64,000 bases of DNA from Physcia stellaris (lineage: Eukaryota; Ascomycota; Lecanoromycetes; Caliciales; Physciaceae). The stretch spans positions 310,001 to 374,000 of the forward strand of contig JABSSW010000008.1 in assembly GCA_018902385.1 (NCBI GenBank), read 5' to 3'. Positions 1 through 64,000 of this stretch are shown here, one piece after another (position 1 is the first letter of the stretch; each line of letters starts with the position of its first letter). The notes beneath the pieces are model-generated. The model worked only from the letters and a program-made list of their open reading frames with translations, searched no databases and was not told the DNA's origin. The translations under genes and the position numbers were made by a program.

Positions 1-836
1 CAAAAGCAAAAACAACAAAGCGATATCGATTTCGCGAACGTATGCTGTTTCAAACTTTTCGGATTTGAGCTTTTCGAGTTTTTATTAATCGACGCGTTCT
101 GATTGGCTGCAGATATTCGGAATATGACGTGTTGATGACAGGCAGACAAACAGACAGAGATTTGTGAAGAAGGCGGGCTGGATTGGCTGCGTGACAGGTT
201 CACATTGACTGTCGTTTTTCATTTCTTCATGTCATTTGCTCCCGTATCGCTGCTGTAGTGTAATAGGTCCACCTCCTATTGGTGTTGACTGCGGAGGTGT
301 AAAGAATCGAAAGAAACAACGCATGCGCTTTTGACGTCATTGAAGCAGACTCACTAGCCGTTGTAGCGGACTAACTGAATGCCATGAAGCGGGCAGAAAC
401 GCTAGGACTGGCGGAGCGGAGCGAAGCGTGACCCAAATTTTTTGTTTGGGGTTTTGGGTGGTTGTTTGTTGGTTTGGTGATGAGATTGTTGTGTGTGGCT
501 TCTATCCCCTCTTCAACAAAGCGGTGTCCCAACGCTTAAACAAGGAGGTGGTTATTGTAGAGGCCATCTGGCGGGCTGACTGGCTCGGGGGTAGGAGGTC
601 GTCAATTGACTAGGTGCCGAAGACTCGAGCAAGGAGGTCGGCACAATTGACTTGTTGGTAGAGTTTTAACCCCCACCACGGTTGGTTGACTGGCTTTCAG
701 AACAAAAAAGCCAACTATTGACTGTCATTCTCGCAAACTCACGACCATTCTCGCTGGCTCACGATGCGCATAATAAAAATGAAACGCAATCACCGTTTTC
801 AAAGAAAGAACTTCGAATTCTGACAGTTTTCTTTTG
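1..836. other. Gene-free left edge
   Basis: I see no gene that can be supported. The longest open frame is about 60 codons with no recognisable product. Base composition is mixed and no coding periodicity is obvious. The stretch leads into short tandem repeats and then the AT-rich retrotransposon, so it is probably old repeat-derived intergenic DNA. Confidence 0.5.
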
Positions 837-1030
837 ACTCGCGTATTTCTACGAATGATTCGACGATTTTTTTTAAACACTCGCGTATTTTTACGAACGA
901 TTGAAAACTTTGTTTCTACTCGTTTCTTCTACGAGCAATTGGCGATTTTCTTTAATTACTCGCGTATTTTTACGAGCATATTTGGCGATCTTATTTAATT
1001 ACTCGCGTACTTCGACGAGCATAATGAATA
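837..1030. repeat. Imperfect tandem repeat, unit about 42 bp
   Basis: The core CTCGCGTATTTTTACGA recurs at about 837, 879, 918 (degenerate), 959 and 1002, a spacing of 39-43 bp. Copies differ by a few substitutions. The cores contain a loose inverted repeat (CTCG...CGAG). There is no coding capacity. It may be LTR or subterminal sequence of a decayed element. Confidence 0.65.
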
Positions 1031-1455
1031 ACAGTTAGTCTCGCTATTCGTGTACGAAAAATCGCTGTGCTGTAAACAGTGAATCATCGTCATTGCTGAT
1101 TAAAAAAATTGCGCTGAAAACGTCATCGTCGCAAATTGATCGATTTTGTTTTTTTCTATTCGCTGATCGTTTGATAGCGAATGTGAAATTTACATCGTTC
1201 GTCACGATAAAGATCAAATATTATGTCAGACGATGCCTAGAAAACAGATAACATAACGAGAATATTTGATCTAAAAGCAAATATGTACAGCATGATCGAA
1301 TGTCTGAAATAGATTGTGTGTCAAGTTCAGATTACGTTAGTTTTCATATGAACTTTCGCTGATAAGATAAGATCTCAATCGAGATTTCAGACATGCTTTC
1401 GTAACAGACAATACAATTTCGAAAAAATGTATTGATCAAGATGTTCACGTTCAGA

Positions 1456-1558
1456 TAATATCGTTTCGAAAAAACGTATTATGAAATCATTACATACTCG
1501 ATGAAATCACGTAATATCGTTTCGAAAAAGCGTATTATGCAATTATTACATACTCGAT
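1456..1558. repeat. Two-copy direct repeat, 56-bp spacing, with hairpin core
   Basis: A block beginning TAATATCGTTTCGAAAAA starts at 1456 and again at 1512. Each copy carries near-palindromic arms (TAATATCGTTT / AAACGTATTA), so each could form a small hairpin. A weaker third copy of the TTTCGAAAAAA core lies near 1410. The function is unknown. Confidence 0.6.
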
Positions 1559-2122
1559 CTTGCAAAACAGAAACTCGATCAAAAAAACAAATAGTGTTGA
1601 AAATATCTGATTTTTTCGCATACTAATCGATCTGATTCTCTGACAGATTTTAGTCAAATCAGAAAAGTTCGAATCTGCACTCTTTGCATCGATGCACACT
1701 TTTCTTATCGATTTCTCGACCATCTCCAGCTTTTGGCATCGCATCGGCATACCTTATGGACTTCCTACAGCCAAATCGCATAGGGATCGATCCATTGATG
1801 TCGCAAGAAGTACCTGAGAACCCTGAGATCCACAATGATGCTACATGGTGTGACCTGCATTCTCGTTCGCCATCGCAGAACTCAGGCATAGGGTACTTGC
1901 TCAGTGGTGTACCTTTCACTCAATTCTAGGTACCAGATCCCACATCGATGCCTCACCTCATGGAGACACCCAGAACGCCTTCAGTCACTCGGTCGCACGT
2001 CTTACAAATCGACCCTACGTCATATCTGAAGCCAATAGGTCATCGGACCTCGATTCGTTCGTTTCTGCAGCCTTCGCATCGGTGTATGGCCTAGCCCTAC
2101 AGGATCTACGTCATACCACGTT

Positions 2123-2240
2123 GGGGGAGCTTGCTCGGAAGCTCCAGGCAACACATCGCTGGGGGAGCTCTAGGATGCGCATCGCTGGGGGAGCTCCAGG
2201 ACTCGTCGCGCTGGGGAGCTTGCACGGAAGCTCCAGGCTG
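2123..2240. repeat. GC-rich short repeats around GCTGGGGGAGCTCCAGG
   Basis: Three to four variants of CGCTGGGGGAGCT and GGAAGCTCCAGG lie close together. GGAGCTCC is itself palindromic. This GC-rich patch lies just outside the 7-kb AT-rich block and has none of its base skew, so it marks the left edge of the mutated region. Confidence 0.5.
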
Positions 2241-3494
2241 GGCTCGTTAGGATACAGGGCAGGAGGCACAAGCGGTTGCTGTGGGGGAGTGTTGAAATAC
2301 AGCCTCCGCAGGTGTGCTGTGCAGGTGCTGCAGTCAGGATCCAGTTGGTATAACCTGACGAAAGAAGGACTAGTGCGTCCTTGTTGGGACTAGTGCCTTG
2401 GCACCCGCACACTCCTTGTGCTCCCACCTGCATGTAACTTACTAGAATAACGAGATTCAGAGCAATAGAATGATAGTCACTCATGATTCTTTCAATAAAT
2501 TTCTGAATAAATTTATCGACATCGAAATTGTTTTGTGCGTCGATTGTATCACGAATGACATTGTATTCGATAAACAAAAATGTTAAAAATATTTGAAAAC
2601 GACGTTTTGATTTGAACAAATTCATCATGTCTAATTGCATATTTGCAATTTTGCGATTTTTTTTGATAATATCGATATAAACGATTTCAATGATTACGTT
2701 TGAAAATTTTTTGTAATTCATGAATTTTTGCAACAATTGTCGTTCAATTGTAACAAGTTTTTGTTTGTATTTGTTGACAAAAATTTTTCAAATTTTTTTG
2801 ACAATTTTCAATTTCGTCATTAATTTTTGATTATCGTCATCGATACATTCGATGAATTGATATTGTGTTTTTGCGTCGAATTTTTTTTCAGTTTTTTTTT
2901 CATCAAAATTCAAATCGACATTTCATTTTGATTTTCGAAAATCATTCGACAACAATTTCGACACATAATTTGAATCGACGATCATTCAAATTTTTTCGTC
3001 GATAAATCATTGTTTCATTAATTTGAATCATTTTTTGCAATTTTGACGAATAAAAATATCGCAAATTCGACGCGCGTTGAATTTGTTGAATTCGAAATTG
3101 TTCATGATACGTGATGTAATATGTAAATATATATTCGAATGTAAATTTTTTTTATTGTCGTGTGTTTTTTCGTGAAATTGTCGATCGAATCGTGTAAATT
3201 TTTTTTATTGTTTTAACGCGATCGAACGATGAATTTTTTTCACAATTGTTTGATTTTCGTGATTTCGTGATCGAACGATTGACGTTGACAATCACAAAAA
3301 ATTTATGTTAATTCGAATTTCATAATTTATTGAACGAATGTGAATAATTGTCATTGTATTGCATGCAATATTATCGAAATTACGTACAAAAATAAATACA
3401 ATTTGATTGCGCAAATGTTTTTAATAATAATCGATTTTGACACGTTTCGTTTAATCGATCAATTAAAAATTTTGATTTTATTCGTGTTCATATT

Positions 3495-4140
3495 TCAATT
3501 TTTTGTTATCGTATTTTTCAACATTTGATGCGAATGTTTTTGTCGTTGAAATTTACGTAATTTTTCATTTTGAAATTTTTTCGTCAGAATTTTTGCATTT
3601 TTGTATTTGATTTGCAATTTTTGAACATGAATTAAATTGATTTTGAATACGTTTAACAATTTTGTCAAGTATTTGACATGATTATTGACAAATTTCGATT
3701 TAATTTTGAAATTTGCAAAATTTTCGAATGACATTTTTGAAATGTATTTTTGCATGATTTCGAATGAAAACATTTGCGTTGATACATGTTTATTGTTGTT
3801 GTAAACGAATTTCGTCATGAACAATAATTTTATTCAATTGTTTTGTTCGAAATTGACGAACGTTTTGAAATATTGTTTTATGATGTTATTTTGTCGTTTT
3901 GTTTGATCATCGATTTGCGAATAATATGTCGTGAACAGTTTGAATTTGATTTTGAATGCGTAACACAACGAATCGTGATATTTTGACGTGAAAATGAAAT
4001 TTCGATCAATCGTTATTGATGACGAAAAATCATGAAATTTTATTATTTCGCGTATCAGAATTTCAATCAAATCTTTTGCGATTATCGTTTTCGTGACGAA
4101 AATGTAATGTGTCATTTTCGTCAATTTATTCATCACGACG
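3495..4140 (-). pseudogene. Integrase core remnant of the gypsy element
   Basis: Two adjacent minus-strand open frames (3834-4136 and 3495-3824) carry integrase landmarks: a start resembling VVDRLTKMAHYIP, the DRN.IFTSK block that corresponds to DRGS.FTSKFW, and the YYSQIDDQTKRQN block that corresponds to YHPQTDGQTERQN. The second frame holds the following FVYNNNKHVSTQM segment (family: FAYNNS.H.STG.SPFE). The G-to-D, P-to-S and E-to-K changes fit C-to-T mutation. It is non-functional: the frames are separated by stops. Confidence 0.85.
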
Positions 4141-5404
4141 AATATTGAATCATATGTGATTTCGTTTCATGTTTTGTTTTCAAATAATTTTGTCACGAAA
4201 TTCATTGTCAAATCAATTCATTTGAATTTCGATATAAAAAAAAACGATAACTTTTCGTATGATTTGTGACGAAAAACTTTGTTTCTTTTGCAAATGACGC
4301 ATGTTTCGCAATATTTTTTGATTTGTGCACGCATGTTACGATTTTGTTCGATGTTTTTCTCATCTCGTTCTGAATTCGATCAATAGTATTTTTTTTGTAT
4401 TAATTTTAAAGTGCGTTTAACGTCAAAATGCTCGATCAAAAAATTGTCATAATTTGATTTAATGACGTTTTTTTTTCAAATTTGATGACAAATACAAACA
4501 TTTTTCGTGTCATAATATTTCATTTTCGTTTCGTCATTGCTCATTGTACATATCAAAAATAATTAATTTTTTTTTCATTTGTACGACGCAAAGATTTTCG
4601 TTTAACAATGATCGTATCAATTCAATAATTTTTTCGATGATTTTTTCGTCGTATGTTGTTTCGATTTCGTAAATATGTTTTCGCGCAATCATTTTATCGA
4701 TCGATCGAAAAATTGTTGCATTATTCAATATTATGATTTTTCACTCATTGATAATCACGTTTGATTTCGTTTTTTGAACATTTTGACATTTCGAAAACGA
4801 ATCGTGTTAATAATTTGATTTTTGTATTGTTGTTTGAATCGCATCGATACAAATTCGAAATTTCAACGAATTTGTTTGAAAAAATCGTCGCAATTGATTC
4901 AAAATTTGACGATTGTTTTCGATTTTTTTTTCAAAAATTATCATATGATTTGATCGTCGAAACAAATCGTTCGCAAAATTTTTTGTATCAAAACGATAAT
5001 CGATGATAAAATCGTAACGTGATAATTTTTGAATTCATCGAATTTGTCGAAATGACAATTTCGTTGTTGTCATGAAACGATTGAAATTTCGATGATTCGT
5101 CAAAACGAAAATTTTTTTTTGATTTTTTCGAAATAATGTCGTCATTGTTTGAAAGCAAATACAATAATCAATAATTTTTTGTCATGAATTTCGTAATGAC
5201 ATTTCGTCGAAATCATTTTTTTCGAAAAATAAATTATCGAATGTCAATGTTTTTCGTCGTTTGATTGACACAAATTTTTTTTTATAATTTTATTCGAAAC
5301 ATCAATTTTCACGCGAATTCGTTCAATTGAATCGAAATGTCGAAAAATGAATGTTTTTAAAAACGTTTGCTTGAAAAGTTTGAACGTTTCGAAAATTTCG
5401 TAAA

Positions 5405-6330
5405 TCAAAAAGTTATTTGATATTCGTTTTTTATTTCGATTTCGATTTCGACTGACAATTCGTTTTCGTTTGATTTTTTTATGAAAATTTGTTGATTTTT
5501 TAACATGAAAATCAAAAATAATATCAGTTTATTGAAATTCTTGATGAAACGTTTGTAAAAATTGCACAATTTCAGAAAATTCAAAATTTTCAACACGTTT
5601 TTCGAAATCGATCAATTTTGTATCGCATCGATTTTGTTTTTTTGCATTTGCACGTTTTTTGAAAAAACAACAAAATTCAAAAATTCGATATTGTTTGTGA
5701 ATCATTTGCATTTGTCGTTATTGATGAACAATTTATGTTTTTTTAAACGTTGAAAAATTCATTTGACGTTTTCGATATGTTGTTTTCTGTTCATGAAATA
5801 AATGACGATATCGTCAAAATATATTATAACGCAAAAATCGAATCGTTTCGTCAAAATTTTGTTGACAAAATTTTGAAACGTTGCAAATGCATTAATGAAA
5901 TCAAAAAATAAAACGATATATTCAAAATGTTCATATCGCGTTCGAAACGTTGTTTTTCATTCATCATTTTTTTTGATACGAAATTTATTGTATGTTGCGA
6001 TCATATCGAAATTTGTATAAATGCGAATTTTGTTTAAACGATCAAAACTTTCATCGATCAACGATAAAAATATTTGTTTTTAATGATTAACAAATTTAAA
6101 TTTTTGTAATTCACGCACAGTCGTAAATTTTCGTTCTTTTTTTTGACGAAGAAAATTGAAATTTTCGTTGCGAAAATAAACGATTTGATAAAGTCGTTTT
6201 TCAAATGTTTGTTCAAATAAATTTTCAATATTGTTAATTCGTTTTCAAATAACGAATAAATAAATTCATAAAAAGATTTTTTGTTCGATTTCAAATTTAT
6301 TGCGTGATTATCAAATTCATGAATCGACAA
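5405..6330 (-). pseudogene. Reverse transcriptase remnant of the gypsy element
   Basis: The frame at 6058-6330 contains the N-terminal RT region (HAINL, then IYSLFENELTILKIYL, then FVKKKNENLRLCVNYKNLN, family FVKKKDGSLRLCVDYRGLN). The catalytic box reads YFDD (about 5808-5822) and keeps both aspartates. The frame at 5405-5596 contains the connection segment (FLKLCNFYKRFIKNFNK, family FLGFANFYRRFI..FS). Stops between these pieces make it inactive. Confidence 0.88.
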
Positions 6331-6686
6331 TTCGTAAATTTTTTTTTCATTCGAAATTTTTGCGAATTTTTTCAGAATTTCAAATATGATGATTTTGATA
6401 TTTGATTTTTTTTTATTTTCATTAAAATTGAATTTATTTGAATTCGTCGTTCGATATGTATTTCATTCAAATTATTTTTTTCGTCATGAAATGTTCGTAC
6501 GAACATGACGAAAATTTCATTTTTTCGTCAATCATATCGTTGACTAATTTTTTCGATTCGATTTTCTCGATACGATTCATGATGAAAAAAATTTTGAATT
6601 GATAATTGTTAAAATCGAATTTTATTAACAATTCAATTCATTTTTGCTTTTGATAATTTAAATCATGACAAATTTAACGATATATC

Positions 6687-7080
6687 TCAAAATAAATCGA
6701 CTTTTAGAAAATTTTCGTTGAAAAAACGATTCACGTCGTTCTCGTCTGAAACTTCTAATCGTACGAAATAGATTTTATAAATTTTGAATTGATTATTGTC
6801 GAAAATCATGATTTCACAAAAAAAAACGTCGAACAAAATTAGTTTGAATTTTTTAGCAAAAACGTTATTTATCAAATTAATTTTTGCTTTTGAATTCATG
6901 ATTGCAAGAATTTTACTGTCATTGATTTTGATTTTGATTTTATCGCATTTAATCGTGCGAAATTTTTTTCGACGACGTTTGTTGATAATATCGTTAAAAC
7001 TCGTCGAAAAAAATTCGTCGTCGTTGTTATTGTTCGTTAAAAGATTTTTCATTATGTCAATTTGATTGAAAAATGTCAAA
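6687..7080 (-). pseudogene. Aspartic protease remnant
   Basis: The motif ILAIMNSKAKINLI lies at the place of the retroviral-type protease motif (.A.IDSGA.INLI). The catalytic Asp has become Asn and the Gly has become Lys, both G-to-A changes, so the enzyme would be dead even if the frame were open. It lies between the gag zinc knuckle and RT, as expected. Confidence 0.65.
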
Positions 7081-7139
7081 TCGTTTAGTTTTTTGCTTTT
7101 TCGATTTCGAACAGAAATTTTGCAAAAACAGTGCATTTT

Positions 7140-8050
7140 TTTTATTGATGCAAGCGTTGATATCGTGATCGTTTTTATCACATTCAAAACATTTTTCATT
7201 TTTCTTTATGACAGCGAATTCGATTTTGATTCAACGATACAATTTGAATTTGATTGAATTTTTGTTAAAATTATCGAATTTGAATTTTTTATCGTTTTTT
7301 TCATTGTCATTGTCATTTTCGTTGTCATTGTTGTTGAGTTTGTTTTTTTTGTTGAATTGTTTTTTTTCGTTGATGAGATTATCGTCATTTCTTTTGCGTT
7401 TGTTGAAATCATTGTTGATGTTAATTTCGATGATTTTTTGCTTGTTATGTTGACTATTTTGATAATCAACGTTTTCGATCTTTTTGAAACGATTAAAAAT
7501 TTCAATTTTAATATGCATATCGCGTTTTTTAGCGAGAAAACGTTTATGTTTCGAAAACAATTTTTTTATAAAATTTTGAAATTTTTCGTGATTATTGAAT
7601 TTCAATTTCGACGTAAATTGAATCATGAAAACGATTCGATTGACGTCATAATTCATAACAAATTGTTTGTTAATTTGTTTATAATTCAAATATTTATCGT
7701 AAATATTTTCGATTTTGATGAAAATTTTCTGTACGTTAATTTTCAGAAAATTTTTGTATTCGATTCAAATACGTTTTTCATTTGATTTTGCAATGATGTC
7801 GATTTTTCATAACATGTGTATAGTGATTTTTCGTTTCAAAAAGATTTCGACATACACAAATTTAACATTATTCGAATCGTTTACGAAACGATCGCATTGA
7901 TTGATTTTGAATTAATTTTTCATAATTCGAATATGAAATATTCATTCGACGTAAAATTTTTCGATATAAAACGCAAATGTTTGTTTAATTGTTTTAATGT
8001 AATAAGATTTATCGTTGCGACGAAAAATTTCAAATGCAACAAAAAGCGAT
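7140..8050 (-). pseudogene. Gag remnant with CCHC zinc knuckle
   Basis: The frame at 7231-7689 is a lysine/asparagine-rich gag C-terminal region. A complete CCHC knuckle (C-x2-C-x4-H-x4-C, reading CFECDKNDHDINAC) lies at about 7150-7191 in a neighbouring minus-strand frame. Its Cys and His codons are intact, although the surrounding sequence is heavily mutated. Further gag-like sequence runs to about 8050 without a clear start. Confidence 0.7.
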
Positions 8051-9572
8051 AATTGTATGAAACGTTGACGTGTTAAAATCATTTGTTGACGAGTATAGAT
8101 TTTTCATTGTGCAATAAATGTTTTTTCTTCAGATTTTTCGAGCAAAAATTTCGCATCGAAATTTGACAATGATGAAATATCGCGTGCAATCATTGAAAAT
8201 ATATTTATGTAATTATACACGAATGATGTTAATCAAATGATTATGATAATTATTAAAATGTAAAAAATTTGAACATCAAAAATGTATAACAAAAAACGAT
8301 ATTATTTTTAAATTAATAATTGCAAAATTAATTATTTTTCACGAAATTTGTTATATACACGTTTTGTTTGATGTAACGTACATATCATTCAACGCATATG
8401 CGCAAATATCGATGCGTTAATCGTTGTTGCGTTGATTTTATTAATATGACGAAATTGTTTGTTTCATTGTATAATCGATTTGATATTTCGAATTTGCTTG
8501 ATTTGAAATCTCGACAGTCGAAATTCGATTCACGTTTTTTGCAAATTTTGAATTTTGAATTTTTACAAAATTGAATACGAATTTGAACAGAATTTTTTTC
8601 ACGATTATTTTGATGCAAATTGAATCAATTCAATTGACGATCGAAAATTTCATGAAAATTTTATTTTTTTTTTTGCAAACGATTTTGTATCGTGATATTT
8701 CAAACGTCAAAACACGATTGTTTTATCGAATTGTGAATTCGAATATTATGCATTCGTTGAAACGAACAAAAAAATCGTGTGATTTCGTCAATTTTTCGTG
8801 AAATTGAATTGCATGTCAAATTCGAAATCGAATTTGATTTATGCAAACAATCAAAAAACAATTGCATTGTTCGAAAATTTTGAACATTATAAACGCACGA
8901 AACATATTGTCAACAAATGACATTGAATTCGTCAAACAATTGAAAAACATATTATTCAAATGAAATACGTATCGATTGTTTTCATGATTGCAAATGATTT
9001 AACGAAATTTTTGAATTCGAATGTTTTTCAAATGTTTTTGAATTTCATAAACATAATTTATTGATCGATTTATTTTGCAAACATTATCATTTTTTTGTTC
9101 GTTTACACGCAAAAAATAATTAATCATATTGAAAAATTGTTTGTGCATGAAAAAATGCGCATGAATTATCAACACATTCATTTGAAAAACAAAAATTAAA
9201 ATTTGATTCGTGTTGATTAATCAGCAAAATTTGATATAATCGAAAATTGCATTTTTGATAATTAAATGTTTAAAAAAAATATGTTGAATGAAAAATTCGA
9301 AACAACGATAACATTTTATTTTTCAAATTATACAAATTCGAAACATCAAATCGTTATATCGTAAAATTGATGATTTCGTCAATTAATAAAATACATTCGC
9401 ATATGCGATATATGCGATATACGCATTACATGTCGTGTATCAGATTATTGTTGCATACGTTGCAACAACAAATCGAACGTGTATATATATCGTTTTCTGC
9501 AAATCAGTAGATAGAATCTTAAGCAATACAATTACAGTCATCCAGAACTACTTCCTACGAAGTAGAATAACA

Positions 9573-10013
9573 TCTTTGTTTGTACGCGATAAGATTTTGA
9601 GGCTATGGGTTATATGATCCCCAATTCTCTAGGTCCTCGGACCACATCACAAGCCCGGCCGTGTTTGCAGAGGTCCACGTACCTGGAGCCATGAAATATC
9701 AGGTGACATTATCTCCGTTATCGCCGCTTACTTAGCGTGGGTCGCCTCACTTTCTGAACGTCCCCTCGGTCGAGGTCCTTCTCGTATCCATTCGCTGTCA
9801 CAATAATAAGTCAAACCGTTACCCCGGAGCATCCGGAGCATCACTGAAGCCAAGCGTACCTCAGAGCGTCTTTGAACTAAATTCCGCGAAGAGTGCTCTG
9901 AGGAAGCGGCCTCCGGTCGTCCTATGTGTCTCTGCCTCGCTAAGGAGCTCGGGGACTAGTTCAACACCTCACCTTACAGTGTTCATCGGGCATCCTTCTG
10001 GATAAATCTCATC
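9573..10013. other. Intergenic stretch before the NLR-like gene
   Basis: Composition returns abruptly to about 50% GC. No coding frame longer than about 20 codons is supported. It presumably holds the promoter and 5' UTR of the NLR-like gene. I recognise no specific site. Confidence 0.5.
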
Positions 10014-13000
10014 ATGACTTCAACAGCTGCTAGTGCTGCTCTGACCGTGCCTCAGCAAGGAGACCCAAAGCCTGACTTGTGGAAAGAAGCCTTGAACGCT
10101 TTAAGCTCAGAGGATCGACACCAATTTGATGACTCATCGTCCAGTCAACATGAAACCCTGCAGAAGGTATGTGTGACTAGGTCACTTTGCCTCTGCAACG
10201 ATAAATTTCTATTATGCTGTGGGCTTTAAAAGCAATTCCCTTTATCCCATAGACTAGTCTGGCGTACAATTTCCGTCGTGACACAGGCCGTGTACGCCAC
10301 CGTTTTTCCCTCATGGGTTATCTTCCTTAATGTGTATCTACCTGTGTACGATGCAAACGGCATGCAGTGAGTGACATTGATTGTATGAATGTTGCAGGTC
10401 CACGAAGCTACCGAGAATGCCAAGGAAGCTTGTGTAGCTAAAGGATGGAACGTGTATCGCAAAAAGAACGGCGAGAAAATTAAATTACGGCACGTATTAG
10501 AAAAGCTTTCAGTATGGGTGGAGAGTGCCATCAAGGTCATTGACTTGGGAGTATCCTTCGACCAAAGTGGCCACGCAGCTTTACCGTGGGGTGTCGTCAA
10601 GTTCATAGTCACGGTATGCAAACATGAAAGCTTGTCCTGCTTTTATGACATTGCTAATTTGGCAGTATTAGATGGGAAAGTCAAGTAAGCGGAACTATTG
10701 CCTACAAAGCAAGAATGCCAGTTAAAAAACCCCCACAGATATCGAAGTATTCAGCAACATAGTTGAACAGGTTGAATCTATATCTTGCCTGATAGCTCGA
10801 TATGCTGTTATAGAGAAGCTGTACCTGGAGGGAGCCAGCGAAGCAAAGATCGGGCTGCGTGAATCCATTACGAAATTCTATGCTGCAATATTGACTTATC
10901 TTGCCAGAGCAAAGTCCTATTTTTCTGGAAATACTCTCAAGCAGATTGGCCGAGGCTTGCTTGAAGTAACGCGTAATCACTACGATGCGGCTAAAGTTTC
11001 TGAAATGGAAGTTCATAAATGGATGGAAACGGTCGATAGGGAATCCGATCTCGAAACGGCAAAACTTGTGACCCAAAACTATGAGGTTTTGAAGACGATT
11101 TTGCGCGACTTCAATAAACCGATCACACGTATGGCTGTTCAAATGAGGGATCTGCATGACAATTTCAATAGGGAGGAGCGCACGAAGGTATTCCATTGGC
11201 TGTCTAAAATCGACTATGAGAGACATCATGATGATCTCTCAAAACATCTGTTACCGGACACTGGCCAGTGGTTGTTCGACAGCCAGCCATTTGTTGATTG
11301 GGGACAATCAAGTGTATCTTCCATTCTCTGGCTTCATGGCATACCTGGTTCGGGAAAGACTAGGCTCGTATCGAGGATAATTGATGTTATGCGCAACGAA
11401 AGTACTCCAAACAGATCACCTATTGCATTCTTCTACTGCGCCAGGAGTACAGCCGAGCCGGAACGTGGGAAACCGGTTGAGGTCCTTGGTGCCATACTCA
11501 AACAGCTTTGTAGCTCAGACCCAGATGAACCTATCAGAAATTCTATAGCAACGGAGTATGCAGCGCGCATACGTAAAGCTGACTATGATTACTCTAGAAT
11601 TAGGAAGCTGTCGGTCGAAGACTGCACCAGATTGATTCTCGAACTTACCAAGGACAGCCCGGCAACGATTGTTGTCGATGCTCTGGATGAGTGTGATGAG
11701 GAAACTCGTTATGAGCTTCTCGAAGCTCTGGATAAGATTATAGCCGATTCTTTAGAAGTTGTGAAAGTGGTGGTGTCCAGCCGTGATGTCGTCGATATCG
11801 TGAGTGTTTTTGCTCCCATGTTAGTATTCAATGAGCCCCTAGCTACATGTGAAATATGGGGGAATACATTCCGGATCAACTTGGTTGGAGAGCTACTGAT
11901 ATACCCTTCGCAGAAATTACGTCTGAAGCATTGCAATAATATTTCCATCTCTGCTGATCGCAACGAAAGCGACATCGCACGATTCGTGTCATCGGAAGTC
12001 GACCGTCTAATCTCCAAAAAGCTTCTTCTGGATGGCAGGATACACAAAAAGCTAAGAAAACGGATAATCGAAACCTTAAAGAGTGGAGCTCAGGGGATGT
12101 TTCGTTGGGTTGCCATGTCTCTCGAGACTCTCCAACAGATCAAATCCAAACAAGAGTTCGAGGATCGCCTTGGTCGGCTTCCGTCGAAGCTTTCTGGGCT
12201 ATACGACATCATACATTCAGAAATCATACGTTCAGAGTATGGTCGAGTTGCAGCTACAAAGACCCTGAAATGGTTACTTTGTGCTCAGCGTCTATTGACC
12301 GTTGAGGAGCTAGCAGCAGCTATACAGCTGCCTTACGATGAAGCGATGGACTCGTCTTCGGCCTCAGATGATAGCGAGAAAACGGATGACGAGACAAACG
12401 ATCAAGCCATCGACTCGTCTTCGAGCTCAGATGACAGCAATCAGAAGGGCATTGAGACAGAAACGTGGATCGAGGACAACATTATCCGGCTATGCCGCAA
12501 CCTTGTCGTTGTAGACTCCGAGCGAAAGGTTTTTCGCTTTGCACACCAGTCTGTCCGCGAGTACCTGTTGACACGAAAAGAATACACCGACAAAGAACAG
12601 CACACGCTTGTCGTGGAGCGGTGCTTTGAAATATATGAGGTCGAGACCTCCCCGTTCCTGCTGAGCCAAACCTGACACGCCAAAATGAACTCCTGAAACC
12701 GTATGCTAGAGGATACTGGCCTGTACATTACAAGTATCTAGATGATTTGGGGTCACAAGGGTCGAGAAAGAATTTAAGGAAATTCATGATACAAGACTCA
12801 GAAAGACCTTCACCATACATGCAGTGGGTAGTCGACGTGAAAAACAGCTTCGGTAGTAAGGATGAAGTTCGACCAATCTATAAGATCAGACGGTCTTTGG
12901 GACTGGGGGGGGAGGATCCTCTACCCCTCAGATTAACGTATGCACTAGCAGAACCTCATACTCCTCTCAGTATGATCTGTGCATTCGGTTTTTCTTCTAT

Positions 13001-13233
13001 GCTCAACGAGCTTGACCTCTTGCCAGTCGAGATGAACCAACCGTTGAAGTGGAATTGGAGATGGGAAGGGGAATCAATTCATAACGTTGAATACGAATAT
13101 ACAACTCCATTAACAATAGCTTCCGATCAGGGCCATGCTCAAGTGGTACGAAGACTGCTTGACAAGGGAGCTACTATCAACGTTAGTGATGAGTCGTGCA
13201 TGCCCCCTCTGTTTGCTGCTACATTTCACAATA

Positions 13234-13686
13234 GAAGGTGCCACCCGGTAACCGGACCAACGGGGTAACCGGACAAGCTAGGGTTGACCTGGGTCTTTCT
13301 AGGGTTCTGGCGTCAGATTTAGGGTTGGTCTGATAGTGTGACACCCTAGCCCTAGGAAGACCTAGGCCAACCCTAGCTTGTCCGGTTACCCCGTTTGTCC
13401 GGTTACCGGGTGGCACCCTCGCGGGGTAAATAATTGTTGTCACACCTAAAGGCGTGCACTTTCCAGAGCAGCGCAACACCTCTGAAACCCCTTTTAAGAA
13501 CCTGAAAATCTATTTACAAACATTTCAAGATATTGAGAATCTATCATATCAATCTTGAGTAGATATCGCAATTTTCAAATGCTACAAAAATTGTTAAAAT
13601 CGTCGACTTTTGAAGGCGATATCGAGATTTGCGGGTAGAAGCGAAATTTGGTGTGCCAATGATTTCTTACCCCGCGAGGCACCTTC
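13234..13686. mobile_element. MITE inserted in an ankyrin repeat, TA target duplication
   Basis: The outer ends are inverted repeats: GAAGGTGCC at the left, and its complement GGCACCTTC at the right. The inner parts of the arms also match: CTCGCGGGGTAA..ATTGTTGTCACACC after the nested element, and GGTGTGCCAATGATTTC..TTACCCCGCGAG at the right. The dinucleotide TA flanks both sides (13232-13233 and 13687-13688). Removing the element with one TA restores an uninterrupted ankyrin reading frame (…FHN|NENIVQ…), which is strong evidence for insertion. TA duplication and lack of coding capacity suggest a non-autonomous Tc1/mariner-type element. Length without the nested element is about 270 bp. Confidence 0.85.
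13237..13417. mobile_element. Nested foldback element with about 70-bp inverted arms
   Basis: The sequence begins GGTGCCACCCGGTAACCGG and ends with its reverse complement. About 70 bp of each arm pair with only a few mismatches, leaving a loop of roughly 40 bp. Within each arm GGTAACCGGAC occurs twice. Several TAGGGTT/AACCCTA motifs occur in the arms and loop. It sits inside the left terminus of the outer MITE. I could not define a clean target duplication because the flanks are themselves palindromic. Confidence 0.7.
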
Positions 13687-14245
13687 TAATGAAAATATTG
13701 TGCAAATGCTGCTTGAAAATGGGGCCGACATAAAAGCCAAATGCAACATCAACGCATGGTGGGTAGCATGTGAATTTGCATCCGAACATATAGTAAAAAT
13801 ACTCCTTGAGCGAGGGGCTGATGTCAATGCATTGGACTTTGAGGGCGAGAGAGCTTTATTGAAGGCTTCTGAGGGGGCCATGCATTGATCGTGCGCTTTT
13901 CACTTGAGCAAGGAGCTTATGTCAATGTCATGGATCTTTGGGGTGAGACTGCTTTACCTTGCGCCACAAAGGGTGATTACTTATCAGTAGTGCTACTGCT
14001 GCTTAGGCATGGTGTCGATGTCAATGCTCGAGATGGACGTAATCGAACATCTTTGCACTGGGCTTCACGGAAAAGCCTTGAGTCAATAGCACAAGTTTTG
14101 CTCGTATGTGGAGCTGACGTAAGTGCTCGCGACGAGTGGAAGCGCACCTCTTTGCATTACGCTTCATACAACGGCTGCATATCAATAACGCGTATGCTGA
14201 TCGAGCGGGGAGCTGACGTGAATGCTCGAGATGAAGACAATGGAT

Positions 14246-14443
14246 CACCTTTGCACTACGCTTCGGCGAATGGCTTTGAATCAGTAGTGCAAAAGTTGCT
14301 TGAGCATGGAATTGATATTGATGTTCAAGATAACCACGGCCAAACACCTTTGCACTACGCTTCGGCGAATGGCTTTGAATCAGTAGTGCAAAAGTTGCTT
14401 GAGCATGGAATTGATATTGATGTTCAAGATGACCACGGCCAAA
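14246..14443 (+). repeat. Near-identical 99-bp tandem duplication of one ankyrin repeat
   Basis: Two consecutive 33-residue ankyrin units (14246-14344 and 14345-14443) are identical except for one A/G difference (GATAACCACGG versus GATGACCACGG). Other repeats in the array are far more divergent. Two further units share the LLEQGADINARDN segment. This points to recent unit duplication or gene conversion within the array. Confidence 0.9.
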
Positions 14444-15399
14444 CACCTTTGCACTATGCTTCAAAAGGTTTGCACCATGCTTTAAAAGGAGGCATCGAAT
14501 CAGTAGTGCAATTGCTGCTTGAGCAAGGAGCTGATATCAATGCTCGAGATAATCGAGGCAGGACACCTTTACATCACGCTTCAGGTTCAATCATTGGCAA
14601 TGTATCAGTAGTGCGACTGTTGCTTGAGCAAGGAGCTGATATCAATGCTCGAGATAACCAAAGCATGACACCTTTGCATCACGCCTCAGGTCCAAAATTC
14701 AATTTGTCGGAAATGCAATTGCTGCTTGAGCAAGGACACGCTTCCGATTTTGTATTTGACCGTATATCAGTAGTTCGACTGTTGCTTGAGCATGGAATTG
14801 ATGTTAGTGTTCGAGATAACGACGGCCAAACTCCTTTGCACTACGCTTCAAAAGGAAACAACGAATCCGTGGTGCAACTGCTGCTTGAACATGGGGCTGA
14901 TGTCAACGCTCGAGACAACGAGGATCGAGCACCTTTGCACTCGGCTTCAGATTCACGGTGGAAACCAAAAGTATTGGTGTCACTACTGCTTGAGCATAGG
15001 GCTGAAATCAATGCCCGAGACAGCAGTGGCCGAAGTCCTTTACACTTAGCCGCAATATTTCGTGTTAGACCAGTAGTGCGAGTGCTTCTCGATCACGGAG
15101 CTGATATCAATGCTCATGACGAAGACGGCCGGACCCCTCTTGATCTAGCGCGAAGAAAAGAGTTTCGTGGTCACCTCGTGTCTGTGCTTCTTCAACACGG
15201 GGCTATCGATGATGGCACGGCATCCGAAGAAGAAGTGGGCAAAGGAAATGGAACGACCCACCACCCTGCAGAAGAGGAGCCGGAGGAGTTTCAGAGCGGA
15301 AAGGAGGCGGAGAGCCAAGGCGAGGAGGGAAGCAAAGAGAAGAAGGATAGCCCCGAGGAGGCTGATAAAGATGAGCCAGTCGACGTCGCTGGAGCCTAG

Positions 15400-17498
15400 C
15401 ACAAACTATGACCGCCTCACCTGCTCTACGAATTTAACGAATTTCTGTTCCGGGATATTATTTACAGGCATAGTTTCAGAACAAGGATCATCGCACAAGT
15501 TTTTTGAAAACCGAAGCACACCAGATTGTTTGGGTATAAGCGTGAGAGACGGAGAAAGGGAATGATGTGGCGCAGGAAGTGTTTGAGTCCAACATTCGAA
15601 AGTCTAATAGAGAAAGGTGTCTTTGACAGTAAGAAAGCAGAAAGATGAGAGATGAGGGATGATGAACACGTGAGCGAGAAGAAGTATGTGGCAAAATTGA
15701 CGTCTTTTCATAGAGTTGGCAAATACAACGAGCACAACACGACAAGTCCCGAGTGCCTTGGATAACCCAGAGGTTGAGCTCGGTAGTATGTACTGTAGGA
15801 ACCGCGAGGAGTCAATCGGTGATGGGGCTAGGAAGCTCTAGGCTCGGTCACGTAGGCCACCTGTAAGTATCAGCATCATGTTATACAGAGTACAGTACCA
15901 AAACCCCCTTCCCTCTCTTCTCTTCTCTTCTCTTCCTCTTCCTTCCATCAACTCCCATCCTCTCAATCCGCACTATATCCCATCCCTCAACCTCCCTCCC
16001 AGCCTCTCCCCCCTTCTCCCCTCTTCTCCCCCACAGACCAAGATTCATCGTCTCCGCACCAGCAATCAACCCGCCACCCGCCATCCTCGAACTTCCCAAT
16101 TTCTCGACCCCCAAGTCGGGAAACGGCTCCCTCACTCCACCCACAGTGACCTCTGCCCCTGACGCCACGGACGAATCAGAACGGCCCTAATTCAAGTTTG
16201 CTAACCATACGTAGGATGCGAATTTGAATACTGGAAAGCCTACCTCTGTATATACGGTGAAGTCTGAGGGGCTGGGGTCACGATGAGGTCAGATGAGATC
16301 AACTGAAAACAAGTGAAAAGATGGAGATTTAGATAGAGAGAGAGAGGGAAGGGTCTGCTGTCCTCGCGTGCTCGTCCTTGAAGTTGCCGCTCCGAGAGTA
16401 CAGAAGCTTCTTCCTCGCTCCACTTACTACCCACTTACCACTATGACCGCCAAACTCAGCCTCCTAAACGAAATCAGACGGCCTGCGGTCCCCGGGTAGG
16501 ATGCGCTTGTCGACTCTGCGTGGGTTTGGATGATAGGGTCTTAGAGTTTGGGGTCTGAGAGGTTGAGATTATTGGATGAAGTTAGATGGACGCTGGATAG
16601 GGAGAGGAAGGAAGAGAGAGAGGATAGGAAGAAAGCTGGGATGGATGCATGCATGCAGGAATGAGGTTATGAGCTCAGCCCCGCGTGGTGCTGATCCACG
16701 ATTGGACTGTCTAAGAAGGGGGAGGTAGGTTGGAGGTTGGGGTTTGTCCATCGGGAGTGATCAAAACGATGATACACTGGGTATAGCCTTTGGGATAAGT
16801 ATGACATAGCAGTACTAAGTAATAGGCATGTCGTCTAAGGTAAGCGTTCAGTGAAGAGTCCGAGCTGGAAGACACCCCGAGAGCTGGTCTAGGGGGTGCT
16901 AGCGGGACTCTCGGGCGCTAGCTTTTGGGCTTCGCGGGGCGGTCTTTAGGGGCTTTAGGGGTTATAAGGGTTACCTCCGGCAGTGCATGGGCGCAGTCGT
17001 ACACTGTACACTGTACAGAGAAGAGCATGATATCGGGCCTGGTTGGGTCTAAACATGTTACAAATATTTCTACTTGAAGCGATACTGGTATTCAATCAAG
17101 ATCCAAGGATTGGACTTGAAGATCAGCGTTGCTTAGGATGGTCTAGTAGGCGTACTTCTCGACGAAAGCGGAGGACGCCGTCATGACATTTGCGTATCTT
17201 CATCTGAGTACCATACCGCTGAGGAGGGGCCCTACTTATTTTCCCGTTGCATCACTGCATCCTCACCACGTTTCAGACGGCCCGCCGACATCTTCGCGGT
17301 ACGGTTCGGTTGGAAGCGACAGGCGCAATGACACAACATTGTAGATCCGACACGCTCAGCGGTTCAGAAGGGGGCAAACCGATAATCTATAAGCGCTCTT
17401 CGTATAGAAGCTTAGGCCTCCCACCGGCCATTTAGTGGAGGCACGTTGCTTGGCCGCCTGTATGCAGTCAGCGCTCCACCACGTTAGGAACCTACGAG
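15400..17498. other. Intergenic region, no gene seen
   Basis: It holds a pyrimidine-rich tract at about 15905-16030 (mainly CCTCTTCTC) and a purine-rich tract at about 16590-16640. There is also a degenerate run of TTTAGGGG/TTAGGGG-like motifs at about 16935-16975. Open frames of 60-130 codons exist on both strands, but none has recognisable content. Confidence 0.5.
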
Positions 17499-18200
17499 AT
17501 GTGGCTTTTCAGGCACCTGGACGCCTCCTCCTCGATCGCCCTACTTCTGGACCTACTCCTGGTAGCGAAGTGCAGCGCCATCCCGCCCTCCCTCTCAGAC
17601 ATCGACGCCCCCAGCACCATATCCCTCGACAGAAGGGTAGACCCCGTCATCCCCGACCCCGTCCGCGTGGTCGAATACCTCAACGAAAGAATCAACACCA
17701 ACGTCCAAGTCCCCTTCCCCGGCTCCAGCCCCAACGACCCGCACGGCATATGGACCGTCTGCCTCGAACACGTCTCGCACTTCCTCCTCAGCCCCTTCAA
17801 CACCCTCGACCCCATCGAGAACGCAGCCGCCAAGCTCCAGCGCCTCTACGACCTCGCCATGGTGACCATCGAGAGCATCATCGACACGCACGTATACCCG
17901 TCCGAGGACGACGATAATGTGCTGTCCCTGCGGCTGGGCCAGGTGGAGATTGATTGGGTCTGTAGGGAGGGAGCGCTGTGTTGGCATATGCTGTATGATT
18001 TCTGTCTGATCATGAAGGAGAGGGTGGCGAGAGGGTATGTGGGCATGTATCAGGGGCAGCTTGTCAATGTGGCGACGGGGGTGGTGACGTGGGTGAATTT
18101 GAAGATTAGGAGGGGAACCGAGCGCGGGGGTGCGGGGATGGCGCTGCCGAGGCGGGTGGTGGGTGGGGGGCTGATGGAGCGGAATAGGGAGGCTGGTTGA
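17499..18200 (+). CDS. Hypothetical secreted-type protein, 233 aa
   Basis: A single open frame of 233 codons starts with a plausible signal peptide: a short N-terminus followed by the hydrophobic run SIALLLDLLLVA and a small-residue site near CSA. The mature part is acidic in the middle and rich in Val/Leu, with segments such as RVVEYLNERINTNVQVPFP and EIDWVCREGALCWHMLYDF. It ends in a basic Gly/Arg-rich tail. Third-position GC is high over most of the frame, which supports coding. Long antisense frames over the same bases look like shadows of this codon bias. I do not recognise the family. Secretion is an inference, and the gene could instead be unexpressed. Confidence 0.5.
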   Translation: MWLFRHLDASSSIALLLDLLLVAKCSAIPPSLSDIDAPSTISLDRRVDPVIPDPVRVVEYLNERINTNVQVPFPGSSPNDPHGIWTVCLEHVSHFLLSPFNTLDPIENAAAKLQRLYDLAMVTIESIIDTHVYPSEDDDNVLSLRLGQVEIDWVCREGALCWHMLYDFCLIMKERVARGYVGMYQGQLVNVATGVVTWVNLKIRRGTERGGAGMALPRRVVGGGLMERNREAG

Positions 18201-18218
18201 GGAAGAGGCGACGGGGTG

Positions 18219-18371
18219 CATAGAGAGTGCTCAAGGGAGGAAAAGGAGGTGGTCGCATAGAGAGTAGTCTCAAGGCAGGAAAAGGAGGTGGTCGCATTTA
18301 GAAGTATTCTCAAGGCAGGAAAAGGAGGTGGTCGCATAGAGAGTATTCTCAAGGGAGGAGAAGCAGGTGGA
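18219..18371. repeat. Tandem repeat, unit about 39-40 bp, nearly four copies
   Basis: The unit is built on GCATAGAGAGTATTCTCAAG followed by GCAGGAAAAGGAGGTGGTC. Four copies occur head to tail directly after the stop codon at 18200, with few substitutions. It lies in the presumed 3' region of the preceding ORF. Confidence 0.85.
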
Positions 18372-21300
18372 TGTGAGCCATTTCAGTCAAAAAGTGAGCT
18401 CTCGAAAGTGGAATCTTGCGGAAGAGGTTGTGAAGGGGGAAGTCCAGTGTCCAGCTTCTGCTGACGTGCGCAAAGCGATAGCTACCATGAGGGTGGTGGT
18501 AATGAGACTGTGATCTCAGAGAATTACAGCTTGGGAAGAACAGGGGCAGCAGACTAGATGACGCTCCCCGACCGAAGAATCGACCTAGCCTACGTGGCAC
18601 AAAAGTGGATGATAGGGTTTGGTTGATGGGTGAGACAAAAGCATGGACCAGCTGGTCCGGGATGGGTTGTTCATGCCGGTACCTGCGGTCGTCTGGCTCG
18701 TGGATGGTTACTCCTGGGCTAAATGAACGAAAACTCGGTAGCGAGACGTTACATTGCCGCCATAGTGGTACTTCAGCTGTCAGGAGGCACCGGGTGTGAC
18801 TCTGAACGATCGAGCCACAAAGCTGTACCAGGTTCCCGGTAGAAACACATGAACCGCGGTCCAAGGCATTGACCGCCAACAATGCTAATCAACCTCGTCG
18901 ACACTCGGGCTAAGAGAATTTACGGCAACTGTCCAGCCATGTATTTTGCGCTTTCCACCATCCAATACGAGCGATCGTGCTCATTAGGCATGGCAAGATA
19001 GAGAAGCAGGTTTTTAAACAACCTTCTGCCAGGAAAGTGTATGCCTAGGAGAAGATATTGTGATAGCTCGCCTTCATACAGCACAGTACTAAAAAAGGCA
19101 ATTGAAGTGACGCGAGCAAATGGTAATGACAAATTCTCGTGGCCATATTGGCGCAAGCTTTCAAATGAGGAAATCCAGTGAATTCTGCAGGGACTGCATT
19201 AAGTTGAGTATGAAAGAGCCTAATGTCTCGAGGGTTGGAAGATATCTTGATGTAGGTGAGCATATGAGATTGGAGATATCATTGGGATGTGGCGATCAAA
19301 AACGACCGAGTGAAGCCTTCGTGGCAGACGATAGAGGAATTTACGACGTTGCAACGAATCCCTCCCATAATGTCTTGGTTCCTTGTCAGAGGTAAATGAG
19401 AAGAGTTCCAATGCTAGAGATTGAATGTAGGAATCTCAGGAGCTCGACTGCCGTTGATGCTCCTTACTCGGCTAGAGATGTGGCAGTCCAGTCAACGTGT
19501 GACCAAATGGGTGACACCAAGCTGAAGAAGTCCGAGGGAGCTTGGAAGCGAGCCAACGATATTTTGCGGGCTCGAAAGATAGTGGGCGGAGTTGGACAGC
19601 GGTGTATACGATAAGAAAAGTTCCAATGGGCGATGTCGAAAAGTTGGACCAAACAGTGAGCAGTACCAAGAATAATAACAATGTCGTCTTTGATGCATAA
19701 AACAATCATGCCCCTCGAAGCCGCTAGCAGCGTATGGCACAAGAAGAGCCGGCAGTACAGTACGTGCCTTGTCCCACTACCAGCGATCCGGGAATGCACG
19801 ATGCAGGTCTCCAAATCAGTAGCCAGTGATGAGGCAGGAAAACAGGAACTGGGGTGTGAGACTGATGATCCAATGCTTGGTAACGAGATGCGCGACCCGG
19901 GAGTGTACCATGGATCATTTCACTGGCTGACGACCGATGCTGCAAGAGTCCTGCGTGATCGGGTTATGCGCGACTTCGAAATTCGGTACTTGTGCTACCC
20001 TGCATAGCTGTATCCAATCCTCCTCATCCACCGTCCCCCCCTTAGCTTGAATAACGAATCAACAGCGCATGAGGGCCACCATTGCGGGAACCCTAACTCC
20101 GTGAAGATTATTCTGAAGGAGAATTGTCGATCCAAGGTACTTGAAGCGAACCAAGAGAGCCCTGATAGCCCTGATCTTGAGTGGATCTCCCCTACTGTAC
20201 ATAGTACCTTTAGGGAAGCCTGCATGCGACCTCTTTCGATAAAGGGTGTCGCCCGGCACCACCTAGCTCCAACAATCAGGACACACCGGGCGGTGTTGCA
20301 TTACCATGTGCGCCTCTTGACCTGATGATGCCTGCCGTGAAGAATCATTTAATCTAGACATGGCGTGGATGCCAAAAATAGAATGCGGAGGAAGGTCGTC
20401 ATTGAGTTTGGAACGGCGATGGATTATGTTAGCAGCGTTTGTGGCTGCGAAAAAGGCCCTTTCTCTCGGTCTGGGCCTTTGGCTTCTATATTACCCAACG
20501 AACACACGACGATGCAAGTCGCGCTGTGGCGTCGAGTTTGACAGATGTGTCAGAATGCCGGATGAGATCATGTGCGGGCGGCTCACGGCATTAGACAACG
20601 TCGAGCGACCAGATCGGGTTACGATGGTTACGATGCGGGTCATATATGACCGGAATCATCCGTACGTCAATCACACTGCTTCATCACACTGCTTGAGACG
20701 TCGGGAAGTGCAAAGTTCGACATATTCAATCTAAGAAAAAGGCAAAAATATTAATTAGCATAGAAGAGGAAAGCAGGGCAGAGGCTGGATACTTCTGATC
20801 ATCGCCTTCGATTGGGCCGCGCATGCTCGGCCGTGCGGATACTCGTAGCAGGGATACTAGGCGACTAGCAGTAGCCGCGATATGCTCAGCTGAGATCACA
20901 AAATCATGATCATGAGATTCACTTCAACTCTGGCTTTGCGACTCAAGAAGCCCAGCGGTAATGGAGAGTGGCGACAGTCGGCCAGATGGGCTGGATGAAA
21001 CAGATGAGGACCTTGTGACTGATCTATGTATGCGGGCAAAGAATTGAATGCAACCGTGTGGGGACGATAGCTGAGCCGCTGTCAAGAGATCTGTTCGCCT
21101 CTACCAAGACGGCACGGCGATGCCGAACAACAGGTGAATGACATCTCGGTGAAGCTTTCTGGAGGCTTTCTGCCTGCCGTCTACAAAGAAGGACCGACTC
21201 TTAACATCGCACAAACAAGATTCCCCACGGTCGTAAACCACAGAGACTACAACGAATGACAGTTTGCGCACTCGACAGTGAGACAATTATCATCCTGTAG

Positions 21301-23819
21301 TGTTCCGCTGCGACGATAAGGCACATGGCGTTCCGTTGTCAGACAAGGGGTGTCCAATTTCAGGATTCGGGGAACCAGGTGATTCATGCTAGAGAATTTG
21401 TGAAGCAAAAGGGAATCCAGTCCGCCATCGAAGTTAACGCCCAACGCCCTTCCCTGCAACCCTAAGATACTGATATTTCTATGACTACGCGAAAAGCAAG
21501 CGTTGACACCGTCAAGTGTTGGCAAGCACTAAATCCCGAGAGGTTGACACGAGTGGGTGTCATTTGAGACTTCGATCCTGGACTGGCCGCAACTGCCAAA
21601 TATAGAGGGAAAACAACTGGCTGGTCGCGAGTGATGACAGTCGAACAGCGTACCAATTTACCAAAATTCACTACATAGCAAGACGCCTGGTTCCTTATGG
21701 CTTTGCGAGAAATCAGTCAAGTGTTGAACGATCTCACGTTAGACTGTTGCTGAACCATGATGCCTGGTCGGATCTCAAAGACCCCTGAATGTAAAATATC
21801 CCGATGCTAAAATTACGACAAATTTGGGTTATGAGCCGAGCGTCGCTGGACCCGGTAGCTGGGACACCCGAACCATATATGGCATCTGCAGTGCTGCAGC
21901 TTGCCTTCGCTACCCGTGCGCTCCTATCATGGGGGCAGAAGGCCACTGCGACCCCCCATTCGAAGACGATCGACTACTGACTCGAATCATGTCTGAAGTA
22001 ACGTTGTCGTCCGATCTTCCAATCCCGGCGAATTGCCCGCTCCAGTCGACAAGCAGATCCAACACGATGATTAGCCGACTCTTCCATACGCATCGTAACG
22101 CATGGGTGATCCCGTTCGTCCTGGTGGCTTACTGGCTTCCCGTCATCCCAATTAATCAGAAGCTTGGCATGCCACAATCGCATCAGAGATGCAACAGGCA
22201 AGCTAGGCCGGACTAGTCAGCGATCCAGACCGCCGTGGGCCCCTACACCAGGTTGTTTGGCTTTTATGGGCTTTGAGGCTACAAAACGGGGCTGACGGTG
22301 ATGACATTCGATCGTTGACCCTCCTCCAGGTCAAGTCTGAAAGCTGTTCTCTATCCATCATCATTGGACATGTTCAAAGGCCTACCGCTCTCCATGTCCG
22401 GCCGAATTTGTCAATGTACAGCCCAAAAGAAGCGCTACTGGCACCTCGGCACTATCATGCACGATGAGGGAGTGCCCATCCAGGAGCTCTCTAATGCCTA
22501 CCCAGACTATGGAGACGGTACTAGGTCTAACACCGCTGATGCTCGATTATCTCTTTTATTCGCCGAAAGGCTTGGTGCACGTCGCCAGGTTGATGCTAGT
22601 CACCCACCCCCCATGATCCTTCTAAGGAGTACACCATCGTGCAGCCGCTCGTTTGGTCCATACTCGCTCATCGCGCTACAGACTGACTGGCCATACATTG
22701 CCTCGACCCAAGCTCATTCGAGAGACCCAGAGACTTAGTCTGACAGCTACCGCCTTAGACCGGTCAGGGTCAAAGCTGTCAGATGGCGTACCTCCGTCAA
22801 ACCTAGCCCCGAAGTATCATAGAAGTATGACGATCATTTGGGGCAGGCGGTCTGTCGTCTCGAGTGACGGTCATCGCACCGGACTTTTTCTGATCATTTC
22901 ATCCTGTTGGAGGAAGACAAAGGTAGAGTCAAGTCCGCTGTGCCCATAAATCCTTCGCTGGTCCACTATCAAAGTATGCACAGCTATCCCTCATAGTCTA
23001 CGCCAACGTATCTGCAAGACTGACAGCTATTTGTTTCCCAGAACGCCCTTGACGCATTTTACTGCTATTCTTGTTCACTGTCCACTGTCATAGACTGCAT
23101 TCACACATAAACTGTCGACGCCTACGCCTTTAGGGTATAATTCTCGAGGGTAGTAGCTTTCAGCTAGGTGGGTATCTTTCCATTGTTATATCACTTTTCC
23201 GAGAGCCGAAGCAGTGTCTCGTACTCTCTCATAGATTGATGAGATTATCTTGCGAGGAAGACCTTTGCCGAACGGCGTCATCTATGCCTACCTGACAGCC
23301 CTTCACATCACGGCATGACCGTCGGCATTGGCACTTAATTTGGACTCCGTCCCTTTTCAGCTCTATTCTTACTCGTTCCAGCAGTCGCATATCATCTGAG
23401 GACATGCTCGGAGCACTTCGCTAGTATAATTGTCAGATCAAGTCGCATACCCTGTTATAGGGGGCCAATCACGTTCTACCTTTACCATACCGCATCCAAC
23501 ATTTCACTATAAGACTCCTGTCAAGGTCGTTGACCGTCTCACAGAGACTTCTGGCAGTTGACCACCCTTTCGAGCTACGTACAAAAGAACCTTCCAATAC
23601 ATTGCATCAGGTGTGAACTCGAGCGGTGCTGTTTCTCAACTTGGTAAGAATTACTAACCCTTTTCGTTAATGTTATTTCACTGTTTTCTTCTGAATTATC
23701 TTTCTTCTACTACGGGTTCCTGCCTGTCAGAATCTAAGAGAACATGCTGACTTGTCGCCCGAAAGACATCTATTACCGCAATCATAGCCAGGGCATTGAA
23801 GGGTGCACGTTAGAGTAGC
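18372..23819. other. Long gene-poor stretch
   Basis: About 5.4 kb without a supported gene. Open frames stay below about 130 codons on both strands and none has a family motif. Composition is near 48% GC, unlike the AT-rich element, so it does not look mutated in the same way. It could be decayed duplicated DNA, a long upstream regulatory region for the homeobox gene at its right end, or non-coding transcripts. I see no inverted termini or clear internal repeats. Confidence 0.45.
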
Positions 23820-25025
23820 ATGGCGAGACACGGTCATAGCCATCGTGCCTCAGAGGAACGTGATTATACTCGCGTGTCAACTTCAAGGGCGATGCCGCAT
23901 CCCAGTGCAGAGCAGAATCGACTCCCGTCTTTGTCGGAGGTACAATCAGCATAGCTAAAGCCGCGATAGATAGAGCTAATGAGGGCTACAGGTCATTCCA
24001 GAGATTAGCTGGACGCATCCGCCAACGGCCAATATAGCCGACTATCGTCGAGAGTTGCACCACAACCCGCAAGGGCCTGCACATTATCACCCTACTCCCC
24101 CGCTCGCTTCTCTACCTCATTCAACAAGTAGATCAACCACCCGCCCAACCTTGGAGATACCTGTATCAACTCCTACGAGCTCCACCAGGCGATTGCCTAT
24201 ACACTCCGGGCCAACCAATCGTAACAGTGTCTCTTCATCTTCCTCCGACTTATCGAGCAACCGGCGCACTAGCAACACTTCTCCCTCAGTCTCGCCAGTA
24301 CACCCGCCGCGGGGTTCGACCTCACGAGAAAAGCTGACCGAGGAACCTCGACGCGTCAAGGCCGAAGCTCCTCCTACTCCAAATTTATCTTCGGGCCTCC
24401 CCAGTCCGTATGGTCCTCACTCAGGCCAAGCGCAGCACCCAGGGCGCTATGGCGGTTATAGCTACCAACAGCCCCAGCCTTATCATCCAGCAAGTCATCC
24501 TTACCCTCCGATTCCCCCTACAACGTCGGCGCCAGTATACAGAGCAGAGTCTTTGCCATACACCGGCTATTCAATGGCTCCTGATGCCCCCGGATACCCT
24601 GGGCCCCACGGACAGCCACTCTACATTGATAATTTCCAGCCAGCAGACAATGAGCGTCGGAGTAAGAAACGGCGGGGTAATCTGCCCAAATGGCAAACTG
24701 ATTTGATGAGATCGTGGTACAACGCTCACGTGCACAACCCTTATCCAACCGACGAGGAGAAACACGTGATTATGCAGGAGACTGGTTTAACGATCGAGCA
24801 GGTCAGCAATCTCCGTTACTCAGTCGGTCAAGTCCGTGACACTTACCATGATCACAGGTCGCCAACTGGTTCATCAATTGCCGACGAAGGCACGGGCCTG
24901 AGATTACAAGACAAGCTCAGGCCGAGTCGAACCTACGAAGGGCCCATGGGTCTACCACTCAGGGATCGACGCAGGAGTCGCCCACGCGTCGTCGAGAAGG
25001 GTTCCTCAAGTCAGAGGCTCGGTAA
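23820..25025 (+). CDS. TALE/KN-type homeobox transcription factor, 3 exons
   Basis: Predicted exons are 23820-23939, 23992-24801 and 24858-25025 (365 aa). The start at 23820 is chosen because splicing 23940-23991 (GT..AG, 52 nt) joins an ATG exon in phase to the long frame. The N-terminal two thirds are disordered, rich in Ser/Pro/Tyr/His. The homeodomain lies at about residues 264-325: KKRRGNLPKWQTDLMRSWY, then NPYPTDEEKHVI (the three-residue-extended loop typical of TALE), then LTIEQ. A 56-nt intron at 24802-24857 interrupts it. The recognition helix follows as VANWFINCRRR, with the W-F-x-N and basic residues kept. A Cys replaces the more usual Ala in the WFIN-A-RRR stretch. It is expected to be a nuclear DNA-binding regulator; its targets are unknown. 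The long gene-free upstream region may carry regulatory DNA. Confidence 0.88.
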
Positions 25026-28000
25026 GAGGGGGTGATGTTGGCGCAATGTTTTCTCTCCTTCTTACTTCTTGATTCGCACAAACGGCTTGCACAGTGGCAA
25101 CGCTTCGGGTGGAACACAGTACACGAACTTTCGGCCATAGTCAGTAGCAATTTACGTTTGGGTGGTCGCTTAGCCGTCGCCCCTGAAACTTCCAAACCGG
25201 TCCAGGACTCTTTCTCTCGTTCGAGCCAGCTAAGCCTCACTTTCTCTTTCCGGCTATCCGATTTTGCCGCTAAATGATGCCGTGCGAAGTATTGCAGGAT
25301 AGGGGTCCAACAGGAAGGTTTACTTTATCGTTCCTGCTCTGATGCCAATTCTTGCATTCGGTCAATGTTGCAAGCGACGTCGATGTTGATCGACACGGTC
25401 TACCCGAAAACGCACAGTTCATCCAGGTAATCCACGTTTCGTTTCACGTGTTGTGCAAGCATCTTTCGAGCGATCGTCGCTGCATCATGTCCCTCCCAAA
25501 CGCCCAGGATCGTCATCCCTCGATCCCCCTCGGCTACCCGGGTTACGCTAGTCGATCCCCGCTGTTCTCCAGTAAAGTAGAAACTCCACCCCCGCCTCCT
25601 CCAAAAGCCACTTGCCTTATTAGCCTTCCACCCCTGGACATCCGCCCGGAGAATGGCCCGCTGCTTCTTCTTCCTTCAAGAACCATGCCGCATCGCAGAA
25701 GATTCGGCTTGCGACGCCAAAGTGAAGACAGCGACGATCGTGTTTGGCTTCGCTTCGTGAATTCGGCATTTATGAGCCAGCATGGACTCGCAATGCAAGT
25801 GGCGATGACGATCCTGCTGTCAACCTTACGAGCTGCCCTGGCCTGGGCTGCTCCGTGGCCGTGTTACCCGCTCGCTCGCTTGGCGAATGAAGGCGATGTA
25901 GACAGCAGTGGCGAGCACAAATTGGACGCAATCGTGTCGATTCGTTTCGAATCTGTACAAAACATCCAAGCGAGATGATGTAGATCCAAGGGTCCCGCCA
26001 TCTTCAAGGTTCCTGCAGTTGAAGCAAATCAATCATGCGACATACTATATCTTGGGTACATAAGGTGACGTTGAGCTGCGAATGCGATGGACCTGCAGTG
26101 ACCGTCACATCCGGCCCGAATCACAGAGTCTTCAACCTTAAACCCAATTACTGCAACATGCGTCTCCAAATTCCCTTGTCCGCAGAGGAGATCTTCTGCT
26201 TCATTCAGCTGGCAAGTTCAAAACCTCGCTTCTACATCAAAGGAGTCGTTCAAGTCGGTACAGGCAGTGGCGCCCTACACTTTGCCACTTTAGCGCCACT
26301 TCCAATTTTCAGCTTTCATCAACCGAGATGTCACCGATGGATGATGGCTTCGATGCCTTGAACCCAGCAGCTTCTCGGATCAACCCTTGTTCTGAAGCAA
26401 GAGCGGCGGCGACCCTGACGGCAATTCCAGATGCCATCGAGTCTTACGGTCTTACCAGCTTCGGACACCGCGCCAAGGTGTGGGCGTCAAGGATCAATAT
26501 CTACTCCGCTATGGATGCATTCAATGAGATTCTAAACTCTAGTTGCATGTAATCATCACTCCAACCCTAAACCGTGGGATGCGTCTCAATGAAGGAGTCG
26601 GCAGTCACGGAAAACAGAGTCTGACCGGACACGCCAAGTCCAAAGGTCCTTGATAGACAGCATATGCTAGAAACCAAGGTGTAGTCTCTGCAGGTGCAAA
26701 ATAATCCCATTGACCACCTTTCGAGACGGCCCTCTCACCTCAGATCAAGTCCTTGTCCGAAACTCACACAGGGTATGGAAAGCCATCTCCTTTTCTCAAA
26801 TCGTACAGTCTTTTCCGATAGAACAGTCATCTTGGTTATTCGATAGGGCCAGTGTTGCGCCTATCTGCGTCTCCGCCTGAAGAATAAGAGATGCATCTTG
26901 GATACAAAACAGTCGGGATTCCCGAACTGCCTTGAACAAGAATATGTACGGGAATAGAGCAGAAATCAGCGAAGAACCCTTCGAACAATAGAAACCTGGT
27001 CATTCGTCCTCCTTTGTAGTGACTGTATGTACCATCTATGCTCCCGCAACGCTGGATTAACAGCTCACGCAGCCTTTCACGGGATTCATCTGCGTGATTC
27101 TGTCGGTATCGATTCCGAGTATCACAAACGTAGGTCTACTTCACCGAGTAATTTGAACAGGCCCATCTCTGTTCCTATCCTTCACCAGCCAGGCTGTTCA
27201 AGTCAAGTCCGACTTGATTCTGCCTCATTCGTGGGTGTCACTCTATCTGTACTCGCTGCACATTACCATACTACTTCTCGATAATTGTACAAACACGGAC
27301 GACCTTTGGTGAGAGACTAGATAGCTACGGTGACGCGATTACGACAGATCCTCTTCGTCACTGTCATTTCGTACATAGATGATTGCAACCATGCGTATCC
27401 TAACCAATATAGAAACTTACCTCGAAGAAGGATAGTTCAGTCAAAGCTCCAGCCCAATACCATAGCATTGCTTGATGACCCTCGACAAGAAGGGGCATAT
27501 CTATCAAGGAGGCATTTCAAGCAATGTTGCTTTGAATCATTCTTGATGAATGAAACATATCTACAATCATAGATCTTCCATTCATGTCTTCTCATCAGCA
27601 AGTCACGTAAACGGTCGATTGTTCATCACGAATAGGATCGTCAGCGGGCTACTACTACTGAAAACTGCCTCATCGAATCTAGTTGAAAACCTCCTTGCCT
27701 CCTACGCGTATGAACCCAAGAGCCCGCTGGTAGAAGTCGTCGACATCTAACCCTGCTCATTGTTCACTTAGATGATCTACAGAACCCAACCCTAATCCAA
27801 CGCATCAGGTGCCAAGAAACCACCACAGAGATCAATCGAGAGCTTGCGCTTTCCACGCGTCGAACCGATCCTCGGATATCCCGATTGAATGTCGAGGATG
27901 ACGGATTCACGAACCTACGTTCTGGATTGTTGTTGTGCTAACGCTTCATGTTTTGGATGGAGCGACTCACTGTCCCTATTGCGATGTCAAATTGACTCAT

Positions 28001-28086
28001 GTGTGAGCTTCACATCAGAATGCTCTGCGAGAATCGAGTGATCCGGCCGGACTGGTGACTCATATTTTGGATATTGAAGACTGTTC
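25026..28086. other. Intergenic region, no firm gene
   Basis: The longest open frame (25352-25978, plus strand, 208 codons) includes a proline run (TPPPPPPKA) but has no recognisable domain, so I do not call it. A 108-codon frame at 26035-26361 is equally anonymous. Both could be parts of non-coding transcripts or unrecognised exons. I see no mobile-element ends. Confidence 0.4.
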
Positions 28087-30937
28087 ATGATGGCAGAAAG
28101 TGCGAGGTCCGGCCTGCTGGACCTCGAGAGGGAGCTGAGTTGCTCGGTAAGCTCGACAAATCCCAACGTCGAACCTATGATATCACATTACTCCCAATTA
28201 AAGCCGAGGGTGTGTCTGGTTACTTTGCTAGCTAACAACGGTGGTGTTATAGATATGCACAGAAGTATTATACCAACCTCTTACCCTGCTAGACTGTCTA
28301 CACACCTTCTGCGGCTCATGTCTCAAAGAATGGTTCTCGTGGCAAGCTTCTCAAGCTTCGCATACTAAGCCTAATCCATACACTTGCCCATCTTGTCGCG
28401 CCTTGGTTCGAGAGACGAGACCTGATGCTAAAGTAACGACGCTACTGGAGATGTTTCTCCAAGCAAACCCTGGCAAAGGGAAGACGGATGAAGAGAAAGA
28501 AGAGATGAGGAAGAAGTACAAAGTCGGGGACAAAGTCATGCCAAAAATTGAGTTGAAGCTAGAAAGCAGCGCAGAGGCTGAAGATCGGAGAATGATAGAG
28601 GAAATCCGGGAATTGAGCTTGCGAGAAGTTGGGGTAAGAGGGGCAGGCACCCATGAGAGGGGAACAAGGCAGAGACAGCGAGACGGTGATAGAGATACCA
28701 GAGATGATGAAGCCAGGCGTCGTCGCCGAGAACAAGAGAGAAGACGGCGCAATGGGGAACAAAGAGGAGTCAATGAGGAGAGGGGTCGAGCTTTACGAGA
28801 CACGGATTCCAGGTCGCAAGCGAGGCATATTGAGCATCAGTCAAGTCTACGGTCCCTAATAAGCAATTCGGATGTTGACTCTGCAGAGATGGAAGCGGAA
28901 ATACTGCGGCAGATTATGGACGAGGGGCTGTTGGATGGCATAGACCTAAACAATCTGGACGTTTCCCAAGAAGATGAGCTTAGTGAGCGTATCGCAGATG
29001 CATATAGGCGAAGACATGGTCAGACGTTAAGATCGCGTGGTACACGGACCGAAAGCTCTGGAGAATCAACCACAAGGCAAAGTGGCCGTGAGCGGCCTCG
29101 GCATCGTGAGCAACGTCGATCTTCTCCAACACAACAAGTCACACAATCCTCTCGTCCGCCGATATCAAGACCGCACCTTTTTGAAGCCTATCCCACAGGT
29201 GATGGGCACAGACGAAGGACATCAAGCGAGCACAGAAGGCAAACATCACCTGCTCCAACGTCAGCAAACGGAGCCTCCACTGAGACACAGAGGCGAGCCG
29301 CACGCTCAGCGACTGATCTCTCGAACACGTCACAAACAGTGCAAAACTTCCGAGCTCGTCCCGCAGAAAATACGAGAAGGACTAGTGATCACGCGCGACA
29401 ACGCTCGGCCGATAGTTCGTCGAGAATCAGATCACACAGTCGGCAAGCTTCAGCTTCTTCGAATGCAAACCCACAAAACCAAATGACCTCTCCTCGGGTA
29501 ACTGAACGGCCAACGCAATTGATAACACAGCAAAGCGCCCTTACTCCTACTAGGAACAGACCGGTGGATTCTCTACCGTCAGCAGAAGGAGATACTCCCA
29601 ATCATGAAAGACATACGACGTATCCGATGCCTGATTCCAATGCTACAGCGACAAAGCCATCCTTAGGACCTCCTTCGTCGAGACTGGCTGCCAATCCATA
29701 TATCGAAACCTTTGTATCGTGCAATCGTTGTGGAAAAGCAAATATTGCATATGATCTACACTATAACTGCGCTGTATGCGAAAAGGGTAGGTACAACCTC
29801 TGCAACCGTTGCTATCGCCTAAGTAAAGGCTGTCTCCATTGGTATGGATTTGGCAAGGGAGCGATGCGCTGGTATGAACGCCAAACTCCGCCAGGCGGCT
29901 ACCCACCCAACCATCCTCTACCACATGTTCTGCGAGGTCATCGGTATCTGAATCCCGAAATCGAGATTCGCCTTTCCTCAGGTCCACGGCACACAATCCC
30001 AGATCCCGCGAAACGGTTACAGTCAGGTTTCTTCTGCTCAAGCTGCTCCGCTTTCGCCAACGACTGTTTTTGGAAGTGCGAGCAATGCAACGATGGCGAA
30101 TGGGGCTTTTGCAACCCCTGCGTCAATCAAGGAAAATGTTGTACACATCCTCTTCTGCCCATAGCCCATTCGTCGGTCGTCTCACGAGTTGATCGCCCTA
30201 TCAGCTCGACCCCTCGTTCGTCCTTCTTTCCAGCATCGCCTTCTAATCAACAAGTACCAAAATCAGAATCTGTAACCCTCACCTTCAACACCGCCTGTGA
30301 TATCTGTACATTGCCCATCCCACCGTCTGCGACTCGCTTCCACTGCCCGCAGTGCAACAACGGCGATTACGACATTTGCACCTCGTGCTACCTCAGTTTG
30401 GTCTCCTCGCACCGCATCTCCACGGAGAACAGCGACAAAGGCTGGCGTAGATGTCTCCAAGGGCACAGAATGATCATCGTTGGCTTCGAAGAGAGCTCGC
30501 TCGGCCAGCGGCGTATCGTCGTTCGGGACCTTGTTGGCGGACAGGCTCTCAGGCATGATCAATCCGTTAATTCTGCTTCTTCAGCACCCGTATCTCAATC
30601 TGTTGGAGGCCAGAGGAGTGAAGAACGGCGTAGGCGCGAGGATGACACGCTTACGACTGCGTCAGCATCAACAGTCCCGACCACGCCCTCACATTCTCCC
30701 TCACTGGGATCAGCTGTCTTAGATGGTCGAGGTCAATATCCCCCGTCTGGGGGCGTAGGTCTTACAGCGGTGGCGATGTGGGCGTATTGGCCTGCCGAGG
30801 GTGCTGGTGATGAGCTGGGTTTTCCGAAGGGCGCAGAGATCAGGGAGGCGGTTGATATCAATGGGTATTGGTTCGAGGGGTTCTATTGTGGGCGAGGAGG
30901 CTTGTGGCCGGGGGCTTACGCGAGGGTTATTCGGTGA
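28087..30937 (+). CDS. RING finger protein with three ZZ-like zinc modules and C-terminal SH3
   Basis: Exons are 28087-28146 and 28253-30937 (intron 106 nt), giving 914 aa. Splicing is decisive: the first RING cysteines (LSCS) are in exon 1 and ICTEVLYQPL in exon 2, together giving C-x2-C...C-x-H-x2-C-x2-C...C-x2-C at about residues 18-58 (DCLHTFCGSCL, CPSCRAL), a C3HC4 E3 ligase finger. A long polar region, rich in Arg/Glu/Ser and probably disordered, follows. Three Cys/His modules resembling ZZ fingers start near residues 505 (CNRCGK), 611 (CSSCSAF) and 700 (CDICTLP). The last about 55 residues form an SH3 domain (AMWAYWPA, DELGFPKGAEI, GLWPGAYARVI). By family knowledge it should ubiquitinate partners held by the ZZ/SH3 parts. 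Substrates are unknown. The frame is intact. Confidence 0.87.
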
Positions 30938-31155
30938 TGATTAGCCACGACATCGGCAACGCACCGTTACGTTTGGCAAAGAACTCCTCCCCCTCCTAGG
31001 GATTTCTTGCAGCCGCCTCCGAGGAGGTAACTGGCAAGTCTCCTTCAGTTTCTTTAAGGGCATCATGATGGTATTCTCAAAATTTCATGGAGGTTCCGGA
31101 AACTCCTTCAGTGATAACCCAGTCTCGCCTCACCGATTTCTCGAAGGGTCATTAA

Positions 31156-31521
31156 ATGGCTTCCGAATTCTATCCCTCGAAAGCCGCGCCAAATCAAGAC
31201 TCCGGAGAACCTGAAAGAACCCCTCGCGAAAAGCTTCTGCAACACCCTCAAGGTGCAATTACAGACGCCCTCACGCGGTTTTTATCACCCCGAGAAGCAT
31301 CATCCTTCTCCACCTTCTTCACCGCCATGGCGCATGTCTCCTCGACTTTCTTTCGCTTAAGCCCTCAGCACGGGTATCGAAACCATGAACTCAGTTTTGC
31401 CAATCGCAAACCGAATATAATAATCACTATGGAGACTACGAAAGTCGACTGGAAGCGGCAGGGACCCGCTTTCGGATATCAAGGCCTCCCTCCCCCACCA
31501 GCAATTCCGTTTTTGGAGTGA
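31156..31521 (+). CDS. Small hypothetical protein, 121 aa
   Basis: A single open frame starts at an ATG shortly downstream of the RING gene on the same strand. The product begins MASEFYPSKAAP, has a central helical-looking segment with LTRFLSPREASSFSTFF, and ends in a proline-rich PPPPAIPFLE. No domain, signal peptide or membrane segment is recognised. It may be a real small gene or the 3' region of the preceding transcript. Confidence 0.35.
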   Translation: MASEFYPSKAAPNQDSGEPERTPREKLLQHPQGAITDALTRFLSPREASSFSTFFTAMAHVSSTFFRLSPQHGYRNHELSFANRKPNIIITMETTKVDWKRQGPAFGYQGLPPPPAIPFLE

Positions 31522-31784
31522 GTACTGCGTCTCGAGGTCTTCACTCTGGGCGTTTTTTCGGATCTTTTTGGATATAATGGAAGGAATTCTCAGATGTTGA
31601 GGTTCGAGATTTGAGAGATGGGCTGGCATGATGACAGGACTATCGATGTTAAAAGTTCATTTTGTGTTTCGCGGGGGTTTGGATGAATGAATGATGAATA
31701 CGACCTTGGATGAGACTAGGTACGATAATCAGTTTGGATAATTGCTCAGATGTAAAGGATCTATTAGGTAATCTTTCTTGAATA

Positions 31785-32303
31785 CAGTCGTTTTAAAAAA
31801 GGTTGGCGGTCGGGAAACCCGAACCTCAGGTTCCCCACCACACACCCAAATCTGGTGCACTTCGGAGCTCATCATAGAACAGCAATATCAACACGACGCA
31901 ACGTCATTGTATCGAAAAATATCTATCAAAATATCATACATATAACACATACAATCAATACACGAATTTGTATAATGTAATTCGATGTATTGTTGTGAAA
32001 ACACAATGTTGTTGTTTATTTCGTAGAAGTGCTCCGTCTGAAAATTTTGTTAGCGCAAAAATTTCAGCAATATGTCAACAACATGCACATCACAACAATA
32101 CAACGAAACAATCATTGAAATTCATACAATCAATAGTAATTGTCATGTTTTGTAATTATACGTCAAATTTAATCAATTAAATAACGTTGTGTACTGCTTA
32201 TAGCATGTTCAATGTTTGAGCTCTGAAGTGCACCAGATTTGGGTGTGTGGTGGGGGACCTGAGGTTCGGGTTTCCCGACCGCCAACCTTTTTTAAAACGA
32301 CTG
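31785..32303. mobile_element. MITE, 519 bp, 86-bp terminal inverted repeats, TA duplication
   Basis: The left end CAGTCGTTTTAAAAAAGG and the right end are inverted copies over 86 bp (31785-31870 and 32218-32303), with two mismatches. TA flanks both sides (31783-31784, 32304-32305). There is no transposase. The longest internal frame is 70 codons with no similarity I recognise. The arms are GC-balanced, but the roughly 347-bp core is AT-rich and kept CA/CG while losing CC and most CT. A non-autonomous Tc1/mariner-type element is the likely origin. Its termini differ from those of the MITE at 13234. Confidence 0.93.
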
Positions 32304-32305
32304 TA

Positions 32306-35027
32306 ACATGGCGTACTTTCCTCGCTTCCTTCACACGTAATTCTTAAGATTTTTCTTTCTTTTTTTGATTCTAGCTTTCATGATCTGTACATCGACGATA
32401 GAGCGATGAATGAATGTTTTCTCAATTATCTTAGCCACGATCTCCCTCTCCATTTCCGAAACATCAGCAAGTCTCTCCTCGCTTTCTCCCTCTCCCCTTT
32501 CCATCACCGTTTTCGTCTCCATATGCTCTCCCTCGTTCCTTGAAACCCTTCATCGCTACCCATCCATGTCCGAATTGCACCTCATCGCATCTCCCACGAA
32601 CCACTCAGCTGTCTCTATCCTTCCATTCCATCTCGGACCAATTCCCTCAATACCGCCTCGGACAGCGAAGCTCGACTGATCGTGGCTGGACTAAGAGTTT
32701 AATGCAAATGGCGGTGGGGCTATCGTAAGTGTTTATCTATGGGAGGAGGCTTGACGGAATGGGAGGGCGGAAATTGGGATGGTTTTTTCTCCCTCGAGGA
32801 GAATTCGATGCAAGACCCAATCAGTGCGATGAATGTCCTCAATGGGCTGCCAAAATCTTTCCTTTTTTGGGGCGGGGGGGATGGGCAAGTGCTCTAAGTT
32901 CTAGATTTTGGCATGGCTGTTGTCGCGTGGATGGAGTGGGACTTGGTTCTGCGGTACTTGAGCATAGATGGAAATTCAAATTGGACGTAGGTAGATCTTT
33001 CATAATCCCATATTGAATACCAAGGACGACGAGCAGGACGCGTCTTCCTCTCGCTTATCGGTTTTGATTGTGATTCCGTTACGATATCAGATGGCGGAAG
33101 AGTTCGAGGAAAGGAGAACAGAACATCGATACCAAATTTCTAGCCATGGAGCCATCATGTCTACTTAACTTCCTCTTTCGTCATCATGTATGATCTCGAT
33201 GCCCATACTAACAAGCTGGCGGTTTTACTTCCTTCATCTCCATCCCCAAACACCTAGAATTGACTCAACCTCTCGCGTTCACGTCTGGGGTTAGGTGCTA
33301 GCTCTGAATCTCTTACGATTTCTCGAATCTCGAATAGGATTGTTGATCGGGGCGGACGGGAGAGATAAGAAGCGCGATTGAAGAGAAGAGAGCTGATTCG
33401 GAGTTCTGAGATGGGGTGAGGAATTTGTGGGGGAGGGAGAGGATAGAATGTGGGGAGAGGAGAGAGTAGGGGGTGAGGGATTGAGAGGGAGGGAGAGGGA
33501 GGAAAGGACGGAAATCTTGGTACATCATCCCCCGAGAAAGAAAGACCACAGTCAACAGAACCAGATATCCCCTTTACACAAGAAACATCACAGAATCTGA
33601 AGCCAACGATCCCTGAAACCCTGAAAGAAGTTGCCGTGGGAGTAGAGGACGCGAAGTTGCAGATAGATTATCGAACATTAGGGAGATCTTTTTTCCTATC
33701 TCATTTCGAGTCCACGAAAGGAAGAATTCCGTAACCAGCCTTTGATTTTGTTTGGAAACATTGATATGTGAGGATTTTGCTTTTCTATATCCCACCTATG
33801 ATACCGCCCCATGTGCAAAAGCGAGAGCTATAGAGCTAATCAAGGGTAGGGGGCTTCAAGGTTCTGAATAAAATTAGTTGACGATTCCCTATCAAATCAC
33901 AATAGCGAAAAAGAAAAAAATATTTGCTCGCTCTATCGCTCTTCGCTTCTCATCCCCCTACTTCTTTTCTAAAACCAAAAAAGGCAGCTATCGCTCCATT
34001 ATTTCACAATTCGACGATAAGTAGACCAGAGCCCTGCTCCCACAAAAGTCAGAGATCTTCTTCCCCAATCTCGTTCCACAATCATTGACCAAAAGGAGTA
34101 AGATTATGTATCGCTACTTCAGCCCCCACTCATTTTTAATAAGCGTTTTCTTCGGTGTCTTCATGGCTGTTTGAGCCGCGAGATTAAGAGAAGAGGAAGC
34201 TGTTTCTAGTCATCTCGATATGAAGAAAGGAGGGAGTGGATGTCGGAGATTGCTTCCTTATGGAAAGAGGCTTTGGGAGCCGTGAGGTGGTGGAGAGGAA
34301 GGGAAAGCTTTGGTAGGTTGTATACTGTGTAGTGGGGGCAAGAACGTCCTTTTGAAGTTCAGGATGATAGAGATTGGTGCGGAGACTGATAAATTTTATT
34401 GCAGAGCGAAATCGGGAGATCAAATGTAAACGAAGAAGTGGAAGGTGGCGGGCGTTGATAGGCGCAGTTAGCGGGAAAGGGAGATGTTTCTGGATCGGTA
34501 GTATGAGGATTGGGTTTGAAGGATGACTGGGAAAGACTAAGATGTACGCAGAAGAGAAATTGTTCGGCTTTGATTGCTACGATGCAAGAGAGAAGAGCCC
34601 AGTCGGGTCGTTGAGGGTGGTTGGGTTGGACGATGTGATGAGGCTTGCTGGAAGTGTGATGTTTTTCCCGGTTTTGAAGCTCTGGTCGCAATGCTTGATA
34701 CCATGGAGAAGGAAAGTACTGGATTGTCGATTGATGCTTCAGTGCTCGAGAGAAAGGTGTCGGAGCAAAAGAGCTAGCCTGGAGCTCGTGCGAGGGATTT
34801 TAGGTGCTGGCCGTTGTTTCTGTCTCCACACGATGATCATTATGCTTATGGTATGTGGCCTCGATACCGGAATTTGCTGGAGAGTATGTGGAACATGCTG
34901 ATTGACGTGAGTAAACAAGCCAGAACAAGTGTTTCTACTGGGTCCCAAATCGACTTACGGTCCATCTCGTGCCCAATAAACAAGCATTCGTTCGAGGTAT
35001 CCCCATGCCAAAAATTCCAGAGATCAC
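32306..35027. other. Intergenic region, no gene seen
   Basis: Open frames up to about 120 codons occur on both strands around 34180-34950, but none has a recognisable motif. Pyrimidine-rich (32440-32560) and purine-rich (33400-33510, GGGAGAGG-type) tracts are present. I see no repeats with defined ends. Confidence 0.45.
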
Positions 35028-35444
35028 TTAACCCACAACAACAGCTCTCACCCTAATCTCAACTCTCGAATTCCCATACCGAACCCACTCGACCCACTCC
35101 CCACCGCTCCATCCCCTCCCCACCTTCCACGCCATCCCCTCATATGCATCACCATCATCCTCTTCAAACATCTTTCTCTCTCCAACCGCAGACTCGTCAT
35201 CCCAAATGCTGCTGTACCAGTAGAGCAGACCTTGCTTCTGCGCTAGTAAGAGCATGGGCGACTGTTCCGCTTCATCGCTTGCGTCCAGGATTATCTTGTC
35301 GATGAGGCATCGCCCAGCATTGACGGCCTTTTCATAGCTGGAGAAGACGCCGATGAGGCCGGTTTGGGGGTTGGAGAGAATGGAGGGAATGGCGTAGGTG
35401 CATACGTGGACGGTTATGTTGACGGGAGAGGAGTTGATGGACAT
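35028..35444 (-). CDS. Hypothetical protein, 138 aa
   Basis: A single minus-strand open frame starts MSINSSPVNITVHVC. The sequence looks like a compact folded domain: alternating hydrophobic segments (TVHVCTYAIPSIL, IGVFSSYEKAVNAGR), an acidic middle (EEDDGDAYEG) and a Trp-rich C-terminal part (GWSGGEWVEWVRYG). There is no signal peptide or membrane segment. I do not recognise the family. Coding is supported by even amino-acid use and a frame clearly longer than its surroundings. Confidence 0.5.
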   Translation of the reverse strand: MSINSSPVNITVHVCTYAIPSILSNPQTGLIGVFSSYEKAVNAGRCLIDKIILDASDEAEQSPMLLLAQKQGLLYWYSSIWDDESAVGERKMFEEDDGDAYEGMAWKVGRGWSGGEWVEWVRYGNSRVEIRVRAVVVG

Positions 35445-36854
35445 GTCTTTCTACCGAGTGTACTTTTGTTTAGAATTGACCTTGTGCTCCAAAGTATGAT
35501 CTGATTTGGTGCAGGTTCAATTCGTCCTGACGTAGTATCGTTGTTGGGGAAGATGGACGACGCAGAAGATGTGTTGTAAACTGACATTGTTTGTTGATTC
35601 TGTGTGTCCTGTGTTGTTGGGTGACCACGCCAACCACCGGGGCAGTTGAGGCCATGGACAAAGCGAGGAAGATGTGACCAACAATAAACTCAAGACGGAC
35701 CTGGGTAAGACTTTACGGATTCGATGCGGCTCTAAGTATGAAAGAGAAGAGTTGAGGATTTAATCTGGCATGTACAGGGGCGGATTCTTCATCCCCATAT
35801 CTTCTTCCTTACAAATATGATTTGTGACAGCTCGTACTTTGGTATCCTAAGATAGGAAGAAGATCAACAGCCTTCTTTCTCTCCGTTCTGGAGCGGCGAA
35901 TCCTTTTGGAGTACCCTCATGCAGGTCAAGCGCTTCGGTATAGGCGTCTAAGGTGTCTGGCCGAAAAGAGAAGCCATGCGTTAGACGAGATCTGCGCTGC
36001 CTATCTACGTCCAGACTTTTATATCGCTACCAGCCTCTATGTCCCGGAGATCTGGAATAGTCGTCGTCGTTCTGTTCGACGGCATCAAAAAGGTGCGCTT
36101 CTTCCTTATCTGTTCACGATGGCTTGGCCAGTCAATATCCTCCATGTCTCTACCAGCAGGTGGTCGACGGTTTTGGAACGCGCTGGAGGACGCCAAGGTT
36201 CTCTTCAGGCTCCATGCATGCCCATTTGACCCACAACGGATGACCTGACTCCATGGTAACGCCCTTTTAGCAAAGCTTTCAACCTTGTGGTGAAAGGTCG
36301 GAATCAAAAGCCAAATGCTCAAGCAATTGAAGAATACTTGGCGATATTCCCGAAGTGGTAGATGCCTGCATCGCGAGATCGGGAGTAAGCAGCAGCGGTC
36401 GCAATCGATGATAAGGTATCATCGCTTAAGCGTCTATCTTGGAGTGCGCCAGGATTGGAACACCTGGCACTTCGGGAATGTCACTTTCGTAAAGTAGATT
36501 TTCCTGGCAGTTCTAGGGGTCCTGACGCTTTCCAGATCCGAAAAAGATCCCAATATCAAGCACAATGGGCTGTCATCCGTTCTCTTACCTGCGGTGGGCT
36601 TAATTATGACGATGTCTGACACCTATATCAGCGTCTCGTGGAAGAGTGCATCATGAACTCTGCAGTTGAGATTCACTGACTCTGATTGTTTTTGAGATTG
36701 CGATGCAAAACTGAAAAGAGTGTGTAAGACGAGAAGATGATGATGAGATTTTCATGTACACAATTCCATCATTCGAGGAATTACATAAGCTGTATCCTGC
36801 AATCTAGATGTTTGTGATCTATAAATAACAATAAGGCATATTCAGCGTGTTGTT
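35445..36854. other. Intergenic region, no gene seen
   Basis: Several overlapping frames of 60-107 codons (35906-36322, both strands) have no recognisable content and shadow one another. The stretch ends at an intron-containing tRNA gene. No repeats seen. Confidence 0.45.
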
Positions 36855-36966
36855 GCTTCCGTGGCGCAGTGGTAGCGCGCCGTTCTTATATGGATGTCTT
36901 CGGAATTCATATGAACTCTCATTCGAAGTCATGCGGATGTCGTGGGTTCGACCCCCACCGGAAGCA
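36855..36966 (+). tRNA. tRNA-Ile(UAU) with a 40-nt intron
   Basis: The acceptor arms GCTTCCG (36855) and CGGAAGC (36959-36965) pair perfectly, followed by discriminator A. The D-arm is GCGC-AGTGGTA-GCGC and the T-arm GTGGG-TTCGACC-CCCAC, so both internal promoter boxes are present (A box TGGCGCAGTGG, B box GGTTCGACCCC). The anticodon stem CCGTT is followed by loop CTTATA, giving anticodon TAT at 36887-36889. The intron spans about 36891-36930, directly 3' of position 37. The 3' stem strand TGCGG pairs except for a U-U at 31:39. A T-run (TTTT at 36972) can end Pol III transcription. The tRNA call is firm. The isotype depends on the exact intron boundaries. Confidence 0.87.
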
Positions 36967-38644
36967 ATGCCTTTTGCTTTTTGATTCTAATATTTGTCTG
37001 GCTTGTGTGTTTGCAGGGAGACTGTAGAAAGAAGGTCAAAGGATATGTGGAGGGTAGAAAGGTGACGGAAAATCAGCTTCGGAAAGGGTGCAGCTAGGCC
37101 ACAGTCCTAGGTCCGCTTTCGAGAATTTCCTACTTATCACCCACCCACACACTACAAGTCAATGTAAACACACAAAGCCTGAAGCACTTCATGCCTACCT
37201 AACCCGGCGTCGGACCTGTTAGGGCTTTCGAAGCCTGATCTTCCATCTCTCTCACCATCAAGTACCACATTCCCCATACCCAATCATCCCCAGTGCCCAT
37301 TTCCCTACCATTTCATTCTTCCACCACCTCCCTATCTACTACACTCACGACCAAATCGCTTCCCTGACGCTTCGCATTGGTCACACTTTCTAAACTCCTT
37401 GGCAATCCATCCATTCACCCTCCACCACTCCTCCATCCCATCCTGCCGCGAACAAGAGCTGGGTGGGAAACAGCCAAGCTGGTGTTCTAGCATCTACAAT
37501 AAGAAGTCTCTACCAGCTGAAATAGCTGTGTCTTCGGTGCGGTGGATGGAGAGGACGGAGCTGAGGGGGCAGAGGTTGAACGCGGTGTTTTTGGCGGGGT
37601 AGGCCAGGACGTAGACCGGTGATCGGTGCATTGGAAGAGGGTTAGTGGTGGATTTGGGGGATCTACAGGACGGACTAAAGGAGGGACTAGGTGCAGAGGA
37701 TCGTTGTTGAGCGTTGTTGAATGTGGCGACTGCTTGTGCGAAGATATTTGACGTACGTCGGGCTACGTGAGTGTATGGCGAGGATCTGGCTGCAGGAGTG
37801 GTTGGAACGGAGAACGTGCATTGCTGTAAGCCGCTCTGTTTTGAGTAGCCCTGAATGTGATATGATGCTAGGCGATGTAGATTGGGATCTGTGGAATATT
37901 CGCTTTGCCCGTCCCTTTTAGAATATCCCTACATTACAGGGTCGTGTCTCGTAGACGGTCGATTGCTTCTTTGTTCTGGTTCTCATATTTTCTCAAATGA
38001 GAGACGAATCCGCGGTAGTTCCCCCGGATTATGTTGCGCAGCCAGGCGCATTGCATCATCGGCCGTGCGTCTAGCGAGAACTAAGATCATGCAGCGAGAA
38101 CTGAGATCATGCATGCTTTCGCCACTCCCCAAGAAGAAATTTCAACTCAGCTCAAGAATCGAAATGATAGATTTTGAAGGTTGAACATAAGCCTTGTGTG
38201 CGAGAAATTTCAGAAAGTAGTATCAATGAAATGACTATTGATCAATATCGACTGAAAGAACCTGATAAGCTATGGAGATATCTCGGCATGGATGGCTCGG
38301 ACTCTAACGCACGATCTTGTCGTGAGCGGAACCCTATCTCATGTTTCCGATGAGATAACGCCACTAAGCTCGAGTGGCAAGCGCAAGATCAGTGCTCGAA
38401 TGCAGAGTCCGAGCATCAAGCTCCAACGGTGGCGCATATACTTACCGAGCTCCAACATCTGGCTCGCCTCTAGGTTGCAGCTTTATAGCGGTCATTTCCT
38501 GTACATCGAGAAACCGTTATTTGACGCGCTGCAAGATGACGAAGATGGAGATACTGAATGAAAAGGATAGATCTGTGGCCCATGTGCTCCTCCAATGTCA
38601 ATATATGATAGCCACATTGTTTTCTCGACCACTGCATCGACAAG
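36967..38644. other. Intergenic region, no gene seen
   Basis: Plus-strand frames of 60-100 codons (37399-37602, 37882-38184, 38292-38664) have no recognisable domains. The last overlaps the start of the transporter gene in another frame. The stretch probably includes the transporter promoter. No repeats seen. Confidence 0.45.
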
Positions 38645-40055
38645 ATGTCGGGAAATGGGGATGATATTGCAATTTCAGAGACCTCAGTCGACAAAGGCGA
38701 AGACCTCGCTCCTCCTGACGGTGGCTACGGCTGGGTCTGTGTTGGTGCTTGCTTCATAATCAACGCTTTCAGCTGGGGACTCACTACGGTTGGTGGTCCT
38801 AACAATGTGCGACCAACGATGCTGACGAGGTGTCCAGTCCTACGGCATTTACCTCGCCTTTTACCTCAACCATGGTTCTTTCCCAGGGGCGCAACCGCTG
38901 GATTTTGCTTTTGTTGGCGGCTCTACTTTCGGAGCTGCCATGCTGAGCGCTCCCATTGTGACAGTTCTGGCTCGAAAGTATGGCACTCGGATGCCCATGT
39001 TCATTGGGGTCTGCTCGATAAGTGCAGGCTTTATCGCGGCCTCTTTTGCCACAAAGACCTGGCAGTTGTACATCTCGCAAGGAGTGATGATCGGAATAGG
39101 CATTGGATTCCTATTCATTCCTAGCCTTGCGATCCTGCCGCAGTGGTTCCTAAAGCGACGCAGTTTAGCAAATGGAATCACTGGCGCTGGTTCTGGTGTC
39201 GGCGGCATACTGTTTTCGCTGTCTACGGCGGCGATGATTGATAGATTATCGCTCCAGTGGTCGCTTCGCATCACAGGAATAATGGTTTTCATCATGAATG
39301 GGATAGCGACAATCCTGATCAAAGATAGGAACAATGTCATCCAACCACAGCAACACCCTTTCGACACAAAGCTTCTGCGTCGTTGCGACATATGGCTCCT
39401 GCTGGTATGGATTTTCAGCAGTATGCTGGCATATACTTCACTTCTCTATTCATTGCCGGACTTTGCATTAAGTATCGGTTTATCGCATTCCCAAGCCGTC
39501 GATCTAGCAATCATGTTAAATATAGGAATGGCAGTCTTCCGTCCCTTCATTGGATGTCTCTGTGACAGATATGGAAGGGTTCTTGTCCCCGGGATCCTAA
39601 CACTGGCTTGTGGATTAGCCTCCTTTGCGATATGGCTTCCAGCGAATAACTTTGGAGTCGCTGCCCTCTTTGGAATTATCAGCGGTGCGATCGTTGGGAT
39701 TTTCTGGGTCGTGAGTCATCTCTACGCGCTAGTTGAATCTGTGCTGATAGCAAGCAGGCGATTGGCCCGCTGTGTGCGGAGATTGTTGGCCTCCAGCAAC
39801 TGCCTTCATTACTGTCGCTATCCTGGCTGACGACTGTCTTACCAACTTTTTGTGAGTCATTGTGTTAGTATCAAGCAAGTCTAGCCACTTACGTCTTTAG
39901 TCTCCGAGGCCATTGTATTGAAGCTTCGTCGAACGCACTCCGAGAGGCAGTACCTATACGCGCAGATTTTTGCTGGGACATGCTATGTAGTTGCTAGCCT
40001 TTTTCTATTTGAGCTATACAGGCGACGAAAAGAGCCAAGAACAGAGAAGGGATAA
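38645..40055 (+). CDS. MFS monocarboxylate-transporter-like permease (SLC16/MCT type), 4 exons
   Basis: Exons are 38645-38788, 38838-39710, 39758-39851 and 39901-40055. The introns (49, 47 and 49 nt) are GT..AG, and the joined frame of 421 aa is intact. The N-terminus has the MCT signature PPDGGYGWVC before the first membrane helix. The second helix begins SYGIYLAFYL just after intron 1. Further landmarks are GAGSGVGGILFSL, the loop motif DRYGRVLVPG between helices 8 and 9, and a short basic C-terminal tail (RRRKEPRTEKG). About 12 hydrophobic segments fit the MFS fold. By family it should carry a monocarboxylate or related solute across the plasma or an internal membrane. The substrate cannot be read from the sequence. 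Confidence 0.9.
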
Positions 40056-40887
40056 TGCGCGGAAGACTCAACCAATAAGGCTATTCATACTCTCTGATAA
40101 ATGAGAATAGATCCAAACCCCGGGGCCCCGGGGTGCTCGTGACAGATTTGCGGTGTACGAGTGTGTTGAACCGTTCATATTTCTGTGAACGCGTGGATAT
40201 TAGATGAATAGGACTTATGTTATCACATATCAGATATCCTCTCCAAATCGCGTGATGTCAGGCTTGTAGCGGCCGCGAGGTTGATGAATAATGGACATTG
40301 TAGTCTGAGGATACTCTTCGACCAGCACTTGAACAGTGACTTACCCATCATCTTTTATGCTTAACAGTAGCAATACGACATGAGCCATCGCATGCGAATA
40401 ATTAAAAAGATCAGTGAGCTTCAAGGTAGATATGTACGAAACGATGGTGAAGAAATCAAGTCCGAGGTGTGCAAAGAAATCCCGCCAAGCCTCCCGCCAA
40501 GCCCCACTCCCTCACTCTCCCAAACCCTCACCAAAAACCTCGCGCTAAAACGGCCCAGTTCCAGCGCGTCCTTTCCAGCACTCGAAAACCGGCAGGATCA
40601 GCCCGCTTAATTACTAGGCAGTCACTTCGCTTTTGTGTCATTTGCCTCTCTCTCTTTCCCAGCTACCGCCCCGAACACAGTTTAGCGTGTTGTCTCGTAT
40701 CACCGCGCCCACTGGGCTGGACTACTTATTTGGCCTGTCTTCCCGCCATCTTTCCTTTCTTTCTCTTTTTTCCCATTTCCAGTATTTCATTGAGGAGAGA
40801 TTGCGATTTTTCATCAGCAAAGCGACGAATTCCATCAAGCAGGATCATTTTTAACAAGTACAAGTACTACTACAATAAGCTAGCAAG
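40056..40887. promoter_or_regulatory. Histone H4 upstream region
   Basis: This separates the transporter stop from the H4 start. It contains GCCAAGCCTCCCGCCAAGCC (40486-40505), a direct repeat of a CCGCCAAGCC-like motif, and C/T-rich stretches nearer the start. No divergently placed H3 gene is present, unlike the common fungal H3-H4 pair. Specific binding sites are not identifiable. Confidence 0.35.
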
Positions 40888-41721
<834 letters not shown>

Positions 41722-41961
41722 ATGTGTGGATCTTTTTTTACTTTTGGAGAGGGGAGGGGTTGGAGGGTGAGAAAGGGGGAAATGGGAAGGGGGACTTTAT
41801 GGTGGCTTGAGGAGTTCCTTTGGGGGAGGGGGGTTGGAATGCATGCATGATTGTTACTATCAGATGACGGAGGGGGAGGCTACTATGCTTTGTGAAGTAC
41901 ATGACTTAGCATGAAACGAACGATTTCTTGTTCGAATCCTCTACCAGCCCGACTGCTGCTA

Positions 41962-42288
41962 TCAAGTGCGATGTTCATACCGTTCTGTGACTAAGGAAAT
42001 GCGTTTCGAAAGCTCTAGTGTAGGCTTGCGATCCCTACCCACTGCTTTGATAATTCCTGCGAGATCGCGCCACCACATAATGGATGCAAGATCACTCCGC
42101 TCGTAAAACCAGAACAGCATAACATTCATCGACGTGCCAATCATTTCCTGCGCCTTGATTACATCGACCGCTTTGATATCTACTACCGGTTGAGCCCAAC
42201 GCGAGCGATCAATGCCCGTAAATACGGCAAGTTCTGGGACTGGGAGGTATGTTGAAAAAGTCCGTGTCATTATCGTTGAAGATCTCAT
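41962..42288 (-). CDS. Uncertain small ORF, 108 aa
   Basis: A minus-strand frame lies between H4 and Cbr1 (convergent to H4). The translation has mixed composition with segments such as VVDIKAVDVIKAQEM and SIMWWRDLAGIIKAV, which look like protein rather than random frame. No family is recognised. It could also be an exon of a longer gene or non-coding. Confidence 0.3.
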   Translation of the reverse strand: MRSSTIMTRTFSTYLPVPELAVFTGIDRSRWAQPVVDIKAVDVIKAQEMIGTSMNVMLFWFYERSDLASIMWWRDLAGIIKAVGRDRKPTLELSKRISLVTERYEHRT

Positions 42289-42443
42289 CTACATCATTTC
42301 CATCTTTTTATCCAGCGCCCTGTACACGTCGCGGATCTAACTATCTACCTCCGTCCTAAAAACTACGTAAGGTTGAATTCCCAAAACCAGCAAATCACCT
42401 GAAAGCGTTCGCCCCGTCTTGTCGAAGTCGTATTGCCTCTGAT

Positions 42444-43579
42444 CTAGAAGCAAAAGACCTGATCAGCCAGCTTGCTGACCGGCTTCGGTTTCTCGTAGCC
42501 CAGAGACTCGGTAGCTTTCTTCATGGCGCTGACCATAGGCGGCGGCCCGCAGATTAGGATCTTGATGTCCGTCGCGGGCGGGGGAGGCGGTCCTGGGTAG
42601 CACATCAGCATGCATCCAAGTCCAAATTCCATCACCGAGAGCAACAACATGAAGAATAAAGGACACAGATCCATCCATACCTTGATCATATCCGGCGTAC
42701 AAAACCCCACGCCGCCACCCCATTTCTGCGGCGGGTTATTGAGCACATAGTACACCCTAAACCCCTCATCCTCCTCCGCCAACCGATCCAAATCCTCCCT
42801 CATGAGAATATCCTCCTGGTTCACATTCGCGAAGATCAGATCCACCTTCGTCGTATCCCGTCCCCCGTTCCTCGGCCTCCCCCTCACGATCGCGCGGATA
42901 ATCTGCAGCATGGGCGTGATGCCCGTGCCGCCGGCGATCATCCCGAAATGCCGCACCAGGCCGGGCGTGTAGACCATGGCGCCTTTCGGGCCTTTCACCT
43001 TGAGCGTCTGGCCGATGGAGAGGCTGGCGATGTGCTTCGAGATGTTGCCGGTGGGGTAGGATTTTATGAGGAGGTCGAAGAAGCCGTGGTCTTCGTCGGA
43101 GGAGATGGGCGTGTAGGAGCGGACGACTTCTTTGGGTTGGCCTGCGATGGAGGCGGCGATGGACATGTGTTGGCCGATGGGGAGGCCGAGGATGTTGCTT
43201 GGGGAGGGGAGGGAGAAGCGGTAGCTAGGGATGTCAGTGCGCTGATAGCGATTGTAAGATGAGGAGCATACATGGCGACATTATGGGAGAGGACGGTTTT
43301 CTCTTTTAGTGGGAACTCTTGGTAGACGTCGGGTTTTAGGACCTTCTTGACTTCTGTGGATGTGGTGAGTGCGGGATCGCATCTTTCTGTCTGGAGTATC
43401 TTACGGTTGCTATAGACTGTCCAAGCGCCTAGACCGGCAGCAAGTATCGCGGCGAAGGGTATCCATTCTTTCTTGACAAAAGCTGTTACAGCGAGAAGAA
43501 GAGCGGATGGAAGATAGACTCCGGTTATGTACTGTATAGATAGTGGAGACGACGGTCTTCTCTTGTGAGCTGCAGACAT
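42444..43579 (-). CDS. cbr1: NADH-cytochrome b5 reductase (Cbr1-type), with an apparent 1-base frameshift
   Basis: The enzyme transfers electrons from NADH through FAD to cytochrome b5 for fatty-acid desaturation and sterol synthesis, anchored in the ER or outer mitochondrial membrane. Exons on the minus strand are 43579-43272, 43224-42681 and 42592-42444, with introns of 47 and 88 nt. An N-terminal membrane anchor ([16 protein letters not shown]) is followed by the FAD-binding motif RSYTPIS, the [10 protein letters not shown] motif, and the NADH-binding [13 protein letters not shown]. The C-terminus LADQVFCF matches the family. In exon 3 the run at 42580-42584 (C5 on the coding strand) is one base too short; one more base would give a 333-residue protein of normal size. 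Unspliced, the frame reads through intron 2 and stays open, which hides the problem. A base-calling error is the likeliest cause, as this is a conserved gene. Confidence 0.9.
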
Positions 43580-44071
43580 TGCGAATCTGAGGACTTCTAT
43601 TATGCGATGAAAAAAAGGATCAGGTCAATCTCTATCCTGCACGCCCTCCTGACTTTAAGTGATCGGGGTAGCTTAAGGTTGTTCGTGCGAGCCCGAGTCA
43701 AGATGTCAACGTTTCAAGTTGATTATCATAGGAACTCCTGCTTATCGATAAGCTTAAGAAGGTTTTCATAAAATCCAGTCTTGGCAAATTATTTTTAATC
43801 TTCTCCTGTTCCGTTATTTGACGAAGTCTGTTTCAATTGTGCCTGCGACAGTGTTTATAATTATCAAAAGAACAATTGTATGAGCAAGTACTTCATGATG
43901 GCAAATTTGCTGCGCGAATTACCTGTCGTTGCATTTCGTTGAATATGATTTTATTCCTGTCTAGTTAGGGCACTTCCCAAAAACGCCATCCACCACGAGC
44001 TTAGGGCAAGCCAACCATGCTCCGAGATTGAAGAAACATTTGAAGCTTCCGTGGCGGGCTAGGTAATTGAC

Positions 44072-44772
44072 ATGGCTGCTGGCGACCATGCTGGCAAATT
44101 GCCTTTCGAGCTCACACCAACGGATCGCGAAAATCTGGCTCAAGGTGATGTAAATTTCAAGCCCCTCACATGGGACGAAATCAAGGAGATCATAGGTACA
44201 ATCCAATGCATCGCACTGAAAGCTAAATTAACAAAACGAAGCCAGGAATGACCTCTCAGTCTTGAAACGCAAACCTTCAGACCTTACCCGCTACATTGCC
44301 TGGACGAACTCCACCAAAGCAGCCTACGGCTCCATCACCAATTTCGTCCTCAAGGAACGCCTGCACTGGACCCCCTTCCCTCGTCCTCACCCGATGCAGC
44401 TCCGCTATTCGTCACAGAAAGTGATGTCCCCTTTGTCAGCGAAAACGACTATAAGATCCTCCGGAACGACTGGCCATATGGTATGGAACCCGGTATCGAC
44501 CATCTGATTGTGTGGCTTAAAACGAGACTCACTGTAGAAGGAAAGGAGGGCCATATCACGGCAGAATCAAGAGCCTTGGTCGATGACTTCGTGCGAAGGG
44601 TCTTTTGGGTCGGCTTGATCAGGAAGGCTATACCGGTGATAGGGTCGTGTGGTTCAAGAATTGGACCGGGTTGCAGAGCGTGAGAGGAGTAGACCATATC
44701 CACGTGCTTTTAAGGTGGACTCCCCAGCATATCCTGGACGAGTGGACAGGTGCGAGGCCACGGCAACAATAG
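44072..44772 (+). CDS. DUF3605 protein (N-acetylglucosamine-induced protein 1 family), two apparent frameshifts
   Basis: Exons are 44072-44195 and 44242-44772 (intron 46 nt; acceptor chosen at 44241 so that IIARNDLSVLK stays in phase). Conserved family segments are visible in three frames: PFELTPTDRENL and LTWDEIKEII, then RYIAWTNSTKAAYGSI and LKERLHW, then ENDYKILRNDWPYG, then GDRVVWFKNWTGLQSV and HILDEWTG. The frame changes lie at a C5 run (44371-44375) and a T4 run (44603-44606), each needing one extra base. The family was named from induction by N-acetylglucosamine in Candida; its biochemical role is not established. Two breaks of the same kind suggest base-calling error more than gene loss. 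It is divergent from cbr1 and convergent with the Snd2 gene. Confidence 0.83.
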
Positions 44773-44923
44773 ACATGGTCAGTCAGCGAACAGGTGGTAT
44801 CTCACATGCCGAGCACTGGCTCTTGCGCTGCACGTATGTTCGTTCGAGGTTTCAGTACTGCCGGCTTTCAAGGCTGGGGAGCCTGGTCCATCCTCTAGCA
44901 TCGCTGGGCGTAGCTGTGACAAA

Positions 44924-45507
44924 TCATCGATATTGCACTCTTTGGCCTCCTCTTTTCTCCATTTTTTTCTGCCTATTGCTGGCGCCGCTGCCATTCGCAG
45001 TATCACCACTTTGTCCCGTCATACCAGCCATTGTCTGCCTCATACCCCCAAATGTGGTATAAGCAAGCCATATGCTATAAAGCGGTATTACACTCCAGAG
45101 CCACCATGCCCGATTACCGAAGATGCTAGCGACAAATATACATCCCCAAGACCAATACAGCACGTCCCACAGATACTCGGTGAGGCCCTTCGCTTCAAGG
45201 TCTTCGCCCGACTTCTTCAGATCCCCATTAGGTGCAGTGACTGGTCGTCCTATCTTTTCAAGCCAGAACTCAATCGCGAATGAGGGAGAAGATAGAATGA
45301 AGTAGAGGAGATATGTCGAGCGTGTGCATGATGCGCGGAAGACCAGGAATCGTAGGATAGCGAAGAGAATGTTGATGGCTAGGGATATGAGATGGGTGCG
45401 CTTTAAGATGGCGCTGTTACGCGTTGCTTGCTGCTTAGCGGCTTTCTAATACTCAGTCAGCGATGTAGTAGAACGATGACCCGAAAGACCGCTCATACCT
45501 GCGCCAT
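44924..45507 (-). CDS. snd2: Snd2/TMEM208-like ER membrane protein (DUF788)
   Basis: Snd2 is a component of the SRP-independent route that delivers membrane proteins to the ER. Exon 1 is only 9 nt (45507-45499, M-A-Q), then a 53-nt intron, then exon 2 (45445-44924); total 176 aa, close to the TMEM208 size. Landmarks are the N-terminal KQQATRNSAILKRTHLIS, hydrophobic segments (INILFAILRFLVF, YLLYFILSSPSFAIEFWLE), and WDVLYWSWGCIFVASIFG followed by WWLWSVIPLYSIWLAYTTFGG. A basic tail (KKMEKRGGQRVQYR) resembles the family's cytosolic end. The frame is intact. The tiny first exon means the start is easily missed. Confidence 0.9.
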
Positions 45508-46061
45508 CAGAGGAAGACTGGAAAATGGGGAATTGCGAAAGTGAATTTCAGGCCCCTCGGGCGTAAACTCTGGTTGCCTCAGCGGCAGCGCGGCCTGCGG
45601 GCCGACCTACCAGAAGGGCAGGATCAACCTTCAAAACATCCACGAAAAGGACCAGACGAGCCCCATCTTTGCTTGTTCGTTTGCTTTCCTTGGCCAAATC
45701 TGATTACAGTACTCACATCTTGTATCTAGCAGCATCGACCATTTTATTTGACACGAAAAGTGGTGAACTCACGTTCTCGATTCACAACCGCAAACATCAC
45801 CAGCAGGAATCACACAATAAACGCCCAGGAGTAACCACACTCATATCAGGAAACAGCGATCGTCAATTTGGTCAAACCGTGTTGGAAATCGCTTTACGAT
45901 GGCCTTAGAGGATCACGTGCACACTTGGAGCTTACACAGATCCTAGGTCTGATGAGCGGGTCTCTAGAGCCTACATTAATACTTTATCCCTCAGCGTACA
46001 TTTCCTCTGATCGTTCCTTTGTCGCCGGGCTTGAACAATTTCTCCTCCTCCGCTCAATATT
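45508..46061. promoter_or_regulatory. Shared upstream region of snd2 and cdc27
   Basis: The two genes are divergent and separated by 554 bases, so both promoters must lie here. An E-box-like CACGTG occurs at about 45915. Short frames inside have no recognisable product. No specific regulator can be assigned. Confidence 0.4.
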
Positions 46062-48733
46062 ATGTCGCCTTCCGGTCCACATATCATCAGTCAGCTGCGA
46101 CAACTCATCTACTATCACCTAGACTGCAACCTCCCGCGCAACGCCCTCGCTTTTTCCGAGAGACTGCGAGGATACGAACCGAAGTCATCAGAAGCAGCTT
46201 ATCTCGAAGGACTCTGTCATCTGAGGTTAGGACAACCAACTGCGGCTTACCACAGCACCAAAATTCACGGCACAAGAGGGACTCATCTTGGATGCTCGTA
46301 TGTTTTTGCTCAGGCCTGTCTTGGACTCGAGCGGTACCTGGAGGGTATTACCGCAACAGAGAAGAGCAAGGCGCATTGGTCAGGCAAAAGTAATTGGAGT
46401 GAGTAGATTTGCTCAAGAATCGGCCGTATTGGGCTGACAGGCGGCGGGTAGACAAACATACGGAGACTCGGAGACAGCAGTCACCAGACGCGGCAGCTGT
46501 CTATTGCTTACAAGGTAAATTATGGCACGGCCATGGAGACATACATCGAGCGATAGAGATGTACGCAGAGTCGCTGAAGCTCAATCCTTTCATGTGGGAT
46601 GCTTTTCTCGGATTGTGCGAGCTTGGTAGGTTGTTCTGAGCTTCGAGTATTCCTGCTAATTGATGTAGGGGTGGACATACGGGTGAACAGTATTTTCAAG
46701 ATGACGCAGGAAATGATGCATGCGTTAGCTACAAATACATCTGATGAAAATGCGTCAAACATACCAGAAGCAACACCTTTATCGAGCAACCTATCCCAGA
46801 CCAATATTTCCAATACATCCGTTAATCAACCGCCACCGAGTAGCGACCCTTTCAGCATATCGAAGAACAGAATTAATGGGGATATGCGACAGAACCTAGG
46901 AGGCTCTGTGCTGTTTGAAAAACTGAACGGTAGCCGAAACTTGGTGACGCCCATAGGAGGTGCAGGTTACAATTATCCAAGCCTTGACACACCTACCGGA
47001 CCCGGTGGAGGAATGATGACAGAAATTCTTCCAAAAGGAGACGGAAGCGTAATAGCTGTGCCGGTGCCGACAGAGCCACCACAAGCACCAATACGAAAGG
47101 CCAGAGCGATACCTGGGATGGGCATGGACTTCAATGTGGATGCGCCTTCAAAGATTCGTTCGAACTCCATGAGGTCAAAGTCGCGGAACAAGAATGATTC
47201 TGAAGAAGGCGACAACCTGAGCGTCCTGAGTAGGACATCGACATTGAGCAACGGGGTGGGCGACCGAAAGAGAACCATTTCTGGACAGATTGCGCAGAAT
47301 GTGTCGTCCCAAGCAAGTAACCTAAACACGACGACATCTAATGATTCTGGACCAGCTCAAAGGCGGAGTGTTCGGCTATTCAATCAAATAAGACCGCAAA
47401 GTGGCAAGTTCGCGGCGTCTTCTGGGAGTGTGGGCACAAAAGAGGGGAGAGAGCTTAAGAAAGTGAAGGCCACAAGCACAAAAAGTCGCAGTGCAAATGC
47501 TTTCAATGTCGGGCGTGTCGTGAGCGGGAACCGGAAGCATGGAGATCCAGTGGAGATGGACAACAAGGAGCAAAGGTCTCCGACAGCCGCCCCTGGTGGA
47601 ACTGCCTACCCTAGGCCCGTTACCGTGAACGACAAGGTTCGGGAGTATGAAGCTGTGCAATGGTTACTTGACCTCTTCATGAAGCTTGGAACAGGCTATT
47701 TCGCATTATGCCACTTTCAAGGTGATACTGCCCTGCAGATGTTTAATTCGTTGAGCACCAGCCAAAGAGAAACGCCGTGGGTTTTGGCGCAGATAGGAAG
47801 AGTTCTGTTCGAGCAAAATGAATATGCCGAAGCGGAAAAGTATTTTGTCCGGCTAAAGACAATGGCTCCTGCTCGGTTAGAGGATATGGAGGTCTACTCT
47901 ACAATCCTCTGGCACATGAAGAACGAGATTGAATTGGCATTTCTCTCCCACGAGATAGGCGACATCGACCGCGGATCTCCACAAGCTTGGTGTGCAATCG
48001 GCAACTCCTTCTCCCTTCAACGCGACCACGACCAGGCTCTCAAATGTTTCAAAAGAGCCACTCAACTCAATCCCAAATTCGCCTACGCATTCACTCTCCA
48101 AGGCCATGAACATGTTGCAAACGAAGAATACGACAAAGGTCTAGCCGCCTACCGGGCCGCCGTAGCAGTGGACAATCGCCATTACAACGCCTGGTACGGT
48201 CTCGGCAAAGTCTTCGAGAAACAAGGCAAATATACCTTCGCAGAACAACACTACCGAACCGCCGCCCTCATAAATCCCACCAACGCCGTCCTGATTTGCT
48301 GCATCGGAGTCGTCCTCGAGAAACTGAAGAACCCCAAGGCTGCCTTGATCCAATACACCCGAAGCTGCGAGATCGCACCTCGGAGCGCGCTCAGCAGGTT
48401 CAAGAAGGCGAGGGTATTGCTCGCACTGCAAGAGCCCCAACTGGCGCTGCAGGATCTGAAGTTTTTGAAGGATATTGCGCCGGATGAGGCGAATGTGCAT
48501 TTTTTGCTGGGGAAGGTGTATAAGGTTTTGAGGCAGAAGACGGCTGCCATCAAGCATTTTACCACTGCGTTGAATCTGGATCCGAAGGTACGTCTATCCC
48601 ACGACATGAATGTCTCGGGGTTTCGATATCATGCTGACTCTTTTGTTACCAGGCTTCACATTACATCAAAGAAGCAATGGAACAAATGGAAGACGAAGAA
48701 GAAGGAGAGGATCCGGATAGTATGATGGCATAG
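46062..48733 (+). CDS. cdc27: Anaphase-promoting complex subunit Cdc27/APC3 (Nuc2/BimA family), 4 exons
   Basis: This TPR subunit of the APC/C E3 ligase binds co-activators such as Cdc20/Cdh1 and is needed for mitotic exit. Exons are 46062-46398, 46452-46625, 46669-48587 and 48653-48733; introns of 53, 43 and 65 nt. The acceptor at 46451 is preferred over the AG at 46440 because it keeps phase and gives NWNKHTETRRQ, as in relatives. The total is 836 aa, intact. An N-terminal TPR block (LIYYHLDCNLPRNALAFSE, PDAAAVYCLQGKLW, ALKLNPFMWDAF-like) is followed by a long disordered Ser/Thr/Asn linker, probably phosphorylated. The C-terminal TPR superhelix comes next (AWCAIGNSFSLQRDHDQAL, YNAWYGLGKVFEKQGKY, ALNLDPK). 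The acidic end EDEEEGEDPDSMMA is in exon 4. Confidence 0.95.
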
Positions 48734-50753
48734 AAGACACCCTCCCTCTCCTAACCTAGGTTTGCTAGCAGCGGAGTTGGATAGCTTCGCTCGAAGAGAG
48801 ATCATTGGAGAGAGAGAAACAATGGCAGGATGGCTGAATATTGCATAGCTTCTGGCGTTTTCTTTTTCTCATCTTGGTTCTGTCCTCTGCATCTTTCTTG
48901 CGTACACGAATTGATGCAGGAAGTGCAAACGGGGTTTTGCTGCGGTACTTTGCATAGCGGGGTGGAGTTTTGGGCTTTCGAAGATGTGTATAACTACTCT
49001 CTAACAGCGGCGGATGGGTAGGCCAGGGAAGGGGCAGATAAAATATCTTCTCTCCAAAAGGGGGATGATTGAGCGAAAGAGAGAGCAGATTGTTCTACTT
49101 AGTAATTGACTTGCTTCGGCTTTCTCTCTCTCTCTTCCTCATCTTTCTTCTTCAGACCAACATCCTCCCCTCTCTTGGCATCTCCCCCAAAATAGTCTGT
49201 TTTTCCGGATTAGAGTCGCTGTCTGCTCGATGGAGTTTGCGATGACCGGTTCTTATGAAGAGGGAGAGATGTGAACCTATTCGATTGATGAACATTGAGG
49301 TTGCATATGTGTTATCGTGTAATTTGCACGTATGCGTTCCCCCTCTTGAAAAACGATTTCGAGATTGAGTGGCATGCGATGTCCTTATCATATCAGCATG
49401 GTTCTAATAAAAAGGGAAAAGACTCGGGAAGTTCGGGAAGGAGTCGGTCTCTCAGGGCTACTTGACAGTGTTTGTGTGTGGTCGCTTATCGATGGCTATT
49501 TTCCGATTGTTGTAGATTTGGGAAGATGAGAATGCGTTGAGCTACGAAGTCAGGGAGGGCTTCTATCTCTTTTCTCCTCGACTCCCATCCTTACCTCTCC
49601 TCCTCTCCTCCTCTAATCAGCATAGGCACTTGACTGAACTCAAGGACTTGATGTGTCGTTCAACCCTTCAAAATAGCCATCTCACCCCTCGCCCCCTACC
49701 CCCTCCCCATCTCCCTCCCTCCTCCCCAACAAAAGAAGTCCCAATCCTCCAGAGCATATAACACCCTCCAGCAAGATCTCGCGACTTCAAAGTGGCACGG
49801 TTCTCTGATGGTGCGTAACGAGGGATGAGACCGTGCTTCAGAGTCCGGCATCGTGCGAAGGAAGAGGCAAATGGGTTTTGACTACTCCTACTCGTCCTTC
49901 CATGAAGCTTGAACTGTAGAGAAATGGACTGGAAGATTAGGGCGATCGTTTTGGTGGTCGTGCTAAGGCGAGGAGTTACGTTGTCTTTCGGAGGGCAGAT
50001 ACACAAGCATCCGCCGGACCAAAATACGCTGTTTTGTATATTGCACGAAGCACTTTCCCCGTCTCAGCGGGCTCTCGAGTTCATCGCCCGCAGCTCGGTG
50101 GAAACGCTTTGGGAGGCTACAGATGGTGGAGGGCTCAAAGCGAAACCCCATTAAAAATCGCTGAATGTCCAAGCTTGTCACGATCTTGGACTCTTGGGCT
50201 CTTGGAAGAAAGAAGGAAAGGAAGCAGAGTAGGTTTTTGATGGAATACGGGAGCGAGCGTAGTAAGAATTGACGTGCTGGGTTGGTGGGTTTTCGGTGAG
50301 GGGTGTTAGGTTGGTATTCTTGACTGGGATTGTTGGTCTCTCGTAGATTGGGGGAGGGTATCAGATCCCGAACAGTGAATGAAGAGGGGGATAAGGAACC
50401 TCGAGATTCAGCTGGCTGGGGCTGGCTGATCTCTCTCTATTCTTCTTGATTATTCTTTCCTAACTCGCGGCATCCTCTCTTCAACAGCATATTGGAGAAT
50501 CTGACCTGCTAGAATTCGATAAGAGCAGCTAAACAAACACATTTAAAGGTACTTTGATAGATCCGTATTATCTATCACCTATGGATTATTTAAACATTAA
50601 TTGACATCTAAAAAGAGAACTCAAAATGACAGACACAAGGAGGGCCCCCAAACGTCCACGCTAAAAGCATCTAGCCATTTTCTCTGGGGATGCATACAAT
50701 TTGCTCATACTTAGTACTCTAGCCTTCGGGTTAGATTCCTGGTGGTGAATTAT
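48734..50753. other. Intergenic region, no gene seen
   Basis: Open frames stay below about 112 codons and have no recognisable content. The first few hundred bases are probably the cdc27 3' region. C/T-rich segments occur at 49575-49620 and 49680-49735. No repeats with defined ends seen. Confidence 0.45.
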
Positions 50754-50877
50754 TTAGTCGTCTTCCCAGTCGTCTTCGTCTTCTCCTGCGGAGTAATCCG
50801 CAGGGATTTCCTCGTCTTCATCTTCATCGGTTTCGTCTTCGATCATAGCGTCCTCATCGTTTTCATCAATCTTTTCT

Positions 50878-51110
50878 TTTTCATTTTTTTCTTTCTTTTT
50901 TTTTGTTTTTTTTCTTTTTTTATCTCTGTTTTTTTTTTTTTTTTTTTTTGTTATTTCTTCTTCTGCTATTTTTTTTTTACTATCTCTTCTTTTTTTATGT
51001 TTTTTTCTTCTATGTCTTCTTCTCTTATTTCTTTTTCTTTTATTTCTTTTTCTTTTATTTTATTTTTTTTATCTCTTTTTCTTCTATCTCTACTTCCTTT
51101 ATCTCTTCTT
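50878..51110. repeat. Poly-pyrimidine/poly-purine low-complexity tract
   Basis: Almost every plus-strand base is T or C for about 230 bp, including a run of more than 20 T (about 50928-50949). On the minus strand it would encode Lys/Glu-rich sequence between the 11-residue repeats and the acidic C-terminus. Homopolymer length in such a tract is unreliable, so the reading frame through it cannot be trusted. Confidence 0.85.
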
Positions 51111-51150
51111 CTTCTTCTGTAGAGCCGTTTTCACTCATGGACTCACCTCG

Positions 51151-51777
51151 AACTTCTTCCACGGAACGATGACGAGCCTGTTGATAGGAAATGAAATCGT
51201 CAGTTGTTGCGTGATTGTAATCATAGACGGTCTCATGACGTGTTTGGCCGTAATCACAGATGGTCTCAGATTGTGCCTGATCGTAACCAGAGACGGCGCC
51301 AGGAGGTGCCTGATGGTAAGCAGAGACGGCGCCAGGAGGTGCCCGATGGTAAGCAGAGACGGCTCCAGGATTTACTTGATCGTAGCCAGAGACGGCGCCA
51401 GGAGATGCCTGATGGTAAGCAGAGACGGCGCCAGGAGGTGCCTGATGGTAAGCAGAGACGGCGCCAGGAGGTGCCCGATGGTAAGCAGAGACGGCTCCAG
51501 GATTTACTTGATCGTAGCCAGAGACGGCGCCAGAAGGTGCCCGATGGTAAGCAGAGACGGCTCCAGGATTTACTTGATCGTAGCCAGAGACGGCGCCAGA
51601 AGGTGCCTGATGGTAAGCAGAGACGGCTCCAGGATTTACTTGATCGTAGCCAGAGACGGCGCCAGAAGGTGCCTGATGGTAAGCAGAGACGGCGGTAGGA
51701 TGTACCTGATCGTAATTGTAGATGGGCCCAGAATATGCCTGATCGTGAACAGAGACGACGCCAGGATGTGCCTGATC
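51151..51777 (-). repeat. 33-bp minisatellite encoding 11-residue repeats, about 19 units
   Basis: On the plus strand the unit reads like GTAAGCAGAGACGGCGCCAG with GAGGTGCCTGATG. Central copies are almost identical and fall into two alternating types (AYHQAPP and GYDQVNP), producing a higher-order 66-bp period. Outer copies are divergent. Length is a multiple of three per unit, so copy-number change keeps the frame. Confidence 0.93.
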
Positions 51778-52685
51778 TCCCGCGAAATGATGGTCAATCT
51801 GGTGGTAGGAAGAGGGATTACCAATTGTCCTCTGATAGTAACCATATGCGACCCCATGATGAATTTGATCTTCACTCATGGATCCATCCTGACCTTCTCT
51901 TGCGGCATGATGATCAGCCTCGCCGTAGAGAGAGGAATTGCCAATTGTCGTCTAATCGTGACTAAGGTCATTTGGGGCTTCGTGATTGGCCTCCTCGTAA
52001 TGATTGAAAGCCTCAGGAATTGCTTCAGGTTTAGCAACGGGAGAGTCAGGTTCGTAATCAAAGGGAGCCGATTCAGGGTCTTGTCGGTCTCTCTCTGTAA
52101 AGAGTTTTTTTTGCTCGTCGGTTAGATTACTGTTAGAGAGGTGATCGGCCGCAATGAACCTCGAGGCCCACCATAGGCGGAATGGAGGATCATGGCCCTC
52201 TGACGAGGTGAATTTTCCCATGCCCAGATCCCGCAGGTCGCGGTCTCCGGCATTCGACATGGACAGTGCAATCGAATACACCGTACAGGATCCCAGTTTC
52301 CACCATTCATCCTCGAAATCGCTCTGCATTTTGACCAGATCTTGTTCCACACCGGCTTTGAAATTGGCCCTATTCTTAGCCCCCTCGCATTTGAGTTCCA
52401 CTATCACACTCTCTTGGATAGAATTTGACTTGATATCCAGGAGACCGGAACCACTTTGAAATTCAAGATCAGCCATGAAAGGCGTCTTCTTGTTGAGCAT
52501 ACGATAGACACTTTCTTTTCGGGGCGTTCCGGGAAGAGGAAATGAAGCTCGACTTGAGCCCAGCCCTCCCACCCTCCTGACGACTTCCAAGCCCAGTTAA
52601 TCTTTCCCTTTCCTTCATTGCCCCACCTCATAATTTCTTCGAATATCGCAACATGCACCGGTTTGATGGTGTAGAGAGGAGGCAT

Positions 52686-53359
52686 CTTAGGATGTTAGAA
52701 GCGATGATTTCCGGTATATGCTGGGGGAATGAGAGGAGAACGATTATCTTGATAGACGCTGGTTGAATATCAAGGCTCTAGACGAATGAATAGAACAGCC
52801 TGTGGTTTAGAGGAGGAACACCATGAAGGCTAGCAGCTTATATATTACTTACAGGCAAGTGCTGCGCCCGACGAATTTGCTTCAGAACTCTTCTAAAATT
52901 GAACGCTGTAAACACACATAGAAGTGCTTATGAGCTGCTATTAATAGGGCTGCAGAAGCATCTGTCAAAAAGCGCTCAAAGGCGTTTCAGATGTTCAGCT
53001 TCACCAAGACCCTGGCCTAAAAGCATTCTCCTAGAGGCACTTCTATGCATGAGCGCTGTGTTAACCGTTGTATAATTAGCAGAAAAATGCGGGCGTAGAA
53101 AATTAGATGCATTCAGGTGAGATATACGATGTGCATGGCGAGGTCTTCATGTCCCCTTTCTTGGTACCTATAGATATGATCAGGCTTACTCCTGAAAGTG
53201 CTGTGAATCCCAATCTGAGAATAGTTCAATGCTGTACAGCCACCACTCAAGTCTTGATCTTCCAATGAGCAACAGGTGTAACACACCTGGGAACCCCTCG
53301 CTCTGTGTAACGTCGTCAGATGATGCCCTTGAATTAATAAAGATGCGGCATCAGGGCTC
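52686..53359. other. Intergenic region, no gene seen
   Basis: AT-moderate DNA with no supported frame. It separates the repeat-tailed gene (leftward) from the NCS1 relic (rightward) and may hold the promoter of either. Confidence 0.45.
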
Positions 53360-53690
53360 ATGTTTTTGCTTGCGTTATGCGATGCTGAGTCGTTCCTTGA
53401 CCTAGATCTTGATCCGACCCGCAAAGAAAATCGCAAGTGGAATGTCTGGAGCTTGATTGCGTATTGGTTCAGCGGTGCCTTTAATTCCGCCATCTGGGAG
53501 TCTGCATCGTCGATGCTCGCGGTTGGCCGAAGCTACAGAGACGCCGTTGGGATTGAGGCTGTGGACTTCTTTGCTATTAGCATCGTCATTTCTCTCAATG
53601 GGGCTATTGGAGATCTTTAACACGCTCCATTTCCAGTTCTCGCTAGAGCAAGTTGGGGGTTGTGGGGTTCGTCACATTCCGGATTTTCTC
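53360..53690 (+). pseudogene. Truncated NCS1-family permease relic
   Basis: The frame carries the N-terminal signature of fungal NCS1 purine/pyrimidine/allantoin-type permeases: DPTRKENRKWNVWSLIAYWF, then IWESASSMLAVG and ISIVISLNGAIG. A TAA follows at about 53619 where a Tyr-type residue is expected. The same frame then continues with HAPFPVLARASWGLWG, which is also conserved. Similarity is lost soon after, so at least nine of the usual twelve membrane helices are missing. This is a dead fragment beside the 3' end of gus1. Confidence 0.8.
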
Positions 53691-53879
53691 AAGATTCAGC
53701 TCATCATTGAAGTTGCCATCACCTCGAGAGTCATATTGCAAACCCTCTTTACTTTTGTGAAAGATCCCGATTCCAGGACCCACGTACTGCTCTTATCAGT
53801 GCTCAATTCTGCACTCCCTGCATTTTGCTAAAAATCTCATTTTCTACGAGCACGAGCTTTTGTAGCCTGTGGAAAACTC

Positions 53880-56203
53880 TTATTTCGACCTACCAGTGGG
53901 AATTTCGAATGCTACCGCCCGCTTGCCGTGCAGGAAAGGCTTGTCTATGCGGAAATAGCCACGGCGTTCGAACTGAATAATGTCTCCTTCCTGCAGAGTA
54001 GCGACATTGCAGTCCGCTACGGCTTCTGTGTGTACTTCTGTTTTCTTCGTCAACAGATCTTCAATCCTATCATCCTTCTCCAGCTTGTCCTTTGTGATGA
54101 GGTGATCAAAATCGACCAGATCGACCGGTATCAGCTCTTGTTCCTTGGCCAACCAGGTTATCTTCTTTTTGGTTTTCTTGAAATCTCCCTGTAAATGCAG
54201 CTCAAGCTCCAGACTTTTCACATTATTATTCAAAGGATTCAACGTTCCATTGATCTTTCGAACGATGGCATTCCCCCAATTCATTAAAGTAATCTCCTCA
54301 TCTTGCTCGAAGGTCTTAGCGTCATCTTGATCGATCAATATGCAGTTTCCATAGACCACGCTTTTGGTGCCGAGATCCGGATTTTTGCCATGCTTTGGTT
54401 TGTCTTCAGAGTACGTCATCTCGCGAGCTCCTCTTACGTGTGCTTCAACTAGATCTTTCTCGATCATCGCAGTATGACGTGCTGATACAGGATCAATGAA
54501 TTTTTTGTTGATCGCCCATGGCTTACTCCAATCCTGGGTTATGATGTTGGACGACGGCCCTTCTTTGATCATGAACTCGCGCAACGCGTCCATGGTCATA
54601 CCTCTTCGCAGGATGCCTCTTACGGTAGGCATTCTTGGATCATCCCATCCAGAGACAACACCCATTTCAACTAATTTGGTCAATTTGCGTTTGGACAGGA
54701 CGGTCCGGACGAAGTTCATGCGAGCGAAATCGAAGACTTCTACCTCGCGGATACCGAGCGCTTTTTGTATCCAAGCATATTGAGGGTTCCGGTCGCGATA
54801 CTCGTTCGTCCTCAGAGCATGTGTAACTCCCTCCAAAGAGTCAAGGAATGGAGCACATAGGTCATAGCTTGGATAGATTTTCCACGTGCTGCCGGTACGA
54901 TGATGTGGCTGTAGGTTGCACCGATAGATGACAGGGTCCCTAATAAGTTTTGGAATTAGTGTTCTGAATTCAACTGCCGTGGATCTACAGGTTGATGTTC
55001 CAGCCCATTGATGCAATTAGGAATGAGTACTAAGGGGACCAAAGATGATCAAATCTACTAGTACTGACCGGAGAGCTTTATTCGGGTCGTCAACAGAAAT
55101 CTTGGCACGAATGCACCATCTGAGCCCTTCTTCTGACCCAGATTTCATTTCCTCAAAATGCTGGATATTTTCCGCAATGCTCAAATCGCGACGTTTGCTG
55201 GGTACTCCATCTCTTCTCTCAGCCTGCATTTGCTCCCGCTCGGTATCATCTGCATACGCCTTTCCATTTTCCAGTAGCTGTAAACAGCTTTCGTACATCT
55301 GTTGGAAGTAATCGCTGGAGTATGTGACCTTATCGGGATGTATCTTCATAAGCTCCAAATCGGCCAATATTGTGTCTTGGTACTCTTGAGATTCCTTGGA
55401 TGGATTGGTGTCATCGAAGCGACATATGAGAGTGCCATCAGATTTTTCGTGAGCGAAGTGATCGTTTAGTAATGCTGCCTTCGCATGACCGATGTGTAGG
55501 TAACCAGACGGTTCCGGAGGAAAGCGAGTAACGACTCCTCCTTGAACTTTGCTCAAGCCAATATCGTAGCTTCCTCCTTGTGAACTAGCAACAGCTTTTT
55601 TCTGAATTGATATAGAGTTGAGCTCGGTCACTGTAGTGGCAAGCCATGGATTGGTGTCATTGATGTAGTTGAACCAACGCTGTATATTGTTGTTTGCTTT
55701 CTTGACCTTGGCGTATGCAATTTTGTTCCCACGCAAGGTACCCCAGACAAATATATCGGCAGCAGTCAATGAATACCCCACCATGTGTGAACGCAACGTA
55801 AGGTGTGAGTCGAGTCTCTGTAGCGAAGAGTCCAGGGTCTTGTTATCGAGAATCGTGAGGTCCATGGTTCCTCCAGAATTAGTGAGTCCCACCCATTCCT
55901 TGACCTAATGACCTGTTAGCCAGCTATGTGGTGCAGTAAGGACACAAGACAAACGCTTTCGCTGCGCGAAGACTCAGGGGGCGAAACATCTTTAAGTAGC
56001 TCGGGAATGATGGAATCATTTGTGAAGATGTCCCCGCCCTTCGTAAGCTGTGCGATGGTAGCACCGGAGTCCAATGAATCTGCGTCTTCGAAATGGGTCT
56101 TCGTCTTTTCGTTGGAATTGACCTGCTCGGCGTAGGTTGCCACAAGCAATGGAGGCAGCAAGAGAGCTTGATTAGCTTGGACGGCTAATTTGAGGGTTGC
56201 CAT
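53880..56203 (-). CDS. gus1: Cytosolic glutamyl-tRNA synthetase
   Basis: It charges tRNA-Glu with glutamate in the cytosol and in yeast binds the Arc1 cofactor through its GST-like N-terminus. Minus-strand exons are 56203-55955, 55904-55069 and 54939-53880; introns of 50 nt (donor GTTTGT) and 129 nt. Total 714 aa, normal for the eukaryotic enzyme. A GST-like domain (about residues 1-180, LRSHMVGYSLTAADIFVWG) precedes the class I catalytic core, with the HIGH motif in PPEPSGYLHIGHAKAAL (about 216), CRFDDTNP, and the KMSKS-like VLSKRKL (about 443). The C-terminal beta-barrel anticodon-binding part includes VYGNCILIDQDDA and EGDIIQFERRGYFRID. The conserved Y-R-C-N-L-QPHHRTG-type segment begins exon 3. 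Frame intact. Confidence 0.96.
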
Positions 56204-57066
56204 GTTTGCTCGTGTGGTAAGGTACGGTCGTTGGCAACAATAACATCACTTTTCCAAGATGTCGACTAGACTTGTGCTGCTCCTTCGGGCCGAAATTTAC
56301 CCGGTGGATCTCGGTTGTCTCAGGCTCTCAGCTCTGGCTACATGTAGCCAAAAAGCGCGCATTTCTCGCCAAGATGCCCGAGCCCTGCGACGCTATCGGC
56401 TACACGGCCCGAGACAAGGATCTCGGATATAACATTTCTAACACGCGCAGAACGAAACTCCTCCATGGATCGACAACAGGGAGCAAGAGAACCCAAGTTA
56501 CTGAATCATGAAACAGTGCACCACTCACACCATCCCCTCCCACTCTAGACATTGAACACTTCGTGACCAAAGACACCTAGTACTTCTGTACTACCACTCA
56601 ACGGAGGTCACGAGCTCCTCGACCAATTGTAAAATCGTCTCCGAGCAGACTCTCGAATCCTGCAAACGAGAACGCGATAGCTACGGTACTAGAGGCTCCA
56701 GTTGGGAATTAGGAGACAGCTCTTCACCCAGTCTGCGTCTGATATGCTCCGCAAGAATATGCCGACACTTACAGTAAAAAGGCGGGAGGAAAGGGACAGG
56801 CTACAAGACAAGACCCAGCCTCTGAAAAAGAGTCATGATATCTGCGATGCAATCCCAGCGCAGGGAAACAGTATAGGACACCATCACGGCACATCAGGAG
56901 GCAGAGAACCGCCCAACAATGAGTAAAGTCTTCAATTGCCTCAACCGCGCTATATGACCAAACACATCGCATCCACTGGGTATCGCTGTTGTATATTAAG
57001 TAATGGTATTACGACTCCCTCTCCTCCTCTCCTCTCCCTCATAAAGTTCTTCGTTAGGTTATCCTC
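56204..57066. other. Intergenic region, no gene seen
   Basis: It lies between the gus1 start and the PLAC8 gene stop. Short frames (up to 79 codons) have no recognisable content. It should include the gus1 promoter next to 56203. Confidence 0.45.
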
Positions 57067-57694
57067 CTACTGCGGGCCGTAGGTCATGCCGACCGGCTTG
57101 CCAGGCTGCTGCATCGTGACGTTCTTCTTCTCGAGCGTAAGGAGATGCTGGGCTTCTTTGTCCTGCTGGATGAGGTCGCAGCAGCTGCAGCACCACGACT
57201 ATTCGAACCATGTCAGCTACATTTCGGTACTTGGGTGTTTAGGTTCGCAGGGTGAGTATCACAAGTGTGGCGGAGGACCAAGTGGGCTAGGAGCAGCAAC
57301 TCACCTTCAAGAAATCCGTAACGAAGTTCCCCTGCAGATTCGGCTGGCTCCGCTCCCTGATCTCCGCTCTCTGCAACATACTCGGGATACAGTGGACCCC
57401 AAAGCAGGAGGCCCCCAACCAGCCCAAGCAACTCGCATTCACCATGTTATATCCAACGAGGTCTCCATCCTTGTTCAGTCTGTGATGCGTCTTGCCGAAG
57501 GTGATGCAAGGGCAGCAGCAGGTGATGAGGCAGGTATCGATGGGGTTGAAGCAGGCGAAGAAGGAGGAGTACCATGGTGCTGTGCCGGTGGGGTTGCTGA
57601 TGCTGGAGTGGTCTTTGGTGACGTGGTTGATGCGGTTTAACCAGTGGTCGACGTCGTGCTGCATTTCGGACTTTTCGTGGGCGGGGGCTGCCAT
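57067..57694 (-). CDS. PLAC8-family cysteine-rich protein, 2 exons
   Basis: Minus-strand exons are 57694-57305 and 57198-57067 (intron 106 nt), 173 aa. The PLAC8 core shows PIDTCLITCCCPCITFGKT, with the CC....CPC-type motif, then NASCLGWLGASCFGVHCIPSMLQR and REIRERS-like spacing up to the second Cys cluster, SWCCSCCDLIQQDKEA, which lies in exon 2. Without splicing the second cluster would be lost. Family members are small membrane-associated proteins linked in plants and fungi to metal (cadmium/zinc/calcium) handling and cell size. The function here is not determined. The tail ends GKPVGMTYGPQ. Confidence 0.9.
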
Positions 57695-59672
57695 TGTTGT
57701 GCGGTTGTCGATTTCACGTGCTGACGAGCCGGTTTAGGCTAACAGGAACAGGAGAGGAGACTCGAAGTGAGAGGTCTGGCACGAAGAATAAGAAGAAGTA
57801 TGTAAAGACTGTGAAAAGGCTGGAAGTGGGCTGAAGAGGAGAAAGAACAAAGGGAGTCCAGGGATAGACGATGGTCTATATAATCATCTCCCACGAGGCT
57901 TGGTCGAGCCAGCCTTGAGCCTGTGACTCCTTTTCCATGCTTCCAGTTACCGTCCAGCCCCCTAGCCTTTAAAGCTATATGGGGCCGACCAGGAAAACCC
58001 GATGGGATGGTCAATAGCGTCAAGGCTCTCTAGGCAGAAAAAGGGCTGACTAGATGGTAAAGTCAGGATCAGGCGAGGACGTTGAGATATCCAATTTCCT
58101 AACCGCGAGATGAGCCAATGGGTGTGCAGCTGTAGCGAGTATCGGCACATTTAGCCTTCGCCCAGCAAGGCGGGAAATTGCTTAGCATTCCACGCCCCTA
58201 TTATGATTGCTCCATTTCGACTTTTCGACCCCACAGCTATTTATTTGATGCTGTCTTTATTTTCTGCTGAACAGACCATCCTGGACGCTGTACCGCATGA
58301 TCAGGTGGGGCAAGATCTCGCTGTCGTCGAAAGATGCTTTGTCAACATCCAAGAAACGCGACAGGTCAACGACTTCGAACCAAATCACGCCGACACCCTG
58401 TGCTTCGCATCTACGAAATGGAATATGCCATCTCCTCGCAGACCAGAGATAAAGGTCCCAATGGAACTTCGCAACGAACCAAGCGTGCCGTTGGTCATGG
58501 TCAAGTACAGACATCATCTCCCATTCTCTCATCTTCCCCATCTTCCGAGTCCTACCATTATTCTTAGCAGTAGTCATATCTACCTAGCATGATCTCGGAT
58601 CATGCCCTTTTTCCAGCTACATACATCCCCATCCCCATCATCATCGCAAATCGTGCCATCCAAGCCGAGCCATCTCAATCCATCACAAACTCTAGGTAGT
58701 TGAGACGAGACATTCTGCGACTATGGCACCGAAACTACCCTACCCACACCAGGAAGCATCTCGTCATAGCTACGTCCGTTGTGGAATCTAAGACTCATTT
58801 CGTAGATACCTTGTTCCTGTGAATTCACAAAACAAGAATGCTCTCTTTTCAAAAACCTTTCTTCTAGTACCTACCCTATTCCATCATCCATATCCAAGCA
58901 ACAGACCCAATACTCAGAAATGGAAATTTCACCCAGTCAAACCCAAACCCAAACCCAAACACTGCGCACCGCTCTATTCAGTCTAACAGGGAATAACCAT
59001 ACCATACCATTGCCCTGACATCCCCTTGCGCAGAAGTGATGCAGTAATCACAACCCCACCTCTCACGTAATGCATTACCATCCCGAAACCGAAACGATTC
59101 GAAGCTTTTCTAGTTTATGAGTTATGCCAAACGCTTGGTAGTGTAGTGTAGTGTTCCAAGTCTGAGGCGTGAATTGCGTGATCATGGGGTAAGGCGATAT
59201 GTTTCAAACCCGGTCTAACCCCTTTGAGACCTTTTCCTAACGACCATATGATGAAGTTGGCGAGGGTATAGGTGCGGCTCTATCCTGATCGTCGTTTGTG
59301 GTTTGCGTTTGAGACATTGTGTAGAGGGTAGATTGCTTCCTGGAACCGGAAATCATATTCTCCGGAAACCTCGTGGAGACGAGGCTACGTATGATGGTGG
59401 TTCGACGGACGTGTGGATCCGTGCTTTGATGAGGATGGGATGGGGTAGATATAAAGGCAGTAGAATCGATTCTTTTTCTTATTCTCCATATAATTCTATC
59501 CATCATCATCGATTCAATCCCAGTAGATTGAATCTGTACGCATCGTATCCGAACCCCTATTCAAATCGTATCATATCACATATATCTATCTCTCTCCACT
59601 ATCCCATCTTCTGCTTCTCCTTTTTCTTTTTCTCCTCTTCCAAAATCTCGATCACCATCCACGATCCCAACA
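57695..59672. other. Intergenic region, no firm gene
   Basis: A 129-codon plus-strand frame at 58203-58592 has no recognisable domain and a shadow on the other strand. An (AAACCC)n microsatellite of about 3.5 units lies near 58940-58960. The last 100 bases before 59673 are pyrimidine-rich, typical of a fungal promoter. Confidence 0.45.
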
Positions 59673-60896
59673 ATGAAACCCCCAGCCCTCCTCATCTCCG
59701 CCCTCCTCCTCATCCCACCCCAACCCACCGCAGCCTCCACATCATGCAGCAACGGCGTAACCGTCCTCGACGGCAGCGTCTCCTGCAATGACGCTCAATG
59801 CACCATCGTCTGCGGGGGCAAAGTCTCGAAAGTAGACGGTAAGGTGCCGAATCTTCCTCTTACCTCTTACATCTTCCCTCTTACCTCTTCCAATTCAATT
59901 TAATATACTTTGAAATGGCTCGAGCTGACTAAACTTTTGGTTTGAAGCCTCCCCACATCCTCCTGTCCCGGGCCAGTAATCGCAACCTGCCAAGGCCAAA
60001 GGGTCCAGATCTCTCATGCTGCGGGCGGCAAGAGACATCAAGGCCATGCTGGTGATGGCGCGAACGGTAATGGCGTGGGCAATGGTGGGACGGGGAACGG
60101 GAACGGGAACAGTGGTTCTGGCAGCTCTGGTACCTCGAATTCTGGGAGTGCAGGCAATGCGAACGGCGGGGCGAGTAGTAATGGCGGAAACAACGGCGGG
60201 ACAGGCAATGGCTTTGGCAACACTGGGACTAACAATGGGAATAATAACGGGAATAGTGGCTCTGGCAGCTCTGGGACCTCGAACTCTGGGACTACAGGCA
60301 GGTCTGGCGGTGCTGGTACCGTTGAAGCCGGTGGGACCCGTTCTGCTACCTCTGGAACTGCTGGCAGTGCAGGGACACAGTGTGCAAATGGTGCAGGCGC
60401 CGTGAACGCCACAGCGAACGCAAACGGTGCAGCTAGCAGATCCAGCTCTGCAACTTCTGGGACCGGGAACAGCAATGGCAATGGCAATGCTGGTAGTGGA
60501 AACGGCAACGGTTTTGGAAACAACGGCGCTAGTGGTGGGAATGGAAACGGAAACGGAGGCGCCGGTGGCTCGAGCATCGCTACGAAATCCCGCAAGTCTG
60601 GCGCGGGCAATGGTGGTTCTGCTTCCTCTGGGACTGGTAATGCTAATGGCAATTCTGCTGCTTCTGGGACAGGCAACAACAACGGCAATGGAAACGCCAG
60701 TAACGGAAATGGCAATGGCTTTGGAAATAACAATGCCAGTGGTGGGAATGGCAATGGAAATGGAGGCGCTGGTGGCAATGCTGCTGGAAGCACAAGCGGT
60801 GGCACTGCTTCTGGCAGTATCAGTACTGGTGACCCTAATTTCGATCCAGAAGCTTTCGTCAAGGCTGAGATGGCCAAGTTGTCAGGGAAGCGGTGA
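59673..60896 (+). CDS. Secreted Gly/Asn/Ser-rich low-complexity protein
   Basis: Exon 1 (59673-59838) encodes a signal peptide (MKPPALLISALLLIPPQPTA) and a short Cys-containing region (SCSNG, SVSCNDAQCTIVCGG). The intron is 59839-59947. Exon 2 then reads SCPGPVIATCQGQ and a long tract of Gly/Asn/Ser/Ala repeats (GNGNGN, SGSSGTSNSG, GNGFGNN), ending DPEAFVKAEMAKLSGKR. The phases of the two exons disagree by one. Adding one base to the C4 run at 59951-59954 would join them, which is another possible homopolymer loss; a different acceptor is the alternative. The product looks like a cell-wall or extracellular-matrix protein. No enzymatic domain. The repeats make the length poorly conserved. Confidence 0.72.
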
Positions 60897-62235
60897 GAAC
60901 TGCGTGGCAATGCCTGGGTACCTACAGACAAGATTAGTATAAGGAATACAGATGTTGGCCTTGGCTTCTCAATCTTTGAATTTGTATTTAGATTGCTTGT
61001 ACCTAAGACAAGAACAGGAGTCCGTAGCCGACGATTACCATGTGTCCGGTATCTGTGATGTTCCACGTCAGTTTAGCTAGGCTCGAATGCGTTTGATAGA
61101 AAGCTTTCCGAGTTCAATATTGCAAAAACCCCAGGTGCTGTAGACGGACAGTTCTCGGCCATGGCCCCATCCATGCCGGTCACCCGCATGGTTTCGAGCT
61201 GAATGCATTGACTAGAGCGACGAGGCAATGTGCTTTTGGACGGAGAGAACCATTGCTTAAGTCGTTGCGAGAAACTTCTGCTGTCAAGGCTCTGCTTTCT
61301 TCCGTTTGTACACTTGCAAGAGCGATTGTGTCTACACGCATTGTCCCTCGAGGTGCTGCAGTCATATCATTGCTAGGTAAAGAAGAGGCTAGCAAGAAGG
61401 GTTTTTCATCGTCGTTCATTCGTGGCGCTTGAAACGGAGCATGACTCTGAGACTTTGCTGCATGCTTGGGATATCGGACAGTCTAGTGGCTTCCCGACAC
61501 TGGAAAGGAAAAAAGGGATGCTCCCATATAGTGACCAGAAGGACTCACCTGCCAAACGGAGTGCGCCGCCGAATTTTTCATTTATCAAACTGACCATCTA
61601 TTCTGTGACTCGCAACATTCTATCTGTGCGAATGCAGATTCCGGCCAGAGACAGGTGGACTTCTGATCTCGACATGCTCCTAATTCTCGCTATTAAATTA
61701 TTGCTCACGACGCCGAGTCCCGCGCGACCTGAAAATTGTCGTCCTCAGTCACCACGACATCCAAGTGAGCGTGGCAGTGAAAAAGTGCTCCATGGATTTG
61801 GCCGTCGCTGCAGGGCCGGAAGTCGATTGCATACAACAGTTATCAAATCCGAAGAGCCCAACATTGGAAGCTAAGCATGGGATAACTGCTCAGGATGTTG
61901 GGTCATCTGATGAAGACCGCTGAGCCACTGTCGTGAAATGTTGGATCATCAAAGGAGGTCTGACAGGTTAGATGGGGTCAAAGGTATGACGAAAGCGGAT
62001 CTGTATGCTAGGAAGTATGGTAGACGCAAACCGCCTAAATGTCTCGTTACCGCTCCTGCTTTTCTCTTCTCCCTCTCACGACCATTCAGCCTTGTCCCAC
62101 CCAGTATGAAGGGCACGAAGTGTGTCATGATCTTGGCGCCAACGCCCCAGTGTGTAGTGGCCATTCGACCGATTCGTCTCCAGCAATGACCAAATCTACA
62201 CCATATCGCTGTTCTACAGTCAACTTCTCGATAAT
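60897..62235. other. Intergenic region, no gene seen
   Basis: Open frames stay at or below 150 codons (61422-61874) and none has recognisable content. No repeats or mobile-element ends seen. Confidence 0.45.
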
Positions 62236-62817
62236 TCATATCATCATGTAGCAATATGGACCCTTCGCAGCTAACACAGTGCGTGTAACATCTGCGGCAA
62301 GTGTCCTGAACGACCCAGCGCTGGGTGCAGAAGCCGAAGCCCCAAACGGATCGAGTGCGGTGGCAGCTCGAGAGGGCGATAGATTTGAAGGAATGGCATG
62401 GGCTTTTGTCAATGATGCCCAGATTTCGACTTCGGTGGTTGTAGATTTCTCAAAATCTCTTTCGAAGCTGCAAGATCCGGTAGACACAGCATACTAGACC
62501 GATGCGGGGTTAGTGTACTCCACATGGCCGCATGGTTCCTTCTTTTGCAATTGTACAGGGGTAATATCTCTTAATTGATTATTTACATCTAACAAGCCCG
62601 ATAGAATTCTTCTATCGTAAGCCGGACAAGGGAAGCGTTCTTCTTGGATTGATCCTTCCTCAATACTGATATCAGCCATTCGAGAGATACTGGATTGTGC
62701 CTTCGGCTTCCGTGGACTCCGCGCGCTAGCGGAATATTCGCCGGTGCCCGCCAAGACGATCAAACTTTCAGCTTCGATTTCTCTGCTTAAGTGCTTATCC
62801 CCGTCAGCCTGATCCAT
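62236..62817 (-). CDS. Hypothetical protein, about 162 aa, 2 exons, divergent from acc1
   Basis: A minus-strand frame is interrupted by a single TAG at 62494-62496. The preceding bases look like a fungal 3' splice site (CTAAC branch, then TCTAG). Removing 62586-62494 (GTAAAT..TAG, 93 nt) joins SGLLD to YAVSTG in phase. The first in-frame ATG is at 62817 (MDQADGDKHLSREIE), but the open frame extends upstream with protein-like Lys/Ser/Arg-rich sequence, so an earlier exon is possible. The C-terminal half is Ala/Ser/Thr-rich (AATALDPFGASASAPSAGSF). The family is not recognised. About 208 bases separate its putative start from that of acc1. Confidence 0.45.
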
Positions 62818-63025
62818 ATCAATCGCTCCTTCACTCCGATCCTCCACCTCCACTCCCTTCCCTCGTCGTCGCTGACTCCTCGAGCTCTTGCTCGCCGGCA
62901 GAGTCAGATCCTTCTTACTCTTTGGAGCAGTTTCGGCCTTAATGGCATAGCTTGCCCACTGCTGTATCCAACTACCTTTGTTTCAGCTCGGCCTTCACGG
63001 TTGGCTTTGAAGACACCTTTTCACA

Positions 63026-64000
63026 ATGTCTGGCTCAGGCCCCAACGGGCTACCAAAGACGAATGGCGTCACCAAACCCATCGTCAATGGCCATACCAGC
63101 TCCTACGCAGCCAAGCACAACCTCCCCGCCCATTTCATCGGTGGTAATCACCTGGCGGCAGCACCAGCTAGCCGGGTAAAGGACTTCGTTGCCAACAATG
63201 ACGGACATACTGTCATCACTTCAGTAAGCCATTCTCGTCCCCCAAGAATTCCGCGGGCTTCCCACGCTCACCAATGCTCTATCTAGGTTCTCATCGCGAA
63301 CAACGGTATTGCAGCTGTCAAAGAGATAAGGTCCGTTCGAAAATGGGCCTACGAAACATTTGGAGACGAAAGGGCGATTCAATTCACAGTCATGGCTACA
63401 CCAGAAGATTTGCGAGCCAATGCGGATTACATCCGAATGGCAGATCAATACGTCGAGGTAGGTACCTCTTGAGCGCCTACAGCCAATGACCTTCGATTGC
63501 TGGAGGCAACAATGAGGGACAACTGCTGACCGATCCTCTTTCCGTCAGGTTCCGGGAGGAACTAACAACAATAATTACGCCAATGTTGAGCTTATTGTGG
63601 ATGTCGCGGAGCGTATGAATGTTCATGCCGTGTGGGCAGGATGGTGAGCATCGCCAGTTGCGCTTGAGTGTGATGATTGACAAATCCACAGGGGTCATGC
63701 CTCGGAAAACCCAGCGCTTCCGGAAAGTTTAGCAGCTTCACCTAAGAAAATTGTCTTCATCGGTCCTCCAGGCTCGGCGATGCGATCACTGGGTGACAAG
63801 ATATCTTCAACCATCGTTGCGCAACATGCCAAAGTACCTTGTATACCTTGGTCGGGAGAGGGCGTAGATCAAGTCGTCGTTGACGAGCACGGGATCGTAA
63901 CTGTGGCTGACGATATATATGACAAGGGCTGCACACATAACCCGCAGGAGGGACTGGAGATGGCCCGGAAGATTGGTTTTCCAATTATGGTGAAAGCATC
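63026..64000 (+). CDS. acc1: Acetyl-CoA carboxylase, N-terminal part (cut by window end)
   Basis: It carboxylates acetyl-CoA to malonyl-CoA, the first committed step of fatty-acid synthesis, as a large multidomain biotin enzyme in the cytosol. Exons seen are 63026-63223, 63287-63457, 63549-63643 and 63692 onward; introns of 63, 91 and 48 nt, all GT..AG. The protein starts [14 protein letters not shown]. The biotin carboxylase N-domain then shows [74 protein letters not shown] and [16 protein letters not shown]. The window ends within [10 protein letters not shown], the start of the ATP-grasp nucleotide-binding loop. Roughly 270 of an expected 2,200-2,300 residues are present. Frame intact. 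Confidence 0.97.

Follow-up and report, generated by a model that had tools for sequence, protein, structure and literature searches.

Probable RIP-type hypermutation with an inverted target preference, CpC before CpT, in transposon DNA of the lichen fungus Physcia stellaris

Repeat-directed C-to-T mutation of the RIP type is in itself known. In classical RIP, found in Neurospora crassa and most Pezizomycotina, repeats are mutated on both strands in genomes with RID- and DIM-2-class genes, and rDNA relics are left as well (passages of PMC5555474). The order of targets is CpA > CpT > CpG > CpC in N. crassa, and in T. reesei CpA and CpG are hit about equally, followed by CpT and then CpC (passages of PMC5496416). 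In the CpT-signature RIP of Botrytis, Sclerotinia, Magnaporthe, Anisogramma, and Colletotrichum, genomes with RID-class genes show CpT to TpT as a major change, and CpT mutation accompanies or alternates with CpA mutation among families (sections of PMC4352252, PMC6180176, and PMC10998396); the term CpC is absent from these three texts. Two rid genes and a single dim-2 are present in Anisogramma (PMC10998396, in part), the same count as in Physcia. In Monilinia, CpC-to-TpT double changes occur alongside classical CpA RIP (PMC8959702, in part), and in Stagonospora CpC and GpG are depleted together with CpA, CpG, and TpG (PMC2621366); unlike in Physcia, the main target in both is CpA.

A literature search returned no paper with CpC as the leading target of repeat-directed C-to-T mutation. 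What came nearest, in the portion available of PMC4014442, was its Table 2 on Rhizoctonia solani AG8, where SNPs are most closely spaced at CpC (214 bp, against 370 at CpG, 422 at CpA, and 491 at CpT). Those SNPs, however, separate the nuclei of one heterokaryon and occur at equal density in genes and repeats, the authors state a CpG bias, and the repeat-confined, near-total loss of CpC seen in Physcia is lacking. C-to-T mutation is likewise biased toward repeats in basidiomycetes (Microbotryum and others), but its target there is CpG or TpCpG (parts of PMC4352252 and PMC4014442), which is spared in Physcia. Other lichen fungi with reported RIP (Cladonia rangiformis; Gyalolechia and Cladonia) resemble Physcia in that AT-rich repeats derived from TEs adjoin gene regions of ordinary composition. 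The C. rangiformis text (PMC12542154) contains none of the terms CpA, CpC, CpT, and TpA, and the word RIP does not occur in PMC12387558. A survey scores Gyalolechia flavorubescens and Cladonia metacorallifera as RIP-positive, at 5–9%, by a window method with standard indices (PMC7882544, in part); because they score on such indices, these two differ from Physcia, where the indices fail.

The window, as we call the whole stretch of 64,000 nucleotides analysed here, contains a block of transposon DNA, about 74.5% AT, in which CC and GG are wholly absent from the plus strand (2428..9541), the nearest occurrences outside being at 2427 and 9542. A sequence-only reading had put this extent by eye at about 2450–9540, and its hand counts proved exact on recount, both for 3541–3840 (CA 17, CG 10, CT 0, CC 0, AG 2, GG 0) and for 7201–7500 (CA 10, CG 13, CT 5, CC 0, AG 3, GG 0). 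Over 2440–9572 (7133 b, 25.5% GC), CC occurs twice, both times at the right edge (9542 and 9554), and GG never, against about 100 and 134 expected from base composition. CT (48, observed/expected 0.14) and AG (61, 0.19) are nearly erased, whereas CA (397, 1.44) and CG (395, 3.43) are retained, and TpA, which had been called scarce, stands at 415 (0.43). Elsewhere in the window the ratios are unremarkable, at 0.97 for CC, 0.98 for GG, and 0.89 for CG. The suspicion that standard RIP indices would misread such DNA was also borne out. The product, substrate, and composite indices are 0.42, 1.48, and −1.06 in the block and 0.66, 1.28, and −0.63 in the remainder, so that the block scores as less RIP-like than its surroundings, with neither the high TpA/ApT nor the low (CpA+TpG)/(ApC+GpT) set by thresholds of 0.89 and 1.03 (passages of PMC10998396 and PMC6180176). 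Because its targets are opposite to those of the usual fungal repeat defence, standard RIP tests would miss the block.

Within the block lies a 1-kb repeat unit (2498..3526). Seven other copies (L002–L008) were examined, and homology to each starts at 2498; it ends at 3523–3526 in 38 of the 39 other scored matches. Of the 77 bins of 300 bp counted in those seven copies, 74 contain neither CC nor GG. A Ty3/gypsy-type, pol-bearing part follows on the minus strand (3524..7644), with an identity of 93% over 4174–7644 to two further hypermutated copies (L025 and L034) and of 63% over 3524–6905 to an unmutated relative copy at C76. Also on the minus strand are a reverse transcriptase (RVT_1) profile match with three in-frame TGA codons (5672..6073; C8:315672-316073), a 134-aa open frame identified as a mutated reverse transcriptase segment by its likeness to the frame of the relative L028 (6058..6462), and a further open frame, of 172 aa, likewise within mutated DNA (6687..7205). 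A Pfam search with four frames of the block, the last two included, gave no match at E 0.01. The element end (8801..9562) recurs on C21, C10, and C14 (92–94% over 740 bp) and on C69 (73%), and homology stops at window 9563–9564 in the three copies examined (L048–L050) of the four matched at full length. A 9-bp direct repeat, TAGAATAAC, lies near the two block ends on the plus strand (2443..2451 and 9563..9571), the only places where a 9-mer search found it in window 1–11000. It could be a target-site duplication, but this interpretation is doubtful because a 177-bp match to L021 crosses the left copy.

C-to-T changes were tabulated by 3′ neighbour against three kinds of reference, an intact gypsy-type sibling copy, the relative L028, and conserved Rfam rRNA letters, and all three support the claim of the sequence-only reading that cytosines of the block have decayed in CpC and CpT but not in CpA and CpG. 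Against the intact copy L058, four siblings aligned over 4 kb give the following: L061, CpC 531/566, CpT 375/495, CpA 25/522, and CpG 10/530; L062, 535/564, 392/491, 22/520, and 9/528; L060, 487/560, 234/483, 17/514, and 11/526; and L059, 433/557, 211/486, 14/520, and 11/528. The window copy compared with L028, at sites with unchanged 3′ class, gives CpC 222/226, CpT 265/281, CpA 44/237, and CpG 36/220, with the two strands alike and the 5′ base irrelevant. In an rDNA relic the counts are CpC 34/37, CpU 21/51, CpA 1/39, and CpG 0/34, taken from all printed alignment lines with conserved letters, including four SSU lines (two split by gaps and one poorly aligned) and leaving out three lines that hold no conserved (upper-case) letter. 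Comparison with less mutated copies, which that reading had proposed, thus yielded CpY mutation each time; neither C-to-T chiefly at CpA nor relatives of such composition free of C-to-T differences, the two outcomes it had named as contrary, occurred. Decay at CpG, the basidiomycete target, or at CpA, the classical one, is rejected, both being at background in the gypsy-type copies and in the rDNA relic. The choice of targets is therefore inverted relative to classical RIP, and it differs from CpT-signature RIP in that CpC leads and CpA is spared.

The same counts bear on two nonenzymatic explanations. First, UV damage at pyrimidine pairs might be supposed in a sun-exposed lichen, as C-to-T at CC and CT belongs to the UV signature. 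This is refuted, and its probability is effectively nil: in L061 the cytosines of TCA (6/148) and TCG (5/174) are spared although they adjoin a pyrimidine, and composition is ordinary in the window outside repeat tracts and in 16 of 20 genome spot samples. Second, the composition is extreme and the assembly combines nanopore and Illumina data (PMC7513301, in part), which could suggest a sequencing or assembly artefact, or else that the elements have long had a biased composition and were not mutated. This too is refuted and scarcely credible, as intact and mutated copies within one assembly differ almost solely by the rule, rRNA, in which the conserved letters are known, bears its mark as well, and protein relatives on other public contigs share the loss of Pro, Gly, and Trp. 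These relatives of the 134-aa frame, 53 in public assemblies (ENA contigs), have at most one Pro and two Gly each, and their 8500 residues hold 0.08% Pro, 0.13% Gly, 0.18% Trp, and 1.29% Gln, a mutated query favouring mutated matches. Among 527 candidate RVT_1 matches, the 150 that were scored contain 250 TGA, 33 TAA, and 3 TAG stops, as would be predicted if CpC mutation turned TGG into TGA.

The order of events can be read from 839 bins of 300 bp in which CC+GG was set against CT+AG. None of the 340 bins with CC+GG of at least 3 had CT+AG below 10, whereas the 443 bins with CC+GG of 0 span CT+AG values of 0–29 with CA+TG and CG hardly altered. Refining the sequence-only reading, CpC is lost first and CpT afterwards. 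Both strands are targeted, and the C-to-T direction and the 3′-neighbour rule are established. In the first 800 bp of L059, CpY is mutated at 4/91 sites on one strand and 94/124 on the other; among the copies, such a strand-wise tract is clear in L059 alone. This tract, and the near absence of other types of change, would suit a deaminase of DNA cytidines, AID/APOBEC-like or of another kind, that prefers CpY and acts on single-stranded transposon DNA. Known AID/APOBEC enzymes, however, read the 5′ base, and here it has little effect and the 3′ base decides: the second C is spared in CCA (6/152) and CCG (1/134) of L061. Moreover, the rDNA relic is mutated too. A genome search with APOBEC_N gave no match, which carries little weight because 0 of 14 controls matched either; the dCMP_cyt_deam_1 profile has eight matches in the genome. 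We consider a deaminase quite unlikely.

Mutation is confined to repeats where tested, with C-to-T changes on both strands of repeats and single-copy DNA spared, as in classical RIP; of 20 genome spot samples of 1 kb, 4 have CC+GG of 0–1 and the other 16 have 94–159. At the right edge, in the three copies examined, the first CC or GG lies 2, 8, and 23 bp past the end of homology, CC+GG per 100 bp beyond it is 8–11, 5–9, and 7–13 (window mean 11.9), and there is no leakage into unique DNA beside the repeats. Two of these copies, L049 and L050, retain 3 and 5 CC/GG within the last 700 bp inside the repeat. The left edge is different: the match to L021 (84%) spans 2325–2501, so no homology edge with L021 lies there, and window 2325–2427 retains 15 CC/GG where the L021 counterpart has 0.

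These edges weigh against DIM-2-type, heterochromatin-guided CpY methylation of repeats, followed by slow deamination of 5-methylcytosine or by DIM-2-mediated RIP, since a heterochromatin-guided route is expected to spread past the repeat and CC/GG is back within 23 bp of the element end. Further, C-to-T differences separate L058 from L061 at 906 CpY sites, yet across 3979 positions the two show no more than 24 transversions and 15 T-to-C changes; slow deamination is disfavoured because ordinary substitutions would be expected alongside. The strand-wise tract also misfits methylation decay. Physcia does carry a DIM-2-like gene whose open frame is long, and Neurospora DIM-2 is said to prefer CpT (a 2026 review, PMC13297926, in part), but in Physcia CpC is preferred over CpT. 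We regard this route as unlikely.

Thus, of the three mechanisms that the sequence-only reading had offered, the RIP variant fits best; the DIM-2-like branch ranks lower, given the sharpness of the right-hand edges and a pattern of change that is not gradual, and the deaminase, a possible but unlikely agent, gained no support here. We think it likely that the block records RIP-type, repeat-directed hypermutation of transposon DNA with an inverted target, CpC > CpT >> CpA, CpG, and the agent is probably a RID-class enzyme, for which there are candidates. The search for RID/DIM-2-type methyltransferases that had been suggested found three genes of Dnmt1 type: the DIM-2-like gene and two RID-like ones, RID-A on C5 (L011, P0001) and RID-B on C6 (L009), the latter two of RID/Masc1 class by likeness and by motifs of the family. 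RID-B groups solely with Heterodermia among the named proteins of a tree built without an authenticated Neurospora RID, and it carries the motifs PCQSFSPAQ and MEET(F/Y)G in positions where PCQFFSDAH and LEQTSG predominate among the kin of RID-A. When RID-A was compared with PDB sequences, the matches were Dnmt1 and bacterial 5mC methyltransferases only, none named RID. In the mechanism that we infer, homology would mark out duplicated DNA during the sexual phase, either RID-A or its paralogue RID-B, acting as a RID-class enzyme of changed 3′ specificity, would turn C to T along one strand at a time across hundreds of bases, and repeated rounds would exhaust CpC first and CpT after. The Physcia culture was derived from ascospores (PMC7513301, in part).

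Several observations stand against RIP-type hypermutation. First, an intact gypsy-type pair, L057/L058, 95% identical over 4 kb, is unmutated while many repeats are hit, although in classical RIP duplications longer than some 400 bp with about 80% identity get mutated; the process could be rare, tied to a certain stage, or weak by now, or the pair could have evaded it. Second, the left edge falls off any L021 homology edge, and CC/GG remnants persist in L049 and L050. Third, the CpA preference that defines classical RIP is absent. Finally, the strand-wise tract is clear in only the one copy.

As far as the literature search reached, targeting of CpC over CpT appears to be new. Tentatively, RID-B of the Physcia lineage could have been re-tuned to a 3′ pyrimidine, giving rise to a separate CpC > CpT branch of repeat-directed mutation; if so, that branch would remove codons for Pro, Gly, and Trp and create TGA stops, with CpG and CpA sites left untouched. 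Target choice by the base 3′ of the cytosine gives biochemistry one of its few holds on RIP. Proof of the catalytic step is still awaited, RID catalysis in vitro being entered as "not detected" in a table of the 2026 review (PMC13297926, in part). Physcia offers an inverted preference and, in a single genome, two divergent RID-like paralogues, so that the target-setting enzyme can be sought by direct test. In practice, the TpA/ApT and CpA+TpG indices can wholly overlook heavy repeat-directed mutation, as in the 4 depleted spot samples of 20, and a negative index is therefore no evidence that such a defence is absent. The rDNA relic is likewise a warning of AT-rich rDNA (ITS barcode) pseudogenes: it was the one match of a 5.8S search (39 scored of 2644 candidates), and a functional unit may have been missed by that search or be absent from the assembly. 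Within the window, a second, milder tract in repeats has lost most CC and GG (901..1560; CC 1 and GG 2 left) and retains CT 28 and AG 26 (observed/expected 0.76 and 0.71).

The window corresponds to C8:310001-374000 of the analysed assembly (43.97 Mb, 147 contigs), which is smaller than the published assembly of this lichen-forming ascomycete, which has 46.57 Mb with 43.32% G+C and was made from ascospore cultures with nanopore and Illumina reads (PMC7513301). Positions 2440-9572 hold 2 CC, 0 GG, 48 CT and 61 AG, versus 397 CA and 395 CG, and the observed/expected ratio is 3.43 for CG and 0.43 for TA. The hand counts of the sequence-only reading are exact on recount. The scarcity of TpA that it described is likewise real, and the absence of CC and GG that it placed at about 2450-9540 in fact extends from 2428 to 9541. 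The remainder of the window is ordinary (observed/expected 0.97 for CC and 0.98 for GG).

The same reading held that C-to-T decay had erased CpC and CpT (together, CpY) and kept CpA and CpG, and it proposed an alignment test by 3' neighbour. We tabulated C-to-T changes against three kinds of reference (a relative copy, an intact copy and conserved rDNA positions), and the rule is borne out with all three. First, between the relative copy L028 and the window copy (2.7 kb), with the 3' base class unchanged, 222/226 CpC, 265/281 CpT, 44/237 CpA and 36/220 CpG sites are changed; with that condition dropped, the values are 226/271, 266/324, 81/349 and 67/326. Because L028 is a relative and not the parent, ordinary divergence contributes to the counts at CpA and CpG; T-to-C change in the same pair is 30/256 at TpA and 37/347 at TpG. 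Five further mutated copies (L025, L034, L036, L037 and L041) show the same CpY pattern against L028, and in the partly mutated L019 the contrast is weaker (CpC 85/184, CpT 112/244, CpA 57/250, CpG 38/231). Second, the intact copy L058 (C12) is a much closer reference for four mutated siblings, L059-L062 (3929-3979 positions). Against L061, changes number 531/566 at CpC, 375/495 at CpT, 25/522 at CpA, which is clearly not the main target, and 10/530 at CpG, alongside 24 transversions and 15 T-to-C changes; against the less mutated L059, they number 433/557, 211/486, 14/520 and 11/528. Change at CpA and CpG in the siblings is near ordinary divergence, which between L058 and the intact L057 is 3-4% in all four contexts. 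Third, an rDNA relic at C41 gives, over 563 conserved positions, CpC 34/37, CpU 21/51, CpA 1/39 and CpG 0/34 (32/35, 19/44, 1/36 and 0/30 in a 472-position subset of alignment lines). The role of the 5' base is small; CpC before C, and CpT before C or G, are mutated somewhat less. We regard the hypermutation and its CpY rule as virtually certain.

The order of loss can be read from 839 bins of 300 bp (L002-L008, L013-L056 and the window), which are not independent, the copies being related. CT+AG falls below 10 in 0 of the 340 bins with CC+GG of at least 3, and it ranges from 0 to 29 in the 443 bins with CC+GG of 0. Mean CA+TG is 36-39 across the latter bins and 40 where CC+GG is at least 20 and CT+AG at least 30; twice CG is 33-36 and 33, respectively. 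CpC therefore runs out before CpT, and CpA and CpG are little affected. Within L002-L008, 74 of 77 such bins lack CC and GG. Both strands are mutated overall. In the first 800 bp of L059, however, one strand has 4/91 CpY sites mutated and its complement 94/124 (Fisher p 2e-28; region picked post hoc), a trace of one-strand tracts; no contrast as strong occurs in L060-L062. The claim that Gln codons had not become stops agrees with the 150 scored RVT_1 matches (of 527 candidates), 10 of them stop-free, in which 250 TGA, 33 TAA and 3 TAG occur, an excess of TGA that is expected if TGG becomes TGA via CpC while CAA and CAG are spared.

The block is a mosaic of repeats with remains of a Ty3/gypsy-type pol. 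This pol part shares 93% identity with two further mutated copies and 63% with the unmutated relative at C76. A 1-kb repeat unit lies at 2498-3526; its start is 2498 in all 7 other copies examined, and its end falls at 3523-3526 in 38 of 39 other scored matches. At the right, the copies on C21, C10 and C14 cease to match at 9563-9564. The 9-mer TAGAATAAC occurs at 2443 and 9563; the pair could be a target-site duplication, but this is in doubt since a 177-bp match (84%) to the mutated locus L021 runs through 2325-2501. The L021 side of this match (1170-1346) is without CC or GG. On C76 (L045 and L046, C76:124001-142000), an unmutated element copy is flanked by two CpC-free stretches, and L046 1750-7000 has 21% G+C, CC 0 and GG 0.

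The mutation has a sharp right-hand edge. Beyond the right end of the element, the first CC or GG comes at 2, 8 and 23 bp in three copies, with 5-13 per 100 bp thereafter versus a window mean of 11.9; L049 and L050 keep 3 and 5 within the last 700 bp inside the repeat. The flanks of the block itself are immediately ordinary (16 and 11 CC/GG per 100 bp). On the left the boundary is less clear-cut: 2325-2427 keeps 15 CC/GG despite its match to L021, which may reflect the shortness of the shared stretch. At 901-1560, a milder repeat tract is stripped of CC/GG but retains most CT/AG, as if mutated fewer times than the block; short direct repeats with 42- and 52-nt units lie in and beside it, at 860-1023 and 1451-1558. 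Genome-wide, 4 of 20 spot samples of 1 kb, at positions fixed before inspection, are CpC-free (CC+GG 0-1, G+C 0.20-0.27), and 16 are ordinary (CC+GG 94-159).

How does this compare with known repeat mutation? Target order is CpA>CpT>CpG>CpC in N. crassa and CpA~CpG, then CpT>CpC, in T. reesei (PMC5496416). CpT signatures elsewhere accompany or alternate with CpA (PMC4352252, PMC6180176, PMC10998396), and those at CpG are either basidiomycete or mixed (PMC4352252, PMC4014442). In Monilinia (PMC8959702) and Stagonospora (PMC2621366), CpC figures as a by-product of RIP aimed at CpA. The densest SNP class in Rhizoctonia AG8 is CpC, both in genes and in repeats (PMC4014442). The passages and listings searched hold no report of CpC-led, CpA-sparing repeat-directed mutation. 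Two other lichens are RIP-positive in an index-based survey (PMC7882544), so what is seen in Physcia is not necessarily shared by lichens at large. Standard indices were expected to misread the block and do: it scores less RIP-like (product 0.42, substrate 1.48, composite -1.06) than the rest of the window (0.66, 1.28, -0.63). The Physcia process works like RIP but lacks the classical CpA targeting, and we therefore class it as a RIP variant and not as classical RIP; of the mechanisms proposed in the sequence-only reading, such a variant fits best.

The search for RID/DIM-2-type methyltransferases that had been suggested returned, with the PF00145 profile, three genes: one DIM-2-like (C3) and two RID-like, RID-A (C5) and RID-B (C6). 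These labels, which we take from sequence likeness and family motifs, come from a comparison that contains no authenticated RID. A quick tree was built from 114 of the 234 catalytic domains, comprising every named one and a subsample. It places RID-B in a clade of 38 rows (SH-aLRT 99) in which Heterodermia (Physciaceae) is the one other named member; the named representatives of Teloschistales, Usnea, Lecanora and others lie outside it. Among the 38 proteins P0121-P0158, QSFSPAQ follows SPPC in 24, near variants occur in 3 and the pattern is unmatched in 11. The first match to motif VI reads MEETFG or MEETYG in 28 of them. In the first 120 hits to RID-A, QFFSDAH (81) and LEQTSG (56) predominate. 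RID-B (L009) and P0121-P0158 form a RID-like paralogue clade with altered motifs, its named members here being Physcia and Heterodermia only. The best explanation, which we consider probable, is a homology-directed process of the RID class, with candidate enzymes proposed by likeness.

Two long duplicates speak against this reading. L057 and L058 (regions of C5:1166521 and C12:60312), gypsy-type with 95% identity across 4 kb, have both escaped mutation, as they would not if all long duplicates were hit in each generation. They may have arrived recently, or the process may be rare or fading. Their C/T differences lean only slightly to CpY (74/121 with unchanged 3' base). Both have long open frames and ordinary composition, and the other 38 scored matches share 73-85% identity with the query.

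The pattern appears to extend beyond the Physcia assembly. In 53 proteins related to the mutated reverse transcriptase frame (ENA contigs; 8500 residues), Pro makes up 0.08%, Gly 0.13%, Trp 0.18% and Gln 1.29%, the low Pro, Gly and Trp that CpY mutation predicts, although a mutated query favours mutated matches. Within any one relative, Pro occurs at most once and Gly at most twice, and 34 relatives have none of the three residues Pro, Gly and Trp. P0288 and P0277 keep 5 and 3 Trp despite having no Pro or Gly; either TGG was kept or the gene caller read TGA as Trp.

The relic at C41 (L044, C41:40001-50000; 1133-10000, minus strand) is an rDNA unit comprising LSU, 5.8S and part of SSU, with the same CpC-first mutations. 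Its LSU match (1133-5737) spans 4605 bases versus 3401 positions in the model and so must contain additional stretches, whether introns or expansions. No match to a group I intron in L044 exceeds the Rfam gathering threshold. In the 5.8S search, this copy is the only match among 39 scored of 2644 candidates, and an ITS taken from it would be pseudogene sequence.
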